64,000 nt of DNA, taken from positions 1 to 64,000 of the forward strand of contig NZ_VAUV01000005.1 of assembly GCF_005780165.1 (NCBI RefSeq), read 5' to 3'. The stretch comes from Phragmitibacter flavus. Lineage in GTDB: Bacteria; Verrucomicrobiota; Verrucomicrobiia; Verrucomicrobiales; Verrucomicrobiaceae. Shown here piece after piece: positions 1 to 64,000 of the stretch; the first letter of the stretch is position 1, and each line of letters starts with the position of its first letter. The translations under genes were made by a program, and so were the position numbers. Under the pieces are notes generated by a model. It worked only from the letters and a program-made list of their open reading frames with translations, did not search any database and had not been told where the DNA came from.

Positions 1-122
1 GGTTGGTTCATATGATGAACGCCCCACACCTGTGGTTGGAAGAACTAAGCGAGCGCAGACCCCGCCGACCGCGCCAGTTGGCAAGAGTCAAGCGATGCAT
101 GGCGCGTTAGGTATATGCTTAT

Positions 123-143
123 GGGCTGCAAGCCTGTGTCACG
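123..143. repeat. Degenerate copy of a palindromic intergenic repeat
   Basis: The core GGCTGCAAGCC followed by TGTGTCAC matches the right half of the palindromes at 21425-21443 and 39944-39962 (CACAGGCTNGAAGCCTGTG then TTAC). The left arm has decayed. It overlaps the stop codon of the minus-strand FmdB-like gene, just as the other two copies sit at the 3' ends of minus-strand genes. Confidence 0.45.
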
Positions 144-663
144 CCAAGTAGTCGCGGAGTTCGTAGAGTTTGGCGTCGCGTTTGGGGGCGCGGAAGCCGG
201 CGCGGAGGCGTTTGACGGTCTGGGTGAGGAAGTCGCCGCCTTCGGTTCCGTCTTCGCCGCCGAGGTCCCCGAACTGCTCCTCGAGCTTTTCCGGGTCTTC
301 GCCCGCTTCGAGTCGGCGGATGATTTCGCGCATTTCGGCGGGGGCTTTGTCGCCCATCAGGTCGGTCATTTTGCGCATGAAGTGGCCGAGTTGTCGCGGG
401 TCAGGATTGTTCTCGTCCATGCCAGACATGTCGCGTTCCATGTCGGCCATGAGGGCTTCCATTTTGGCGTCGTCCATGTTGGCAAAAGGGTCGTTGTCAT
501 CTTCCTTGGCACCGCGCAGGAAAGCGAAGCGGGAGACACGTCGTTCCATGCGGAATTTTTCGTTCTCGGGGCAGCGCGGGGTTTTGTCGCCGTGGCCGAG
601 GGTGCGGGCGAGGAACTGGTAGACGGTGTGGTTGTCGGGACAGTAGAATTCGTAGATGGGCAT
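139..663 (-). CDS. FmdB-like zinc ribbon protein
   Basis: This 174-residue protein opens with MPIYEFYCPDNH, the usual start of the FmdB/CxxC regulatory protein family, with a second cysteine in RCPEN about 20 residues later. The family normally has two CxxC pairs; only one Cys of each knuckle is visible here, so metal binding may be degenerate. The rest is acidic and helical, with a Met/Asp-rich stretch around residues 60-85 and no membrane segment or signal peptide, so it is probably cytoplasmic. Its stop codon lies inside a palindromic repeat copy. It is divergent from the DUF4178 gene, with about 145 bp between them. The molecular role of the family is not established; the family match is moderately sure. 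Confidence 0.7.
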   Translation of the reverse strand: MPIYEFYCPDNHTVYQFLARTLGHGDKTPRCPENEKFRMERRVSRFAFLRGAKEDDNDPFANMDDAKMEALMADMERDMSGMDENNPDPRQLGHFMRKMTDLMGDKAPAEMREIIRRLEAGEDPEKLEEQFGDLGGEDGTEGGDFLTQTVKRLRAGFRAPKRDAKLYELRDYLA

Positions 664-808
664 GGAGGCGTGGGGATGAAAAATGAGTGGGTGGGTGTCA
701 CTGTTTGCGGTTGCGGGGGGATGTCAACTGCTGGAGAGGATGACTATCCACCGATGAAGATCGCAAACCTCGTTGATGTTTTTTGTCAGCGCGTTAGCAT
801 GGCAGCGA

Positions 809-2728
809 ATGCGTCAGTTTGACTGTCCTCAATGTGGTGCGCCGGTGGTGTTTCAAAGCGCCACGGCGGAGGCGTCGGTGTGTTCTTTTTGCCAGACTGT
901 GGTGGTGCGGAAGGATGTGAATGTGGAGGCGATTGGCAGCATGGCGGTGTTGCCGCCGGATGTGTCGCCTTTGCAGGTGGGAGCGCGCGGGAGGTTGGGA
1001 GAGTGGGGTTTTATGTTGTTGGGAAGGGTGCGGGTGGCGTGGAAGGGCGGCAGCTGGAATGAATGGTTTGCTGAGTTTTCCGACGGGGGTCGCGGCTGGG
1101 TGGCGGAGTCGCAGGGTTTTTTTATGGTGCTGCGTGAGGAGAAGGTGGTGGGTGGGGTGAAAGGCGGAACGAAGCTGAAGGTGGGGGAGAGTGTGGGGGT
1201 GAATGATTTGGTGGTGAAGGTGGTGGACTCGAAGGAAGTGGAGTGTGTTGGCGGTGAGGGGGAGTTGCCGGTGGCGGTGGTGACGGGGGAGAGGTGGGTG
1301 GCGACGGATGTGGAGGCGGGCAAGGGAGTGGTGGGGACTTTGGAGAAGACGGCGGAGGGGTGGAGATTTTTTAAAGGGAAGGTGGCGACGTTTGAGGAGC
1401 TGGGATGGCAGGGATTGAAGGAGATGCCGGGTTGGAATGGGGTGCCTTTGGTGACGGAGCGTGGATTGACGGAGGGGTTCAACTGTCCGAATTGTGGCGG
1501 GGTGGTGGGGCTGCGGGCGGCGGGGGGGAGCATGGCGGGGTCGTGTTCCCATTGTGGCAGTGTGCTGGATGCGACGTTGCCGAAGGTGGAGTTGTTGCAG
1601 AAGGGTGGGAAGAAACGGAAGGTGAAGGCGACGTTGCCACTGGGCACGCGAGGGGTTTGGAAGGGGGTGGAATGGCAGGTGATTGGGTTCATGCAGCGCA
1701 AGGACAAGTGGGCCCCGTGGCTGGAGTATTTGTTGTTCAATCCGTTCAAGGGCTATTTGTGGCTGACGGAATACAAGGGGCATTGGGCGGTGGTGGAGCG
1801 GGTTTTGGAGGCGCCTGGAGTGGCGGTGAGCGGGGTCCGGCCTTGGATCATGCATGAGGGGCGCGAGTATAAGCAGTATGCGAAAGCGGCGTGTGAGGTG
1901 ACTTATGTGGAGGGGGAGTTTTACTGGCTGGTGGAGGTGGGGGAGAAGGCGGTGGTGACGGATTTCATCGCGCCGCCGTTTGTGTTGTCGTCGGAAACTT
2001 ATGTGGAGTTGAACGAGGTCACGTGGTCGGCGGGGGAGTATGCGACGTCGAGGCAGTTGAGCGAGGGGTTCAAGGTGCCGTTGAAGGATTTTCCGACGAC
2101 GCAGGGGTTGGGGATGTTGCAGCCAAGCGGGTATGGGGAGAAGTGGAACACGCTGAAGTCGGTGGTGAAGTGGGTGGCGCTGATCTGGCTGGGTTTGCAG
2201 ATTTTTACCGGGGGATCGTGTTCGGGCAAAAAGGAGTATGAGGGGGAGTTTGAGTATGCAACGCCAGCGGTGAAACAGGCCATGGGGATGGCGCCCGATT
2301 CGGTGGCGGTGACGCCGCCGTTTGAGGTGACGAAGCAGGGTGGGGTGGAGGTGGAGGTGCGGGCACCGGTGAACAACAACTGGCTGGGATTGGATGTGGA
2401 ACTGATCAATGCCACCACGGGCGAGCGCAGGCCCGGGGAGGTGACGGTGGAGTATTACCAGGGGGTGGACAGTGATGGACGATGGGAGGAGGGGTCGAGA
2501 CAGGCGACGGCGACAATTCCCGGGGTGGAGCCGGGGACTTACACGCTGGCTTTGGATGCGGCAGCGGATGCGGCGGTTGGGCAGATGACGTATGATTTGG
2601 TGGTGACGAGCGGGCACAAGTATTTTTCGAACTTTGTGCTGGGGTTGCTGGCGCTGTTGGTGTATCCGATTTTTGTTGGATGGCGTCACTGGAGTTTTGA
2701 ATCACGACGCTGGAGCAATGCGGATTAA
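809..2728 (+). CDS. DUF4178 protein with two zinc ribbons
   Basis: I start the protein at the ATG at 809 because the zinc ribbon then begins at once (MRQFDCPQCGAPV), as in DUF4178 relatives; an in-frame start at 773 would add 12 residues. A first CPQCG...CSFC ribbon is followed by a beta-rich DUF4178-like domain. A second ribbon (CPNCGG...CSHCG near residue 235) is followed by a second DUF4178-like domain. A membrane helix lies near residue 460 and another, LLALLVYPIFVGWRHW, at the C terminus, with a beta-sandwich stretch between them. It is the first gene of a same-strand run with a small membrane peptide, DUF350, spermidine synthase and SpeD. DUF4178 proteins are known to be encoded next to DUF350 and aminopropyltransferase genes; their biochemical role is unknown. 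Confidence 0.85.
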   Translation: MRQFDCPQCGAPVVFQSATAEASVCSFCQTVVVRKDVNVEAIGSMAVLPPDVSPLQVGARGRLGEWGFMLLGRVRVAWKGGSWNEWFAEFSDGGRGWVAESQGFFMVLREEKVVGGVKGGTKLKVGESVGVNDLVVKVVDSKEVECVGGEGELPVAVVTGERWVATDVEAGKGVVGTLEKTAEGWRFFKGKVATFEELGWQGLKEMPGWNGVPLVTERGLTEGFNCPNCGGVVGLRAAGGSMAGSCSHCGSVLDATLPKVELLQKGGKKRKVKATLPLGTRGVWKGVEWQVIGFMQRKDKWAPWLEYLLFNPFKGYLWLTEYKGHWAVVERVLEAPGVAVSGVRPWIMHEGREYKQYAKAACEVTYVEGEFYWLVEVGEKAVVTDFIAPPFVLSSETYVELNEVTWSAGEYATSRQLSEGFKVPLKDFPTTQGLGMLQPSGYGEKWNTLKSVVKWVALIWLGLQIFTGGSCSGKKEYEGEFEYATPAVKQAMGMAPDSVAVTPPFEVTKQGGVEVEVRAPVNNNWLGLDVELINATTGERRPGEVTVEYYQGVDSDGRWEEGSRQATATIPGVEPGTYTLALDAAADAAVGQMTYDLVVTSGHKYFSNFVLGLLALLVYPIFVGWRHWSFESRRWSNAD

Positions 2729-2761
2729 TTTTTTTGAGTGTTTAGGAGATCGACGAAGAAG

Positions 2762-2917
2762 ATGATGAGTTTTTTGAAGCATCCCATCTACACGGCACTG
2801 GCTGCGGGGCTGGGTGTCTGGCTGGTGTCATCCAACATGCGCGGGAGCAGTCTCTGGCACACGGCGGGGCCTCCGGCATGGATCTCGGCGGCGCGGTCAA
2901 CTTTTAGTCACAAGTAA
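2762..2917 (+). CDS. Small membrane protein of the polyamine cluster
   Basis: A 51-codon frame starts ATGATGAGT at 2762, with AGGAGA about 12 bases upstream at 2745-2750, and ends TAA at 2915-2917. The peptide begins MMSFLKHPIYTALAAG, has one hydrophobic segment (about residues 9-24) and a polar tail. It fills the gap between the DUF4178 gene and the DUF350 gene on the same strand, which supports it as a real operon member. I do not recognise a family. Its role is unknown; a small accessory subunit of the DUF350/DUF4178 membrane complex is a guess from position. Confidence 0.55.
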   Translation: MMSFLKHPIYTALAAGLGVWLVSSNMRGSSLWHTAGPPAWISAARSTFSHK

Positions 2918-2958
2918 ATAAGCAAACAATACAAACTATAACCTGGGAACTTGTTGTT

Positions 2959-3174
2959 ATGGATATCATCAATTGGACGGATTTTGTAAACTCGCTGATT
3001 TATTCTTGCTTGGGGGTGGTGGTGTTTGCGGTGTGTTTTGCGTTGGTGGACTGGCTGACGCCGCATGATCTGGTGAAGGAGATTGTCGAACACAAAAACA
3101 TGGCGCTGGCCATTGTGGTCGGGGCGGTGGCTCTGGGGATCAGCATCATTGTTGCAGCGGCGGTGCATGGGTGA
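2959..3174 (+). CDS. DUF350 (YjfL-type) inner-membrane protein
   Basis: The 71-residue protein has two hydrophobic segments (about residues 10-30 and 48-68) joined by a short polar loop containing WLTPHDLVKEIVEHKNMALA. The pattern of an acidic helix, then a polar N, then a Gly/Ala-rich helix is typical of DUF350 (UPF0719). Larger relatives have two such units; this is a single-unit version. It lies between the small membrane peptide and the membrane-fused spermidine synthase, with about 40 bp on each side. In E. coli the DUF350 protein YjfL is encoded near a PspA paralogue, so an envelope-stress link is possible; that is inference, and no PspA gene is in this window. Confidence 0.8.
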   Translation: MDIINWTDFVNSLIYSCLGVVVFAVCFALVDWLTPHDLVKEIVEHKNMALAIVVGAVALGISIIVAAAVHG

Positions 3175-3214
3175 GGCGAGCGTGGGTGGATTCGGGGGGA
3201 CGGGTTGATTTGTG

Positions 3215-4777
3215 ATGTCCAGAGATTCGGGTTTGTCGTCGGCTGAGGCCGCGCCGTATGAGGCGCGGACGGTTTGGATTTTGCTGGCGTCGGTGTTTCT
3301 GATTGCCACCTGCGGGCTGATTTATGAGCTGATTGCGGGGACGCTGGCGAGTTATCTGTTGGGGGATTCGGTGACGCAGTTTTCAACCGTGATCGGGGTG
3401 TATCTTTTTGCGATGGGGGTGGGTTCGTGGTTGTCGAAGTATGTGACGCAGAAGCTGGCTCTGGTGTTTGTGCAGGTGGAGATCATGATCGGCCTGGTGG
3501 GAGGGTGTTCGGCGGCGTTGTTGTTCATGATGTTTGAGAGCGTGACGACGTTCCGGGTGCTGTTGTATTCGCTGGTGATGATGACGGGGATTTTGGCGGG
3601 GTTGGAGATTCCGTTGCTGCTGCGGTTGCTGAAGGACAGGATTGAGTTCAAGGATTTGGTGGCGCGGGTTTTGTCGCTGGATTATGTGGGAGCGTTGCTG
3701 GCGTCGCTGTTGTTTCCATTGCTGCTGGTGCCGCATTTGGGATTGATGAGGTCGAGTTTTCTGTTTGGGTTTTTGAATGCGCTGGTGGGCCTGGGGGCGC
3801 TGATGTTGTTGAGGCGGGAGATTGCCTGGTGGAAGGGATTGCTGGTGGAGGCGGTGGTGGTGCTGGGCATTTTGTTGTCGGGTTTTGTGTATGCGGAGCG
3901 GTTGATGGAGTGGTCGGAGGAACGGTGGTATGCGGGCGAGAAGGTGATTTTTTCGAAGCCGAGCGCTTACCAACGGATGGTGCTGACACGGAGTCAGGAT
4001 GATCTGAGATTGTATCTGAACGGGAATTTGCAGTTCAGTTCGCGGGATGAGTATCGGTATCATGAATCGCTGGTGCATCCGGCGATGGTGCGGATGCCGG
4101 AGCGGGGGTTGCATGTGCTGATTCTTGGAGGTGGGGATGGGCTGGCGTTGCGTGAGGTGCTCAAGCATGAGCGGGTGGAAAAGGTGACCCTGGTGGATCT
4201 TGATCCGGCGATGACGGAGTTGTTTTCGACGCATCCGTTGCTGACGAGTTTGAACAAGGGGGCGATGAAGTCGGGGAAGGTGACGGTGAAGAATGCGGAT
4301 GCGTTTACGTGGGTGGACGAGGCGACGGAGAAGTATGATGGGGCGATCATTGATTTTCCTGATCCGAGTTCGTTTTCGTTGGGCAAGTTGTATACGGAGA
4401 CGTTTTATCGGAGGTTGGCGAAGGTGCTGACACCGGATGCGGTGGTGGCGGTGCAGACGACTTCGCCGATGTTTGCACGTCGCAGTTTCTGGTGCGTGGA
4501 CGGGACGATGCGGGCGTGTGGGTTTGAGACACTGCCGTATCATGCTTACGTGCCGTCGTTTGGAGAATGGGGGTTCATTCTGGCGTCGAAGGGGCAGAGA
4601 CGTGAGGTCTCGCCATTGCCATTGCCGGAGGGATTGAAGTTTTTGACGGAGGAGGGCTTTGGATTGATGAAACATTTTCCGCCGGACATGGCGCGGGTGG
4701 AGACGGAGGTGAACAAACTGAACAATCAGGTGTTGGTGCGGATGTTTGAGGGGGAGTGGGGAAGGTATGCGAACTGA
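3215..4777 (+). CDS. speE: Membrane-fused spermidine synthase (aminopropyltransferase)
   Basis: I use the ATG at 3215; a GTG lies one codon earlier. The first ~215 residues are about seven hydrophobic segments, after which comes a soluble aminopropyltransferase domain. Visible family motifs are the cofactor loop ILGGGDG near residue 310, the acidic VDLDPA, then NADAF and DFPDP. The reaction would be transfer of aminopropyl from decarboxylated AdoMet to putrescine or a related amine. At 520 residues it is about twice the length of soluble SpeE and matches the long membrane-anchored class usually found with DUF350 and DUF4178. SpeD, which makes the donor, is encoded two genes downstream. The true acceptor is not known; polyamine work at the membrane is an inference. 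Confidence 0.88.
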   Translation: MSRDSGLSSAEAAPYEARTVWILLASVFLIATCGLIYELIAGTLASYLLGDSVTQFSTVIGVYLFAMGVGSWLSKYVTQKLALVFVQVEIMIGLVGGCSAALLFMMFESVTTFRVLLYSLVMMTGILAGLEIPLLLRLLKDRIEFKDLVARVLSLDYVGALLASLLFPLLLVPHLGLMRSSFLFGFLNALVGLGALMLLRREIAWWKGLLVEAVVVLGILLSGFVYAERLMEWSEERWYAGEKVIFSKPSAYQRMVLTRSQDDLRLYLNGNLQFSSRDEYRYHESLVHPAMVRMPERGLHVLILGGGDGLALREVLKHERVEKVTLVDLDPAMTELFSTHPLLTSLNKGAMKSGKVTVKNADAFTWVDEATEKYDGAIIDFPDPSSFSLGKLYTETFYRRLAKVLTPDAVVAVQTTSPMFARRSFWCVDGTMRACGFETLPYHAYVPSFGEWGFILASKGQRREVSPLPLPEGLKFLTEEGFGLMKHFPPDMARVETEVNKLNNQVLVRMFEGEWGRYAN

Positions 4778-4794
4778 GTGAAAGGGGGATGACG

Positions 4795-6345
4795 ATGATG
4801 CGGCGGCGACGATTTATCCAAGGGACGGCGGGGGCGCTTTGTCTGACGGGCTGTGAGGCGCGGAAGGGGATTCGTGGGGAGATCGTGGGTCAATCGCATG
4901 CGTTGGGGCATCGGTTGCGGGACGGTCTGGCATTGGGGTCGGCGGCGCGCAAGGTGGGGACGGAGGTGGTGGTGGTGGGAGCGGGAATTTCGGGGTTGGT
5001 GGCGGCGTTGCGATTGCAGCAGGCGGGGGTGGAGCGGATTACCTTGCTGGACATGGAGGCGGAGGTGGGTGGGAATGCGCGGAGTGGGGTGAATGGGATC
5101 AGCAAGTATCCGTGGGGCGCGCATTATGTGCCAGTGCCGGGGGCGGACGCGCATGAGGTGGGGCGTTTGTTTGAGGAGTTGGGGGTGATCACGGGAAGGG
5201 ATGCGGCGGGCAGGGCGGTGTTTGATGATCGGTATGTGTGTGGTGATCCGGTGGAGAGGTTGCTGGTGAACGGGGTTTGGCAGGAGGGGTTGGTGCCGAC
5301 TTTGGGAGCATCGAAGGGTGAGTTGGAGGAGATGGAGCGGTTTCTTGCGAGGATGGAGGAGTTGAAGGGGATGCGCGGTGTTGATGGGAAACGGGTTTTT
5401 GAGATTCCGGTGGATGAGAGTTCGATGGATGGGAACTGGCGGGAGTTGGATTTGATGACGATGGAGGCTTGGATGACGAGGGAGGGTTTTGTGGGGGAGC
5501 GGGTGCGATGGTTGGTGGATTATGCGTGTCGGGATGATTATGGGGCGTCGAGTGCGCAGGTTTCTGCGTGGGCGGGGCTGCATTATTTTGCGTCGCGGGA
5601 GAGCGACGAGGTGCTGACCTGGGCGGAAGGCAATGGCTGGTTGGTGGCGAGGTTGATGGAGAAGATGAAGGGGGTGACCTTTGAGCGCGCGCTGGTGCAA
5701 AGGATCTGGGAGGAGGGCGATCGGGTGATGGCGGAAGGGCTGAAGCCGGATTCGGGTGAGGTGGTGAGGTGGGAGGCGAAGGCGGCGGTGTGTGCGTTGC
5801 CGAGGTTTGTGGCGCAGCGGGTGGTGGCAGGGCTGGGGGTGGCGAAGGGCTTGGTTTATTCGCCCTGGGTGGTGGCGAATTTGAGTTGGAATGCGACGCC
5901 TCCGCCGGCTTGGGACAATGTGCTTTATCAAGGCAATTCGCTGGGGTATGTGGTGGCGACGCATCAGGCGTTGAATCAACCTTTTCCCCAGAATTCGGTG
6001 CTGACGTGGTATCAAACAAGAGATCAACTGGAGCCGGCGCTGGCGCGTCAGAAGATGCTCTCGCGATCATGGGAGAGCTGGCGCGATGAGGTGTTGGATG
6101 ACTTGCGGGTGGCGCATCCAGATGTGGAGGACCGGGTGACGCGGCTGGATGTGATGTTGTGGGGGCATGGAATGATCCGGCCGGTGCCGGGGTTCATCAC
6201 GGGAAGGGAGCGGTCGGAGATGGCGTTGTCGTTGGGACGGGTGGCGTTTGCGCACACGGACATGAGCGGGATCTCAATTTTTGAGGAGGCTTGTGAACGA
6301 GGAGCGCAGGCGGCGAGGCAGGTGATGGGATGGATGAAAGGATGA
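4795..6345 (+). CDS. Tat-exported FAD-dependent amine-oxidase-like protein
   Basis: The start at 4795 (or 4798) is chosen because the purine run AAAGGGGG at 4781-4788 is then correctly spaced. The N terminus has twin arginines (RRRRFIQGT), a hydrophobic stretch and LTGC, so a Tat signal with a possible lipobox is visible. A dinucleotide-binding motif GAGISGLVAAL follows at about residue 50, then a GGNARSG flavin motif, as in the amine oxidase/protoporphyrinogen oxidase fold. It lies between speE and speD, with only 17 bp to the spermidine synthase and 13 bp to speD, so it is almost certainly co-transcribed. A polyamine or a polyamine-modified product is a reasonable substrate guess from context; sequence alone does not give it. 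Confidence 0.8.
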   Translation: MMRRRRFIQGTAGALCLTGCEARKGIRGEIVGQSHALGHRLRDGLALGSAARKVGTEVVVVGAGISGLVAALRLQQAGVERITLLDMEAEVGGNARSGVNGISKYPWGAHYVPVPGADAHEVGRLFEELGVITGRDAAGRAVFDDRYVCGDPVERLLVNGVWQEGLVPTLGASKGELEEMERFLARMEELKGMRGVDGKRVFEIPVDESSMDGNWRELDLMTMEAWMTREGFVGERVRWLVDYACRDDYGASSAQVSAWAGLHYFASRESDEVLTWAEGNGWLVARLMEKMKGVTFERALVQRIWEEGDRVMAEGLKPDSGEVVRWEAKAAVCALPRFVAQRVVAGLGVAKGLVYSPWVVANLSWNATPPPAWDNVLYQGNSLGYVVATHQALNQPFPQNSVLTWYQTRDQLEPALARQKMLSRSWESWRDEVLDDLRVAHPDVEDRVTRLDVMLWGHGMIRPVPGFITGRERSEMALSLGRVAFAHTDMSGISIFEEACERGAQAARQVMGWMKG

Positions 6346-6358
6346 GGGTTTTTTTATT

Positions 6359-6706
6359 ATGATTTTCGGGACGCATTTGTTGATGGAGCTGCATGGTTGT
6401 CCGGCGGATCGGCTGGTCGATGTGGAGTGGGTGCGGAGGTTAATGCTGGAGGCGGTGCGCGTGGCGGGGGGGACTTATGTGACGGATGTTTTTCATCACT
6501 TTGCGCCGTTGGGGGTGAGCGGGGTGATCGTGATCGCGGAGAGTCACGCGACGGTTCACACCTGGCCGGAGCATGGGTATGCGGCGGTGGATGTGTTTAC
6601 CTGTGGGGCGGCATTTCAGCATGACGTTTTTGTGGAGATGATGAGGGCGGGGCTGGTTGCGGATCGGGTGCAGACGAGAGTGTTGTCGCGGGGGGATGAG
6701 GGATGA
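6359..6706 (+). CDS. speD: S-adenosylmethionine decarboxylase proenzyme
   Basis: The 115-residue protein has the full prokaryotic SpeD pattern. The self-cleavage pair is Glu61-Ser62 inside IAESHATVHTWPE; cleavage would turn Ser62 into the pyruvoyl group. His67 and Cys82 (FTCG) match the conserved processing and catalytic residues. The length fits the short bacterial form. It supplies decarboxylated AdoMet to the spermidine synthase encoded at 3215. The gene overlaps the following gluQRS by the four bases ATGA, so the two are translationally coupled although functionally unrelated. Confidence 0.93.
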   Translation: MIFGTHLLMELHGCPADRLVDVEWVRRLMLEAVRVAGGTYVTDVFHHFAPLGVSGVIVIAESHATVHTWPEHGYAAVDVFTCGAAFQHDVFVEMMRAGLVADRVQTRVLSRGDEG

Positions 6707-7539
6707 GCTGGGTGACGAGATTTGCGCCGTCGCCGACGGGTCCATTGCACTTGGGACATGCGTTTGCGGCGTTGTTTGCGCGGGAGAAGGCGGAGGGTGG
6801 GAGGTTTTTGTTAAGGCTGGAGGACATTGATTTGGGGCGGTCGAGGAAGGAGTATGAGGACGGGATTCTTGAAGATTTGAAGTGGTTGGGATTGGAGTGG
6901 GAACTGCCGGTGAGGCGGCAGAGCGAGCATTTTGAGGAGTATCGTGGAGCGCTGGGGAGGTTGGGGGAGATGGGGTTGTTGTATCCGTGCTTTTGCACGC
7001 GGAAGGAAATTCAACTGGAAGTGGCGAGGTCGGGTCAGGCACCCCATGGGCCCGAGGGACCGTTGTATCCGGGGATTTGCCGGAGGCTGCGATCGGATGA
7101 GGTGGCAGAGCGGATGGCGTTGGGTCGGGATTACGCGTTGCGTTTGGACGTGGAAAAGGTAATGAAGCAGGTGGGGGAGGATTTGGTTTGGACGGATGTG
7201 GAGAAGGGAAGTCAGCGGGCGGATGCAAGGGGATTGGGAGATGTGGTGCTGGCGCGCAAGGAGACGCCGACGAGTTATCATCTGGCGGTGGTGGTGGATG
7301 ATGCGGCGCAGGGGATCACGCGGGTGACCAGAGGTGAGGATTTGTTGTTTGCGACGCCACTGCACCGGGTTTTGCAGGAATTGCTGGGGTTGCCCGTGCC
7401 GGAATGGTGGCATCATCGGCTCATTTCCGATGAAAATGGGCGACGATTAGCAAAAAGAGACAACTCAAAGACCTTGCAAGCGTTACGTGATGGGGGATGT
7501 TGTGCGTTGAAAGTGAGTGAGTTACTAGGTATTTCATAG
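6703..7539 (+). CDS. gluQRS: Glutamyl-queuosine tRNA(Asp) synthetase
   Basis: This is a class I glutamyl-tRNA synthetase paralogue lacking the anticodon-binding domain (278 residues). The HIGH-type motif is PTGPLHLGHA near residue 10 and the KMSKS-type motif is RRLAKRD near residue 252. Cys residues in YPCFCTRKE and YPGICRRL fit the zinc-binding insertion of GluQRS. The enzyme activates glutamate and attaches it to queuosine at position 34 of tRNA(Asp). It starts inside the speD stop codon (ATGA) and ends the upstream operon, with a 116-bp gap after it. Confidence 0.93.
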   Translation: MSWVTRFAPSPTGPLHLGHAFAALFAREKAEGGRFLLRLEDIDLGRSRKEYEDGILEDLKWLGLEWELPVRRQSEHFEEYRGALGRLGEMGLLYPCFCTRKEIQLEVARSGQAPHGPEGPLYPGICRRLRSDEVAERMALGRDYALRLDVEKVMKQVGEDLVWTDVEKGSQRADARGLGDVVLARKETPTSYHLAVVVDDAAQGITRVTRGEDLLFATPLHRVLQELLGLPVPEWWHHRLISDENGRRLAKRDNSKTLQALRDGGCCALKVSELLGIS

Positions 7540-7655
7540 GTAATTGAACCGCACTCGCAATTAAATTGTCGGTAGTAGCGACTTTTGAATGGCAAAAGTT
7601 CCCAAAACTGTTTCATTCAGCCGCTCGCACCACCCGGAAAATATACTAAAGCAAA

Positions 7656-8702
7656 ATGCCGATGACCAAATCAGACAATAAAGCGCTGGCACCCTTCAAA
7701 TGGGTCTGGAAACAATTAAGAACGACCGCAATTCAGCTCGTGAATTCGGATTATTATCCCCAAGGACAAAAGGCTTTGGTTGAAGCCGAGGACAAGATTG
7801 ACATCAAACGTTCCCTGTCATTTGTTTTTCTTCATGTGGGCTGCATTGGCCTGATTTGGGTGGGCTGGAGCTGGACGGCGGTGATTGCTGCGGTGCTCCT
7901 TTATGTGGTGAGGATGTTTGCGATCACAGCATTTTATCATCGTTATTTTTCGCACAAGTCGTTCAAGACTTCGCGCTTCATGCAATTCATGATGGCGGTG
8001 TTGGGCAACTCCGCCATGCAGCGGGGGCCTCTTTGGTGGGCAGCGGTGCATCGTCACCATCACATCCATTCGGATCATGAGGAAGACAAACATTCACCCG
8101 TGCAGCATGGTTTTTGGTGGGCGCACATTGGCTGGCTGACGAGCGACCGCAATTTTCCGACTGACTACACCCGCGTGCGCGATTTATCGAAGTTCAAGGA
8201 GTTGATGTTCTTGAATCGTTGTGATCAGGCGGTGCCGATTTTGTATGGCATTGTCCTCTGGCTGGTGGGCTGGGGATTGCAGGTTTGGTTCCCGGGCTTG
8301 GGAGTGACGGGCGGACAGATGTTCGTGTGGGGATTCTTTGTGAGCACGGTGTTTTTGCTGCATGGCACCTTGTTCATCAACTCGCTGGCCCATGTGTTTG
8401 GCAAACGTCGCTTTCAGACCGATGACGACAGCCGCAACAGCCTTTTGCTGGCATTGATCACTCTCGGCGAAGGCTGGCACAACAACCACCACCGTTATTC
8501 TCACTCAGCGCGGCAGGGTTTTTACTGGTGGGAGATCGACATTTCCTATTACACGCTCAAGATGATGTCGTGGATGGGATTGATCTGGGATCTGAAGCGA
8601 GTCCCTTATGCAGTGTATGCGGAAGCGGCAGGTCGTGGCAAGGCGGCGGATGCGGCTGAGGACGAGGCGATCTACACGGCTGGCATGCGCGAAAGTGCAT
8701 GA
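7656..8702 (+). CDS. Acyl-CoA/acyl-lipid delta-9-type desaturase
   Basis: The three histidine boxes of membrane fatty acid desaturases are present: HRYFSH (residues 95-100), HRHHH (132-136) and HNNHH near residue 278. Hydrophobic segments lie at about 53-90 and 190-235. The spacing matches stearoyl-CoA-type delta-9 desaturases, which insert a cis double bond with a di-iron centre in the inner membrane. A TATACT -10-like hexamer at 7642-7647 lies only 9 bp before the ATG, so the message could be nearly leaderless; no good -35 is seen. The stop codon overlaps the start of the aldo/keto reductase gene. Confidence 0.9.
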   Translation: MPMTKSDNKALAPFKWVWKQLRTTAIQLVNSDYYPQGQKALVEAEDKIDIKRSLSFVFLHVGCIGLIWVGWSWTAVIAAVLLYVVRMFAITAFYHRYFSHKSFKTSRFMQFMMAVLGNSAMQRGPLWWAAVHRHHHIHSDHEEDKHSPVQHGFWWAHIGWLTSDRNFPTDYTRVRDLSKFKELMFLNRCDQAVPILYGIVLWLVGWGLQVWFPGLGVTGGQMFVWGFFVSTVFLLHGTLFINSLAHVFGKRRFQTDDDSRNSLLLALITLGEGWHNNHHRYSHSARQGFYWWEIDISYYTLKMMSWMGLIWDLKRVPYAVYAEAAGRGKAADAAEDEAIYTAGMRESA

Positions 8703-9583
8703 GCGGGTATTCGCGAATCATTTATGGAACGTGGCGGTTGCTGGATGATCCGGCAGCCGCTTCTTCGCAATCGATCAATGCGCGGCTGAATGCCTGTGTT
8801 GATGCGGGGATCACCACGATTGATACGGCGGAGATTTATGGGTTGTATGAGGTGGAGGAAGCGCTGGGCAGGGCGCTGGCGCTGAGTCCTGGGCTGCGGG
8901 ACAAGCTGCAACTGGTGAGTAAATGCGGGATTTATGTGCCGTGTGGGTATCACCCAGAGCGCAAGGTGGCGTTTTACAATGCAACGGCGGCTCGGATCGT
9001 GAAGAGTTTGGAGAAATCGTTGAGGTTTCTGGGAACGGACCGTCTGGATTTGATGCTGGTGCATCGTCCTGACTGGCTGACTTCGGCCGATGATACGGCG
9101 GCGGGATTGAATCAGATGTTGGCTGAAGGGAAGATTGCTGCGGCGGGGGTGTCGAACTACAACGTGCATCAGTTCGAGCTATTGAACAGCCGGATGGAGA
9201 AGCCGCTGGTGGCGAATCAGATTGAGTTTCATTTGTTGAATCAGATACCGATTCATGACGGCACGTTGAGTCAGTGTGAGCGGTTGGGGGTTCTGCCGAT
9301 GGCGTGGAGTCCGTTGGGTGGTGGGCGATTGATGAGTGAGACGGACGAAGCAGGACTGCGGGTGGCCGAGGTCGCGGCGGAGTTGTCGCCGAAGTATGGG
9401 GGAGCGACGTTGGAGCAGCTGGCTTATGCATGGATTCTGGCTCATCCGAGTCGGCCTGCGGTGGTGATTGGGACGAACAAAATTGAGCGGATCGCTGCGG
9501 CAGCGCAGGCGGTGCAGATCAAGCTGGAGCGGGAAGACTGGTATCGGCTTTGTGAAGCGGCGAACGGACGACCGATTCCGTAG
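8699..9583 (+). CDS. Aldo/keto reductase (YdhF-like)
   Basis: The 294-residue protein has the aldo/keto reductase barrel and tetrad: Asp and Tyr in TIDTAEIYG, Lys in LVSKCGIY and His in MLVHRPDW. The VIGTNK segment near residue 257 belongs to the NADP-binding site. The pattern with DLMLVHRPDW and a short C terminus resembles E. coli YdhF. The start ATG overlaps the desaturase stop by four bases, so the two are co-translated. Substrate is not predictable; a carbonyl from lipid metabolism is possible from the neighbour only. Confidence 0.88.
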   Translation: MSGYSRIIYGTWRLLDDPAAASSQSINARLNACVDAGITTIDTAEIYGLYEVEEALGRALALSPGLRDKLQLVSKCGIYVPCGYHPERKVAFYNATAARIVKSLEKSLRFLGTDRLDLMLVHRPDWLTSADDTAAGLNQMLAEGKIAAAGVSNYNVHQFELLNSRMEKPLVANQIEFHLLNQIPIHDGTLSQCERLGVLPMAWSPLGGGRLMSETDEAGLRVAEVAAELSPKYGGATLEQLAYAWILAHPSRPAVVIGTNKIERIAAAAQAVQIKLEREDWYRLCEAANGRPIP

Positions 9584-9620
9584 ACGGTGAATGGCTTAAT
9601 ATCGGTCCAAGCTTTTTGAA

Positions 9621-10529
9621 TTGAATCCAGCACCCTCACCTTCACGTTTTGTTGCCTTCTTGATGATGCTGGTCGCGGTGTTCGCGATGTCGACTTCGGT
9701 GATTTTCATCAAGGTTTCGGAGCTGGATATCACCGCTTTGACGACAGGGAGGTTGTGGTTGTCGGTGATGTTGTTATTGCCGTTGATGGAGTGGCACCGG
9801 CGTCGGGCAGTGCGAAGTGAGGCGGGATTGGTGAAGGGGTGGTGGCGGTTGGGACTGTTGCCCGGCGCGGTATTTGTGGTGCATTTGATCACCTGGGCGA
9901 TGGGGGCGCGGATGACGAGTTCAGCGAATGCGACGCTGGCGGTGAACACGGCTCCGTTGTTGATGCCGTTTTTGCTGTTTTGGATTGCGAAGGAGCGGGT
10001 GACCAGGGTGGAGCTGATGGGAACCGCCGTGGCGTTCGCGGGGCTGGTGGTGTTGACGGCAGCGGATGCGAAACTGGATCCCGATCACTTCAGAGGAGAC
10101 TTGGTGTGCATGGGATCGATGACCCTGCTGGCGGTTTATTTGGCTTTGGGAAGGCGCAGGCTGCCGATGCTGCCGTCGCCTTGGTTGTATTCAGTGCCGC
10201 TGTATATCTGCGCGGGTTCGGTGTCGTTGATGTTGACGCTGGATGGGGAGAAGTGGGCACCGCTGTTTGGGGAACACGCGGGGATCGAGTGGTTCTGCCT
10301 GGTGGGATTGGCGGTGGTTCCAACGATCTTGGGGCATGGGCTGGCGATGGCGGCGTTGAGGGTGTTGCGAGGCCAGGTGGTGGCGGTGATGTCCTTGGGA
10401 CAGTTTTTAACCGCCGGATTGATGGCCTGGTGGGTGTTTGGTGAGCAACCACACGGGTTGTTTTATGTGGCTGCGGCGCTCGTGGTCACCGGATGCGCGG
10501 TGGTAATATTTGGGAAGAGTCGGGATTAG
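9621..10529 (+). CDS. EamA/DMT-family transporter
   Basis: The protein has about ten hydrophobic segments in two similar halves, the layout of the drug/metabolite transporter superfamily. The first helix carries FAMSTSVIFIKVSEL and helix 3-4 carries MTSSANATLAVNTAPL, both typical of EamA repeats. The start at 9621 is a TTG that keeps the whole first helix; an ATG at 9663 would truncate it. The substrate is unknown, with a metabolite exporter most likely. The last 44 bp overlap the convergent sialidase gene on the other strand. Confidence 0.85.
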   Translation: MNPAPSPSRFVAFLMMLVAVFAMSTSVIFIKVSELDITALTTGRLWLSVMLLLPLMEWHRRRAVRSEAGLVKGWWRLGLLPGAVFVVHLITWAMGARMTSSANATLAVNTAPLLMPFLLFWIAKERVTRVELMGTAVAFAGLVVLTAADAKLDPDHFRGDLVCMGSMTLLAVYLALGRRRLPMLPSPWLYSVPLYICAGSVSLMLTLDGEKWAPLFGEHAGIEWFCLVGLAVVPTILGHGLAMAALRVLRGQVVAVMSLGQFLTAGLMAWWVFGEQPHGLFYVAAALVVTGCAVVIFGKSRD

Positions 10530-12060
10530 AAGGTGCCGGAATGGCGGAGACGAGGACGGTGGTGTCGGGTGCCTTGCCGGAGTAGAAGGAGAGGTAGTGG
10601 GTGTTGCCAATGACGGTGGCGTTGACGTTGCCCGCATCAAAAGTGACCTGGCTTCCGGTGGCGACGACCTCGGAAACGGGCCAGTGGAGCGGATGGTTTA
10701 AAACGCGTTCAGGATCCACCACGCGGCGGCGCAGGATGCCTTTGCCGCGATGGTAATAGTAGTTGCTGAGCAGCCCGGTTTTGGCGTCGAGGACCAGGCT
10801 GGGGGTGGAGCAAAGAATGTCGCCGATGTTGGTGGGCTCGCGTTTCCAGGTGGTTCCGTAGTCGGTGGACACGATCTGGAACTGACTTGGACCGGTTTCA
10901 CAACGGGCGATGACGAGGATTTTGCCATCGCCGAGATAGACGGCGGCAGGTTCGGTCGGCCACTGGGTTTTGGGCAAGGAGGACTCGACGGTGATCTGCG
11001 TCCATGTCAGGCCGTTGTCGCTGCTGGTCACGGTGCCCCAAGCGTTGGTCGGTTTGTCGCCGTAGTCCCCGGCGAACCACAGGGCCATCAGCCCCACCTT
11101 GGGCACGGCGAAGATGTCGGTGATCTGCATCGGCCTTACCTCCAGTTTTGGCGTGGCCATAAGGGTGAAGGTCACGCCGTCCGTGGTGCGGTAGAGGTCG
11201 TGGTGCCACTCCCCTTTGCCGATGCGACGCACCCAGAGGAGCATTGCCCCGGCGGAATCCAGCCCTTTCCCGACCGTCACTTCACCGTATCCGGGCGTGT
11301 CGGCGACCACGGTTTCGGGCGTCCACGTTTTGCCGCCATCGCTGGAGGTGCGGGCATAAACGGCGCGGCTGTCTTCGCCGATGGTGTGCCCGCCGCCACG
11401 GCTGTAAACACAAACCAGCTTGTCGCCGATGGCCTGCATCATCGGCCATGAGTTGTAACCGCTCACGTTCTGCACGACATGAGCTGGTGCGGGTTTTTCC
11501 ACGGGCGTCACTTTCACCATGGCCAGGCCGGTGGGTTTGGTGAAGGTGTCGGACGGATCGCCCGGCTCGCGCTGGATACGAATGGAAAGTGGCGCGTGGG
11601 GCACGACTTCGAAATAGGATTCCAAGAGAATGGTCCGCGTGTGGCGCGGCGCGGCGGGCAGCGCGGTGCGCACGGCATTGGCTTGATAGTGGCGGGACGT
11701 GAACGGGGCGTCTTCGACCATCTGCGAAAGGTGGACCCGGTAAACGTCTGCAAATTGGTCACTTGTGGTGGCGTCTTCGGAGGTCACAACGATTTCGACC
11801 TTCACCGCAGTGCAGTCATTCGGGAGGCCGCCGACCAGACCGGTGACGGATTGACCCACGGTGCCGCCGGACAGGGACCACACGGGAATGTGCACCGAGC
11901 CGTTCGACATGAGCACCAGCGAAGGTTGTCCGGTGGCGATCGACAAGTCGTTCGCCGTCACGCAGATCGGGGTTGGTTCTCGCGAACCTGAATCGCGCTT
12001 TTCGGCGAATCCGACGGTGATGAGCGCCAGCATGGCGGTGAGGATGGTGACGGTTTTCAT
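10486..12060 (-). CDS. Exported sialidase-like (BNR repeat) protein
   Basis: I start at the ATG at 12060, which gives the signal peptide MKTVTILTAMLALITVGFAE; an upstream in-frame ATG would put 24 extra polar residues in front. Three Asp-boxes (SxDxGxxW) are visible: SSDGGKTW, SSDNGLTW and STDYGTTW, the mark of the six-bladed sialidase propeller. The first ~170 residues form an extra beta-rich domain. The predicted role is hydrolysis of sialic acid or a related sugar from extracellular glycans. The 3' end overlaps the convergent EamA gene by 44 bp. Many Asp-box proteins are not true sialidases, so the substrate is uncertain. Confidence 0.78.
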   Translation of the reverse strand: MKTVTILTAMLALITVGFAEKRDSGSREPTPICVTANDLSIATGQPSLVLMSNGSVHIPVWSLSGGTVGQSVTGLVGGLPNDCTAVKVEIVVTSEDATTSDQFADVYRVHLSQMVEDAPFTSRHYQANAVRTALPAAPRHTRTILLESYFEVVPHAPLSIRIQREPGDPSDTFTKPTGLAMVKVTPVEKPAPAHVVQNVSGYNSWPMMQAIGDKLVCVYSRGGGHTIGEDSRAVYARTSSDGGKTWTPETVVADTPGYGEVTVGKGLDSAGAMLLWVRRIGKGEWHHDLYRTTDGVTFTLMATPKLEVRPMQITDIFAVPKVGLMALWFAGDYGDKPTNAWGTVTSSDNGLTWTQITVESSLPKTQWPTEPAAVYLGDGKILVIARCETGPSQFQIVSTDYGTTWKREPTNIGDILCSTPSLVLDAKTGLLSNYYYHRGKGILRRRVVDPERVLNHPLHWPVSEVVATGSQVTFDAGNVNATVIGNTHYLSFYSGKAPDTTVLVSAIPAPSNPDSSQILPPRIR

Positions 12061-12136
12061 GATGATCTTCGCTTCGACAAAAGACAACGCATGGCGGGCG
12101 GGTTTCTTTTCGGTTATGCCGAAGGTCGTCACATCA

Positions 12137-14443
<2,307 letters not shown>

Positions 14444-14519
14444 GGCGGAAATCTAAAATTTGAGATTTGAGATCGGGGGGGACTTTTGCCTGTTGAAGGG
14501 AGGGGGACAAACGAAAGAA

Positions 14520-14552
14520 AGAAAAAAGCCTTCCGGTTTCCCGGAAGGCTTT
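14520..14552 (-). terminator. Rho-independent terminator of the outer-membrane protein gene
   Basis: AAAGCCTTCCGG and CCGGAAGGCTTT form a perfect 12-bp stem around TTTC at 14525-14552. Read on the minus strand it ends in a T tract, matching the end of the gene that stops at 14584. Confidence 0.85.
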
Positions 14553-14583
14553 GGAACAAGCTGAAGTAAATTCAGCTTAAGAA

Positions 14584-15351
14584 TTAGAAGCTGACGCTGA
14601 GGCTGATGCCGCCGTAGAGCTGCTCGTCTTCGCCGAGGTCATCAAGGGCGTCGATTGGCAGGTTGTAGGCCACATAAGGGGTCAGGGTAGCGGTGTCGGT
14701 GAGCTTGATTGGAAGCGAGACACCTGCTTTGACGTGGTTGAAGCCGTCAACGCCGTAGTAGTCGATCGCATAGCTGACGAGAGCTGCTGGAACGAGGCTG
14801 ATACGGTCGGTGATTTCGATGGCTTTGGAGATGCCTGCTTCGAAGTAGAAACCGTCGGCGGTTTCGTCATAGTAAGCGCCGCCGCTGAAGTCAACAGGAC
14901 CAAGGGTGGTGGAGACCAGTGCGCCAACTTCGTTGATGTCTTCAAAGAGGTCGCCTGCGTTGCCAAGATACTTGTAGTGTTGATACTTCAAACCAACGGT
15001 GGCTGGGCCAAGGTCAACCAAAACGGCTGCGTAGAGGTCAAGTTCGTTGTAGGAACCACCGAGGGTGGCGGAGTCGTCAGCGGAGGTGCCGAACCAGGCG
15101 CCCACGTTGAGGGAGATCATTTCATTGAAAGGAATGTTGCCGTCGATACCGACAGAAACGAGGTTTTCAGCGAAATCGACGCCACGGTAGATGTAGTGGG
15201 AGTCGTAGCCAGCGGTCAGCGTGAAGCCGAGCAAAGCGCTTTCTTCAGCAGCAACCATTGCGGGTGCTTTTGGTTCGGCAGTGCTGCCAGCGAACGCGGT
15301 CGAGGCAAGCGCCACGCCGAGAATGGGAGAGAGCAAGGTGTGCAATTTCAT
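14584..15351 (-). CDS. Outer-membrane beta-barrel protein (porin-like)
   Basis: The protein has a signal peptide (MKLHTLLSPILGVALASTAFA), then a short linker, then about 220 residues of alternating amphipathic beta strands ending in the aromatic C-terminal signature SLSVSF of outer-membrane barrels. The strand LTAGYDSHYIYRGVDFAENL resembles the TorF-family putative porins. Acidic strand turns are frequent. The leader just upstream (15352-15390) is CA-rich with CCAAA repeats and lacks a Shine-Dalgarno sequence. A strong terminator follows the gene, so it is monocistronic. Transport specificity is unknown. Confidence 0.8.
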   Translation of the reverse strand: MKLHTLLSPILGVALASTAFAGSTAEPKAPAMVAAEESALLGFTLTAGYDSHYIYRGVDFAENLVSVGIDGNIPFNEMISLNVGAWFGTSADDSATLGGSYNELDLYAAVLVDLGPATVGLKYQHYKYLGNAGDLFEDINEVGALVSTTLGPVDFSGGAYYDETADGFYFEAGISKAIEITDRISLVPAALVSYAIDYYGVDGFNHVKAGVSLPIKLTDTATLTPYVAYNLPIDALDDLGEDEQLYGGISLSVSF

Positions 15352-15634
15352 TTATTGTGTTGTTGTTTGGTTTGGTTGGTATCGTTCCTGCTCAAATTCA
15401 ATCACCGGACCTAGGTCAGGAGGTAAATTTGTTGCACGAACAATACGTGTATTTAGCAGCAAAGGTTGCGCTGTGAAGTTTTTTTGTGAACTTTTTGTTT
15501 CCTGGATTGTCGTGTCGCGGTAGACGCGGCGACAAATGATCCGTCAGTTGACAAAGCCAATCCGTGCAGGTGGACTGAGTGACGATGCCTGAATTCGCAA
15601 AAATTGCGCAAGGCAGGGGATGGCGCTTGCAGTG

Positions 15635-15868
15635 TTAAACCAAGTCGGTGGAAACGACGGAGCTTGAACGCCGGGAGGCGAGGGTCTTTGCCTGAGCCAC
15701 GACGCGGTCGGAATCGGCTTCGAAACGATAGCCGTGGCAACTGGGGCAGGAATGCGTGCGGAAGGTCACTATGGAACCGCATCCTTCGCAGACCTTATAG
15801 GCAGCGGGATGGGTAATGATTTTCCGAGCTTGGATCAGGCGATCTTGTTGACTTGGGATGCTGCTCAT
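15635..15868 (-). CDS. Small zinc-ribbon protein
   Basis: The 77-residue protein carries CEGCG and CPSCHGY separated by about 11 residues, a four-Cys zinc ribbon at residues 27-44, flanked by a basic N-terminal helix and a polar tail. Such small ribbons are common in Verrucomicrobia with no assigned role. It stands alone between the outer-membrane protein gene and rpsT, separated from rpsT by a terminator. Confidence 0.65.
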   Translation of the reverse strand: MSSIPSQQDRLIQARKIITHPAAYKVCEGCGSIVTFRTHSCPSCHGYRFEADSDRVVAQAKTLASRRSSSVVSTDLV

Positions 15869-15923
15869 CTTGCGTATTATACGCCAAAAATTGCGGTGGG
15901 AATCAGAAAATTCCTAAAAGCAT

Positions 15924-15953
15924 AAAAAAAGCGCGAGTGAACGCGCTTTTTTC
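15924..15953 (-). terminator. Terminator downstream of rpsT
   Basis: AAAAAAGCGCG and CGCGCTTTTTT flank AGTGAA, giving an 11-bp stem with T runs on both strands. It lies 33 bp beyond the rpsT stop codon. Confidence 0.8.
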
Positions 15954-15985
15954 GGGCAATCGGGATGTTTTCGGAGTGTCTCTGC

Positions 15986-16258
15986 TTAATTAGCCGCAGT
16001 GGACTTGGAAAGCTGAGACGCCACGCGGCTTTTGAGGCGGGAGGCAGTGTTTTTGTGAATGGTGCTCGATTTTGCGGCCTTGTCGGCGGCAGAAGAGAAC
16101 TCATTGTAGCACTGTTGAGCGAGCGCGTTGTCGCCTTGAGCCACGGCAGCGAGCACTTTCTTACGCAGAGTGCGAATCCGGCTTTTTTTGACCTGATTTT
16201 GCAGCGTGCGCGTTTTGGTTTTGCGAATGCTCTTTTCTGAGGAACGGATGTTTGCCAT
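15986..16258 (-). CDS. rpsT: 30S ribosomal protein S20
   Basis: The 90-residue, very basic protein begins MANIRSSEKSIRKTKTRTLQN, ends with a K-N-T-A-S-R-L-K-S-R helix and has the all-helical S20 pattern. It binds 16S rRNA at the base of the small subunit. A consensus-like promoter lies at 16285-16313 and a terminator at 15924-15953, so it is transcribed alone. Confidence 0.96.
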   Translation of the reverse strand: MANIRSSEKSIRKTKTRTLQNQVKKSRIRTLRKKVLAAVAQGDNALAQQCYNEFSSAADKAAKSSTIHKNTASRLKSRVASQLSKSTAAN

Positions 16259-16284
16259 GGCGGAATGAAATTCTGAGGGGTGGG

Positions 16285-16313
16285 TGTTTACGTGATGGGA
16301 GAGGGTCTGTCAA
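16285..16313 (-). promoter_or_regulatory. Sigma-70-type promoter of rpsT
   Basis: On the minus strand a perfect -35 TTGACA (16308-16313) is followed, after 17 bp, by TAAACA (16285-16290) as a weak -10. It ends 26 bp before the rpsT start codon. Confidence 0.5.
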
Positions 16314-16353
16314 GCGATGGGTGCAAGTTTCTGATCAATAATGGGTCAGATTG

Positions 16354-16830
16354 TTACTTGTAGCCGCTGATCATGCTGCATGGAATGGTGATTTCCGCGC
16401 CGCCAGAGCGGCGGATCGTGAGCATGTAGACACCGGTGGCGGGTGGTTTGACGTGGAGAACAGAGCCCCACGAACCTTCGGTGGTCTGGATGAGTTGTTC
16501 GATCTTTTTGCCGGTGGTATCCAGCAGATGAGCTTCGATTTGCACGCCGCTTTGTGGCGGGACGGCGACGCAGATGCGGTAGTCGTTGCCTTTAAACATC
16601 TGGATACGAACGGCTTTGCCAACATTGGGATTGAGGTCGCGCTGCCAGATGTCGGAGCGGAAATCGAATCCTTCGGGTTCATATTGACCGGCGAGGTAAA
16701 GCACGGCGTGTTCGGCCTGTCGCTCAGGATTGGCAGCGAGGGGCAGTGACGCGGCAAACAGCCATAGCAAGGCCATGGTTAGGGTCCGGCGCAGATTGGG
16801 GTGCGGAAGGATGGCGTGGGAGGAGCTCAT
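16354..16830 (-). CDS. Exported hypothetical protein
   Basis: The protein has a basic N terminus and a hydrophobic segment MALLWLFAASLPLAANP (residues 19-35), which looks like a signal peptide; an internal ATG at 16776 would make it a compact one. The mature ~120 residues are beta-rich with VPPQSGVQIEAHLLDTTGKK and PPATGVYMLTIRR, like a pre-peptidase C-terminal/beta-sandwich domain that stabilises or binds partners. No catalytic motif is seen. It lies on the same strand as rpsT but 95 bp upstream of it. I do not recognise the family with confidence. Confidence 0.6.
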   Translation of the reverse strand: MSSSHAILPHPNLRRTLTMALLWLFAASLPLAANPERQAEHAVLYLAGQYEPEGFDFRSDIWQRDLNPNVGKAVRIQMFKGNDYRICVAVPPQSGVQIEAHLLDTTGKKIEQLIQTTEGSWGSVLHVKPPATGVYMLTIRRSGGAEITIPCSMISGYK

Positions 16831-16974
16831 TCAGGAGGGGTAGGGAACAAGGGGAATGCCTGGGAGTAAAGATTATAATGGGACAAATGCAGTTTGCACC
16901 CGATAGTTCGGACGAAAGCAAAGGATTGGCTTGCCCCTTTAGCAATTTTGGCTTTCATAAATACCCAATATCTT

Positions 16975-17769
16975 ATGGCGCACATCGTGTTCACACTGGA
17001 AGATGGCAGCGAAATCCTCGCTGACTTGAATGCTGACATCGTCACGGTGGGTCGGCATCCGGAGAGTTTGGTGGTGCTGCCGAGCGGGTCGGTTTCAGGC
17101 CAGCATGCGACGGTGAAACGTCGAGGCGACAGTTATTTTGTGCAGGATTTGGGCACCACGAATGGCACGCGGGTGAACGGAGTGGAGGTCGAGGAGGTGA
17201 AACTGGAGCACGGGGATCTGGTTTCTTTCGGGGATGTAGCGGGTTATTTCTATGCCACGGAAGAGGCATCGGCTGCCTGGGAAGAACCGCAAGCGGAGGC
17301 ACCGGTGCTGGAATCGCTGCCGGAGCCGCAAGCGCCGGTGTTGTCGGCGCAATCGGAGCCTTCGCTGTTTTTGCCGGAAAAATATTCACCAGTGCCGCGA
17401 GCAGGGCAGCCACGCAAGACGGGCTATGTGCCGGTGAAGCCGACGCGTCCGGTGACGCAATACAAGGAATCTTCGGGTTGTGCGGGATTTTTGTTTTTCA
17501 TTGGGTTTTTGGTGTTTGCCTTTTTGGTGGGATTGCATGTCAGGCACGGTCAGGAGCATTCCGGAAGCATTTTGTTGATGGATGTGATTGAGAAGCTCAA
17601 GGCGGATCAGGTGGAGAGTGGTGCTGAGGTGACACCGGAGAGTGGAACGTCGACGACTCCTGCTGCGGATTCTGCTCCTGCTCCTGCAGCCCCTGCATCA
17701 GATTCGGGTTCGAGTTCTTCGCAGATGGGCGGCGGGATGATGGGCGGTGACAAGGAGCCTTCGATGTAG
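16975..17769 (+). CDS. FHA-domain membrane protein
   Basis: I start at the ATG at 16975 (MAHIVFTLEDG), since the FHA fold begins there. The phosphothreonine-binding loop residues are intact: GRHPES (about 23-28), SVSGQH and LGTTNGTRVNG. A proline/glutamate-rich linker follows, then a single membrane helix near residues 165-185 (CAGFLFFIGFLVFAFLVGL), and an Ala/Pro/Ser-rich tail ending in a Gly/Met motif. The FHA domain would face the cytoplasm and read phosphothreonine on an unknown partner. A TATAAT hexamer at 16874-16879 is a possible -10. No kinase gene is adjacent. Confidence 0.83.
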   Translation: MAHIVFTLEDGSEILADLNADIVTVGRHPESLVVLPSGSVSGQHATVKRRGDSYFVQDLGTTNGTRVNGVEVEEVKLEHGDLVSFGDVAGYFYATEEASAAWEEPQAEAPVLESLPEPQAPVLSAQSEPSLFLPEKYSPVPRAGQPRKTGYVPVKPTRPVTQYKESSGCAGFLFFIGFLVFAFLVGLHVRHGQEHSGSILLMDVIEKLKADQVESGAEVTPESGTSTTPAADSAPAPAAPASDSGSSSSQMGGGMMGGDKEPSM

Positions 17770-17874
17770 TGGGCTTGAAAGCCGTGCTGGTGCATCGGCC
17801 ACAACGGTTGGGGGAAATTTTTGCTGCGAGGGATGATGCTGAGGGAGCGTTCTCTTCAGGCACCTCGCTCCTGT

Positions 17875-20800
17875 ATGAATGCCAGTTTTCTCCGCACGTT
17901 TTGTGCTTCCGTTGTTTCCGTGTGGTTTTTGGGATTGCCCTCGGTGAAGGCAGCTCCAGTATTTGAAAAGAACAACCTCGCGGCGTGGTGCATTGTGCCG
18001 TTTGACGCCAAGAAGCGGGGGCCGGAAGAGCGGGCGGCGATGCTGAAGGCGTTGGGCATCCGCCAGTTTGTTTACGATTACCGGACGGAACATGTGCCGC
18101 AGTGGGAGGCGGAGATGGAGGCGCTGAAAAAGAACGGCATTGAGCTGACAGGGTGGTGGTTTCCCAGGACTCTGAATGAGGAGGGCAGACGGATCTTGGA
18201 GGTGATCGGTCGTCATGGTTGGAAGCGTTGCGACTTATGGGTGACAGGCGGGGACAGCACGGTGGAGAAAGAGGTGGAGAGATTGAAGCCGATGGCGGTT
18301 GAGGCAGCGAAGGTGGGGGTGAGGGTGGGTTTATATAATCACGGTGGCTGGTTTGGGGAGCCGGACAATCAAATCGCAACCATTGAGGCGCTTAAGAAGG
18401 AGGGGGTAAACAATGTTGGGATCGTTTACAACCTTCATCATGGCCACGGACATTTGACCAAACTGCCGGAGCTGATGGCCTTGATGAAGCCGTATTTGAT
18501 CGGTTTGAACTTGAACGGGATGGATGTGGACGGAGACAAAAAGGGACGGAAAATTTTGCCAATCGGGGTCGGCACGGAAGATGTGAAAGTATTGAAAGTG
18601 ATCAGGGACAGCGGCTATGCGGGACCGGTGGGAATTTTGAATCACACCAATGAGGATGCGGAGGGGCGGTTGAAGGACAACCTGGCAGGATTGCAGTGGG
18701 TGGTGGCGCAACTGGATGGCGCGGAGGCGGGTCCAAGACCAAAGTATGTGACCTGGCATGAGGAGCCGAAACTCAAACCGGCCTCGTCCGCGTCTGAGTT
18801 TACACCGGAACGCAAGCCATTGCGGGTGGAGGAGTGGCCGGATTGGGAGGCTCCGGTGAATCGGGACCGGATGTTTGATTTTTATGGCAAGCAGGCGCGC
18901 TTTTTCATGAAACAAAAGCCGCGTCCTTCGATGGTGGAGGTTTATCCAGGCCTCGATGGCGGGAAGATGGGGCACTGGGGAAATCAGACGGAGGAGACCT
19001 GGAGGGATGACCGCTGGAGCAAGAGCGATTTGGGCAATGTGCTGTCGACGGTGATCCATGCTGAAGGGTTCACGTTGCCGAAGGCAGTGGCGTTACGTCT
19101 TGGAAACGGTGGGGAGATGGCGGCGGTGTTTGATCCGCTGACATTGTCGTTTCCGCTGGTGTGGAGGGAGGGGTTTTTGAAGGTCTCCGACGTGCGACGG
19201 GGGTTCATGGGTGGGATGAGTCTGGAGGGCAAGGTCGTGCAGAAGGAGCGGATCGCGGCACCCAAGGGGAAAGTGGAGTATCGCGGATTTTATCGTGATG
19301 GGAAGCGCGTGGTGTTTGCTTATGCCCTGAATGGTGAGGAGTTGCTGGATACGGTTTGGGAAGAGAATGGAGTTTTTCTTCGTGAGCGTGGTCCCGTGGA
19401 AGGGCATTCACACAAGTCGGTGTTGAAAGGTGGCGTGACGCAGTGGCCGGGGTGGATCGAGATGAAGGGGGAGATTGGTGAGAACAGGCCGTTCGCCGTC
19501 GACACGATTCCGGTGCCTTTTGAGAATCCCTATGGAACGCTTTTCTTCATCAGCGGTCATGATTTTTTCCAGGACGGAACGGCGGCGGTGGCGACGATGA
19601 CGGGTGAGGTTTGGCTGGTGAAGGGGATTGACGAGAAGTTGGAAAAGGTGCGGTGGAAGCGCTTTGCCACGGGGTTGCATCAACCGTTGGGAGTGAGGAT
19701 TGTGAACGATCAATTGTATGTGTTGGGGCGTGATCAGATCACGCGCTTGCAGGATTTGAACGGAGATGATGAGGCGGATTTTCATGAGTGTGTGACGAAT
19801 GCGCAGCTGACCTCCGCCGGTGGGCATGACTACATCACAGGGCTGGAGATCGATGCGGAGGGGCGGTTTTATTTTGCGTCGGGAAACCAGGGGGTGTGCC
19901 GGGTAAAGCCGGGAGGTGAGGTTGAGGTGTTGGCAAAGGGGTTTCGCAATCCGAATGGTCTTGGTCTGAGCGAGGATGGCACGGTGACCACAAGTGTGCA
20001 GGAGGGCGACTGGACGCCCGCCTCAGCGATTTGCCAGGTGGTGAACGGGGCGCATTTCGGAGCGGGCGGACCGAAGGATGGGAAAATGCCTGAGTTGCCG
20101 CTGATTTATTTTCCGCGGGGAGAAGACAATTCGTCAGGCGGGCAGTGTTTTGTCAGTGGAGAGAAGTGGTCGGCTTTGCGAGGCAGGGGTAATGGGAGTG
20201 GCAATCTGGTGCATTTTTCACCGGGATCGGGCTCGGCGTTTTTGGTGATGCGCGAGCAGTTGAAAGGGAAGTGGCAGGGAGCGGCGGTGCGTCTGGGGGG
20301 CGGCTTCAAGTCGGGGGCGCAGAATGGCAGGTTTCATCCCGTGGATGGGCATCTGTATGTGAGCGGGTTGAACGGTTGGAGCAGCTATACGCCGGAGGAT
20401 GGGTGCTTGCAGCGGGTGCGGTATGTGGGTGGGGTTGCGGTGCCGGTGGAGATCGAGTCCCGCGACAATGGCGTGCTGATCCGGTTCGATGAGGCGGTGG
20501 ATGTCAACGTGGCAAAAGAGGCGGCCAAGCATGGGGTGCAGTGTTGGAATTACAAATATTCAGCGGCCTATGGGTCGCCTGAGTGGTCGGTGAAACATCC
20601 CGACAAAGCGGGGCATGATGTGCTGGAGGTGCGCAGTGCCCATGTGTTGGAAGGTGGCAAGACGTTGTTTTTGGAGATCCCGCAACTGGTGCCTGCGAAC
20701 GTGGTGCATCTGCATGTGGCGTTGACGGCAGACCGTTCGGCGGATGTTTTCCTGACGGCGCACGCGCTGGGCGAGGCATTTGTTGAGTTCCCGGGGTATC

Positions 20801-21273
20801 AGACAATTGCGAAGGAGTCGGCAGCGGTTTCTCCCGATCCGATGGCAAGTTTGAAGATGCCTCCTCCGGCCAAGCCGAATGTCTGGACGAAAGGTGAGGC
20901 CGGGCGGAAGCTGGTGATGGAAGCGGCGTTGGGACTGCAGTTTGTGCAAAAGGAACTGCGCGTGAAGGCGGGAGAGCGGGTGACTTTGGAGTTCAATAAT
21001 CCGGATGTGGTTCCGCACAATTGGGTGTTGCTCAAACCGGGGACCACGGCATCGGTGGGTCAGAAGGTGAATCTGTTGATTGCTGATCCGCAAGGCTTGG
21101 CGCGGCATTACATTCCGGAGACCGATGAGGTGCTGGTGTTTACGGACATGGTGAATCCGCAGGAAAAGTTCACCATTCACTTTGATGCGCCGAAGGAGAG
21201 GGGAGATTATCCCTATCTGTGCTCGTTCCCCGGCCACTGGCAGGCGATGAACGGGGTGATGAAGGTGGAGTGA
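17875..21273 (+). CDS. Large exported TIM-barrel/beta-propeller/cupredoxin protein
   Basis: Starting at the ATG at 17875 gives a clean signal peptide (MNASFLRTFCASVVSVWF... cut near VKA-AP). Four regions can be read. About 20-290 resembles a xylose-isomerase-like sugar TIM barrel with HHGHGH and NLNGMD. About 300-560 contains a WPDWEAPVNRDRMFDFY segment as in the DUF6797-type regions of planctomycete and verrucomicrobial proteins. About 560-920 resembles a PQQ-type sugar dehydrogenase propeller with FRNPNGLGLS. The last ~120 residues form an azurin-like domain with copper ligands His (VVPHNW) and Cys/His/Met in CSFPGHWQAM. A periplasmic sugar or polyol oxidation with on-board electron transfer fits this layout, but the reaction is an inference. 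Confidence 0.8.
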   Translation: MNASFLRTFCASVVSVWFLGLPSVKAAPVFEKNNLAAWCIVPFDAKKRGPEERAAMLKALGIRQFVYDYRTEHVPQWEAEMEALKKNGIELTGWWFPRTLNEEGRRILEVIGRHGWKRCDLWVTGGDSTVEKEVERLKPMAVEAAKVGVRVGLYNHGGWFGEPDNQIATIEALKKEGVNNVGIVYNLHHGHGHLTKLPELMALMKPYLIGLNLNGMDVDGDKKGRKILPIGVGTEDVKVLKVIRDSGYAGPVGILNHTNEDAEGRLKDNLAGLQWVVAQLDGAEAGPRPKYVTWHEEPKLKPASSASEFTPERKPLRVEEWPDWEAPVNRDRMFDFYGKQARFFMKQKPRPSMVEVYPGLDGGKMGHWGNQTEETWRDDRWSKSDLGNVLSTVIHAEGFTLPKAVALRLGNGGEMAAVFDPLTLSFPLVWREGFLKVSDVRRGFMGGMSLEGKVVQKERIAAPKGKVEYRGFYRDGKRVVFAYALNGEELLDTVWEENGVFLRERGPVEGHSHKSVLKGGVTQWPGWIEMKGEIGENRPFAVDTIPVPFENPYGTLFFISGHDFFQDGTAAVATMTGEVWLVKGIDEKLEKVRWKRFATGLHQPLGVRIVNDQLYVLGRDQITRLQDLNGDDEADFHECVTNAQLTSAGGHDYITGLEIDAEGRFYFASGNQGVCRVKPGGEVEVLAKGFRNPNGLGLSEDGTVTTSVQEGDWTPASAICQVVNGAHFGAGGPKDGKMPELPLIYFPRGEDNSSGGQCFVSGEKWSALRGRGNGSGNLVHFSPGSGSAFLVMREQLKGKWQGAAVRLGGGFKSGAQNGRFHPVDGHLYVSGLNGWSSYTPEDGCLQRVRYVGGVAVPVEIESRDNGVLIRFDEAVDVNVAKEAAKHGVQCWNYKYSAAYGSPEWSVKHPDKAGHDVLEVRSAHVLEGGKTLFLEIPQLVPANVVHLHVALTADRSADVFLTAHALGEAFVEFPGYQTIAKESAAVSPDPMASLKMPPPAKPNVWTKGEAGRKLVMEAALGLQFVQKELRVKAGERVTLEFNNPDVVPHNWVLLKPGTTASVGQKVNLLIADPQGLARHYIPETDEVLVFTDMVNPQEKFTIHFDAPKERGDYPYLCSFPGHWQAMNGVMKVE

Positions 21274-21400
21274 GCCGGGGCCGGGGATCAGCTTTGCGAA
21301 GCTGCGAAGCTGCGCAGAGGCACCGAGTGACCGGCTGGTGGTTTGTCCGACCCAAAGGCTGGATGCCCGTGTCGCCGCTCTGCGCCGAAGTTCCCGACCC

Positions 21401-21447
21401 GGCAGGCAAAATGCCTGCCACGCCCACAGGCTCGAAGCCTGTGTTAC
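21401..21447. repeat. Bipartite palindromic repeat (two 19-bp hairpins)
   Basis: Hairpin A is GGCAGGCAAAATGCCTGCC (21401-21419) and hairpin B is CACAGGCTCGAAGCCTGTG (21425-21443), with a 5-bp spacer, followed by TTAC. The copy at 39920-39966 has the same geometry. Both lie just past the 3' end of a minus-strand gene. Confidence 0.75.
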
Positions 21448-21456
21448 GGAGGGGGA

Positions 21457-22185
21457 TTATTGGGCGCCAGAGGTGGGGCGGATGATGATTTCGTTGACGT
21501 CGACGTCGGCGGGTTGGTCGATGGCGTAGGTGATGCCGCGCGCGATGGCTTCGGGTTTGAGGGCGACGGCGCGGAAGTCTTCGATCATGGAACGGGTGCC
21601 GGGATCGGTGATGGTGTGGGCGAGTTCGGATTCGACGACGCCGGGGGAGATGATGGTCACGCGGACGTCTTTGTTTTCGAGTCGGAGACCTTCAGAGATG
21701 GCGCGCACGGCAAACTTGGTGCCGCTGTAAACGGCGCAGGTGGGCCAGACTTGGAACCCGCCGATGGAGGAGATGTTGATGATGTGTCCGGATTTGCGGC
21801 TTTGCATGTCGGGGAGCACAGCGGCGATGCCGTGGAGGACACCGCGGATGTTGACGTCGATCATCTGGTTCCATTCGTTGATCTTAAGTTCGTGCAGGGG
21901 GGAGAGGGGCATGACGCCGGCGTTGTTGATGAGGACGTCGATGCGGCCGAATTTTTCGAGGGCGAAGTCGGCGAAGGCCTGGGTGTCTTCGAAGTTGGTG
22001 ACGTCCAGCGTGCGGTATTCGACGAGGCCGCCGGTGGAGCGAATTTCTTCGGCGAGCTTTTCGAGTCGGTCGGTGCGACGCGCTCCGAGAAAAACTTGAT
22101 GGCCTTGGGCGGCGAGATGGCGGGCGGTGGCTTCGCCGATGCCGCTGGAGGCACCGGTGATAAGGATGATTTTGGTGGTGTTCAT
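21457..22185 (-). CDS. SDR-family NAD(P)-dependent oxidoreductase
   Basis: This classical short-chain dehydrogenase of 242 residues has the cofactor motif TGASSGIG (10-17), NNAG near residue 88, and the Ser-Tyr-Lys triad in ISSIGG and YSGTKF. The overall pattern resembles YdfG-type 3-hydroxy acid dehydrogenases. It is divergent from an AraC-type regulator, the usual sign that the regulator controls it. The leader is a tandem of CCAAGAA repeats ahead of the ATG, without a Shine-Dalgarno. A bipartite palindrome lies 10 bp past its stop. The substrate is unknown. Confidence 0.9.
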   Translation of the reverse strand: MNTTKIILITGASSGIGEATARHLAAQGHQVFLGARRTDRLEKLAEEIRSTGGLVEYRTLDVTNFEDTQAFADFALEKFGRIDVLINNAGVMPLSPLHELKINEWNQMIDVNIRGVLHGIAAVLPDMQSRKSGHIINISSIGGFQVWPTCAVYSGTKFAVRAISEGLRLENKDVRVTIISPGVVESELAHTITDPGTRSMIEDFRAVALKPEAIARGITYAIDQPADVDVNEIIIRPTSGAQ

Positions 22186-22390
22186 CGTTCTTGGTTCTTG
22201 GTTCTTGGTTTTAACGTTTGCGGATGTTGGCGGGCGAATTGGACGCTGCTGATGACCATGACAGTGTTCCGGATGGGTGGAGTTTTACAATGCCTGGAAC
22301 TCCTGAAATTTTGCCTAAACCTATTAAATGGAAGCATCTTGGATCAGAAATTAAGCTTTTGTTTGCTTGATTGTGGCGCAGGGTAGAATC

Positions 22391-23305
22391 ATGAATCGAT
22401 TAGTTGATGGTAACAAAGCACAACTGGCGCAGCGCTTGGGTGAGCTGGCGCGGGGGGAGGGTTACAGTGCTTCGAGGTTGCCGGGGGTGAAGTTCATGCG
22501 CTCGACGAAGGTGGTTCCGTGCATGAAGGTGGCGTATGAACCGAGCATTGTGATCGTGGCTCAGGGAAAGAAGCGGGGGCTTTTGGATGGGCAGGTGTTT
22601 GAATATGATGCGGACCACTATTTGACGTTGTCGGTGCCATTGCCATTTGAGTGCGATACGGAGGGCACGGAGGATGAGCCGATGTTGGGGGTGTCCGTGG
22701 GGGTGACACCTGCGCTGGTGGGGGAGTTGATGATGGAGATGGAAATGGGGTCGCTGACGCCGGTAACGGATCGGGGAAGATTGGGGATTCATGCGAATCC
22801 GATGGATGAGGTGTTGCGCGGGGTGGTGTTGCGTTTGGTGGAGAGTTTGAGGTCGGCGCAGGAGGCGAAGATATTGGGTCCGCTATTGGTGAAGGAACTG
22901 GTTTATCGGGTGCTTTGCCGGGAGGAGGGAGGGACGTTGCGGGCATTGGCGACACCGCATTCGCATTTTGGGCAGATCAGCCGGGTATTGCAGCGGATGC
23001 ATGTGGATTATGCACGGCCGATGGAGATGGCGGATCTGGCGGCAGAGGCGGGGATGAGTGTGTCGAATTTCCACAACCATTTCAAAGCGATCACGTCATC
23101 GCCGCCGTTGCAGTATTTGAAGTCGGTGAGGTTGCACCGGGCGCGGTTGCTGATGGTGCATGAGGGGTTGAACGCGGGGAATGCGGCGCGTGAGGTGGGG
23201 TATGAAAGTGTGTCGCAGTTCAGCCGGGAGTTTAAGCGCTTTTTTGGAGGCACCCCGGTGGCGGTGGCGGAGGAGTTGAGGATGTCGTTTATGAGTTTGG
23301 AGTGA
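22391..23305 (+). CDS. AraC-family transcriptional regulator
   Basis: I start at the ATG at 22391; a TTG eight codons earlier is less likely. The N-terminal ~190 residues are a cupin-like AraC N domain (VPCMKVAYEPSIVIVAQGKK), as in regulators that sit beside oxidoreductase genes. The C-terminal ~100 residues hold two helix-turn-helix motifs, MEMADLAAEAGMSVSNFHNH and AAREVGYESVSQFSREFKRF. It is divergent from the SDR gene with about 205 bp between them, so it probably controls that gene in response to a small ligand. Confidence 0.9.
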   Translation: MNRLVDGNKAQLAQRLGELARGEGYSASRLPGVKFMRSTKVVPCMKVAYEPSIVIVAQGKKRGLLDGQVFEYDADHYLTLSVPLPFECDTEGTEDEPMLGVSVGVTPALVGELMMEMEMGSLTPVTDRGRLGIHANPMDEVLRGVVLRLVESLRSAQEAKILGPLLVKELVYRVLCREEGGTLRALATPHSHFGQISRVLQRMHVDYARPMEMADLAAEAGMSVSNFHNHFKAITSSPPLQYLKSVRLHRARLLMVHEGLNAGNAAREVGYESVSQFSREFKRFFGGTPVAVAEELRMSFMSLE

Positions 23306-23360
23306 TGGAGTGGGAGAGTCTTGGTTGCAGGTTACGGGTTTGGTATCATGGTGTCGGGGC

Positions 23361-25256
23361 ATGGTTGTTCGTGGTTCCCGTATTCCTTTTTCCCAGTCGC
23401 TGCCGCTGATCGCGGTATGTGCGGCGTTGTTCTTTGGGTTGTTGATTTCGCTGGCGGTGGTGGATCGTCCGGTGAAAGAGGAGCGGGAGATTGAGAGGCG
23501 CAAATCGGTGGGACAGACGGTGGCGCCGAAATTGTATGTGGCGGTGTGGCTTTATCGCGGGTTGCAGGCGAATTTGGTGCTGGCGGGGGCGCTGCTGCTG
23601 GCGAGTCCGTGGCTGGGAGTGCGCAGGAAAGAGGGGGTGGCGTTGTTGCCGAAGACGGAGGTGGCGCCGTTTGGAAAGCTGAAGGTGATCGCATGTGTGG
23701 GGTTGATGGGGGTGGCGGCGTGGCATCATGCGCCGCGTTTGTCGCATGGGATGTGGGGGGATGAGGAGTTCAATGCGAGCCGGTTCATGGTGCCGGAGGT
23801 GGAGCGGCAGGAGGATGGATCGCTCGAGTTCAAGGAGAGGCCGTGGGTGACGACATTATGGAGCATGCGCAAGCCGACGAATCATCTGGCTTACAGTGCG
23901 GCGGCGCGGTTGAGCCATGACACGTTTTTTGAGCCGGGATCGGGTCCACAGGACAAGTTTTTCAGTGAGGCGTTGTTTCGGGCACCGGTGTATGTGGCGG
24001 GGTTGTTGATGATCCCGGCGTTTTTATGGGCATTGCGGGTGTGGGGGCTGAGTGGTTGGTGGGCGTTGTTGTTGTTGATGCTGCATCCGTGGTATTTGCG
24101 GTTTGGGGTGGATGGCAGGGCTTACTGCTTCATGATGCTGGCTTCCATTCTGCTGGTCGGGTCGCTGGGGCGGGCGTTGCAGACGGGGCTCTGGCGGTGG
24201 TGGGTGGCGATTGGGATCGGCGGGTTCTTTTTGAACTGGTGCAACCTGCAGGGACTTTACCAGCTGGCGGCTTTGCACATCACCATTGGTGGATTTTTAT
24301 TGGTGGGAGGATTGTCGAATGACGCGAGGTTTTTTCTGGGTCGGAGATGGGTGGTGTCGGGAGTGATCACGGGAATGTTGATGCTGGGGTATTTGTCGCC
24401 GTGCTGGCCGCAGTTGCTGGAGTTTTTGGAGAAGGAGGAGATCAAGGGGGTGATGGACCGGAGTTATTGGGAGGAGGCGCTGGGGGGATGGTTTTTTGGT
24501 CAGCCTTGGGTCACTTGGCATCAACCGGACAATCCGTTGAGGTATGGAATGGATTTGTCGATGCGCTGGTTGCCCGGTTTGCACTGGGCGGGGATTGGGT
24601 TGTTTGTGGGATTGTTGGTGGCCGGGCTGGGGTTGTTGGTGGTGGATCGAAAACGGTGGGCGTTGCTGGGATTTTTGGTAGGGGGACCGTTGGTGATGTT
24701 GACGCACATGGCGGTGTCGCATTCCCGGCCGTATGACTGGTATTTTTCGCCCTATGTGCCGGGTTTGTTGATGGTGCTGGCGGTGGGGATGACGTGGTTG
24801 GCCCGGCGTCGGTTTGGGGTGGTGGCGTTGGTGGTGACGGTGGGGTTGTTTGCGTTGGTGACGCGGGAGCCGAGGCGCTTGTTCCGGGATCATCCGGTGG
24901 AGGCTTCGAGGGAGTCGGTGGCTTCGTATCGAGAGGTGACGAATCCGCGTCATCCTGACATTGAAAAAGAGGTGATCAGCGGGGCTTATGGGATGTATAC
25001 CGAGGGATATGATCCGGCGATGCGACGGTTTGATGATATGCAGGGATTGCGGGATTTGATGGCGGAGGCGGATCGGAGTTCGCGTCGGTTGTATGTGAAT
25101 GCGGGCAACATCGCGTTTTTGCGCGGGTCGGAGGCGACGAGGGACGTGACGCTGATGCTGGAAGATGCAGCGTTGTTTGAGCCGGCGGGGACTTTTTATG
25201 GGTTGCTGCCGTTCACGACGAGGAGTGTGTTTCGTTACAGGGGTGGGGCGGAGTGA
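23361..25256 (+). CDS. Polytopic membrane protein, GT39-like glycosyltransferase
   Basis: An ATG at 23361 gives a protein of about 630 residues with ten or more hydrophobic segments; a GTG at 23310 is the alternative start. The first loop after the second helix has MWGDEEFNASRF, an acidic motif in the position used by GT39/ArnT-like lipid-sugar transferases. RFGVDGRAYCFMML in a later helix fits the same superfamily. The C-terminal ~140 residues are soluble. A membrane glycosyltransferase acting on the periplasmic side is the best reading. A GT2 enzyme that could make a polyprenyl-linked sugar donor is encoded next, which supports the pairing. Confidence 0.7.
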   Translation: MVVRGSRIPFSQSLPLIAVCAALFFGLLISLAVVDRPVKEEREIERRKSVGQTVAPKLYVAVWLYRGLQANLVLAGALLLASPWLGVRRKEGVALLPKTEVAPFGKLKVIACVGLMGVAAWHHAPRLSHGMWGDEEFNASRFMVPEVERQEDGSLEFKERPWVTTLWSMRKPTNHLAYSAAARLSHDTFFEPGSGPQDKFFSEALFRAPVYVAGLLMIPAFLWALRVWGLSGWWALLLLMLHPWYLRFGVDGRAYCFMMLASILLVGSLGRALQTGLWRWWVAIGIGGFFLNWCNLQGLYQLAALHITIGGFLLVGGLSNDARFFLGRRWVVSGVITGMLMLGYLSPCWPQLLEFLEKEEIKGVMDRSYWEEALGGWFFGQPWVTWHQPDNPLRYGMDLSMRWLPGLHWAGIGLFVGLLVAGLGLLVVDRKRWALLGFLVGGPLVMLTHMAVSHSRPYDWYFSPYVPGLLMVLAVGMTWLARRRFGVVALVVTVGLFALVTREPRRLFRDHPVEASRESVASYREVTNPRHPDIEKEVISGAYGMYTEGYDPAMRRFDDMQGLRDLMAEADRSSRRLYVNAGNIAFLRGSEATRDVTLMLEDAALFEPAGTFYGLLPFTTRSVFRYRGGAE

Positions 25257-25316
25257 TCGGGTAATTGGTGATGGGGGTTGACCTTTGCGGTTTGCGGGGT
25301 TGTTTGGGGGCTGCTT

Positions 25317-26057
25317 ATGATCCTTGGAAAAAAAGTTGCTGTCACGATGCCCGCTTATTTCGCGGAAAAAACGGTGGGTAAAACGGTGGCGGCGATCCCG
25401 CGCGACATTGTGGACACGATCATTTTGGTGGATGACTGCTCGAAAGACAACACGACGGAGACGGCGAGGGCGTTGGGGATTGAGGTGTTTCGCAATGAGA
25501 CCAACAAGAACTATGGCGGCAATGTGAAGCGTTGTTTACAGGAGGCACTGGACGCGGGCGCGGACATCGTGATCCAACTGCATCCGGATTTTCAGTATCC
25601 GCCGGGGATCGTGGCTCCGATGGCGGCGATTCTGGCGACGGGTCATTATGATTTCTGTCTGGGAGCGAGGTTGGGGGGACGCAAGGACACGCGGGTGTCG
25701 ATGCCGTTCTGGCGCTTGTTGCCGAACCGGATTTTGACGCATGTGATGGACATCTGTCTGGGGACGAAGCACACGGAATATCACACGGGGATGCGGGGTT
25801 ACACCCGGGAGATGCTGGAGACGGTGAAGTTTCATGAGCTGAGCAATCATTTCATTTTCGACAATGAGATGTTCATTGCGGGATTGAAGGATGGGTTTCG
25901 GAGCTGTGAGGTGAGTTGTCCGACGGTGTATGAGGAGGACAGCAGCAGCATCAGTTTCCAAAAGGCGATGCGTTATGGGTCGGAGTGCCTGAAGATTTCT
26001 TTTGCGTATTTGATGTGGCGTTTGAAGACCGGCGGGGTCAAGCCGCGCGGGGTTTGA
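25317..26057 (+). CDS. Family 2 glycosyltransferase
   Basis: Starting at the ATG at 25317 (MILGKKVAVTMPAYFAEKTV), the 246-residue protein has the GT-A fold with VDDCSKDNTTE and LHPDFQYPP, the two aspartate sites of GT2 enzymes such as polyprenyl-phosphate mannosyl- or glucosyltransferases. It has no obvious membrane helix apart from weakly hydrophobic stretches at the C terminus. It follows the GT39-like membrane protein by 60 bp. It probably makes an activated lipid-linked sugar used by that protein; this is inferred from gene order. Confidence 0.86.
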   Translation: MILGKKVAVTMPAYFAEKTVGKTVAAIPRDIVDTIILVDDCSKDNTTETARALGIEVFRNETNKNYGGNVKRCLQEALDAGADIVIQLHPDFQYPPGIVAPMAAILATGHYDFCLGARLGGRKDTRVSMPFWRLLPNRILTHVMDICLGTKHTEYHTGMRGYTREMLETVKFHELSNHFIFDNEMFIAGLKDGFRSCEVSCPTVYEEDSSSISFQKAMRYGSECLKISFAYLMWRLKTGGVKPRGV

Positions 26058-26115
26058 GGTAATGGGCGCAACTGTTGGTTGCTGTGTTCAAATTCATAGG
26101 TAAGGGTCAGCCCCC

Positions 26116-27192
26116 ATGGTTTCCATTTCGATCCGCCATGTCAGCAAGATGTTTACCGGGCATCTTGCGTTGAACGACGTGAGCCTGGAAGTTGAGCGGG
26201 GGGAGTTGTTTTTTCTGCTGGGTCCCAGTGGATGCGGCAAGACGACTTTGCTGCGTCATATCGCGGGATTTTACACGCCGGACAAGGGGCAGATTTTGTT
26301 TGATGGCCGGGATGTAAGCAAAGTGCCACCGCATCAGCGCGGGGCGGCGATGATGTTTCAGAGTTATGCGTTGTGGCCGCATTTGACGGTGTCGCAAAAC
26401 GTGGGGTTTGGTCTGGAGGAGAGGAAACTGCCCAGGGCGGAGATCACGCAGCGGGTGGCGGAGGCGTTGAAGCTGGTGAAGATGGACGGACTAGGGGAGC
26501 GGCGGATTCAGGCGTTGAGCGGAGGTCAGCAGCAGCGGGTGGCGCTGGCGCGGGCGTTGGTGGTAAGGCCGAGTGTGTTCATGCTGGATGAGCCGTTGTC
26601 GAATCTGGACGCGCGGTTGCGGATTGAAATGAGGTCGGAGATCCGTCGGATTTGCAAGGAGTTTGGGCTGACGGGAATTTATGTGACGCACGACCAGAAG
26701 GAGGCATTGAGCATGGCGGACCGGATGGCGGTGATGGACGGTGGCAAGGTGGCGCAGGTGGGCACGCCGATGCAGGTGTATCGGCAGCCGGTGAACAAGA
26801 TGGTGGCGGAGTTTATCGGCGAGACGAACTTGATTGATGGCACGGTGAAGCAGGCAAGTTACCGGTCGGGATATTGGGATGTAGAGACGGCGAGCGGGCT
26901 GTTGCGTGGCAGGGCGACGGAGACGCTGGAGCCGGTGGCGGGTCAGCCGGTAACGTTGAGCATCCGACCGGAGGCCATTTCGTTTTATGATCTGCCGGAC
27001 TCACCGAACCGATTTTTTGGGAATCTGCTCGAGCGGACTTATCTGGGCGAGCAGGTGCAGTATGAACTTTCAACTCGCGATGGACATCTGCTGAGGTTTG
27101 CGGAGATGAATCCTCGCGAGGTCTATGATCCGGGGATTGAAGAGATCAGGGTCAATGTGTCGGCGGACGATGTATTGATTCTTCGGCGGTGA
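26116..27192 (+). CDS. ABC transporter ATP-binding protein (PotA/FbpC type)
   Basis: All ATPase motifs are present: Walker A GPSGCGKTT (35-43), Q-loop MFQSYALWPHL, signature LSGGQQQR, Walker B VFMLDEP and the His switch in YVTHDQKEA. The C-terminal ~110 residues form a TOBE-type regulatory domain (LSIRPEAI). This layout belongs to importers of ferric iron, spermidine/putrescine, phosphonates or sugars. No permease or binding protein is adjacent, so its partners must be elsewhere and the substrate cannot be named. Confidence 0.88.
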   Translation: MVSISIRHVSKMFTGHLALNDVSLEVERGELFFLLGPSGCGKTTLLRHIAGFYTPDKGQILFDGRDVSKVPPHQRGAAMMFQSYALWPHLTVSQNVGFGLEERKLPRAEITQRVAEALKLVKMDGLGERRIQALSGGQQQRVALARALVVRPSVFMLDEPLSNLDARLRIEMRSEIRRICKEFGLTGIYVTHDQKEALSMADRMAVMDGGKVAQVGTPMQVYRQPVNKMVAEFIGETNLIDGTVKQASYRSGYWDVETASGLLRGRATETLEPVAGQPVTLSIRPEAISFYDLPDSPNRFFGNLLERTYLGEQVQYELSTRDGHLLRFAEMNPREVYDPGIEEIRVNVSADDVLILRR

Positions 27193-27202
27193 GACGATTG
27201 GA

Positions 27203-29815
27203 TCAGTTGGCGCGGAATTCGGAGGGGTAGAGTCCGATTTTTTCGATGGGGACGGGCTCGAAGTTGATGAGTTTGGGTGCAGGGGAGTCAGGGTTGAGGC
27301 GGAAGTCGTCGGAGTCTTTGGAGACGAGGCGTGGGTCTGCGACGTGGGAGTTTTTGTCCCAGCCTTCGGATTGCCAGGCCTCCCAGTTGCTGGCCGGGGC
27401 GGCTTGTTTGAGGGTGATGTCCTTCATTTGGATCTGGCCTTTTTCGGCGTGGATGTCCAAACGCAACCAGAAGGTTTTCATCCAGGATTTATAGGCCGGG
27501 GTGTTTTCGGCGGGGAGGTTGCCGGAGATTTCGATGTCCTGCCATTCGGGGGTGGCGGTAAATTTTTGTTCGCCGGTGGACCAGTAGCCGCCGGGGCTGG
27601 CGTAGCTGCCGTAGTGGAATCCAATGGTGGTGGTGGGTTCGGTGGATCTGACTTTGAGGCGGGCGCGGTAGGAGGTGCCGGGTTTGAAGGGCTGGGTGGG
27701 GAGGTGGATGACGGATTTGGCGTTTTTGGGGTCGGGTCCGGTGGCGGCGGGGACGGTGATGATGCCATCGGTGGCGGTGATTTGGAGTTCGGGGAGGGGT
27801 TTATGGTTCCAGCCCCAGCCTTTCGGGGTTTTGCCGGGTGGGGTGTCGGTGAGCAGTTGTTGCGTGTTGAGGATGTCAGGGCCGATGTCGGGTCCGGTTT
27901 TGTTGACACCGGTGAGGATGGTGTGGCCGCTGTTCCAGACGAGGTTGGATTCGACGGTGTTGTGTTTGGGGGTGCAGTGACGGAGGTCGAGGTAACGGAG
28001 GGTGGGTTCGTTCCAGGCGATGATGTTGCGGCGGAAGATGTTGCCGCTCATGATGGTGCCGTCTTCGCGCAGGGCGTTGCGCGGGTCGAGTTCGATGTTG
28101 CGCATGGATTTCCATTCGGGGCGGTCTTTGATGGAGTCCCAGCCGGCGAGCATGGTTTTGTAGTGGTTGTCGAAGAAGCGGTGGTCTTTGTTCCAGCCGT
28201 TGAATTCAATCTGGCGTTCGCCGCCGTCGACGAAGAGGTTGTTTTCGATGAGGTGGTCGCGGCCGTTGTGGAGGTGAAGGGAGGCGCGGGCGGAGCGGGC
28301 GACGATGTTGCCGATGATGTCGAGTCCGGCGGCGTTGTCGTCCATGTAGATGCCCCAGGTGAAGTGGGGCCAGTGGAGGCCGTCCTTGCCCTGGCCGACG
28401 CCGATGGTGTCATGGATGAGGTTGTAGCGGAGGGAGGTGCCGCGGGAGGAGATCCAGTCGCGTCCGCCGGTGTAGACGGCACCGCCGTCCTGGGTTTCCT
28501 GGACGGTGTGATGCAGGTGGTTGTAGTCGATGGTGAGGTTGTTGCCGCTGAACTGGACGGCCATGCGCGGGGTGTGGTGGATGAGATTGTGGGTGACCTT
28601 GTTGCCGACGCCGTAGAGGCTGATGCCGGGGGCGTTTTTGTTGAAGATGCCGATGTGGTGGATGTGATTGTTGTCGGCGATGTTGTTGGCGGGGCTGAGG
28701 GTAATGCGGTCGCCGCCGCCGAGGCTGATGCCGGAGGCGCCGAGGTGGGAGAGGTGGTTGCCGGTGGCGAGGTTGTTTTTGCCGCCGTGCAGGGAGATGC
28801 CGCCGCCGGTGAAGTTTCCGCTGTGGTGGATGTTGTTGCCAGCGATGGTGATGTTTTGAGCGTTTTCGACGACAATCGCGGTGCCATTGCTGCCAGTGAG
28901 GTGGAGGCCGCGGAGAGTGATGTGCTGGGTGCCGCTGGCGATTTTGACGAAGTGGGTGAGTTTGGGGATGCGGATCTCGTCGCCGTGGCCGAGAGGTTTT
29001 TCGGGCCAGTAGTAGAGGGTTTGGGTGCGTTTATCGAGGAACCATTCACCGGGGGCGTCGAGTTCTTCGAGGGCGTTTTGGAAGTAGTAGCGGTTGTGGG
29101 GGTGGAGGTCGTAGCCGCAGGGTTTGGCGAGGGTAAGTTTGCGGGTTTTGGAGTCGAGGGATTTGACGGACATGACCCAGTTCCACCAGCCGTATTGGGC
29201 GTAGATGTCGATTTCGACGTCTTCGGGGTGGGCCCATTGACGGATGTCAGCGGGGGCGAGGTAGGTTTCGAGTTTCCACTGGTGATTTTCGGGAAGGGGA
29301 TCAGGGAGTTCGGGGATGAAGGCCCAGCCGCGATAGAGGGGATCGGCGGCGTCGCGATTGGGGTAGCGGGCGAGGGTTTGGCGCTGACCGTTGTGGAGGA
29401 GCTGTCGGATGGTGATGTCCTTGAGGCCAAGGGCGCTGACGTCGGCTTTGAGGATTTCGCCCTGGTGAGGAGTGAAGGTTTTGAAGTCGACTTTGGGGGC
29501 GCCGATGAAGATAGGGCTGGCGTTTTCGACGGCGCGGTAGGTGATGGGAAATTCGGCGGTGCCGGAGTCTTGGGCTTCGAGGGTGAGGGTGGTGGAGGTT
29601 TCGTAAGTGCCGTGATGGAGCCAGACGGTGATGGGTTTAGTAAGGGGGGTGTCTTTGCGATGCTGGCGGATTTTGTCGCGTGCTACGGTGAGCGTAGCGA
29701 GGGGGGCTTCGCGGGTGCCGGGGGCGCTGTCGTTGCCGGTGGGGGCGACGTGGAGTTCGAGGGCGGGAAGGAGGGTTGGGAGAAGGAGAAAAGCGAGGAG
29801 GAGTCGGAAGGGCAT
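27203..29815 (-). CDS. Exported right-handed parallel beta-helix protein
   Basis: A signal peptide (MPFRLLLAFLLLPTLLPA) leads into LHVAPTGNDSAPGTREAPLATL, the typical DUF1565/pectate-lyase-like opening. Residues about 260-600 contain many short repeats such as ITIAGNNIHHSGNF and NNHIHHIGIFNK, i.e. the coils of a right-handed parallel beta helix with stacked Asn/His. About 690-820 looks like a carbohydrate-binding jelly roll. It would act on extracellular polysaccharide as a lyase or hydrolase, but no catalytic residue can be assigned. It converges with the ABC ATPase (10-bp gap). The leader carries a CT-rich repeat shared with the gene at 35234. Confidence 0.82.
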   Translation of the reverse strand: MPFRLLLAFLLLPTLLPALELHVAPTGNDSAPGTREAPLATLTVARDKIRQHRKDTPLTKPITVWLHHGTYETSTTLTLEAQDSGTAEFPITYRAVENASPIFIGAPKVDFKTFTPHQGEILKADVSALGLKDITIRQLLHNGQRQTLARYPNRDAADPLYRGWAFIPELPDPLPENHQWKLETYLAPADIRQWAHPEDVEIDIYAQYGWWNWVMSVKSLDSKTRKLTLAKPCGYDLHPHNRYYFQNALEELDAPGEWFLDKRTQTLYYWPEKPLGHGDEIRIPKLTHFVKIASGTQHITLRGLHLTGSNGTAIVVENAQNITIAGNNIHHSGNFTGGGISLHGGKNNLATGNHLSHLGASGISLGGGDRITLSPANNIADNNHIHHIGIFNKNAPGISLYGVGNKVTHNLIHHTPRMAVQFSGNNLTIDYNHLHHTVQETQDGGAVYTGGRDWISSRGTSLRYNLIHDTIGVGQGKDGLHWPHFTWGIYMDDNAAGLDIIGNIVARSARASLHLHNGRDHLIENNLFVDGGERQIEFNGWNKDHRFFDNHYKTMLAGWDSIKDRPEWKSMRNIELDPRNALREDGTIMSGNIFRRNIIAWNEPTLRYLDLRHCTPKHNTVESNLVWNSGHTILTGVNKTGPDIGPDILNTQQLLTDTPPGKTPKGWGWNHKPLPELQITATDGIITVPAATGPDPKNAKSVIHLPTQPFKPGTSYRARLKVRSTEPTTTIGFHYGSYASPGGYWSTGEQKFTATPEWQDIEISGNLPAENTPAYKSWMKTFWLRLDIHAEKGQIQMKDITLKQAAPASNWEAWQSEGWDKNSHVADPRLVSKDSDDFRLNPDSPAPKLINFEPVPIEKIGLYPSEFRAN

Positions 29816-29819
29816 GGTC

Positions 29820-29851
29820 GAAAGGATAAAGGATGAAGGCGAAAGGATAAA
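29820..29851 (-). repeat. CT-rich leader repeat, copy 1
   Basis: The plus-strand sequence GAAAGGATAAAGGATGAAGG and its continuation match 35238-35270 with about three differences. On the message it is a polypyrimidine tract ending 5 bases before the start codon of the beta-helix gene. Confidence 0.55.
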
Positions 29852-29866
29852 GCAGGTTTCGGCGAG

Positions 29867-30019
29867 ATCGTCCTCGTCCTCCTACTCGAACTCGAACTCG
29901 TCCTCGAAAAGGGGGGAGTTGAGGGGAGTAGTGGAGGAGGTAGGAGGACGCGTGGGTGCTCGGGTGTTTTTTTGGCGCTTGGTGTCGAGGACGAGTAGGA
30001 GAACGAGGACGAGGACGAT
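29867..30019. repeat. Inverted repeat with GTCCTC-type arms
   Basis: The left arm (29867-29907) and the reverse complement of the right arm (29985-30019) share ATCGTCCTCGTCCT, CCTACTC and GTCCTCGA in the same order, with indels of six bases or multiples of six. The interior (29908-29984) is G-rich with GGGGGG and GGGG runs. The right arm ends exactly at the stop codon of the VOC gene. Confidence 0.65.
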
Positions 30020-30433
30020 TTAGGACTTGGATGTCCAAGGGTTGTAGGTGCCGAGGGACCAGATGTGGCCCTCCAAATCGCGACAGGTGAAACCGCGTCC
30101 GCCGTAAGATTCGTCTTTGATGGGAATGAGGATTTCGCAGCCGCTGGCGATGACTTTTTCGTGAATCAGATCGGCATCGGAGACGACGAGATAACAACAT
30201 TGAGTTTCCTTCCCGTTGATGTCGGCAGGTTGCGTGATGTAGCGGCCAAAAGGTCCGTCATTGATATCACCCAACATGATCATGCTGTTGCCGAGCTTGA
30301 GTTCGGCATGGGCAATGGAGCCGTCTTCATTGGGATAAACGGCGTGTTTTTCAAAGCCGAAGATGTCGCAGAGCCACTCAATGGCTTGCGCGGCGTTGCG
30401 ATAGGCAAGGCAGGGAATAATGGTGGTGGACAT
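30020..30433 (-). CDS. VOC-family (glyoxalase/PhnB-like) protein
   Basis: The 137-residue protein begins MSTTIIPCLAYRNAAQAIEW, has a two-module beta-alpha-beta-beta-beta layout, and ends with DLEGHIWSLGTYNPW, matching PhnB/glyoxalase-like vicinal oxygen chelate proteins. The module residues His (HAELKLG) and Glu (DLEGH) could bind metal. Substrate and reaction are not predictable. Its stop codon abuts the right arm of an inverted repeat, and a small membrane protein gene lies 17 bp upstream. Confidence 0.83.
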   Translation of the reverse strand: MSTTIIPCLAYRNAAQAIEWLCDIFGFEKHAVYPNEDGSIAHAELKLGNSMIMLGDINDGPFGRYITQPADINGKETQCCYLVVSDADLIHEKVIASGCEILIPIKDESYGGRGFTCRDLEGHIWSLGTYNPWTSKS

Positions 30434-30450
30434 GATGGGATGAAGTCAGG

Positions 30451-30798
30451 TCAGACGATGAGGGACGATGAGGTGTGAAGCAGATGGGATGCGGTTTGGG
30501 AGGGGCGGGTGATGCTCATCATCAAAAAGGAGTAAGCAATGAGATAGATGAGAAACAAAAAACTGATCAAAGAAGCCTTGCCCCATCCAACATAAAACCA
30601 CTGGTGCAATGCAAATGAAACCAATACGAAATAGATGGGCAACGACAACACTCCCAGGAACGCTGAGACAAAACTCATGATGATGATCAAAGGTGCGAAG
30701 ACGAGGGCGAGTTTTGGCCATTCCAAATCGGCATCATGACGTGCCAGAAGGAAGATGATGAAGGCGAGGACGACGAGATGTAAGGGGATAAATAGCAT
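30451..30798 (-). CDS. Small polytopic membrane protein
   Basis: The 115-residue protein has four hydrophobic segments (about 5-20, 28-48, 50-68 and 75-95) with few charges and a polar tail after residue 97. No motif is recognised. It is on the same strand as the VOC gene, 17 bp upstream of it, so the two are probably co-transcribed. The function is unknown. Confidence 0.6.
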   Translation of the reverse strand: MLFIPLHLVVLAFIIFLLARHDADLEWPKLALVFAPLIIIMSFVSAFLGVLSLPIYFVLVSFALHQWFYVGWGKASLISFLFLIYLIAYSFLMMSITRPSQTASHLLHTSSSLIV

Positions 30799-30853
30799 GG
30801 GACAACTCGATGGCTAAAATGAATGATGGAACCGTTACTGAAACAGGATGAAC

Positions 30854-31660
30854 CTATTGCTGGAAATAATAGACGTCGGCGTCGCGGGTGTTGGCGTCGG
30901 TGGTGTTTTTGAAACCGAATTTTTGCAGGGCGGCGATGAGTTTTTCGGTGGGGAATTCCTTGTGGGGATGAATTTCAATCAAGATATGTTTGAAACGACG
31001 GACCGACTGGCAGCTTTCGGAAAAGAGGATTTCGTATTCGGCACCTTCGATGTCGATTTTGATGAGGTCGAGGTCGGGCGTGATCGCGGCAGGATTTGAT
31101 TCGGGAAAGTGTGAGGCGACGAGGTGGTCGATGGTGGTGGTTGGGATGGTGAGGGTGTTTTGGGTGGACTGATGGTAGATGGATTGTCCGGTGTTGCCTT
31201 TGATGGCTTCGATTTGAACGGTGCCGATGGTGGAGGTGGCGGCGGCGTTGAGGGGGGTGATGGTGGTGAGTTCGTTGTGGTCGAGATTGAACTTCAACCG
31301 GTTGAAGGCGCTGGGATTCATCTCGACGCTGACGGCTTTTTCAATGCGGAATCCGGCGTCGACGAGGGAGAGGACAAATCCGCCGGTGTTGGCACCGAGA
31401 TCGAGAACGCGCAGTGGCTGCGACCGGTCCATGTGGCGGTAGTATCGGGAATACATGTCAGCGCTGAGGCAGTAGCGGATGCCGTTGTGATCGTCGGCGC
31501 TGTAGTCGACGATGAAGGTGAGCTGATTTTTTTTGAAGGTGAGCAGGGAGAGCTGGCGGCAGAAAAGGCGTTGCAGGACGATGAAGAGGCCGTTGTCAAA
31601 GCAGAGATTGGAGGTGAGGCCGAACCATTTGGCTTGCAGGGACTGGATGAGGGTCGACAT
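30854..31660 (-). CDS. FkbM-family methyltransferase
   Basis: I use the ATG at 31660 (MSTLIQSLQAKWFG); the open frame runs 76 codons further upstream, but that part is polar and low-complexity. The AdoMet-binding motif VLDLGANTGGF is near residue 87, and IKIDIEGAEYEIL near 205 is the conserved FkbM-type motif. The enzyme would O-methylate a sugar or secondary metabolite. It lies downstream of a divergent lipoprotein gene, with about 220 bp between them. Confidence 0.85.
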   Translation of the reverse strand: MSTLIQSLQAKWFGLTSNLCFDNGLFIVLQRLFCRQLSLLTFKKNQLTFIVDYSADDHNGIRYCLSADMYSRYYRHMDRSQPLRVLDLGANTGGFVLSLVDAGFRIEKAVSVEMNPSAFNRLKFNLDHNELTTITPLNAAATSTIGTVQIEAIKGNTGQSIYHQSTQNTLTIPTTTIDHLVASHFPESNPAAITPDLDLIKIDIEGAEYEILFSESCQSVRRFKHILIEIHPHKEFPTEKLIAALQKFGFKNTTDANTRDADVYYFQQ

Positions 31661-31880
31661 GGGGATTGTGTGGAGGAGGTGGGTGGGAGTGGATTGATGG
31701 GGATGGGGGATTTGGGGTGAAGCAGCATTCACCAGCATGAGGGTTTGGCAAGCCGACTTCGACGGAGGATTTTTCTGCATGAGGCCGGATGATTTCGAAA
31801 GAAAACCTGGGGATGTGTGGCATTGATGAGGTTCTTTGCGAGAAGGATTGAATGTTCTGAAGAGTATTGAGGTCAAAGCG

Positions 31881-32462
31881 ATGCACATGGGTTCACCAGT
31901 AAGATTTTTGATGGCGGGAGTTTTTGCGGTTGTTGCCGGAAGCTGCGTTTATGTGCCTCCCGAGGTTTATTATGGTTCGCGGCCGCGTCGAAACTACTAT
32001 GTCGAGGAGGTTCGTGAGCCGATCAGGCCGAGGCCCCCCTATCGACAGCAGTATTGGAACCGGGATGATTTGGATCTGGAGACGGAGCGGGGGTATCGGG
32101 AAGAGCGGTATGGGAGGGCGCGCAAAGATCGCTATGAAGACCGGTATGCGCGGCGGAATCGAGTGGAGCGGGATGAGGAATACTACGATGAAGAGGATGT
32201 TCGTGACGACAATGAGCCCCGTCGTGGCGTTCAGCCTTCGGTGCCGCCTGAGCGGTCCACGGTGACTCCGCCGAGCCCGCCGCCGAAGCTTGCCCAGCCA
32301 CCGGCTCAGGAGAAGAAAGAGATTTTGACAGGCACGAGAACGAAGAATCCCGACCGGGTGAAGAGCCCGTATTCGCCTTTCAATGAATTGGATGTGGCGG
32401 GGATGGCGAGTGGATCGCTGGCGAGAGATCCGACTACGGGTCGGGTGTTCCGCGTGCCTTGA
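31881..32462 (+). CDS. Tyr/Arg-rich lipoprotein
   Basis: Starting at the ATG at 31881 (or 31887), the N terminus MHMGSPVRFLMAGVFAVVAGSC is a lipoprotein signal with lipobox VAGSC. The mature protein is polar and low-complexity, rich in Arg, Tyr, Asp and Glu (YREERYGRARKDRYEDRYAR), then Pro-rich, and ends in a short conserved-looking SPYSPFNELDVAGMASGSL. That C-terminal part is seen in verrucomicrobial lipoproteins, but I know no function. It is probably anchored in the outer membrane or periplasm. Confidence 0.65.
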   Translation: MHMGSPVRFLMAGVFAVVAGSCVYVPPEVYYGSRPRRNYYVEEVREPIRPRPPYRQQYWNRDDLDLETERGYREERYGRARKDRYEDRYARRNRVERDEEYYDEEDVRDDNEPRRGVQPSVPPERSTVTPPSPPPKLAQPPAQEKKEILTGTRTKNPDRVKSPYSPFNELDVAGMASGSLARDPTTGRVFRVP

Positions 32463-32488
32463 GTTGACTGAAGTTGGTTGCCCAGCCG

Positions 32489-34261
32489 CTAGCCTTCGGC
32501 AAAGCGCTGGATGATTTCGGCGGCTTTGCTGACAGAGGTGGCTACCCAGGTGGCACCAGCTTCGCGGATGGCGCGATCGTCGAGTTCGTCGTCAGGCAGC
32601 GCCCAGCGGCACACGAGGATTTTCAAATTGGGCAACCGGTTGCGAAAGCGGCGGCAGAGGATGATGGCGGAAGCGGAGGCATCGGGAGGCATGGCGCTGA
32701 TGCAGATGAGGTCAGGCTTGTGAGTTTCGATGCGGTGAATGAGTTCGCCGATAAGGTGGGGTTCCTGACTGATTTCGAGCTCAATGGTCGAAGGCAACAG
32801 AATGGCGAGGGATCGCAGGGCGAGCGCGTCGTCTGAACCGTGGAGGGCGCGGGCAAAGATGGTGACGGGATGGGAGGGCGTGGTTTCGCTGACCGTAATG
32901 TTGGTGGCGGCATTAGTAGCTTCGTTCTCGGCTTCGATCAGTTTCAGCGTGCGCTCGAGTTTGTCGTGAACTTCGGTCTGTTCTTCGTGGGTCAGTTTGC
33001 CGAGCAGAGTTTCGCGACGGGTGAGCGAGAGCGCGGGGAGCACGATGGATTCCATGGTCTCAGGCAGGCCCTTGTCTTCGATGGATTCTTCGATGGTGCT
33101 GTGGGTGATTTCGTGGTCGTCGGAGATGAGCTGCTGATAATAGCTGAGGTGGGGCTGCGGTTTGGGTTTGTCGCCCATGAGGATGTCGATCCACTGAAGG
33201 GAGGGGATGTATTTCGCGAAGACGACAAGGACCACGGTCAGCGGGGTGGCGAGGACGAGGCCGATGCCGCCCCAGAGCCAGGTCCAGAAGGTGATGGCGA
33301 TGATGATGGCGAGATCGGACACCCCGGTGCTTTTACCGTAGAGAACCGGTTCAAGGATCATGTTGGTGCACAGCTCAAGGGCCATGATGACGCCGATGAC
33401 AATGAGCGGTTGGGTCCAGCCATCGAAGTAGGCGAGGCTGAATCCGACTGGAAGGACCGCGACGATGATGGGTCCGATGTAGGGGATGTAGCGGAAAATG
33501 GCGGCGAGCACGCCCCAGAGGATGACGTAGGGAAGGCCGACGAGGGCAAGCGCACCGGAGAGCATGAGTCCGTAGAGTCCGTTGATGGTGCCCTGCATGA
33601 GCAGGTAGTGGCTGACGCGGTCTCCGACCTCGTCAAGTGCACGGGTGGTGGTGGTGAGCCGACTGAAGCCGGCGAGGCGGACGATGCGTTGCGAGGTGTC
33701 CTCCTGGCGGAGGAGCAGGAAGATGACGATGAGGATGATGACGCTGGCGGTGCCGAGTCCATTGGCAAGTCCGCTGAGCATGGTGTTGAGCGCTTTGGAG
33801 GCGAGGCCTTCGCCTTGTGGCTGTGGCGGGGCGGGTTGGTCGGGATTTGCAGGAGCGGGGGCGCTGCCGAGGACGTCGCTGCTGAGGGATTCGCCGAACT
33901 GGCGCATCTTTTGGATGAAGCCCTGCTCGCCAAAGTTTTGAATGGAGGCGATGCGTTTGTTGATGTTTTGTTGATAATTGGGCAGTTCTTCAGCGAGCAT
34001 CGCGGCTTGCTGACCGAGCAACCAACCGACAAAAGCGAGGGCACTGAAGGTGAACACCGTGACGATGACGACGGCGAGGGTGCGCGGAAGATTCCAATGG
34101 CAGAGGAGCCGCACGAGCGGTCCGAGCATGAAGGCCAGCAGGGCGGCCAAGGCGAGCGGCATGATGAAATTTTTGCCGAGATAGAGCACCGTCACGATCA
34201 GGACAACCGTGAGAAAGCCGATAAAGGCACTGTGACTTTTGGTCGCGAAACGTCGTGGCAT
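32489..34261 (-). CDS. AI-2E-family transporter with C-terminal regulatory domain
   Basis: Residues 1-350 form the usual AI-2E/YdiK membrane domain: helices at 10-50 and 60-82, a long amphipathic loop, and a distal bundle with PYIGPIIVAVLP. After it comes an extension of about 230 residues, well beyond the normal ~350. It contains an acidic helix (about 400-430) and then a Rossmann-like part with LICISAMPPDASASAIILC and AIREAGATWVATSVSKAAEII, which looks like a cobalamin-binding or receiver-type fold. Export of a small molecule is likely; autoinducer-2 itself is not proven for this family. The extension suggests sensing of a ligand in the cytoplasm. Confidence 0.78.
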   Translation of the reverse strand: MPRRFATKSHSAFIGFLTVVLIVTVLYLGKNFIMPLALAALLAFMLGPLVRLLCHWNLPRTLAVVIVTVFTFSALAFVGWLLGQQAAMLAEELPNYQQNINKRIASIQNFGEQGFIQKMRQFGESLSSDVLGSAPAPANPDQPAPPQPQGEGLASKALNTMLSGLANGLGTASVIILIVIFLLLRQEDTSQRIVRLAGFSRLTTTTRALDEVGDRVSHYLLMQGTINGLYGLMLSGALALVGLPYVILWGVLAAIFRYIPYIGPIIVAVLPVGFSLAYFDGWTQPLIVIGVIMALELCTNMILEPVLYGKSTGVSDLAIIIAITFWTWLWGGIGLVLATPLTVVLVVFAKYIPSLQWIDILMGDKPKPQPHLSYYQQLISDDHEITHSTIEESIEDKGLPETMESIVLPALSLTRRETLLGKLTHEEQTEVHDKLERTLKLIEAENEATNAATNITVSETTPSHPVTIFARALHGSDDALALRSLAILLPSTIELEISQEPHLIGELIHRIETHKPDLICISAMPPDASASAIILCRRFRNRLPNLKILVCRWALPDDELDDRAIREAGATWVATSVSKAAEIIQRFAEG

Positions 34262-34379
34262 GGGGGTGGCTGGGATGATACTGGATCATCGTGGCAGGCG
34301 TGAATGGCGCGTGGGTTTTATTCCGAGATGGAGTGAAATCGCGGAAGGGCCGACACTGGCTGGGGAATTCAAGTTGAAA

Positions 34380-35234
34380 TCAACCGGCGGCGGGTTTGAT
34401 GCGCTTGGCGAAGAGTCCGTATTTGGGGCTGAAGATGTAGGCGAGGATAAAGAAGGTGCCGAGGACGAGAATGATGGTGCTGCTGATGTGCCAGCCGAGC
34501 GGGAAGCACAGGAAAAAGGCGATGATGGAGCCGATCATGCCGATGATGCCGCCGCCGACAAAGAGGGTGCGGGCGTCGTTGGTGAATAAATAAATGGTGG
34601 AGGCGGGGGTGATGAGGAGTCCGACGCTGAGGATGCAGCCAACGGCTTGAAGTGAGGAAACGAGGACGAGGATGACGATGCCGAAGGTGACGTAATTGAG
34701 GAATCGCACGGGAACGCCGAGGGAGGCGGCGACGTTGGCTTCGAACAGGTAGATGAGCAGGGGACGCTGGAGGGCGATGAGGGTGAGCACGGCAACGACG
34801 CTGATGCCGAAGGCGATCCACAGGTCGGTGTCGCGCATGCCCATGATGCTGCCGAACAACCATTCGTCGAGTTTCTGGCGGACGTTGAGTTTGGTAAGAA
34901 TGATGTAGCCGCCAGCAAAGCCGGTGGTGTAGAGGATGCAGAGGGCGCTGTCCTGATCGATGCGTGAGGTTTGGGAGAGGAAGACGGAGCCGAGTCCGAT
35001 GATCATGGCGGCGAACACGGCACCAGCGAGGGCGCTCCACGCAGTGAGGCCAAAGATGAGGACGGCGAGAGCGATGCCGGGAAGTAGGCCGTGGGAAAGG
35101 GTGCCGACGCGAAGGGCGGATTTGCGCAGCACGACAAAGGCGCTGGTGAAACCGTTGGCGAAACCGAACAGGCCACAGGCGAGCAGGGCGCGCTGCGCGG
35201 TGGGTTCGGCCATGTATTCGATAAAGGTGGACAC
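34380..35234 (-). CDS. Metal ABC transporter permease (ZnuB/MntB type)
   Basis: The 284-residue protein has about eight hydrophobic segments, with VGTLSHGLLPGIALA near residue 45 and GLLITPASTIYLF near 218, both typical of zinc/manganese ABC-3 permeases. It starts with GTG at 35234; the leader just upstream carries the CT-rich repeat shared with the beta-helix gene. It follows its ATPase gene by 46 bp. The operon has no second permease and no substrate-binding protein in the window. Confidence 0.87.
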   Translation of the reverse strand: MSTFIEYMAEPTAQRALLACGLFGFANGFTSAFVVLRKSALRVGTLSHGLLPGIALAVLIFGLTAWSALAGAVFAAMIIGLGSVFLSQTSRIDQDSALCILYTTGFAGGYIILTKLNVRQKLDEWLFGSIMGMRDTDLWIAFGISVVAVLTLIALQRPLLIYLFEANVAASLGVPVRFLNYVTFGIVILVLVSSLQAVGCILSVGLLITPASTIYLFTNDARTLFVGGGIIGMIGSIIAFFLCFPLGWHISSTIILVLGTFFILAYIFSPKYGLFAKRIKPAAG

Positions 35235-35237
35235 AAT

Positions 35238-35270
35238 GAAAGGATAAGGGATAAAGGCGAAAGGCTAAAA
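35238..35270 (-). repeat. CT-rich leader repeat, copy 2
   Basis: It begins GAAAGGATAAGGGATAAAGG on the plus strand and matches 29820-29851 with about three differences. It sits between the metal ATPase stop codon and the permease start, reading as a polypyrimidine tract on the message. Confidence 0.55.
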
Positions 35271-35280
35271 CTGCTGAGGC

Positions 35281-36072
35281 TCAGAATTGATAGGAGGCTT
35301 CGATGTTCTCTGGAGTAAAGACTTCCTTGGTAGGGCCGAAGGTGATTTGGTGGCGTTTGAGGAGAAGGACTTCGTCGAAGATGGCGGGAACGGTTTGCAG
35401 GTCGTGATGACTGGCAATGAGGAGTCGGCCTTCGCTGGTGAGTTCGCGGAACAGCTGGGTGAGGGTTTCCTGCGCGGGTTTGTCGAGTCCGGTGAAGGGT
35501 TCGTCGAGGAGCAGCACGTGGGCCTCCTGGGCGAGGGCGCGGGCGATGAAGGCGCGCTGCTGTTGTCCGCCGCTGAGGGCGCTGATCTGGCGCTCCTGCA
35601 GGTCGAGGAGGTTCATGGAAGCGAGGGCGCGTTCGACGATTTCGACATCGTGTTTGGAGTATTTTTTCCACCAGCCGAGGTTGGGGTAGCGGCCCATTTC
35701 AACAAGGCCGCGAACGGTGATCGGGAAGTTCCAGTCGATGTCGCCGCGTTGAGGGAGATAGGCGAGTTCGTGACTGCTGCGGGTGAGGGGTTTGCCGCGC
35801 CAGTTAATGCGACCTTTTGCGGTCGGAAGCAGTCCGGCGAGGGCTTTCAGCAAGGTGCTTTTACCGGCGCCGTTGGGGCCAATGAGGGCGAGCGAGCGGC
35901 TGCATTCGGTGGAGAAGCTGATGTTTTCCAGGGCGCGGATTTCGCGGTAGTTGACGCTAAGGTTTTGAACCTGGAGCTGGTGATGGGCGTGGCTGTGGGT
36001 GCTGTGACCCCAGCAGACGTGGCCGTCGGCATGGACGTGGGGCTGGGGCTGAGGCTGGGAAATTTTGGTCAT
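35281..36072 (-). CDS. Metal ABC transporter ATPase with His-rich N terminus
   Basis: Using the ATG at 36072 (MTKISQPQPQPHVHADG), the protein has an unusual ~35-residue N-terminal extension with eight His and one Cys (HVHADGHVCWGHSTHSHAHH), then a standard ATPase: Walker A GPNGAGKST, signature LSGGQQQR, Walker B LLLDEP and SHHDLQ as the His-switch region. The pattern belongs to zinc/manganese importers. The His-rich tail could bind or sense the metal. The start overlaps the preceding gene by ATGA, and the permease follows 46 bp later. Confidence 0.87.
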   Translation of the reverse strand: MTKISQPQPQPHVHADGHVCWGHSTHSHAHHQLQVQNLSVNYREIRALENISFSTECSRSLALIGPNGAGKSTLLKALAGLLPTAKGRINWRGKPLTRSSHELAYLPQRGDIDWNFPITVRGLVEMGRYPNLGWWKKYSKHDVEIVERALASMNLLDLQERQISALSGGQQQRAFIARALAQEAHVLLLDEPFTGLDKPAQETLTQLFRELTSEGRLLIASHHDLQTVPAIFDEVLLLKRHQITFGPTKEVFTPENIEASYQF

Positions 36073-36524
36073 GGACGCCACTGGAAGGTGAGGATTTCGC
36101 TCAGGGATTGGTCGGTGCTCCACACGGTCTTGCTTTGGAGATCGAGGCCGTCGGGTTCGAGGTCGAGGGTGATGGCGGCGTCGGGAGTTTGATCAGGCCA
36201 GGTGGCTTCGATGGAGAGTTCGATGGTGTGGTCGTCGAGATTGAGTGCGACGGTTTCTTCGAAAGGGGAAAGGGTGTCGGGACTGAGCTTGATGAGTTCG
36301 GTGGATTCGCCGGCAGAGAGAGGGCGGATGGTGAGCGATTGCGGAGGATGGGAGAAGCGCAGCCGGAGGTGGGTGTTGGTGGTCTTCGGACCGATGGAAG
36401 GGGCCTCCACCGGCCGGGGCAATGTGATGTCTTTTCTGCCGAAGGTCAGGCGCGACAATGGAAAGGCGAGCAGGGCAAACGCGAGGCTGAAGATGAGCAG
36501 GTGGATGGGTGGGGAGCCGCGCAT
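36069..36524 (-). CDS. Membrane-anchored hypothetical protein of the metal ABC operon
   Basis: The 151-residue protein has one N-terminal hydrophobic segment (LLIFSLAFALLAFPLSRL, residues 9-26) and then about 120 residues of beta-rich sequence. It is the first gene of the metal ABC operon and overlaps the ATPase gene by four bases. It is too short and of the wrong pattern for a ZnuA-type binding protein. I do not recognise it; a role as an anchored accessory of the transporter is inferred only from coupling. Confidence 0.6.
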   Translation of the reverse strand: MRGSPPIHLLIFSLAFALLAFPLSRLTFGRKDITLPRPVEAPSIGPKTTNTHLRLRFSHPPQSLTIRPLSAGESTELIKLSPDTLSPFEETVALNLDDHTIELSIEATWPDQTPDAAITLDLEPDGLDLQSKTVWSTDQSLSEILTFQWRP

Positions 36525-36569
36525 GGTGGTGGCAAAAGGTTACGTCTGAGAAAACCTTTCCACAAAGGA

Positions 36570-36583
36570 ATTGCATTTGCAAT
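36570..36583. promoter_or_regulatory. Putative operator of the metal ABC operon
   Basis: ATTGCATTTGCAAT is a 6-2-6 perfect palindrome in AT-rich DNA, 46 bp upstream of the first gene of the metal operon (minus strand) and about 70 bp before the antitoxin gene. Its size and position fit a Fur/Zur-type box, but it is a single site with no other copy in view. Confidence 0.35.
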
Positions 36584-36651
36584 CAATACTCAGACTTGTA
36601 AGTGGCAGGCGAGACTCGACAATTTCATTGCGATGCATTACTTTTTCCGCC

Positions 36652-36819
36652 ATGGGAACCGTTCTTGAGATTGAAAAAGCCATCGAACAATTGCCTCGCG
36701 AACAGGTGGCAGAATTACGTGAGTGGTTTGATGGTTATGCCGGGATGATGACGGCGTCTTCGAGTGTTTTTGCGCTTTACGATGAGGAAGAGGGGGAAGG
36801 GCAGCAGTGGGAAGATTGA
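36652..36819 (+). CDS. Putative antitoxin of a MazF/PemK pair
   Basis: I start at the ATG at 36652 (MGTVLEIEKAIEQLPREQV), giving 55 residues. The pattern of IEKAIEQLPREQVAELREWF followed by an acidic tail is that of small antitoxins found beside type II toxins. The stop codon overlaps the toxin frame by 13 bp, which supports coupling. It should bind and block the toxin and probably represses the pair. Confidence 0.65.
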   Translation: MGTVLEIEKAIEQLPREQVAELREWFDGYAGMMTASSSVFALYDEEEGEGQQWED

Positions 36820-37130
36820 CCGCGAGTCGAGGCGAAATCTGGCTGGTGGATCTGGGCATGATTCAGAAAGTTCGCCCAGTGCTGGTTCTTAGTGTCAGTT
36901 ACAAAGAACAGGAACGGGCACTGATCAGCTACGTGATTCGCACCACTAGTTTGCGTGGCACCGAATATGAAGTGGAGCATGTGGCACCGAGATTTTTGCC
37001 TGGCGCATTTGACGTGCAATCGATTGGAACGGTTCCAGATGTGGTTTTGGTTCGTCGATTGGCTGCTTGCGATGCGACGACGTTGGAGAAGGTGGAGAAT
37101 GGATTGAAGCGCTGGCTTGGGATTCGATGA
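36807..37130 (+). CDS. MazF/PemK-type toxin
   Basis: The protein opens with ASRGEIWLVDLGMIQKVRPVL, the classic MazF/PemK beta strand pair, and has VLVRRLAACDATTLEKVENGL near the end as in MazF. It probably cleaves mRNA at short sequences. The start codon is GTG at 36807 (TTG at 36816 is the alternative), inside the antitoxin gene. Length (107 residues) fits the family. No second toxin-antitoxin pair is seen. Confidence 0.85.
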   Translation: MGRLTASRGEIWLVDLGMIQKVRPVLVLSVSYKEQERALISYVIRTTSLRGTEYEVEHVAPRFLPGAFDVQSIGTVPDVVLVRRLAACDATTLEKVENGLKRWLGIR

Positions 37131-37226
37131 GGGAGTTGGGTATTTGGGTGATTGCAGATTGTGGACAGGCCGGAGCCTAGCAGTTCCAAGGAAATGAGCC
37201 TCCTTACGTCGGCTGCTACGTTTTGA

Positions 37227-37532
37227 TTAGCCGGGGAGTTTGTCGAAGTGGAAGGTGCAGCAGCCGAGGTCGAGGATGTTGTTGTTGTCGGCGAGGTGAC
37301 TGACCAAATCGGGAGTGAGGGAATAGAGGCGTTGCTGGCCGTTTTTGGTGGTTTCCAAAAGACCGGCTTCACGCAGGATGCGGAGGTGTTTGGAAACGTT
37401 GTATTGGCTGATGTCGAGGGATTCGGCGATCTCGTTGACGCTGCGTTGCTGGCTCATGAGCATGCGGACGATGCGCATGCGGTTTTCTTCTCCGAGGGCT
37501 TTGAGTGCATGAATGCAGTCGAGGATCTTCAC
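37227..37532 (-). CDS. ArsR-family winged-helix regulator
   Basis: The 101-residue protein has the ArsR recognition helix in IAESLDISQYNVSKHLRILREAGLLETT followed by the wing GQQRLYSL. The C-terminal tail LGCCTFHFDKLPG carries two Cys and a His and could bind a metal or thiol, as expected for ArsR sensors. Neighbours are the MazF pair (convergent) and the FecR-LamG gene on the same strand. The target is not clear; the metal ABC operon is 0.7 kb away beyond the toxin genes. Confidence 0.86.
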   Translation of the reverse strand: MKILDCIHALKALGEENRMRIVRMLMSQQRSVNEIAESLDISQYNVSKHLRILREAGLLETTKNGQQRLYSLTPDLVSHLADNNNILDLGCCTFHFDKLPG

Positions 37533-37562
37533 ACCGCAATATAATGAGCGGGACAGGGGCGG

Positions 37563-39185
37563 TCAATCCTGACGACCGGCTTGATACATGGCCTGCAGCT
37601 CAACGTTGTTGAGGGGATTTTTGTAGATGACGAATTCGTCGATACAGCCGTTGAGATTGCGGATGGGGAATTCGTGACCGGCGGCGGGGAGGCCCCAGTT
37701 GCCGATTTCACAGGGTCCGTAAACCACGGTGCAGCCGGGGGGTTGTTGAGGAGGGAGCTCTCGACTGACCTGGCGTCCGTCGAAGTAATGGGTGGTTTCG
37801 CCGCTGATGGCGTTGTAGGTGACGGCGAGGTGATGCCAGCGGCCAAGGTTGGAGTGGGTGAAGACGATGGGGCTGTAGTAAGCCTGGGCTTCGGGGGTTT
37901 GTCCGTCGGAAGTGGGCGGGGAGGCAATGGAGAACATGACGCGTCCGTCTTCAAGGATCTGCCAGTGGGGTTCGCCGTGTTCATAACCATCGGTGAGCAG
38001 GAGCGCGTTGTATTTGCGATCGAGGCCGTCGACTTTCAGCCAGCAGGCGAAAGTGAGGCCTTCATATTCGCCGGAGAGACGGATACGGACGCGATCGCCG
38101 GGACGCTTAAATTCGAGGGCGTCCTTTTCAGGCCAGCGGCCTTGGGTCCAGCGGGCCCCGACGATGCCCCCGGTGCAGAAGGAGGCGACTTTGGGGGCGT
38201 CATTGTCGGCCGCGCGTTCCCAGTTGCAGCTGCGCTGGAACGCGTAATAGGCGAGCAGGCGGGGATCTTCGCAGTATTGTTTTTTCCACTCTTTCCAAGC
38301 GGCGAATCTGGTTTTGGCGCGATTTTGGGTGAGGGCGTCCATGCGCTCAAGGCAGACGAAGTCTTTGGAGCGGTTACCTTTGAGGGGGGTGATTCCTGCG
38401 TTGCAGCGACGCAGGCCCTCGCCTTCGCTGAGATGGACCAGTTTGCTGCCAATCGGGGTGGCATTGACGTCGCCTTCGAATACGTGGACTTCAGTGCTGC
38501 TCTCGGCGGGTTTAACTTCGACGCCGAATTCAGTGCCAAGATCTTCGACCTCCATTTGGGGAGTGTTGATGACGAAACCCTGGGCTGGGGGCGGGACGCG
38601 GGCGCGGACTTTGCCGGAGTGGCAGGTGGCTTTCCAGGGAGAGTGAATTTCGACTTCGGCGGGTCCGTCAACGAGGAGAGTGGCGCCGCTGAAGAACTCG
38701 ATCTGGGCGAGGCCGCTGGCGAGTTTGAAGGTGCCGGTGCCGAGGGTGTCGCCGGAGCGGGGACTGTGGGTTTGGTCGGTCCACACGGCGTTGGAAACGC
38801 GGGTGAGGATGGCGGCGCCCTGGTTGGTTTCTTCGACCTTGGCGCTGGCTTGAAGGGAGTTCCGTTGAGTGCGGATGACCACACCGGCGGTGAGCAGGGC
38901 GGCGATCCCGGCTGCGGCGGCCCAGGGAACCCAGGAGCGGAGGAAGGGGTTCGCGTTGGATTTGGAATTGCGGGCCGGTGGGTTTTCTTGAACCCAAGGG
39001 GTCAGGTTGGCGTCGAGACTGGAACAGGCGTGGTCACGAAGCACCATGTCGAGATTGATCTCGTGGCGAAGCTGCTGGCGGGCTTCAGGGGAATGAAGGA
39101 GCTCGTCCTGAAGTTGCTCAAAATCGGCGGGGGTGATGTCGCCGTTGAGCCAGCTCTGGATGAGGCTATGGATGTCGCGCTTCAT
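37563..39185 (-). CDS. FecR/LamG-domain membrane protein, sigma-factor partner 1
   Basis: The N terminus (residues 1-95) is a short anti-sigma-like helical region, then a single membrane helix near 90-107 (WVPWAAAAGIAALLTAGVVI). A FecR domain follows with DLGTEFGVEVKPAESSTEVHVFEG near residue 215. The last ~190 residues are a LamG/concanavalin-like jelly roll (WLKVDGLDRKYNALLLTDG). It lies 8 bp downstream of a sigma-70-family gene. The likely role is trans-membrane control of that sigma factor, with the LamG domain sensing an outside glycan or surface; this is inferred from FecR systems. A close paralogue is at 57611. Confidence 0.85.
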   Translation of the reverse strand: MKRDIHSLIQSWLNGDITPADFEQLQDELLHSPEARQQLRHEINLDMVLRDHACSSLDANLTPWVQENPPARNSKSNANPFLRSWVPWAAAAGIAALLTAGVVIRTQRNSLQASAKVEETNQGAAILTRVSNAVWTDQTHSPRSGDTLGTGTFKLASGLAQIEFFSGATLLVDGPAEVEIHSPWKATCHSGKVRARVPPPAQGFVINTPQMEVEDLGTEFGVEVKPAESSTEVHVFEGDVNATPIGSKLVHLSEGEGLRRCNAGITPLKGNRSKDFVCLERMDALTQNRAKTRFAAWKEWKKQYCEDPRLLAYYAFQRSCNWERAADNDAPKVASFCTGGIVGARWTQGRWPEKDALEFKRPGDRVRIRLSGEYEGLTFACWLKVDGLDRKYNALLLTDGYEHGEPHWQILEDGRVMFSIASPPTSDGQTPEAQAYYSPIVFTHSNLGRWHHLAVTYNAISGETTHYFDGRQVSRELPPQQPPGCTVVYGPCEIGNWGLPAAGHEFPIRNLNGCIDEFVIYKNPLNNVELQAMYQAGRQD

Positions 39186-39193
39186 TTTGTCGA

Positions 39194-39733
39194 TCAGGCG
39201 CTGGCTCCGGATTGTTTGAGTTGGCGTTCAGCGCAGTTGAGCAGGCTGGCGCGGAGACGTTGGATGGTCTTGTAAAAGGCCTGGGTGCTTTTGCCGGCTT
39301 GGGCGGCGACTTCGTGGAATTTGACACCGGGCTGGTAGGCGAGTTGCAGGAGGTCCTTCTGGCGGGTGTCGAGTTTGGCGAGGCAGGTGCTGAGGGCGGC
39401 GCGCTGGTGTTCGAGGTGCTCGGTGTCTTCGAGGCTTTCTTCGGCGAGCAGGTCGAGGATGTCGTCGTTGAAAACGAGTTTGTCGCGCGACTGGCGGCGC
39501 AGGTGTTTGAGGGATTCGAAGCGGGCGATGGCGGCGGCCCAGGCCATGAAGTTCGTATCGGGATCAAATTGGGCGAATTTGCGCCAGGCGACGAGACTGG
39601 TTTCCTGCATGACTTCGTCGACGGAATCCCAGTTATTGAGGAGGCTGCGGACGAAACCACGGAGCCTTCCTTCGTGGGAGACGAAGAGGCGGACAAAGGT
39701 TTCGTAGTGTTCAGGTGGGGCGGCTTCGGACAT
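39194..39733 (-). CDS. ECF-type sigma factor, copy 1
   Basis: From the ATG at 39733 (MSEAAPPEHYETFVRLF) the 179-residue protein has sigma region 2 (WDSVDEVMQETSLVAWRKF) and region 4 (AYQPGVKFHEVAAQAGKSTQAFYKTI). The pattern is that of the Rhodopirellula/Verrucomicrobium family of ECF sigma factors. It is followed after 8 bp by its FecR-LamG partner. Upstream is the P-II terminator, so the pair has its own promoter, which I could not pick out. Confidence 0.88.
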   Translation of the reverse strand: MSEAAPPEHYETFVRLFVSHEGRLRGFVRSLLNNWDSVDEVMQETSLVAWRKFAQFDPDTNFMAWAAAIARFESLKHLRRQSRDKLVFNDDILDLLAEESLEDTEHLEHQRAALSTCLAKLDTRQKDLLQLAYQPGVKFHEVAAQAGKSTQAFYKTIQRLRASLLNCAERQLKQSGASA

Positions 39734-39832
39734 GAGTGGTCGCGGATGGCGGGCTGGGCTGGGCTTCAACGGGTTGTAGCACAGAGGTTACCACATTTGG
39801 TGCGGATTTTGGACAGGAGTTTTGATTGGGGA

Positions 39833-39869
39833 CAAAAACAAACGGCACGCGGTGCGAACCGTGTGCCGT
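39833..39869 (-). terminator. Terminator of the DUF4278/P-II operon
   Basis: ACGGCACGCGGT (39842-39853) and ACCGTGTGCCGT (39858-39869) pair over 12 bp with one wobble around GCGA. On the minus strand TTTGTTTTTGTC follows. It ends the transcript from the P-II gene at 39963. Confidence 0.8.
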
Positions 39870-39919
39870 TGTCTGGGGTTTTTCGGAGTGGGAAAGAAGT
39901 TGGGGATTTTTTGAATGAT

Positions 39920-40364
<445 letters not shown>

Positions 40365-40556
40365 TTACAGGGTGATTTCGCCTTGGGCGCCGCGATAGGC
40401 GATTTTGACTTTTTTGCCCTGAAGGGGATGGACGAGGTCGGCATGCTCGAAAGTGGCGCCACGATAGGTTCCGCCGTGTGGTTTGACGGGTTGGGCTTCG
40501 GTATGAAGTTCGTTGGCGTTAAAGAAGGTGCCGCGATATTGAAGGTTGGTGGTCAT
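40365..40556 (-). CDS. DUF4278-like small protein
   Basis: The 63-residue protein carries three short YRG motifs (LQYRGTFF, GTYRGATF, IAYRGAQG), matching DUF4278, a family best known from cyanobacteria. It is basic, with no membrane segment. It is the first gene of the P-II operon, 63 bp upstream of glnB, behind a near-consensus sigma-54 promoter. Its role is unknown; the operon suggests a nitrogen-linked function. Confidence 0.7.
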   Translation of the reverse strand: MTTNLQYRGTFFNANELHTEAQPVKPHGGTYRGATFEHADLVHPLQGKKVKIAYRGAQGEITL

Positions 40557-40626
40557 GATAGTGTTATGTTTGATTTTTAGTTGAAAGGGTCGGTCGATTG
40601 ACCGGCTTGTGAACGCCTATCTATAT

Positions 40627-40643
40627 GGCATGCGCCGTGCCAA
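40627..40643 (-). promoter_or_regulatory. Sigma-54 promoter of the DUF4278/P-II operon
   Basis: On the minus strand TTGGCACGGCGCATGCC has the -24 GG and -12 GC exactly 10 bases apart and matches TGGCACG-N4-TTGC with one mismatch (ATGC). The start of transcription would be near 40616, about 60 bases before the DUF4278 ATG. Confidence 0.7.
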
Positions 40644-40750
40644 GTGGGTTCGTGGCGTTGTATGTCGTTGATGGAGAGTCGGTTGCGAATTTTGTGGTTT
40701 TTTCGGGCAAGTGGTGAGAGGGCGGTTTTCGGTGAATGCCTGATCACCAG

Positions 40751-40769
40751 GTGGTAAATGGTTTACCAC
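40751..40769. promoter_or_regulatory. Perfect 8-3-8 palindrome, candidate enhancer/operator
   Basis: GTGGTAAATGGTTTACCAC has 8-bp perfect arms around TGG; the arms extend to 11 with one mismatch. It lies about 135 bp upstream of the sigma-54 start site and 88 bp before the divergent NtrC-type gene. A half-site CAAGTGGT is at 40708-40715. Confidence 0.55.
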
Positions 40770-40856
40770 TTGCATGTGGGGATGGAGTGGCGAGGGTGGC
40801 AGATTGACCGTTTCGGGGGCATGCGCTGGCTTTCTGGACGGTTTTCTGATTTGGCC

Positions 40857-42278
40857 ATGAAATTGAAGGCACGAATTTTGATCATTGATGCATCGGAACA
40901 TGATGCAAAGGTCGCGGCTGACGCGTTGCGTGAAGTGGGGGCGGAGGTGGAGGTGGCTGAGGATGGAGAAGAGGGCTTGGAGATGGCGTTGAAGGAGCCT
41001 TTTGATGCGGTGATCACCGAGTATCGATTGCCGGGGGTTGGGGGGTTGCAGGTGATTGCGGCGTTGCATGTGAGAAAACCGCGTTTGCCGGTGGTGCTGA
41101 CGACGGGGATGCGGGACGGGGATGTGGCGATCCGGGCGATCAAGGGCGGGGCGTATGACTTTTTACCGAAGCCGCTGGATGTGGAGGAGTTGCGCAGTGT
41201 GGTGGATGAGGCGGTGAGCGCGGCGCGGCAGATGGCGAAGCCGGTGGAAATCGGCAAGGTGAAGCAGGAGTCGGATTCGCTGATCGGGAAGAGCCGGGCA
41301 ATGGCGCGGGTGTATCGGGAGCTGGCGAAGATGGCGTCGACGCCGGTGACGGTGTTGATTCGGGGCGATACGGGGACGGGGAAGGAGTTGATTGCGCGGG
41401 CGTTGTATCAGCATGGGCATCGGGCGCACAAGCCGTTCATTGCGGTGAACTGTGCAGCGATTCCGGAGCATTTGCTGGAGAGTGAGTTGTTTGGTCACGA
41501 GAAGGGGGCGTTTACGGGGGCGGTGTCGACGCGGATTGGCCGATTCGAACAGGCGCATCATGCGACGTTGTTTTTGGATGAGATTGGGGACATGGACATG
41601 ACGTTGCAGGCGAAGCTGTTGCGGGTGTTGCAGGAGCGGCGGATTCAACGGGTGGGGGGACGTGAGGACATCCCGGTGGATGTGCGCTTCATTGCGGCGA
41701 CGCATCGCAATTTGGAGGAGATGATTCGCAAGGGGGAGTTCCGTGAGGATTTGTATTACCGGCTGAATGTGGCGACGATCACGTTGCCGCCGTTGCGGGA
41801 GCGGACGGGGGATGTGCCGCTGTTGGTGGATTATTTTCTGGCGCGTTATGCGGAAGATTTTGGTCAGGACAAGGCGTCGATTGCGACGCAGGCGGTGGAG
41901 TATTTGGAGCGTCAGCCCTGGCCGGGAAATGTGCGTCAGCTGCAGAATATTTTGCGCAAGGCGCTGCTGAAGAAGCGCGGATACACCATCATGGAGGATG
42001 ACCTGCGCGAGCTGCTGGCGGAGTCTTCAGCGCCGGTATTTCAGGGAGGGGGCGAGTCGTTTGCGGAGGTGACGCGCAAGGTGTTGCAGCAGGCGATGGA
42101 TGGCGAGATTCAGGGGGCCTATGCGGAGATGCAGCGGTTGATGGAGCAGGAGCTTTTGGGGGCGGCGATTGAGTTATCGCATGGCAACAAGGCGAAGGCG
42201 GCGCGGTGGCTGGGATTGTCGAGGCTGACGCTGCGGGAGAAGTTGCAGCAGTATGGGATCGATAGGACGAAGGACTAA
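40857..42278 (+). CDS. NtrC-type sigma-54 activator with pseudo-receiver
   Basis: From the ATG at 40857 (MKLKARILIIDASEHD) the 473-residue protein has a receiver domain (1-120), a sigma-54 AAA+ domain (about 140-370; Walker A GDTGTGKE and the sigma-54 contact loop GAFTGA are intact) and a Fis-type helix-turn-helix at the C terminus (NKAKAARWLGLSRLTLREKL). The receiver is unusual: the phospho-accepting Asp is replaced by Glu55 (ITEYRLPG) and one of the two acidic-pocket Asp residues by Ala (IIDAS), while Thr82/83 and Lys105 remain. It may therefore be active without phosphorylation. It is divergent from the P-II operon, which has a sigma-54 promoter. No kinase gene is adjacent on the same strand. 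Confidence 0.88.
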   Translation: MKLKARILIIDASEHDAKVAADALREVGAEVEVAEDGEEGLEMALKEPFDAVITEYRLPGVGGLQVIAALHVRKPRLPVVLTTGMRDGDVAIRAIKGGAYDFLPKPLDVEELRSVVDEAVSAARQMAKPVEIGKVKQESDSLIGKSRAMARVYRELAKMASTPVTVLIRGDTGTGKELIARALYQHGHRAHKPFIAVNCAAIPEHLLESELFGHEKGAFTGAVSTRIGRFEQAHHATLFLDEIGDMDMTLQAKLLRVLQERRIQRVGGREDIPVDVRFIAATHRNLEEMIRKGEFREDLYYRLNVATITLPPLRERTGDVPLLVDYFLARYAEDFGQDKASIATQAVEYLERQPWPGNVRQLQNILRKALLKKRGYTIMEDDLRELLAESSAPVFQGGGESFAEVTRKVLQQAMDGEIQGAYAEMQRLMEQELLGAAIELSHGNKAKAARWLGLSRLTLREKLQQYGIDRTKD

Positions 42279-42282
42279 GATT

Positions 42283-42912
42283 TCAGGCGTCGAGATGGAT
42301 GATGCCACGGCGGACGGCGATGATGGCGGCCTGGGTGCGGTCGGCCACGTTGAGTTTGGCGAGGGTGTTGGAGATGTGAAGTTTGACGGTGGCTTCGGAC
42401 ATGTGCAGGCGGGCGGCGATTTCCTTGTTGCTGAAGCCGGCGACGATGTGGCGGAGGGCCTGGAGTTCGCGCGGGGTGAGGTTGTCGCGGGTTTGGCGGG
42501 CGGCGAGTTTGGCGGCGATGGCGGCGGGGAAGTAGGTGCCGCCGGTGTGGACGACGCGGATGGCTTCGAGCAGTTCTTCGATTTCGGCGGATTTGGAGAC
42601 ATAACCCGAGGCACCGGCCTGAACGGCGCGCCAGATGTCTTCTTCGCCTTCAAAGATGGAGAGCAGGACGATGCGTGCATCGGGAAATTCGGCGCGCAAC
42701 ATGGCGGTGGATTCCGCGCCGTCGGGGCCTGGGATTCTGAAGTCCATGGTGACGACGTCGGGTTGATGTTCGCGATAAAAATGCAGGGCCTGGGTGCCGT
42801 TGCTGGCTTCGCCGATGAGGTTGAAATCGCGTTCAGCGGCGATGGCTTCGGCGAGGCCGAGGCGCATCATGGCGTGGTCGTCGACGATGAGGATGCGGAT
42901 TTTTCGCTTCAT
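42283..42912 (-). CDS. NarL/FixJ-type response regulator
   Basis: The 209-residue protein has a normal receiver (ILIVDDH, phospho-acceptor Asp in VVTMDFRIPG, Ser in VLLSIFEG, Lys in YVSKSAEI) and a LuxR-type HTH (LTPRELQALRHIVAGFSNKEIAARLHMSEATVKLHIS, shown here only by its ends LTPRELQAL and ATVKLHIS). It overlaps the histidine kinase gene by ATGA, so the two form one two-component system. It converges with the NtrC-type gene (4-bp gap). The 24-bp element upstream of the kinase gene is a candidate target. Confidence 0.92.
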   Translation of the reverse strand: MKRKIRILIVDDHAMMRLGLAEAIAAERDFNLIGEASNGTQALHFYREHQPDVVTMDFRIPGPDGAESTAMLRAEFPDARIVLLSIFEGEEDIWRAVQAGASGYVSKSAEIEELLEAIRVVHTGGTYFPAAIAAKLAARQTRDNLTPRELQALRHIVAGFSNKEIAARLHMSEATVKLHISNTLAKLNVADRTQAAIIAVRRGIIHLDA

Positions 42913-45017
42913 GGTTTGAAGGTGGCGGGTTGGCTGGGGCGGCGGGCGGAGGCGGCGGGAACAATGATGCGGATGGTGGTGCCTTTGCCGGGAGTGGAGT
43001 CGATGGTGAGGGTGGCGTGCAGTTTGTTGCTGCGTTCGCGCATGCCGAGGAGGCCGAAGTGACCGCGAGGGGGGGACTGGGCGGGGTCGAATCCGGTTCC
43101 GTCATCGCGGATTTCTAGGGTGATGGTGTCGGGTTCAAACTGAAGGGTGACCTGGATGATTTTGGGTGAGGCGTGGCGTGAGGCGTTGACGACGGCTTCG
43201 TGGGCGATGCGCAGCAGGTGGATTTCGGCGGGACCGGTGAGGGGGTAGGGCTGGCCTTGGGATTGCAGGCTGAAATGGGCTCCGAGTTCGTTGACGGTGG
43301 GGGTGAGGAGTTCTTCGAGGGCGCCGTGAAGGCCGCGGACCTCGAGCGCGGCGGAGCGGAGGTCGCGGATGGAGGTGCGGGCTTCTTCGCGGCAGTGGCG
43401 CAGCATTTGTTCGGCGAGGGAGAGTGACTGGCCGGCCTGGTCGGGGGCGCTGAGCATGCGTTGCCGGGCGTTGCGCAACTGGATGGAGAGGCCGGCGAGT
43501 TCTTGTTCGATGGTGTCATGGAGTTCACGGGCGATGCGCTGGCGTTCATCCTTGACGGCGGCGCGTTCGATCTGGTCGCGGATGGTTTTGGTTTGTTCGC
43601 TGACGCGCCGACGCAGGAGGGACGCCCAGGTGAAGAAGGCGAGGGCGACGGCGGCGATGATGGCGAGGGCCCAGAGCAGGCGGGGAAGGGTCCACCACGG
43701 GGGCAATTGCAGGATGGTGATGTCGTCGAGGTGGCTGAGGTGGAGTCGGAAACCGTCGATGCCCTGGCTGAAGGGGAGGGCATGGGTGGTGGTGAGTTCG
43801 CAGATGCCGACAAGTTGGATGCGGCTGCCGGCGACGAGTCGCGTGGGGGTGGTTTGGCCGGGTGGCAGGATGGCTTCGAAGAACCAGTCGCGGGCGCGGC
43901 ATTGCAGCACGGTTTCATTGCGGGTGCCGGTGCGGAGGGCCTGGAGGGTGGCTTCGACGGCGACGAGTTCGGATTGAAGAGGTGAAAGGTCCTGTCCGGC
44001 GGGGTCCATTTGTAGGGGTTGGGGGGCGAGGGCCTGACCAACGGGGGTGACGCGGGTGGCTCGCAGCACGGGGCGGAAGGGGGCGACGGCGGCGAATCCT
44101 TCGGCTTCGATGCGGGTGCCGGGGGTAAGTTGATGGGAGACGGAACGGATGAAGAGGCTGCCGCCTTCGCCGCGAATGAACAGTCCATCGGAAGAGGGAC
44201 GGGTGACGATGCCGCGAACGCGGACGCGGGTGTGCGAGTTGGAGTCGCTGCGGAGCAGTTCATTGACGGCACGCAGGGGAGCTTCGGCGGAGGGGGCGGG
44301 GGTTTCGGTGGGGACGATTTGTTCGGCGGAGGTGAGGAAAAAGTGGCGGCCCACCAACTGGCGTTGGTCGTTGAAGACGCTGCCGACGACTCCGGTGATG
44401 GTGACGGGTTGCTGCATGATGTGCGCGATGTGCTGCAGGGATTTCTCGCCGGGCGGCACCAGCAGGCGCACGGTCCAACCGGAAATCTCAGCGGTGGGGA
44501 TGATGATGTTGTCGTCGTCATCGTTGGCTCCGGTGACGATGGCGGAGACTTGGACCCATTGGCAGTCGAGGGATGGTGAGAAGAGTTCGGCGGCGTGGAT
44601 GCGCTTTGGCGTTGGGGTTGGTTGTTGGTCAAGGATGAGCCATTTTTCAGCGGCGATGATGGGGAGGAATCCGCCGGGTTGGGTGTGGCCGGTGAGGCGT
44701 AGTATGGTGCCATTGCGAATCTCAGGCTGGGCGGGCTTGGGCAGGGTGACATAGATGCCTTCGCGTCCATCGTTGAGGATGATGGTGTTCAGGCTTGGGT
44801 TGATGAAGGTGACGATGGCTTCGATTTCCACCGGCAGGTTGCGTGCGGCCTGTTCGGGAGGCAGGGCACGGACTTCGGTGATCTCGCGAAGGACCGGGGT
44901 TTGAGCGGTGGCGTTGGCGATGAGGAGCGTGAGAGGAATCAGTGTGATGAGGAGATGCCGGATTGCCCGACCAAGTTTGGTTGGTGGAAGCGTCACGTCT
45001 TCAGGTGGGTAATTCAC
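42909..45017 (-). CDS. NarX-type sensor histidine kinase with large periplasmic domain
   Basis: The start is a GTG at 45017. An N-terminal hydrophobic segment (about 20-38) is followed by about 400 periplasmic residues with repeated OB-like beta stretches (VEIEAIVTFINPSLNTI; RVRGIVTRPSSDGLFIRG), and a second membrane helix near 447-465. The HisKA_3 domain has the phospho-accepting His in RIARELHDTIEQE, and the ATPase domain has HEAVVNASRHA, RDDGTGFDP and GLLGMRERS. It phosphorylates the response regulator encoded by the overlapping downstream gene. It is divergent from the Verru_Chthon cassette, and the 24-bp palindromic element lies 32 bp upstream of its start codon. The ligand is unknown. 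Confidence 0.9.
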   Translation of the reverse strand: MNYPPEDVTLPPTKLGRAIRHLLITLIPLTLLIANATAQTPVLREITEVRALPPEQAARNLPVEIEAIVTFINPSLNTIILNDGREGIYVTLPKPAQPEIRNGTILRLTGHTQPGGFLPIIAAEKWLILDQQPTPTPKRIHAAELFSPSLDCQWVQVSAIVTGANDDDDNIIIPTAEISGWTVRLLVPPGEKSLQHIAHIMQQPVTITGVVGSVFNDQRQLVGRHFFLTSAEQIVPTETPAPSAEAPLRAVNELLRSDSNSHTRVRVRGIVTRPSSDGLFIRGEGGSLFIRSVSHQLTPGTRIEAEGFAAVAPFRPVLRATRVTPVGQALAPQPLQMDPAGQDLSPLQSELVAVEATLQALRTGTRNETVLQCRARDWFFEAILPPGQTTPTRLVAGSRIQLVGICELTTTHALPFSQGIDGFRLHLSHLDDITILQLPPWWTLPRLLWALAIIAAVALAFFTWASLLRRRVSEQTKTIRDQIERAAVKDERQRIARELHDTIEQELAGLSIQLRNARQRMLSAPDQAGQSLSLAEQMLRHCREEARTSIRDLRSAALEVRGLHGALEELLTPTVNELGAHFSLQSQGQPYPLTGPAEIHLLRIAHEAVVNASRHASPKIIQVTLQFEPDTITLEIRDDGTGFDPAQSPPRGHFGLLGMRERSNKLHATLTIDSTPGKGTTIRIIVPAASARRPSQPATFKP

Positions 45018-45048
45018 GGTAAAACTCTAGCAGGTGGATGAGACGTTG

Positions 45049-45072
45049 AGAATTAGCCATTTGGCTAGATAG
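45049..45072. promoter_or_regulatory. 24-bp palindromic element, copy 1
   Basis: The core TAGCCATTTGGCTA is a perfect 6-2-6 palindrome. The full 24 bp are identical to 51432-51455. It lies between the kinase gene (divergent, 32 bp away) and cassette gene B (32 bp before its ATG). Confidence 0.65.
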
Positions 45073-45104
45073 GCAGGGAGCGGTGAAATGGTGATAATGT
45101 GTGG

Positions 45105-45653
45105 ATGCAACGAATACAAGCACGCTCCGTTTTGGCTTTTCGCCCGACATCGATTCCGGCCAGAACCCTCAAGGGATTTACATTGGTGGAAGTGGCGTTG
45201 GCAATGGGGATTCTGTCTTTTGCATTTGTGGCCATCTTTGGCATGTTACCCATTGGATTGGATGTGTCGCGTCGAACGGTGGATGCGATGATGGTGGGGC
45301 AGATCACCCAGAAGCTGGCGAATGAGGCGCAGCAGGCCGATTTCTCGGTGTTGTCGGAAGTGACGACCAGTGAGGTGACGGGACCGTGGTATTTTGATGA
45401 TCAAGGCAATGTGGCGGAGGATGAAACATCGTCCGTTTACAAGGCGGAGGTGCATGTGAATAAAAGCGCGGTTCTGCCCGGGGGTTTGAACACGTCGAAT
45501 CTGGCGGTGGTTACTGTGTGTGTGCTGAATACGAAGTCACAGCGGATTGTTCGGAAGGATGAAGGCGATGGTGGTGGTGATGAGGCGGAGAAGTTGCTGA
45601 GTCATCCGTCGGCGATGAAGACGGCATTTTTGGTGACCGACAATGGAAGATAG
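45105..45653 (+). CDS. Verru_Chthon cassette protein B (GspI/PilV-like pseudopilin)
   Basis: From the ATG at 45105 the protein has a basic leader and a prepilin peptidase site: LKG^FTLVEVALAMGILSFAF near residue 26, with Glu at +5 and a 20-residue hydrophobic helix. The rest is a short soluble domain. The pattern and gene order identify it as Verru_Chthon cassette protein B, and by analogy with type II secretion it is the GspI/PilV-like minor pseudopilin. It is the first gene of a four-gene operon. It is processed and assembled in the inner membrane if a prepilin peptidase is encoded elsewhere. Confidence 0.85.
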   Translation: MQRIQARSVLAFRPTSIPARTLKGFTLVEVALAMGILSFAFVAIFGMLPIGLDVSRRTVDAMMVGQITQKLANEAQQADFSVLSEVTTSEVTGPWYFDDQGNVAEDETSSVYKAEVHVNKSAVLPGGLNTSNLAVVTVCVLNTKSQRIVRKDEGDGGGDEAEKLLSHPSAMKTAFLVTDNGR

Positions 45654-45657
45654 GAAG

Positions 45658-46848
45658 ATGAAAGGGGTAAGTTCCATGTTGGTCTTCAAGAAGAGGAATC
45701 GATTGATCCAGGGTTTTACTTTGGTGGAGCTACTGATCTCGGCGGGACTGCTTGCGGTGATCATGGTATTGGTTTCGCAACTTACTTTGCAGACCAGTCA
45801 GGTGTGGCGTGGGGCGGTGAACAAGATCCAGACTTTTCAAGAAGCGCGGGCGGCGTTTGAATCGATGACGAGAACGTTAAGTCAGGCGACGCTGAACACT
45901 TACTACGATTATTATGATGGCAGCAATCGTTCACGCTTGGGGTTGACTGCAACTGAGCTGGCGGGGTTTACCCCAGCAGTATACGATCGTATTTCCGACC
46001 TGCACTTCATCAGCGGGCAATCCGCTGCGTTGCTGGCGAACAGTTCTGCGGCGGTTCACACCCAGACGCATGCGGTGTTTTTTCAGGCTCCCTTGGGACG
46101 TTCGGGTTCTTATGGGGAACTGCGCAATACGTTGAACGCCTGCGGCTATTTTTTGAGTTTTGGCAGTGATGAAAGCTCGGTGCCCAAACCAGTGAAGGGG
46201 GCCCCGAGTTATGAACCGAGATACCGGTTTCGATTGATGGAAATGACCCAGCGCAGCGAGCGACTGGGAATCTACGATCCGACCACTGGCAGGAGCAGTG
46301 ACTGGTTTGTCAATCATGCCGCGACGACCAGTCGGGTGGTGGCTGAGAATGTCATCGCGCTGGTGCTTTTGCCACAATTGTCGCCTCATGATGATGCACC
46401 GGATGGCATCGGGGACGGGGTGTCGATTGCACCGCATTACAACTACAACAGTCGAGTCAGGCGGGCGGCTGCTGAGGATGTTGAATGGGCGTCAGCGTCG
46501 CCCGCGTTTCCGGCGGACCGGTTCACGATTTTTCCTGCTGGAGGCAAGCCACCTTTGTCGGCATCGCGTCATGATCAATTGCCGCCGTTGATGAAGGTGG
46601 TCATGGTGGTGATTGATGAAGCTTCGGCTCGTCGAGTTCAGGGTAACGACACCACTCCGCCAGCGGCCATTGATCTGGCGGCGACATCGCTGTTTAAGCA
46701 TGCGGTTTTGTTGAAGGATGATCTTAGGGCGGTGGAAGCAATCTGTCGTGCGGAGGCGGGAAATTTGACGGGCAATACGGTGCCGCTGACTTATCGGATC
46801 TTCACGACGGAGATCATCATGCGGGAAGCGAAATGGAGTGTGAACTGA
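45658..46848 (+). CDS. Verru_Chthon cassette protein C (GspJ/PilW-like pseudopilin)
   Basis: I use the ATG at 45658; an ATG at 45643 overlaps gene B by 11 bp, and one at 45676 is also possible. The prepilin site is QG^FTLVELLISAGLLAVIM with Glu at +5, followed by a long soluble part of about 360 residues with VWRGAVNKIQTFQEARAAFE after the helix, as in GspJ/PilW. The cassette order and length match Verru_Chthon protein C. It is co-transcribed with B, A and D. Confidence 0.85.
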   Translation: MKGVSSMLVFKKRNRLIQGFTLVELLISAGLLAVIMVLVSQLTLQTSQVWRGAVNKIQTFQEARAAFESMTRTLSQATLNTYYDYYDGSNRSRLGLTATELAGFTPAVYDRISDLHFISGQSAALLANSSAAVHTQTHAVFFQAPLGRSGSYGELRNTLNACGYFLSFGSDESSVPKPVKGAPSYEPRYRFRLMEMTQRSERLGIYDPTTGRSSDWFVNHAATTSRVVAENVIALVLLPQLSPHDDAPDGIGDGVSIAPHYNYNSRVRRAAAEDVEWASASPAFPADRFTIFPAGGKPPLSASRHDQLPPLMKVVMVVIDEASARRVQGNDTTPPAAIDLAATSLFKHAVLLKDDLRAVEAICRAEAGNLTGNTVPLTYRIFTTEIIMREAKWSVN

Positions 46849-46849
46849 T

Positions 46850-49800
46850 ATGAAAATTCTCCTGAATAAACGAACTGGCGCACTGACACGGGGCATGGCT
46901 TTGGTGATTGTGTTGCCGATGTTGGTGCTGGTCACCATTCTGGTGGTGGCATTTCTTTCGACGGTTTCCACCGAGTATCAATCGACGCAGAACCAGGTGC
47001 AGGCGGCAGATGCAAGGATCTTTGCGGACTCGGCGGTGAACCTGGTGATGTCGCAAATTCAGGATGCGACGGGTGAGCCTTCGTTGGCATGGGCGTCGCA
47101 ACCCGGGATGATTCGTTCCTTTGATGATGAAGGCAGGGCGGTGGCGGCTTACAAACTTTACTCGTCCGGAGACTTGCGCAAGGCGGGTGCCTTTGATGCT
47201 GAGGCGGAGTTGATCAGTGAAATTCCAGGTAACTGGGCTTCTCAGGAGATGCGGCATCTTTACACGGATCTGAATGCGCCGGCGTATGCGCGGCGTGGGG
47301 GAAGTTTGGTCGCGCATTTTCCGATCTTGCATCCATCGGCGGTTGGCAGTGCTTATGGTTCGCCGACGGCATTGGTAGGGGAGTTGCCGCCGGTGGAGGG
47401 ATGTTATGTGGATGGCAATCATGTCGTGCTGAAGGATGGTGTGGTTTCAGGCAATCCGTTGCCGATGCCGGTGCAATGGATTTATGTGCTGAAAGACGGC
47501 ACGCTGGCGACGATGGATCCGGCCACGTCGAGGGTCACTGGGGCGGGTGAGGTGCTCGCGGATGGAACGGTGAATCACCTGGTGGGAAGGGTGGCGTTCT
47601 GGACGGATGATGAGAGCAGCAAGGTGAACATCAACACGGCATCAGAGGGCACGTTCTGGGACCGGCCCTGGACGTCGTCACGTTCTTCTGCCACCGACGG
47701 TGATGGTTATGAGCTGTTGCTGGCCAAGCGGATGCCGGCACAAAATGAATTTCAACGTTATCCGGGGCATCCTGCCATGACGTCGTTAAGTCCCATCTTT
47801 CCGAGTTTTGCCGGGGAAACCGAGGTGGATTACAAGGCGCGCATTTATGGGATGATTCCGCGAGTGGTGGATGGGGGAAGTCGCAGTGGCACGGTGCAGA
47901 TGGGTGCAACGACGGCGTTGGTGGTTCCGGATGCGGACCGGTTGTATGCGACCGTGGATGAGTTTTTCTTCAGCGCGACCGGGTCGCCACGGCAGGAGAA
48001 CAACAAAGGTCCGCACCTTCCGTTTGTTACCGAAGACCTGGAACGTGCGCGCTTTTTTCTGACCACGGTGAGCCGTGCGCCGGAAGTGAATCTTTTCAAC
48101 AAACCAAGGATTGCCTTGTGGCCGTTGCAGGCAAATACGGCGGATGTGGACCAACCTTCCGCTGCGATTGAACGCAATGCGCAAGATCGGCTGATCGCTT
48201 TTTGTTCCACGCTGGGAAATCAAACAGGGGTGCCTAAGCCTTATTATTTTCAACGTTACAACACTTTCACTACTTCCCAAACGATGGGTTCGGCGAGCAG
48301 TCAAAGTCCGACGATGGACTGGACGGAGATACCAAGGAATCGGGACTTGTATGCCTATCTTCAGTCACTTACCAGCAGGTCTGTGCCGGGACTTGGGGGT
48401 AGTTTGCTGGATAAATATCCGCAGACCAGGGATCAGATTCTGACCCAAATGTGGGACTTCGTGCGAAGTCAGGTAAATACTTTCAGCACAGCAGGCAATC
48501 CCAGTTATTACTTTGCGCCGTTCAACCCTTCAGGCATGATCTCCGGGCAGTCGCAGGTGGTGCCTTTGAGCCTGCCCAACGGCACGCGTGGATTCGGCCG
48601 CTTTCCTACCATCACGGAAGCGGCGCTGGTGTTTTATGCGTCGAACCCGGACGATCCCAACGAGGTGCGCGCGGTGTTGATTCTTGAGCCGTTTAATCCG
48701 ACGCCGGGGCCTCCGGTTTGGTCGGCGAATGTGAGATATACAGCCAAAGGATTGGATGCGTTCAATGCAGGATCAGTGAACCTGGGTTTTCCCGCAGAGG
48801 TGAGCAATCTGGTGACTGGCAAGGATGGTCAGTCGAACGCGACGGCGCTAACCGGGTTGGAGCAGGCAACGCAATATTACAGCACCACCAGCGGCAAGTT
48901 TACGAATGCCAAAACGCTGGGACATGCGGATGAAGAATTGAACTATACGTTTTGTTCTGCGGCAATTCAGATTCCGACCGACAAATTTGATTTCAGCGGC
49001 GGGACCCTCAAGCTAGAGATAGCGCCGGGATCGAATCCATCGGCGGTGGTGCAGACGATTCAGTTGGTTTTTCCTCCGGTTGCGCGACTGCCGAAACCCA
49101 CCGTCCAGGCGAACGCGCCAACTTATGCGAATTACGACAACCGGATTGCCCGGTATGCACAGCCAAGCAATCCCAATGGACGATTTGGAATCCTTGAAGA
49201 TGGAAAGCACAATCTGCTGCCGCTGATTCTGGCCTCGGATACGGTGCGCAGTGTGGAGGCCCGTTATGCTGGTCCTGCTCGCGGTGATCTGAGGATGTTC
49301 GCGGGGTTGCCACAGGTTCCATCGAGTTACTTTGAAGGTCATGGATTGACGGACACTCCGTTGGGTGGGGCGCCTTATTCGCAAACTTTGCCGACGGCAG
49401 TCGAGGCCAAATTGGTGCATAGTTTGCGCATTGACAGTCAGACGGGTCCGGCGGACACGAGCAGTCAAAACGGTTTCTACAATGGTGCTGGCGGGAAGAG
49501 TGATCCTCGGGGAAAACTGGTGGCGTCCGCTGCTTACAACGATCCCAATCGGGGGGATAGTAAACGGCATTCGACCATTCCGGTGGTGCCTCGTGGGTTG
49601 CAAGGGGCGCTGATGGCGGACGGGGTTACGCCGGGTGATTGGGACAACGGGGTGGGGAGCATTGCGGATGGTCCCTACATCAACCCGGCGGACCAGGCCA
49701 GTGCCAACAAATCGCAATCCAGTTCGAGTCTTTATTATGCGAAGGGCGGTTATGTGAACGGTGCGGGCGTGGCGGAAAGCGGAGCTTCGTTTTCACCTAA

Positions 49801-50743
49801 CCGCCAGATAGCATCGGCAGTGGCGTTTGGGTCATTGCCCTCGGGTCTTGATCCGGGCAATCCTGATGAGGTGAAACCCTGGCAGACCTTGCTGTTTTGT
49901 CGGAATCCAGCGGGTGGGGATGCCCATCCTGGTTTTGGCAAGCCATTGGGTGCAGCGGCAACGGGGTTGGCTCCTCCGTATGCGATGGTGCCGGATCATG
50001 CCTTTCTTGATTTGTTTACGATGCCGATTGTGGAGCCTTATGCGATCAGTGAACCTTTTTCCACGGCAGGCAAGGTGAACATGAATTATCAGATGGTGCC
50101 GTTCACTTATCTGACCCGGTCAACGGCGGTCAGGGCGGTATTGAAGTCCACCCAGATCATGGCGATTCCGACCGGTGAGGGAGGACGTTACAAATTCAAT
50201 TCAAAGGACAATCCACCGCCTGACTATCGCTATCATTTGAATCTTGATGAGAGGGAAGGAACGCTGGCGGGATTTGAAAGACGTTTTGCCTCGAAGGATA
50301 TCTTCCGTTCGGCTTCGGAGATCTGCGACATTTATCTAACTCCCGGCAAGTCAGTGAACGGTGGACAGGCGGATGCTGAAGTGACTTATGATGAAATGGG
50401 GGATTGGTGGGGAGATTACCTGCTCACCGGTGACAATGTGCGCGAGCAGCCGTATGGGCACTTGTATCCGCGGCTAACGACCAAATCGAACACCTTCACG
50501 GTGCATGTGAAAGCGCAGGCGTTGAAGCAGCGTCGGACGGCGGCGGTGGATGAGTTTGTGGATGGTCTGGATGTGATCACCAGCGAGTTTAGGGGTTCGT
50601 TTGTGATTGAGCGGTATCTTGATCCAAATGCGGATTCGCTGGTGAAGGCCGACGGGAAAACGGCCACGACTGAACTGGATGATGAAGGCATGGTCGGGCC
50701 TTACAAATTTCGCATCCGCAATGTTACCCGTTTTGCTCCATGA
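46850..50743 (+). CDS. Verru_Chthon cassette protein A (giant GspK/PilX-like protein)
   Basis: The 1297-residue protein begins with a basic leader and one hydrophobic helix, GMALVIVLPMLVLVTILVVA, then STVSTEYQSTQNQVQAADAR, as in GspK/PilX, which lack the FTLVE glutamate. The motif KVNINTASEG near residue 262 matches the KxNxNTA motif of GspK. The remaining ~1000 residues are a long beta-rich, Ser/Asn/Gly-containing part unlike any GspK and about four times its length; STAGKVNMNYQMVPFTYL near 1079 is another conserved-looking segment. It matches the large A protein of the cassette. It probably caps a pseudopilus tip. One base separates its ATG from the stop codon of gene C. Confidence 0.85.
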   Translation: MKILLNKRTGALTRGMALVIVLPMLVLVTILVVAFLSTVSTEYQSTQNQVQAADARIFADSAVNLVMSQIQDATGEPSLAWASQPGMIRSFDDEGRAVAAYKLYSSGDLRKAGAFDAEAELISEIPGNWASQEMRHLYTDLNAPAYARRGGSLVAHFPILHPSAVGSAYGSPTALVGELPPVEGCYVDGNHVVLKDGVVSGNPLPMPVQWIYVLKDGTLATMDPATSRVTGAGEVLADGTVNHLVGRVAFWTDDESSKVNINTASEGTFWDRPWTSSRSSATDGDGYELLLAKRMPAQNEFQRYPGHPAMTSLSPIFPSFAGETEVDYKARIYGMIPRVVDGGSRSGTVQMGATTALVVPDADRLYATVDEFFFSATGSPRQENNKGPHLPFVTEDLERARFFLTTVSRAPEVNLFNKPRIALWPLQANTADVDQPSAAIERNAQDRLIAFCSTLGNQTGVPKPYYFQRYNTFTTSQTMGSASSQSPTMDWTEIPRNRDLYAYLQSLTSRSVPGLGGSLLDKYPQTRDQILTQMWDFVRSQVNTFSTAGNPSYYFAPFNPSGMISGQSQVVPLSLPNGTRGFGRFPTITEAALVFYASNPDDPNEVRAVLILEPFNPTPGPPVWSANVRYTAKGLDAFNAGSVNLGFPAEVSNLVTGKDGQSNATALTGLEQATQYYSTTSGKFTNAKTLGHADEELNYTFCSAAIQIPTDKFDFSGGTLKLEIAPGSNPSAVVQTIQLVFPPVARLPKPTVQANAPTYANYDNRIARYAQPSNPNGRFGILEDGKHNLLPLILASDTVRSVEARYAGPARGDLRMFAGLPQVPSSYFEGHGLTDTPLGGAPYSQTLPTAVEAKLVHSLRIDSQTGPADTSSQNGFYNGAGGKSDPRGKLVASAAYNDPNRGDSKRHSTIPVVPRGLQGALMADGVTPGDWDNGVGSIADGPYINPADQASANKSQSSSSLYYAKGGYVNGAGVAESGASFSPNRQIASAVAFGSLPSGLDPGNPDEVKPWQTLLFCRNPAGGDAHPGFGKPLGAAATGLAPPYAMVPDHAFLDLFTMPIVEPYAISEPFSTAGKVNMNYQMVPFTYLTRSTAVRAVLKSTQIMAIPTGEGGRYKFNSKDNPPPDYRYHLNLDEREGTLAGFERRFASKDIFRSASEICDIYLTPGKSVNGGQADAEVTYDEMGDWWGDYLLTGDNVREQPYGHLYPRLTTKSNTFTVHVKAQALKQRRTAAVDEFVDGLDVITSEFRGSFVIERYLDPNADSLVKADGKTATTELDDEGMVGPYKFRIRNVTRFAP

Positions 50744-51399
50744 ATGTCCGACTTAAAGACTGTCGTTTGCTGTGTTATGGATTTTCCCTGGTGGAGATGC
50801 TGATGGTTTGCGGCATTTTTGCGGTGCTGCTGGCTTTGGTAACGCCAGCGGCGATTTCGTTGATCAGTGCTTCGCGGATGAACAGCGCGGTGTCGATGTT
50901 GAATGATGAATTGAACCTGGCGCGTCAGGCGGCGATGACGGAGAATCGTGATGTTGAAGTGCGATTTTACCGGGTGGCTTCGAATGTGGGAGGGGAGGGT
51001 TTTCAGTATCGGGCGTTTCGAACGTTGCGGCAGCAACAGAAGGGTGACGGTTCGCAACTGGTGGCTGACGGGCCGGTGAAGCGGTTGCCTGGATCGGTAA
51101 TTCTTTCGGCCAATGCAGAACATTCGACACTGCTGGATTATGCCAATCCCAACCGGTCGGGTCTGTCATCTGGTCAGGAGGATCTGCCGGGGGAACGTTT
51201 GCCTTCAGATTATGTGGGGCTGGTATTTAAGCCGGATGGAGGAACGAGTTTAAACCCTGTGGATCTGCCGGAAGGGAACTGGTTTCTCACCTTGTTTCAG
51301 GATCAGGACAAGAGAGGGCCGGAATCGGGATTACCGGCGAATTTTTGCACGTTGCAGATCGAACCGATCACGGGGCGTTCGAGAGTTTATCGGCCTTGA
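50740..51399 (+). CDS. Verru_Chthon cassette protein D (GspH/FimT-like pseudopilin)
   Basis: The 219-residue protein has the prepilin site YG^FSLVEMLMVCGIFAVLLAL with Glu at +5, followed by MNSAVSMLNDELNLARQAAM as in GspH/FimT. It overlaps gene A by ATGA. It is the last gene of the operon; the second copy of the 24-bp element lies 33 bp past its stop codon. With B, C and A it makes a complete H-I-J-K-like minor pseudopilin set. Confidence 0.86.
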   Translation: MNVRLKDCRLLCYGFSLVEMLMVCGIFAVLLALVTPAAISLISASRMNSAVSMLNDELNLARQAAMTENRDVEVRFYRVASNVGGEGFQYRAFRTLRQQQKGDGSQLVADGPVKRLPGSVILSANAEHSTLLDYANPNRSGLSSGQEDLPGERLPSDYVGLVFKPDGGTSLNPVDLPEGNWFLTLFQDQDKRGPESGLPANFCTLQIEPITGRSRVYRP

Positions 51400-51431
51400 G
51401 GTTTTTATGGTGAAGCCTGTTTGCGACTGGA

Positions 51432-51455
51432 AGAATTAGCCATTTGGCTAGATAG
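51432..51455. promoter_or_regulatory. 24-bp palindromic element, copy 2
   Basis: It is identical over 24 bp to 45049-45072, with core TAGCCATTTGGCTA. After it, both copies continue with a similar CAG..GGTGAA(A)TGG. It lies 84 bp upstream of the GH5-type gene. Confidence 0.65.
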
Positions 51456-51538
51456 TCAGTGGTGAATGGTTCTTCTAACATGGATGACATGAGCGCACAT
51501 CGGGGTGTTATAGTTACTGTTATTAATTTTTTCTTTTT

Positions 51539-53758
51539 ATGATGAAAAACGCTGCAACTAGATGGATGAAACGATGCATGTTCCAAGTTCTGCTGGCGGC
51601 GTCTTTGCTGGGTGCGGTTGCCAATGCTTATGGGGCGCCGGGGGTTGGGTTGGTGCCGAATGGGGATTTTGAGAAGGGCAATGAGGCGGGCGACTGGCCG
51701 GTTGGGTGGGCGAAACCGAAGGAGGGTGGTTCGTGGCAGACGGAAGGGGAAAACCGTTTCATCCGGTTGAGCAGCACTTCGCCGGGAGCGATGATCATGA
51801 TTTATCAGGAGATTCCGATTCCGGCGGAGGTGAAAGCGATTGAGGTGAAGTGGCGGCATCGGATCACGGGATTAAAGAAGGGGACGAGTGACTGGTTTGA
51901 CGCGCGCATCATGATGGAGTTTTTGGATGGGCAGCGGGCCAAGGTGTCGCCGGGGCCGAAGGTGCCGTCTTTCCGCAAGGATGTGCCGGAGTGGACGGAG
52001 GCGAGTGTGCAGTTTTTGGTGTCGGAGGGGGCGACGATGTTGAAGTTTATGCCGGCGCTTTTTCAGGTGGAGTCTGGGGTTTGGGATATTGATGACATGA
52101 GCATCAGTGCGGTGGACCCCGAGCCGTTGCGGGTGGAGGCGGCGGAGCGTGCGGCCAAGGCGGCGGCGGCGATGGAGAAGAGGCTTGCGGGCAAACGGGC
52201 GAAGGCGTCGGCGGCGTTGCAGCAGCATGGAGATTTGATTGTGGACGGCGGGTATACGAAGCCGCCCGGGAAGAAGGCGAAAAATCTTGTAGATGAAGAG
52301 GGGAACCGTTATTTGCGTTTGGAGAGCAAGGAGCCGGGCAAGATGGTGCTGGATTACCGAGAGATTGATTTGCCTGAGGGGGTGGAGGCGTTGTCGCTGG
52401 GGTGGAAACAGCGGATCAGTGATTTAAAGAAGGGGGAGAAGTCGTGGTATGATGCGCGGATTCTTTTGGAGTTTAAGGGGGCGGATGGCAAGGTGATGAA
52501 GGGGAAGCCAGCGGCACCATATTCGCAGCGCAATACGGAGGGTTGGGTGGAGAGGTCGACGGAGTTTTTGGTGCCGAAAGAGGCGGCATCGGTGGTGATC
52601 ATGCCGGCGTTGTTTCATGTGAAGGCGGGTAGGTTTGAGCTGGATGATTTTTCGTTAAAGCCGGTGGATCCGGCGGTGTTGGTGGCGAAGCAGAAGGAGC
52701 GGGAGGAGAGGGTGGCGAAGTCGAAGGTGCCGGTGGAGGCGGATGATCAGACGAAGTGGCCGCCGATGTTGAAGGTGAAGGGGAACCGGCTGGTGACGGT
52801 GGATGGCGGGAAAGAGGTGTGGTTGCAGGGGATGAATGTGGCGAGTCTGGAATGGAGTGTGCGTGGGGAGCAGGTTCACAAGTCGATTGTGGTGGGGCTT
52901 GAGCAGTGGAAGGGCAATGTGATCCGTCTGCCGATCAAGGAGGATTATTGGTTTGGCAAGGACATGGGGGATGAGGGGGAGGCGTATCGCGAGGTGGTGG
53001 ATCAGGCGGTGACGCTGGCGGCGAACCGGGGATGTTATCTGGTGCTGGATTTGCATCGTTATCGCGCGCCGAAGAAGGAACATCTGGCGTTTTGGGCAGA
53101 TGCGGCGGCGCGGTATAAGGATCATCCGGCGGTGATTTTTGATTTGTTGAATGAGCCGCACGGGATCTCGTGGGAGGTGTGGCGTAATGGGGGTTTTGTG
53201 GAGGAAAGAAAGAAGGAGGGGGATGAGGATGCGTTTTTGTCGGCGGAGGAGAAGTTGCACAACAAGCGTGGGTTTGAGTCGCCGGGAATGCAGGCGATGC
53301 TGGATGCGGTGCGTGCGACGGGTGCGAAGAATTTGGTGGTGGTGGGGGGGCTGGATTATGCGTATCAGCTGGATGGGATTGTGGACGGGTTTGGTTTAAA
53401 GGACGAAGAGGGCAACGGGATCATTTATGCGTGCCATATTTACCCGTGGAAGAAGGGGTGGCAGAAGTATCTGCTGGACGCGGCGGCGTTGCATCCGATC
53501 CTGTTGGGGGAGGTGGGGGCGGATGCAAAGAAGATGGATTTCATGCCGCATGAGATGCAGGAGGATGCGGAGACATGGGTGCCGGACATTTTGGGGTTGA
53601 TTCAGGAGCATCGTTTGAACTGGACGGCTTGGTGTTTTCATCCGAGTGCGAGTCCGCGGATGTTGCTGAATTGGGATTATGAACCGACGCCAGTGTGGGG
53701 CGCGCCTGCGAAGGAGGCGATGTCGGGGAAGGCGTTTCCGATGGGGAAACTGCGCTGA
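51539..53758 (+). CDS. Exported GH5-type glycoside hydrolase with duplicated N-terminal domain
   Basis: A signal peptide (MMKNAATRWMKRCMFQVLLAASL..., cut near AYG-AP) is followed by two similar ~150-residue beta-sandwich units (about 40-195 and 230-385) separated by an Ala/Lys-rich helix. Both have YDAR/FDAR, a W and PALF. The C-terminal ~330 residues are a GH5-like barrel with acid/base Glu in LLNEPHG, nucleophile Glu in ILLGEVGAD and YACHIYPW. It probably hydrolyses a beta-glycan outside the cell. It lies downstream of the Verru_Chthon cassette behind a copy of the same 24-bp element. The leader is T-rich with no Shine-Dalgarno. Confidence 0.83.
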   Translation: MMKNAATRWMKRCMFQVLLAASLLGAVANAYGAPGVGLVPNGDFEKGNEAGDWPVGWAKPKEGGSWQTEGENRFIRLSSTSPGAMIMIYQEIPIPAEVKAIEVKWRHRITGLKKGTSDWFDARIMMEFLDGQRAKVSPGPKVPSFRKDVPEWTEASVQFLVSEGATMLKFMPALFQVESGVWDIDDMSISAVDPEPLRVEAAERAAKAAAAMEKRLAGKRAKASAALQQHGDLIVDGGYTKPPGKKAKNLVDEEGNRYLRLESKEPGKMVLDYREIDLPEGVEALSLGWKQRISDLKKGEKSWYDARILLEFKGADGKVMKGKPAAPYSQRNTEGWVERSTEFLVPKEAASVVIMPALFHVKAGRFELDDFSLKPVDPAVLVAKQKEREERVAKSKVPVEADDQTKWPPMLKVKGNRLVTVDGGKEVWLQGMNVASLEWSVRGEQVHKSIVVGLEQWKGNVIRLPIKEDYWFGKDMGDEGEAYREVVDQAVTLAANRGCYLVLDLHRYRAPKKEHLAFWADAAARYKDHPAVIFDLLNEPHGISWEVWRNGGFVEERKKEGDEDAFLSAEEKLHNKRGFESPGMQAMLDAVRATGAKNLVVVGGLDYAYQLDGIVDGFGLKDEEGNGIIYACHIYPWKKGWQKYLLDAAALHPILLGEVGADAKKMDFMPHEMQEDAETWVPDILGLIQEHRLNWTAWCFHPSASPRMLLNWDYEPTPVWGAPAKEAMSGKAFPMGKLR

Positions 53759-53806
53759 TGAGGTGAGGGGGCTTCCTGCGTCCCTGTGGGGCGCGGGAGA
53801 TAAATG

Positions 53807-54496
53807 TCAGGCGTCGTCGTTGAGGAGACGGCGAATGTTTTTTTCGTGGCCGAAGAGGACGAGGATGTCGCCTTCCTCGAAGAGACGGGCTGGGTCGGGG
53901 ATGCCGAGGACTTGATCAATCTGAGGGACGGAGGATTTGGAGGAGAGGGCGGTTTTGCGTTTGAGAATGGTGATGAGGTTGAGTTCGTAGCGACCACGGA
54001 GGTCGGCTTCGATAAGGGTCTTGCCGATGAGGGCGGCGGGGGCGACGACCTCGGCGATTTCGTGGCTTTTGCCGATATAAAAGCTGTCAAGAAGGTCGGG
54101 AGTGCGCAGGGAACGCGCAAGCCAGGCAGCGGCCATGGATTCGGGGATGAGCAGTTCGTCGATTTTGAGAAGTTTTAGCAAACGGGCGTGCAGCGCGTTG
54201 ACGACGCGGCAGATGATGCGTTTGGCGCCAGTTTGCTGGACGTTGGCGGCGACGGAAAGGGAGGACTCGAAGCTCTCGCCGATGGCAACGATGATGGCAT
54301 CGCATTCGGCCACCGGGATTTCTTCGAAGACGTTGATGTCGGAGCAGTCGGCGGTGATCAGGAACTCGAGTTCGTCCTTCATCGCCTCGGTGTGGGCGGG
54401 GTCGTTGTCGACGCCGATGACTTCATGTCCGTCGCGGGCGAGCTGACGGGCGAGATGGGTGCCAAAGTTGCCGAGGCCGATGATGCAGAAGCGCAT
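53807..54496 (-). CDS. Potassium uptake regulatory subunit (TrkA/KtrA)
   Basis: The 229-residue protein has an RCK N domain with GLGNFGTHLA (7-16) and the acidic GVDND, then a TrkA-C domain (residues about 140-225). It is the cytoplasmic gate subunit of a Ktr/Trk potassium uptake system, binding ATP/ADP or NAD(H). Its partner, the TrkH/KtrB channel, is encoded 48 bp upstream on the same strand. The leader between them is polypyrimidine-rich, with no Shine-Dalgarno. Confidence 0.92.
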   Translation of the reverse strand: MRFCIIGLGNFGTHLARQLARDGHEVIGVDNDPAHTEAMKDELEFLITADCSDINVFEEIPVAECDAIIVAIGESFESSLSVAANVQQTGAKRIICRVVNALHARLLKLLKIDELLIPESMAAAWLARSLRTPDLLDSFYIGKSHEIAEVVAPAALIGKTLIEADLRGRYELNLITILKRKTALSSKSSVPQIDQVLGIPDPARLFEEGDILVLFGHEKNIRRLLNDDA

Positions 54497-54544
54497 GGTG
54501 AGAAAAAGGGAAAAGGGTGAAGTGAAAAGGAAAAAGTGAAATGC

Positions 54545-56422
54545 TTAGACCAGCAGGATGTCTTCCTGCGGGTGGGCGAGTTTGCGTTTTTTGCCGAGGG
54601 GCATGACGGTGATGATCAGGGTGAGGAGTCCAATGCGGCCAACGAACATGTTGATGAGAATGAGAACCTTGGCGGCGGAGGTGAGTTCGGGGGTGAGGTT
54701 GAGGCTGAGTCCGACGGTGCCGAAGGCGCTGACGAGCTCGAAGAAGAGTTTGGAGTCGGGGATATTTTCGGGTTGGATTTGGCGCAGGATGGCGAAGTTG
54801 ACGAAAAGCCAGCCGATGCCGAGGACGATGACGCCGAGGGCGCGGGGGCCCACTTCGGCGGGGAGACGGCGATGGAAGAGGACGATCTGGCCGGTGCCGC
54901 GAAGCATGTTCCAAAGATAGATGGCGGCCATGGCGACGACGGTAGTGCGTAGTCCGCCCGCGGTGCCGCCGGGGGAGCCGCCGACAAACATGAGAAAAGC
55001 GAGGATGTGGATGCTGAGATTGCTGACCTCGCCCATGTCGACGCTGTTGAAGCCGGAGGTGCGGGCGGCACCGGATTTGAAGAGGGCGGTCATCCACGGA
55101 CCGGCGTTTTGGTTGCCGTCGAAGATGACGAATTCCGTGAAGTAGAGCAGGGGCCAGCCGCCGAAAAGGAGCAGGGCGGACATGAACCAGACGATGCGGG
55201 TATGAACGCGCAGGCGCGGGCGTCGGACTTCACGACTGAACAGGCGGGCGATGCGGCTGCGAAGATAATGAAGGGTGTCGTAGACGACGAGCGAGCCAAG
55301 ACCACCGGCGATGGCGAGCAGGGTGATGACGACCTGAAGGGTGCCGTGGTCTTTGACCCATTCGTCGGCGAGGCCGTTGGGCAGGGTGGAGAATCCGGCA
55401 TTGCAGAAGGCGGAGATGGAATGGAAGATGGACTGGTAGATGCGCTCGGCGGTGGGGCGGTCCTCCGGCAGGCAGAAGTAGATGGCGATGGCTCCGATGG
55501 CTTCAGTGACGAAGGTGAAGAGGAGGATGAATCGCAGGGTTTCGCCGACATGGGCGAGACGTTTTTCGGCGATCATTTCTCCGAGAAGAAAGCGGTCGTG
55601 AAGGCTCATGCCCTGGAACAGCACGGCGGCCATGAAGAAGGTGATGGTCATGATGCCCAGTCCGCCAAACTGGATGAGCACGAGGAGGATCATCTGACCA
55701 GTGGGGGTAAAAAATTCGGCGGTGTTGTGGACCACAAGGCCGGTGACGCAGACGGCGCTGGTGCTGGTGAAGAGAGAGTCAAGCCAGGTGAGGGTGTTGC
55801 CCTCGGTGACCGCGAGAGGCATTTTGAGCAGCAGGGTGCCGACGATCACCACGGAGCCAAAGCTGCCCATGAGCAGCCAGCCGGGTCTGAGGGTGACAGC
55901 GGTGAGGCGGGCTTGGTGGCGCAGGCCGCGCAGAAAAAGAGTGACGAAAATGATGGTCTGGACAGTGGCGTGGGCGAGCAGGGAGAGTTTGTGATCGTGA
56001 CCATCGATCCAACCCGCGACCGCCAACACCACCATGAGTGCAAGAGTGATGACGGCGACCACCAGGAGCCAGAGTTTACGTTGGGCTTTTTTGCTGCGCT
56101 TGAGGATGTCGGGCAGGGCGAGGACCTGCTCGAAGGTGAACAGCACCGCGAGTCCGAGGGTGATGAGGTGGATGGTTGGGGTTACCTGACCGACGAACCC
56201 GAGCTGGACGATAAGGGTCGCCAGGGAACCGACGCCAGTAAAAAAGGCGAGCAAGCTGGACCAGCCGTGAAAACGGGGGGCATCGGGATCGTTGGAAGAG
56301 TTGAACTTCTTCTTCAAAGCGGGAGCCTTGGTTTCTGGGTGGCGAGGAGAGAATGACAGGGGGTTTGGCCTGGCTGGTTGGGTCAGCGTGTTTGCAAATG
56401 CTCGACGCAGATTCGGGACCAA
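54545..56422 (-). CDS. TrkH/KtrB-family potassium channel subunit
   Basis: The four pore-loop selectivity segments can be read: STSAVCVTGL, ISAFCNAGFS, AARTSGFNS and VGGSPGGTAGG, each with the conserved Gly. About ten hydrophobic segments span the protein. The start is unclear: the open frame begins with TTG at 56422 and overlaps the NUDIX gene by 40 bp; a TTG at 56317 (LKKKF) would avoid this. It works with the KtrA-like subunit encoded 48 bp downstream, moving potassium with sodium or protons across the inner membrane. Confidence 0.9.
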   Translation of the reverse strand: MVPNLRRAFANTLTQPARPNPLSFSPRHPETKAPALKKKFNSSNDPDAPRFHGWSSLLAFFTGVGSLATLIVQLGFVGQVTPTIHLITLGLAVLFTFEQVLALPDILKRSKKAQRKLWLLVVAVITLALMVVLAVAGWIDGHDHKLSLLAHATVQTIIFVTLFLRGLRHQARLTAVTLRPGWLLMGSFGSVVIVGTLLLKMPLAVTEGNTLTWLDSLFTSTSAVCVTGLVVHNTAEFFTPTGQMILLVLIQFGGLGIMTITFFMAAVLFQGMSLHDRFLLGEMIAEKRLAHVGETLRFILLFTFVTEAIGAIAIYFCLPEDRPTAERIYQSIFHSISAFCNAGFSTLPNGLADEWVKDHGTLQVVITLLAIAGGLGSLVVYDTLHYLRSRIARLFSREVRRPRLRVHTRIVWFMSALLLFGGWPLLYFTEFVIFDGNQNAGPWMTALFKSGAARTSGFNSVDMGEVSNLSIHILAFLMFVGGSPGGTAGGLRTTVVAMAAIYLWNMLRGTGQIVLFHRRLPAEVGPRALGVIVLGIGWLFVNFAILRQIQPENIPDSKLFFELVSAFGTVGLSLNLTPELTSAAKVLILINMFVGRIGLLTLIITVMPLGKKRKLAHPQEDILLV

Positions 56423-57003
56423 GTTTCCAACTGGTCGATGTCGGTGACGAGTTCTTCGAGAGTGCGGAAGTGAAGATCCTGGAGAGCTTCTTCGTTGGCT
56501 TTGACGTCGTCGGTGTCGAGGTCGAAGAGGTGGACGAAGCCGAGATGGACCTGGCCGACTTCATTCGAGTCGTCGTTGATGAGGCCAATCACTTGCTGGG
56601 TATGGCTGCCGTTGATGATGAGTTCCTCTTCGAGCTCGCGTTCGATGGAGTTGAAGTAGGTGGTGGTGCCGAGGGTGTCTTCGCGCTCGTCGTGGGGGTT
56701 GATATGACCGCCGATGCCGATGCTCTTTTTGGCGTGAAGGCGTTTCTCACCAGATTTGCCGCCACGGGTGTAAACGAGGTAGCGGCCCTGGTGATGGAAA
56801 ATGTTGTAGGGGATGATTTGTTTGTGGGTCGGATCGAGTTCGGCGGCCGGGCGAGGAAGGAAGAAGTTGGCACCGGGGGCCAGCATGGCGTCGAGGTAGC
56901 GGGAGACGTCGGGTTGAAATCCTTCGAACGACCCGAGTTCGTTGAACAGGGAGCGGGGGATGACGAGAACGTGTTCGACTTCGACTTCGGTGATGGTGGT
57001 CAT
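56383..57003 (-). CDS. NUDIX-superfamily protein
   Basis: From the ATG at 57003 (MTTITEVEVEHVLVIPRS) the 206-residue protein has SIGIGGHINPHDERED and, about 20 residues on, the RELEEELII segment of a Nudix box. The box is not canonical: the first Glu is displaced by a longer loop. It may hydrolyse a nucleoside diphosphate derivative. It is upstream of the potassium channel gene on the same strand, with which it overlaps by 40 bp if the longest frame is used. Confidence 0.68.
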   Translation of the reverse strand: MTTITEVEVEHVLVIPRSLFNELGSFEGFQPDVSRYLDAMLAPGANFFLPRPAAELDPTHKQIIPYNIFHHQGRYLVYTRGGKSGEKRLHAKKSIGIGGHINPHDEREDTLGTTTYFNSIERELEEELIINGSHTQQVIGLINDDSNEVGQVHLGFVHLFDLDTDDVKANEEALQDLHFRTLEELVTDIDQLETWSRICVEHLQTR

Positions 57004-57071
57004 GCTCGGGGTTGGTAACCTTGAGGGGGGGTGGGTGCAAATTGTTTGTCCCAAAGGGCGGGCGTGAAGCT

Positions 57072-57614
57072 ATGTTGAAGGCAATGGCAGATCCTGACAT
57101 TCACCGGGCGCTGGTGCCGCTTTTGATGCGGCATGAACGGCAGGTTTTTGCCTATATTTACACGCTGGTGCCGAACCGGCATGATGCGGAAGACATCCTG
57201 CAGGAGACGTCGCTGACGATTTATGACAAGTTTGCAGAGTTCGAACAGGGCACGGATTTCCTGTCGTGGGCGATGCGCATTGCGTGGTGGAAGGTGAGGG
57301 CGGCGCGGCAGAAGTATGCGCGATCGAAGGTGGTTTTTAATGACGAAGTGCTCGAGGCCATCGCGGCGACGGCGGTGGAAATGAGGCAGGAGATGAGTCC
57401 GATGCAAGAGGCGCTTACGGGATGTCTCAGCAAACTCAACGAGCGCGATCGACGGTTTATTTTAACACGTTATGAACGTGAAAGCGGAGTTGAGAGGGCG
57501 GCGGAGATGAGTGGTCGTTCGATGCAGGCGGCGTATAAGGCGTTGATGCGTTTGAAACAGGTGCTGCATGATTGTGTTTTGAATGCGTTATCTAAGGAGG
57601 AGTCACTGTCATGA
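57072..57614 (+). CDS. ECF-type sigma factor, copy 2
   Basis: Starting at the ATG at 57072 (MLKAMADPDIHRALVPLLMR) the 180-residue protein has region 2 (HDAEDILQETSLTIYDKFAEF) and region 4 (SGVERAAEMSGRSMQAAYKA). It is of the same Rhodopirellula/Verrucomicrobium type as the sigma factor at 39194. The stop codon overlaps the FecR-LamG start by ATGA, so expression is coupled. Confidence 0.87.
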   Translation: MLKAMADPDIHRALVPLLMRHERQVFAYIYTLVPNRHDAEDILQETSLTIYDKFAEFEQGTDFLSWAMRIAWWKVRAARQKYARSKVVFNDEVLEAIAATAVEMRQEMSPMQEALTGCLSKLNERDRRFILTRYERESGVERAAEMSGRSMQAAYKALMRLKQVLHDCVLNALSKEESLS

Positions 57615-59197
57615 AGCTGAGTGACGACGAGATTTTACGTTTAAATCGTTGGTTGCACGATCTGGAGGAAGGTCAGCTCAGCGATGAGGATGCCAAAATG
57701 CTCGCTGATGCGTTGAAAATGAGTGAGCAGGCTCGACGATATTACGTTCAACGCGGGGTGTTGATGGCGGGGTTGTGCGAGCTGACCGATGAGGCTCAAA
57801 GTGCCAATGGATTGATGTCCATTCGCAAAGTGGATAAATTAAGTAAATGGTTCTATTTAAGTGCTTTGACATGTGTTTTAATGATGGGATTGTTTTTTTG
57901 GTTGCGACGTGAAAATGAGGCGGTTGAAATGGTGGAAGCGAGGGATCGAGGCTGTGCGATTCTGGTGGAGGCCGTCAATGCGCAGTGGGGTGACGAGGGC
58001 GCTTCGCATCGGGTGGGGATGCCGGTGGCGGCGGGTCGATTGAATTTGAGATCCGGATTGGCGCGACTGGAGTTTTACAGTGGCGCGTCGATGACTTTGG
58101 AAGGGCCTTGTGAGCTGGAGGTGGTATCGGTGGACGAGGCGAAGTGTCTGGCAGGGCGTTTGAGGGTCAATGTTTCGCCGCACGCGCGGGGCTTTAGGTT
58201 GGTCACGCCGGATGCGAAGGTGGTCGATCTGGGGACCGAATTTGGATTGTGGGTGGACGAGACGGGGAAATCGGAGGTGCATGTTTTTGATGGAGAAGTG
58301 GAGGTGTATCCGGAGGCGCAAACGCAAAAGGTGAGTCTCACCACAGGGCAGCTGTGGGATGGTCGGGCAGGGGATTCCGCAACGGACCGAGGGGCGGAGG
58401 CGCACGCGTTTGTGGAGTTGGATGATCTGCGTTCGCTTTCACATGAGTCGGCTCAATTGCGTCGCCAAGCCTGGCGGGCGGGAATGGAGGAAGTGTTGAA
58501 TGATCCGCGATTGCTGGTGGGTTATGCGTTCGAGCCAGAAACGGATTGGGGGCGGACTTTGCCCAATTCTGCAAAAGGTGCGGCGGAGGGGACTCATGGA
58601 TCGATCGTTGGAGCGCGCTGGGTGCAGGGGCGTTGGGCGGGGAAGAAGGCGTTGCAGTTCAAATCGCCGGGTGACCGGGTGAGGGTGCAGGTGGACGGGG
58701 AATTGCAGGCGATTACGCTGTGCGCATGGGTGTCGGTGGATGGGCTGGACCGCCGTTGGAACAGTTTGTTTTTGACGGATGGATTTCAGCCGGGCAATCC
58801 CCACTGGCAGATCGAGAATGACGGGCGGGTGGTTTTGGGGGTGAGGAAGGACAAGAAGGAGTGGTCGCAGTTTGTCTTTAGAACGGAGCCGGCTTTTGGG
58901 GCGGAGAACATGGGTCTTTGGTATCACCTGGCGGTGACCTTTGATTTGAAGTCAGGCATTGGGCGAAACTACGTCAATGGCAAGCTGGTGGCCGAATATC
59001 TGGAGAAGGGGATACCATCCGGGACTCGGATGCGGATCGGCATGGCGGAATTGGGCAATTGGGGCCTGCCCGTGAGCGGGGCGAAATCGACTGAGATCCG
59101 TAATTTCAATGGCCGGATGGATGAGTTCTTGTTGTATCGCGAGGCCTTGTCGGTGGATGAGGTGCGGAAGATATATGAGATGGGAAAACCCGAATAG
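57611..59197 (+). CDS. FecR/LamG-domain membrane protein, sigma-factor partner 2
   Basis: A cytoplasmic helical part (1-75), one membrane helix near 78-95 (WFYLSALTCVLMMGLFFWL), a FecR domain (VVDLGTEFGLWVDE...SEVHVFDGEVEV, around 197-222) and a C-terminal LamG jelly roll (CAWVSVDGLDRRWNSLFLTDG). The order and many short stretches match the paralogue at 37563, but the loops differ. It is translationally coupled to its sigma factor. Control of the sigma factor in response to an extracellular glycan or surface is inferred. Confidence 0.85.
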   Translation: MKLSDDEILRLNRWLHDLEEGQLSDEDAKMLADALKMSEQARRYYVQRGVLMAGLCELTDEAQSANGLMSIRKVDKLSKWFYLSALTCVLMMGLFFWLRRENEAVEMVEARDRGCAILVEAVNAQWGDEGASHRVGMPVAAGRLNLRSGLARLEFYSGASMTLEGPCELEVVSVDEAKCLAGRLRVNVSPHARGFRLVTPDAKVVDLGTEFGLWVDETGKSEVHVFDGEVEVYPEAQTQKVSLTTGQLWDGRAGDSATDRGAEAHAFVELDDLRSLSHESAQLRRQAWRAGMEEVLNDPRLLVGYAFEPETDWGRTLPNSAKGAAEGTHGSIVGARWVQGRWAGKKALQFKSPGDRVRVQVDGELQAITLCAWVSVDGLDRRWNSLFLTDGFQPGNPHWQIENDGRVVLGVRKDKKEWSQFVFRTEPAFGAENMGLWYHLAVTFDLKSGIGRNYVNGKLVAEYLEKGIPSGTRMRIGMAELGNWGLPVSGAKSTEIRNFNGRMDEFLLYREALSVDEVRKIYEMGKPE

Positions 59198-59210
59198 GAT
59201 CGGGAAATGA

Positions 59211-59247
59211 AAAAACGCCGTCGAATGCTCGACGGCGTTCTGCTTTA
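59211..59247. terminator. Bidirectional terminator
   Basis: AACGCCGTCGA (59214-59224) and TCGACGGCGTT (59229-59239) pair perfectly around ATGC. The T run is best on the minus strand for the sialate O-acetylesterase gene, but the hairpin also ends the FecR-LamG transcript. Confidence 0.8.
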
Positions 59248-59273
59248 AGTGTGCTTAATCGGATGCCCTTCTA

Positions 59274-60893
59274 TCACGGGGCTGCTTTGGCTGCTGAAGC
59301 AGGAGCAGGAGCAGGAGCAGGGGTGGCGGCAACAGGTTTGGGCGCGGTGATCATGGGGAAATCATCGCTACGGAAGGGGGTCAAGGGGAGACCGTCGACG
59401 CTGAACACGTTGCAGATGGGGTTGTCGGCCCAAGCGTAGCGAACGGCGACAGGCTTGAGGATGGAGGGATGGGTGACTTCGATCTGCGTGCCATTGGGAA
59501 GCAGTTTGGCCTGGGCCCATTGCCATTTTTGATCTTCACCGCAAATGGCAAATCCTTTGACTTCACTGACGTCGACGGTGCGCAGTTTGCTGCCGAAAGT
59601 GTCGATGCTGACGATGGCTTTGTTGCCGTTGACTTCGACGCTTTTGAACTCGGGGCTGCGATAAGGAATCTTGGCTCCGTAGTCCTTGGCAAGGGCGAGA
59701 CGGACGAGACGGTCGGCGACATCGCGTTTGTTTTTGGGGTGAATGTCGTTGGCTTCACCGAGGTCGATGATGACGGCCTGTCCGGTGTTGGGAAGCTTTT
59801 GGGTCAGGGTTTGCGCTTCGCGAAGTTCGGCCCAATCGCTGTCGCCAGGCTCTGCTTTTTCGGCCTTGAAGTCGGCGAGTTGCACCCAGTAAAAGGGGAA
59901 ATTGCCCTGCTTGGCTTCTTTGCGCCAGAACTCGATCATGAAGGGAAAGAGGTCGCGGTATTCCTTGGCGCGACCGGAGTTGGATTCGCCTTGATACCAG
60001 ATGACGCCTTTGATGCCGTATTGGATGTGGGAGTGGAGCATGCCGGCGTAGATGTTGCCAGGACGGCCTTGGCCGGTGAGCTGATTTTGGGGAGGGCGCG
60101 GAGCTTGGGGAACGGGTTTGCCAGCTTTTTTGGCTTCTTCTGCGGCGGTTTTCCATTTGGCATGTTGCACGGCATGGGCGGCTTTGACTTTTTCAAAGTC
60201 ATAAGTGGCCTCGGTCTGTTTCCAGCGGGCCATGGTGTCTTTGAAGCGTGGATCGGCGTCGAGGATATCGCGGCGCACCCAGGCTTCAGCGGCAGAACCA
60301 CCCCAGGCGTTGTTGATCAGGCCGATGGGGACGTCGAGGTATTGGTGAAGGGTGCGACCGAAGAAGAAACCGACGGCGGAGAAGGAGCCGACATTGGCAG
60401 GGGAGCAGGGTTCCCACTGGCCTTTGAAGTCTTCCTGGATTTCCTGGGTGCCAACGAGGGGCACCTTGATGAGGCGGATGTTGGGATGTTTGGCGGTGGC
60501 GATTTCGAGGTCGGAATCCCATGAGGCGCTGACGGTCCAGCCCATGTTGGATTGGCCGGAGCACATCCAAACTTCGCCGATGAGGATGTTTTTGAGTTCA
60601 CGCTTGGAGCTGCCTTCGACGGTCATGGTCTGGGGCGTGGCGTTCGCATTCATGGGGTCGAGGCTGACCTGCCAGCGTCCATCCTTGTCGGCGGTGGTTT
60701 CCTTGACCTGACCGGAGAAGGACACTTTGATCTTGGTATTGGGAGCGTCCCAACCCCAAATCGGGTCGGCCTGCTTTTGTTGCAGGACCATGTTGTCGCC
60801 AATGATGGCGGGGAGTTTCAGTTCGGCGTGTGCAGTCAGGGGCAGCGCCGTGAGGGCGAGGGCCAGAGTGAGGAGTGGGTGGAAGACTTTCAT
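59274..60893 (-). CDS. Exported sialate O-acetylesterase
   Basis: A signal peptide (MKVFHPLLTLALALTALPLTAHA) and an N-terminal beta domain precede the SGNH/SASA hydrolase core: GQSNM near residue 112 holds the nucleophile Ser, WYQGESN near 302 the second block, and the Asp-x-x-His pair is in ANDIHPKNK near 383. A repetitive APAPAPA tail ends the protein. It would remove O-acetyl groups from sialic acid or other sugars outside the cell, matching the sialidase encoded at 10486. A strong hairpin follows its stop. Confidence 0.88.
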   Translation of the reverse strand: MKVFHPLLTLALALTALPLTAHAELKLPAIIGDNMVLQQKQADPIWGWDAPNTKIKVSFSGQVKETTADKDGRWQVSLDPMNANATPQTMTVEGSSKRELKNILIGEVWMCSGQSNMGWTVSASWDSDLEIATAKHPNIRLIKVPLVGTQEIQEDFKGQWEPCSPANVGSFSAVGFFFGRTLHQYLDVPIGLINNAWGGSAAEAWVRRDILDADPRFKDTMARWKQTEATYDFEKVKAAHAVQHAKWKTAAEEAKKAGKPVPQAPRPPQNQLTGQGRPGNIYAGMLHSHIQYGIKGVIWYQGESNSGRAKEYRDLFPFMIEFWRKEAKQGNFPFYWVQLADFKAEKAEPGDSDWAELREAQTLTQKLPNTGQAVIIDLGEANDIHPKNKRDVADRLVRLALAKDYGAKIPYRSPEFKSVEVNGNKAIVSIDTFGSKLRTVDVSEVKGFAICGEDQKWQWAQAKLLPNGTQIEVTHPSILKPVAVRYAWADNPICNVFSVDGLPLTPFRSDDFPMITAPKPVAATPAPAPAPASAAKAAP

Positions 60894-61034
60894 GGATGAA
60901 GAGGCGTCATTGACGCGATGAGGGAGGGTAACGTGGGGTAGTGGTGGCTCCTATCCGGTGGTTTGCAGATGGAGTGAAATTTTTGCTGGCGTTGGAAGGC
61001 TTTTGAGTTAATTTAACGGCCCTCAGTCACTAAC

Positions 61035-61109
61035 GCGCGATTAGCTCAGTGGTAGAGCACTGCCTTCACACGGCAGGAGTCGCAGGTTCGAACCCTGCAT
61101 CGCGCACCA
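61035..61109 (+). tRNA. tRNA-Val(CAC)
   Basis: GCGCGAT pairs with ATCGCGC as the acceptor stem, the anticodon stem CTGCC/GGCAG encloses TTCACAC with anticodon CAC, the T-arm has GGTTCGAACCC, and CCA is encoded at 61107-61109. The 3' half overlaps the antisense integrase frame. Confidence 0.93.
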
Positions 61110-62369
61110 TCCCTCACTTTCTGGACTAGGCTGGACAGGAACAGACAAGGGTGCCTTAACTGGTTCATTTTCAACCGATTGTGTTGCGTGGTTTGGGTGA
61201 AATTTGTTGTCCAGGATGGACAGGTCTTGACTGGCGCGGAGCAAATTAGGTGAAGATATGAGTGAGGAAGGTTTTGCCGATGGAATAAACGAAGGCAGGC
61301 TGGTCACCGCATCCGTGAGCGGCAAAAGTCCAGCATCAGTATAGGTTTTGGAGGTCAAACGCATGTCGCTGTGGCGCATGACTTCCATTGCGACACGGGG
61401 GGCGGTCCCGGCCAAAGCCAGATTGGTGGCCAGAGTGTGGCGCATCGCATGTAGATCGGCAGTCTGCCCTTTCGCGTTCACGTATTCGACTCCTGCGCGT
61501 TTCATATCCGCCCGAAAAATACTCATTCTGGGGATGAGATTCTTGAACACTGTGCCGGCAGTGGGCTTGCCGCTGTCTTCATGTAATTGTTTGAGTGCAG
61601 CCACCAAATCAGGGTGCAGCGCAATGATGGCATCTTTTCCGTTCTTGGTCGTGGAGGAGCGAGCCTTCAAATAAGGCGGCTTGGCATCCAAATGAAGGTC
61701 GTCCCATTCAAGGCCCTGCATTTCAGCACGCCTCAAGCCGGTGAAAACCGCCATCAGATAAACGACTTTACGGCGACCGGCTGCGGAAAGCAGGCGGATG
61801 AATTCCTCGTGCGTGAATGCGCGCCGGGGACGAATCTGTTTCCCGTTGCTCTGCACTTTCTGGATGTGCTTGAGAGGATTGCGTTCAATGCGTTGATGGC
61901 TTTCCATCCAGTTGAGGAGTGAGCGGATGGAATCCAGATAGTCGTTGAGCGTTTTTGTCGAGAGCGTTTGTTTGCCGCGCCATTTTAAGAATGAATTGGA
62001 GGTGACGTCCTTGAGCTGTTTCCACCCGCATTCGCGCATGAGACGCTGAACGCGCTTATTGAGTTCTCTTACATACTTGTCGTCGCGTCCCACCGCATGG
62101 AGGTCGGAAATGTATTCGGAGAGATGTTCATCGAGCGCAGACTGGAAGGCCGTGCGGATCGATTCAGGAGGCAGCATCCCAACGGCTTCGAGTTGTTTGT
62201 CGCGAACGATTTCTTCAAGGCGCTTGAGGGCGACTCGCTTGTCGGAAGTGTAGAGGGGAATGTCGTGGACCTTGTCCTGGCCATCAAGGCGGTATCGACC
62301 TCGATAGCTGCGGCAAACATAGGGTTTGCCCTTGATGGTTTTTTTGGCGCGGAAGACATTGAAGGTCAT
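61041..62369 (-). CDS. Tyrosine-type site-specific integrase
   Basis: The 442-residue protein has an N-terminal arm domain (SYRGRYRLDGQ), a core-binding domain (about 75-175) and the catalytic domain with Arg in GLRRAEMQGLEW, Lys in TKNGKDA, HxxR in DLHAMRHT, His in VMRHSDMR and Tyr in SKTYTDAG. The last 22 codons are antisense to tRNA-Val, ending in a TAA formed within the D-arm. It is adjacent to the tRNA 3' end, so it probably integrated the element there, with the tRNA as the attachment site. The catalytic part is complete. The C-terminal ~70 residues before the tRNA are low-complexity. Confidence 0.92.
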   Translation of the reverse strand: MTFNVFRAKKTIKGKPYVCRSYRGRYRLDGQDKVHDIPLYTSDKRVALKRLEEIVRDKQLEAVGMLPPESIRTAFQSALDEHLSEYISDLHAVGRDDKYVRELNKRVQRLMRECGWKQLKDVTSNSFLKWRGKQTLSTKTLNDYLDSIRSLLNWMESHQRIERNPLKHIQKVQSNGKQIRPRRAFTHEEFIRLLSAAGRRKVVYLMAVFTGLRRAEMQGLEWDDLHLDAKPPYLKARSSTTKNGKDAIIALHPDLVAALKQLHEDSGKPTAGTVFKNLIPRMSIFRADMKRAGVEYVNAKGQTADLHAMRHTLATNLALAGTAPRVAMEVMRHSDMRLTSKTYTDAGLLPLTDAVTSLPSFIPSAKPSSLISSPNLLRASQDLSILDNKFHPNHATQSVENEPVKAPLSVPVQPSPESEGWCAMQGSNLRLLPCEGSALPLS

Positions 62370-62948
62370 GGTCTCAATTGGTTGCGACGGTCAGGCCGTC
62401 TGGTTGAAATCGTCTGATGCAGGTTCCGGCTACGCCATTTTCAGCGCCTGAAGACCTGTAAATTGGCTGGTCCATCACGGCGTGGTGAAGGCGTAAAAGA
62501 CCTTTCTGTAGCTCTTCTATGGAGCAATGCGTGCCGCGAAAAGGGGGCAGGCAAATAAGCGCCGGGCTTCATTTGAGCCGGGAAATTGTCCGTTCCGTTG
62601 TGCGAACAAGACCATTCCATCATAACACAAAATGCCGCCATGACAATGATTGAACAAGGCAGTGCGAAAATAAAGTGGGGCCAATCTCCGGCCACCGACG
62701 GCTGTGCTAGCTGTGATGGTTAAAGTGCTCGATTGGTTTACGTCGAGTTGATCGTCCGTTCGAATTCCGAGTCTTGCCCCCCGGCTTTTTTTGGGACTCT
62801 GGAGCGGCGGGCGAAGCGAAGATCCCGGTGGGGCCTTCCCGAAAAGTCTCGCACTCGACCGGGCAATTTTCCGGTGGGTCAGGCGGAATTACTGTTTGAC
62901 CATTTATGTTTTTTTGGTCATCTGTTCATTTTCAGATTCAGGAGTCTT
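62370..62948. other. Gene-poor region of the integrated element
   Basis: No frame here looks like a real gene. A minus-strand open frame at 62441-62695 has no recognisable protein pattern and sits among stop-rich sequence. The region between integrase and SDR may hold the promoters of both and remains unexplained. Confidence 0.4.
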
Positions 62949-63869
62949 ATGAAGTCATCAAAAATAGGCTATTCGGTAATGACAGGCGGGACCTCCGGCC
63001 TTGGGCTGGTTGCCGCTCGTATGATTGTGGAGCGAGGCAATAAGCTTTTCGTCGGCAAACGAAGTCCTGGCCCCGCGCCGGTGGGACACGCGATACCTTT
63101 GCAGCTGGCAAGCATCATCTCGGTTAGGGAATTCTGTCGACAAGTTCACGAGACCTGCAACCACTGCGGAATTGATCTGCTGGTGCTAAACGCCGGTGGC
63201 AATTTCCCATTGGAAAAGACCGCGGACGGGTTTGAAATGAATTTTGCGGTGAACCACTTAGCGCACTACCTCATTGTTCGCGAGCTTCTGCCGATTCTTA
63301 ACCCAGGATCGCGCGTTCTATTAACGACCAGCGGCACACACGACCCGGAAGAGGGGGCTGCGGTGCCCGCTCCAAAACACGCAAACGGACACCGTCTGGC
63401 CTATCCGGAGACTGATCCGGATCTCGACGATAGCAAGTCAAGAGCGGCTGGACGAGCTTACTCGGCTAGCAAGCTCTGCAACCTCCTGACCGCGCAGGCG
63501 TTGGCGCGTCACGCTTTGATTCGCTCAAAGGGCATTCGGGTGGTGGCCTATTCTCCCGGTCCGACCCCTGGCACCGGGCTGGTTGCGGCGCGTGGCCTCG
63601 CGATCGGGCTGGCGTTCCGATATGTTCTACCGCTGGTCGCGAAGTTCGTTCCCGCGCTTCATACACCAGAGTTGGCCGGATCAACGCTAGCAGAACTCGC
63701 TCTTGGCGAGATACAACCCCCGGATGGTCAGATTTATGTGCTGCTAAAAAAGGGCAAAGTCACTTTTCCAGCACCATCGGCGCTCGCACGCGACGAAAAT
63801 ACCATCACGCGCATGTGGAGTGACAGCGCAAGCTTGTTGGACCTTCAAGGGGAGCTCGAACGAGCATGA
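62949..63869 (+). CDS. SDR-family oxidoreductase of the integrated element
   Basis: I start at the ATG at 62949 (MKSSKIGYSVMTGGTSGLG). The cofactor motif TGGTSGLG, the NAG in LNAGGNF, and YSASKL with the catalytic Tyr and Lys are present; the fold is like retinol-dehydrogenase/protochlorophyllide-reductase-type SDRs (FAVNHLAHYLI). The substrate is unknown. The stop codon overlaps the next start by ATGA, so a TetR regulator is co-expressed. Codon use is less G-rich than in the left part of the window, in line with transfer. Confidence 0.86.
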   Translation: MKSSKIGYSVMTGGTSGLGLVAARMIVERGNKLFVGKRSPGPAPVGHAIPLQLASIISVREFCRQVHETCNHCGIDLLVLNAGGNFPLEKTADGFEMNFAVNHLAHYLIVRELLPILNPGSRVLLTTSGTHDPEEGAAVPAPKHANGHRLAYPETDPDLDDSKSRAAGRAYSASKLCNLLTAQALARHALIRSKGIRVVAYSPGPTPGTGLVAARGLAIGLAFRYVLPLVAKFVPALHTPELAGSTLAELALGEIQPPDGQIYVLLKKGKVTFPAPSALARDENTITRMWSDSASLLDLQGELERA

Positions 63870-64000
63870 GCGAAGCGACTAAATCGAAAGCAACCGATGC
63901 TCGACGAACAGCTCGGATACTTGACGCGGCGACCAGGCTCTACATTACGTATGGTGCCCGCCGCACATCCATGGACGACATCGCTGCCGAAGCCGGGATG
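63866..64000 (+). CDS. TetR-family regulator, N-terminal part
   Basis: Forty-five codons are in view, cut by the window end. The pattern TARILDAATRLYITYGARRTSMDDIAAEAGM, seen here in its parts RILDAATRLY and SMDDIAAEAGM, is the TetR DNA-binding helix pair. It overlaps the SDR stop by ATGA, and most likely controls the SDR and itself. Confidence 0.82.
   Translation, partial: MSEATKSKATDARRTARILDAATRLYITYGARRTSMDDIAAEAGM

Follow-up and report, generated by a model that had tools for sequence, protein, structure and literature searches.

The window, by which we mean the whole 64,000-nucleotide stretch of Phragmitibacter flavus DNA that was analyzed, contains a two-component gene pair, a four-gene cassette and a glycosidase gene. 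On the minus strand, a LuxR/NarL-type response regulator (42283-42912) scored above the Pfam cut-offs for a receiver domain (Response_reg) and a GerE helix-turn-helix; its best matches in the PDB are VraR and NarL. The regulator gene overlaps by 4 bp the gene of a membrane sensor histidine kinase (42909-45017, also minus strand; Pfam HisKA_3 and HATPase_c). Divergent from the kinase, four adjacent plus-strand genes encode the Verru_Chthon cassette proteins B (45099-45653, start codon tentative; TIGR02598), C (45643-46848; TIGR02599), A (46850-50743; TIGR02600) and D (50740-51399; TIGR02596, 1.2e-51). All four exceeded their curated TIGR cut-offs (given in parentheses), with bit scores of 64.3 (51.4) for B, 283.1 (256.5) for C, 1360 (332.3) for A and 175.6 (70) for D. 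The cassette is followed on the same strand by a gene (51539-53758) for a GH5 glycosidase of 739 aa with a signal-peptide-like N-terminus (Pfam Cellulase, 2.9e-28). A sigma-54 response regulator is also encoded nearby (40758-42278).

Two plus-strand segments of this region, 45049-45072 and 51432-51455, are identical over 24 bases (AGAATTAGCCATTTGGCTAGATAG), as an earlier reading made from the sequence only had stated. The bases beyond the identity are also alike (TAGgCAG after copy 1, TAGtCAG after copy 2). The candidate operators were accordingly delimited as 45049-45076, located 5' of cassette gene B, and 51432-51459, located 5' of the GH5 gene; each features the dyad TTAGCC-ATTT-GGCTAG (TTAGCCATTTGGCTAG) and its tail, TAGGCAG or TAGTCAG. 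The sequence-only reading had described a perfect palindrome, but the true palindrome is TAGCCA-TT-TGGCTA; because the TT between the two 6-base arms is non-palindromic, the center of the element is asymmetric. The earlier placement of copy 1 at 32 bp from the divergent kinase gene was borne out when measured from the annotated kinase start (45017).

By chance, an exact repeat of 24 bases would be expected ca. 1.5e-5 times in 64 kb, and the pair is therefore not explained by chance. The 14-mer TAGCCATTTGGCTA has two exact matches in the window (the expectation with up to two mismatches is 0.12). When the 20-mer TTAGCCATTTGGCTAGATAG was searched in the 5.91-Mb genome with up to three mismatches allowed, exactly two places were found, namely the two copies, and its reversed control gave 0 matches. 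A relaxed 23-mer scan of the same genome also returned matches at the locus only. Numerous stray copies had been named beforehand as grounds for giving up a regulatory role; none beyond the two was present in the genome.

The element was found to be conserved in five genomes: the present one, three Verrucomicrobium genomes and Chthoniobacter flavus. As the three Verrucomicrobium genomes are closely related to one another, they represent about one lineage, and the motif is thus independently sampled in the genus of the window, in Verrucomicrobium and in Chthoniobacter. In all three Verrucomicrobium genomes, the element was retained at both promoters (cassette B and GH5). Identity to the window at these loci was 78% for the regulator, 62-63% for the kinase, 45-69% for the cassette proteins and ca. 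61% for the GH5 protein, whose orthologue there is fused behind PATR/TIGR02601 repeats. With C. flavus included, the regulators are 78-81% identical and the kinase orthologues 56-63% identical. Six non-redundant sites yielded the consensus ..aga.TTAGCCattTGgCTAG.TAG.CaG, with 79-96% identity inside the motif vs. 17-36% in the flanks. The relaxed 23-mer scan of C. flavus returned the locus only, and that of each Verrucomicrobium genome returned the locus and one further site, which in two of the genomes lies 5' of a gene of ca. 470 aa with a weak PA14 match. Of 384 genomes of the class, only those with the orthologous kinase/regulator pair had the motif at such a locus. Motif matches in the family members L003-L009 and L013 had no homologue of the locus adjoining and were taken as chance.

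In the window, what lies between these identical direct repeats is precisely the four-gene cassette. Such an arrangement could also have arisen from an insertion, an att site or a cassette duplication, in which case the 24-mers would not be regulatory. The arrangement in C. flavus speaks against such an origin. There, the genes for a 1452-aa PATR protein and GH5 diverge from the kinase gene, and the cassette and regulator genes converge. The cassette does not lie between the two copies; one is located 5' of the PATR/GH5 passenger unit and the other 5' of cassette B, their orientation unchanged. Since the genes have been rearranged and the element is still 5' of both units, it follows promoters, not cassette ends. 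Moreover, the element has been kept at promoters across genera while the flanks have been lost, and family searches of eight genes around it returned no integrase or transposase. We consider an origin of this kind very improbable.

The position of the element within the putative promoters points in the same direction. For copy 1, a -35-like hexamer, TAGGCA (45070-45075, plus strand; four of six positions to TTGACA), lies within the conserved tail, and a -10-like hexamer, GATAAT (45093-45098, plus strand), follows after a 17-bp spacer. For copy 2, the equivalent hexamers are TAGTCA (51453-51458), in the tail, and TAACAT (51476-51481), both on the plus strand and also separated by 17 bp. Across the six sites, the tail TAGnCA agrees with TTGACA at four or five of six positions (three at the C. 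flavus passenger site), and weak -10-like hexamers occur 17 or 18 bp on (GATAAT, TAACAT, CATACT, TAATTT, CATTTT and CAACAT). The summed -35/-10 match of the six sites was equalled in 5e-5 of shuffles. This pattern is confined to the dyad group of the window and is not evident in the groups with other dyads described below. A generic promoter scan gave nothing above threshold at copy 2, and in the interval from cassette D to GH5 generic scanning found neither a terminator nor a strong consensus promoter.

From these putative -35/-10 elements, the center of the dyad is predicted at about -44.5. The 7-2-7 site through which NarL activates napF lies at -40 to -49, and activation of yeaR by NarL proceeds from -38 to -47 (PMC4549865). 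Because the predicted center and the weak -35 box resemble the situation at these two NarL promoters, activation is the likelier mode of action. The same operator and regulator could instead mediate repression, with the dyad by the -35 box blocking polymerase until a signal removes or alters the regulator. The site does touch the -35 region, and NarL itself is a repressor at frdA; however, the repressing site of frdA is near the start (-4/+6; PMC4549865), and the geometry at the present promoters is that of an activator. Repression is thus judged unlikely.

The palindrome might alternatively act in RNA, as a hairpin in a 5' leader, a riboswitch or a terminator, and, as RNA, copy 2 has an unusually good fold (z = -3.5). 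The two copies do not share a best fold, however, and in neither best fold is the TAGCC arm paired with the GGCTA arm; there was no match in Rfam, and the predicted transcription starts are downstream, outside of the element. A role in RNA accordingly seems highly improbable, and the element is treated below as a DNA operator.

Three other cassette loci that have their own kinase/LuxR-type regulator pair each have a dyad of another sequence, present at two or three promoters of the locus and virtually nowhere else in the respective genome. On contig C21 of the present genome (locus L092), the sequence TAGAACATTCGTTCGATGGT is located 5' of cassette B, and TAGAACATCCGTTCAATGGT is located 5' of a PATR/PEP-CTERM passenger; the dyad (TAGAACATTCGTTCGA), with up to three mismatches, occurs at those two places of the genome only. 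A regulator in a second genome (G002) is 65% identical to that of C21, and the C21 dyad itself lies there 5' of the gene for a 2176-aa fn3 and HYR protein. At a Verrucomicrobium locus (L098), the dyad TGTRGCGA-NTNC-TCGYYACA occurs 5' of a GH16 gene, of cassette A and of a PATR passenger; with up to two mismatches it is found only at those three places in that genome, and all three are kept in two relatives. On contig C8 of the present genome (L081), one copy of the dyad TRGGTG-SAAA-CACYYA lies 5' of the kinase and another at the beginning of the frame containing cassette A; these are its only two exact places, with one more at one mismatch. All three of these dyads fit TAGnnn-4-nnnCTA, a NarL-like 7-2-7 arrangement, with small deviations in single copies. 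Written in the 7-2-7 frame, the dyad of the window is TTAGCCA-TT-TGGCTAG, in which the TAG lies one base inward on each side.

When cassette loci were scanned blind for dyads occurring more than once, the window came first (20 of 20 letters) and C21 was in fourth place; C8 by itself was only in about the top 5% of the cross-locus null. The scan discriminates too weakly to establish the rule by itself: it also raised two loci that have no regulator, and it labelled the window as regulator-less owing to a longer antisense open frame. At a cassette locus on contig 31 of G002, whose regulator is ca. 50% identical, no shared dyad was found. An adjoining regulator pair is absent from most cassettes and present at a minority, which limits private operators to some of them.

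Comparison of the regulators showed that recognition helix and dyad covary, being alike within a dyad group and unlike between groups. The helix SEATVKLHISNTL is common to the regulators of the window, the three Verrucomicrobium genomes and C. flavus. The C21 and G002 regulators have STSTVRAHLHxIY; those of the L098 group have STHTVNSH[IL]RRIY and a near variant; the C8 regulator has SAKTVENHRLNIC. The nearest other kinase/regulator pairs (38-42% and 46-56% identical, respectively) had neither a TAGCC-GGCTA dyad nor a cassette adjoining, and their recognition helices, where read, are different.

This covariation bears on whether the element might be the operator of another regulator encoded elsewhere, the adjoining kinase/regulator pair being merely one of its targets. 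The assignment of operator to regulator draws on sequence comparison, and the sigma-54 response regulator is close by. Yet the dyad tracks the recognition helix of the adjoining regulator in separate groups, it does not accompany the nearest homologues of that regulator beyond the group, and in Verrucomicrobium the sigma-54 regulator does not adjoin the locus. Control by another regulator is therefore regarded as improbable.

We conclude, with a probability of roughly 0.8, that the 24-bp element serves as operator for the adjoining NarL/LuxR-type regulator, which would switch on the cassette and the GH5 gene. In the proposed mechanism, the divergent kinase (42909-45017) would phosphorylate the regulator (42283-42912), and a dimer of the latter would bind the dyad abutting the poor -35 box TAGnCA. 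The bound regulator would then recruit sigma-70 RNA polymerase to the promoters of the B-C-A-D cassette and of GH5. As the interval between the divergent genes is short and contains copy 1, expression of the kinase and regulator is probably tuned by this copy as well. The sequence-only reading had suggested that this regulator could control the cassette, the glycosidase and itself. Comparative evidence supports that proposal, namely the uniqueness and conservation of the element, its co-occurrence with the orthologous regulator, and the loci with other dyads; binding, activation in preference to repression, and autoregulation are predictions from these comparisons.

The regulatory device is of a known kind, a LuxR-type regulator acting at a local operator. 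As at napF and yeaR of E. coli, where NarL has 7-2-7 sites, the dyad can be read as inverted heptamers around a short center, and the predicted activator site is at about -44.5. Unlike them, the TAG/CTA ends of the window dyad are two bases closer than the TAC/GTA ends of NarL sites or the TAG/CTA ends of the three other dyads, the predicted regulon is one locus where that of NarL is global, and the sensor part of the kinase differs. By sequence, the solved structure closest to the regulator is that of VraR. VraR/LiaR-type regulators belong to envelope-stress systems of Firmicutes, and we know of no pseudopilin or glycosidase among their targets. The setting of the device is one not described previously: proposed private switches for GspH-I-J-K-like cassettes and their exported partners.

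For structural comparison of cassette proteins B and C, AlphaFold models were built from cassette alignments and compared using VIA-align. The best match of B was XcpV/EpsI (GspI), with Z = 9.0 and an rmsd of 2.4 over 88 aligned residues; the first row other than GspI was at Z = 4.6. The best matches of C were XcpW/EpsJ/GspJ and the type IV-like pilin TTHA1219 (Z ca. 11), the next unrelated one being at 2.0. Foldseek alone returned no significant match for either model. By HMM, residues 14-87 of A match T2SS_GspK (2.4e-10), and D matches gspH (1.9e-5). Taken together, the structural matches of B and C and the HMM matches of A and D indicate that B-C-A-D looks like the I-J-K-H set of minor pseudopilins, in predicted fold (B, C) and in sequence (A, D). 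The curated cut-offs for GspK (40.4 for A vs. 130) and GspH (24.7 for D vs. 80) were not reached, and the cassette is for this reason described as working like the Gsp set and is not filed as Gsp proper. Both are sets of four adjacent prepilin-type genes; however, unlike GspH-I-J-K of the type II secretion system, Verru_Chthon proteins occur in many cassettes per genome, A and C are much larger, and many cassettes adjoin an exported protein of their own. The present cassette differs from described ones in its apparent tie to a dedicated two-component system.

The cassette is proposed to form a GspI-J-K-H-like minor pseudopilus tip that adapts the type II secretion machine of the cell to the co-expressed enzyme or passenger. 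That the GH5 glycosidase is exported by way of this tip is a tentative proposal, to which we assign slightly less than even odds. Five long GspE/PilB-like ATPases are encoded in the genome (552-604 bits, none above the gspE cut-off of 630). The genome has ca. 14 cassettes, and Verrucomicrobium G067 has more (38 first-look candidates). The long neighbors of cassettes that were examined are mostly beta-strand-repeat (TIGR02601/PATR) proteins, some of them PEP-CTERM-ended. More speculatively, Verrucomicrobiota may possess many interchangeable tip cassettes, each for one exported passenger or glycosidase, with a subset insulated by private kinase/regulator/operator sets that co-duplicate and re-specify their dyad; the result would be substrate-specific type II secretion channels that are on one at a time.

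Verru_Chthon cassettes are abundant and conserved. In the literature searched, the name did not occur and no description of their function, including any regulation or role in secretion, was found; papers matching Verrucomicrobi* and pseudopilin are apparently not about these cassettes. The role offered here, namely to supply custom pseudopilus tips that are expressed together with the enzyme or passenger they serve, is testable. Several regulator/dyad pairs in one bacterial group also constitute a natural set for studying how LuxR-type helices specify DNA, and they are candidate orthogonal switches in polysaccharide-degrading Verrucomicrobiota.

In Verruconatronum alginivorum, a pseudopilin of a different family is induced with gene clusters for alginate degradation, and the available text of that report names no operator or dedicated two-component system for it (PMC13274419). 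The same text (PMC13274419) counts 67 homologues of a single pulG-like type II pseudopilin in the V. alginivorum genome. These data are consistent with substrate-linked pseudopilins and are silent on operators.

The presumed client of the Verru_Chthon cassette is encoded in three arrangements that form a fusion/fission series. In C. flavus (L116:3296-9933), the PATR passenger (an exported beta-strand-repeat protein) and GH5 are two separate genes; in Verrucomicrobium, they are joined in a single fused protein; and in the window, GH5 stands alone. A third operator-like site, TTATCCATTTGkCTAGsTCGACA, was found in two Verrucomicrobium genomes (L015:1460-1530 and L122:1500-1525). The gene downstream of it encodes a protein of ca. 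470 aa with a weak match to PA14 and is possibly a further regulon member.

In the window, an inverted repeat, GAAGAATTAGCCATT...AATGGTTCTTC, surrounds operator copy 2 (51428-51478) and is predicted to form a strong RNA fold (z of -3.5); this repeat is not present at operator copy 1. A sigma-54-dependent NtrC-type response regulator gene (40758-42278) and the gene for the LuxR-type regulator are arranged tail to tail; the Verrucomicrobium locus has no such sigma-54-dependent gene next to it.

An additional kinase/regulator pair of the L098 group (regulators related to that of the Verrucomicrobium GH16-cassette-passenger locus) was observed at L178:1380-6255. No cassette adjoins this pair, and a dyad similar to that of the group is located immediately 5' of a gene for a GH16 and planctomycete-cytochrome-type protein. 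The blind scan for repeated dyads also returned pairs at L138:3180 and 14339 and at L143:13712 and 14323, both cassette loci without an adjoining regulator; they could either be repeats of an unrelated kind or serve as operators for a regulator encoded at a distance.

A long GspE/PilB-like ATPase gene (G000:C5:72931-74316), one of five in the P. flavus genome, lies just beyond the window and follows the GH5 gene at a distance of ca. 19 kb.
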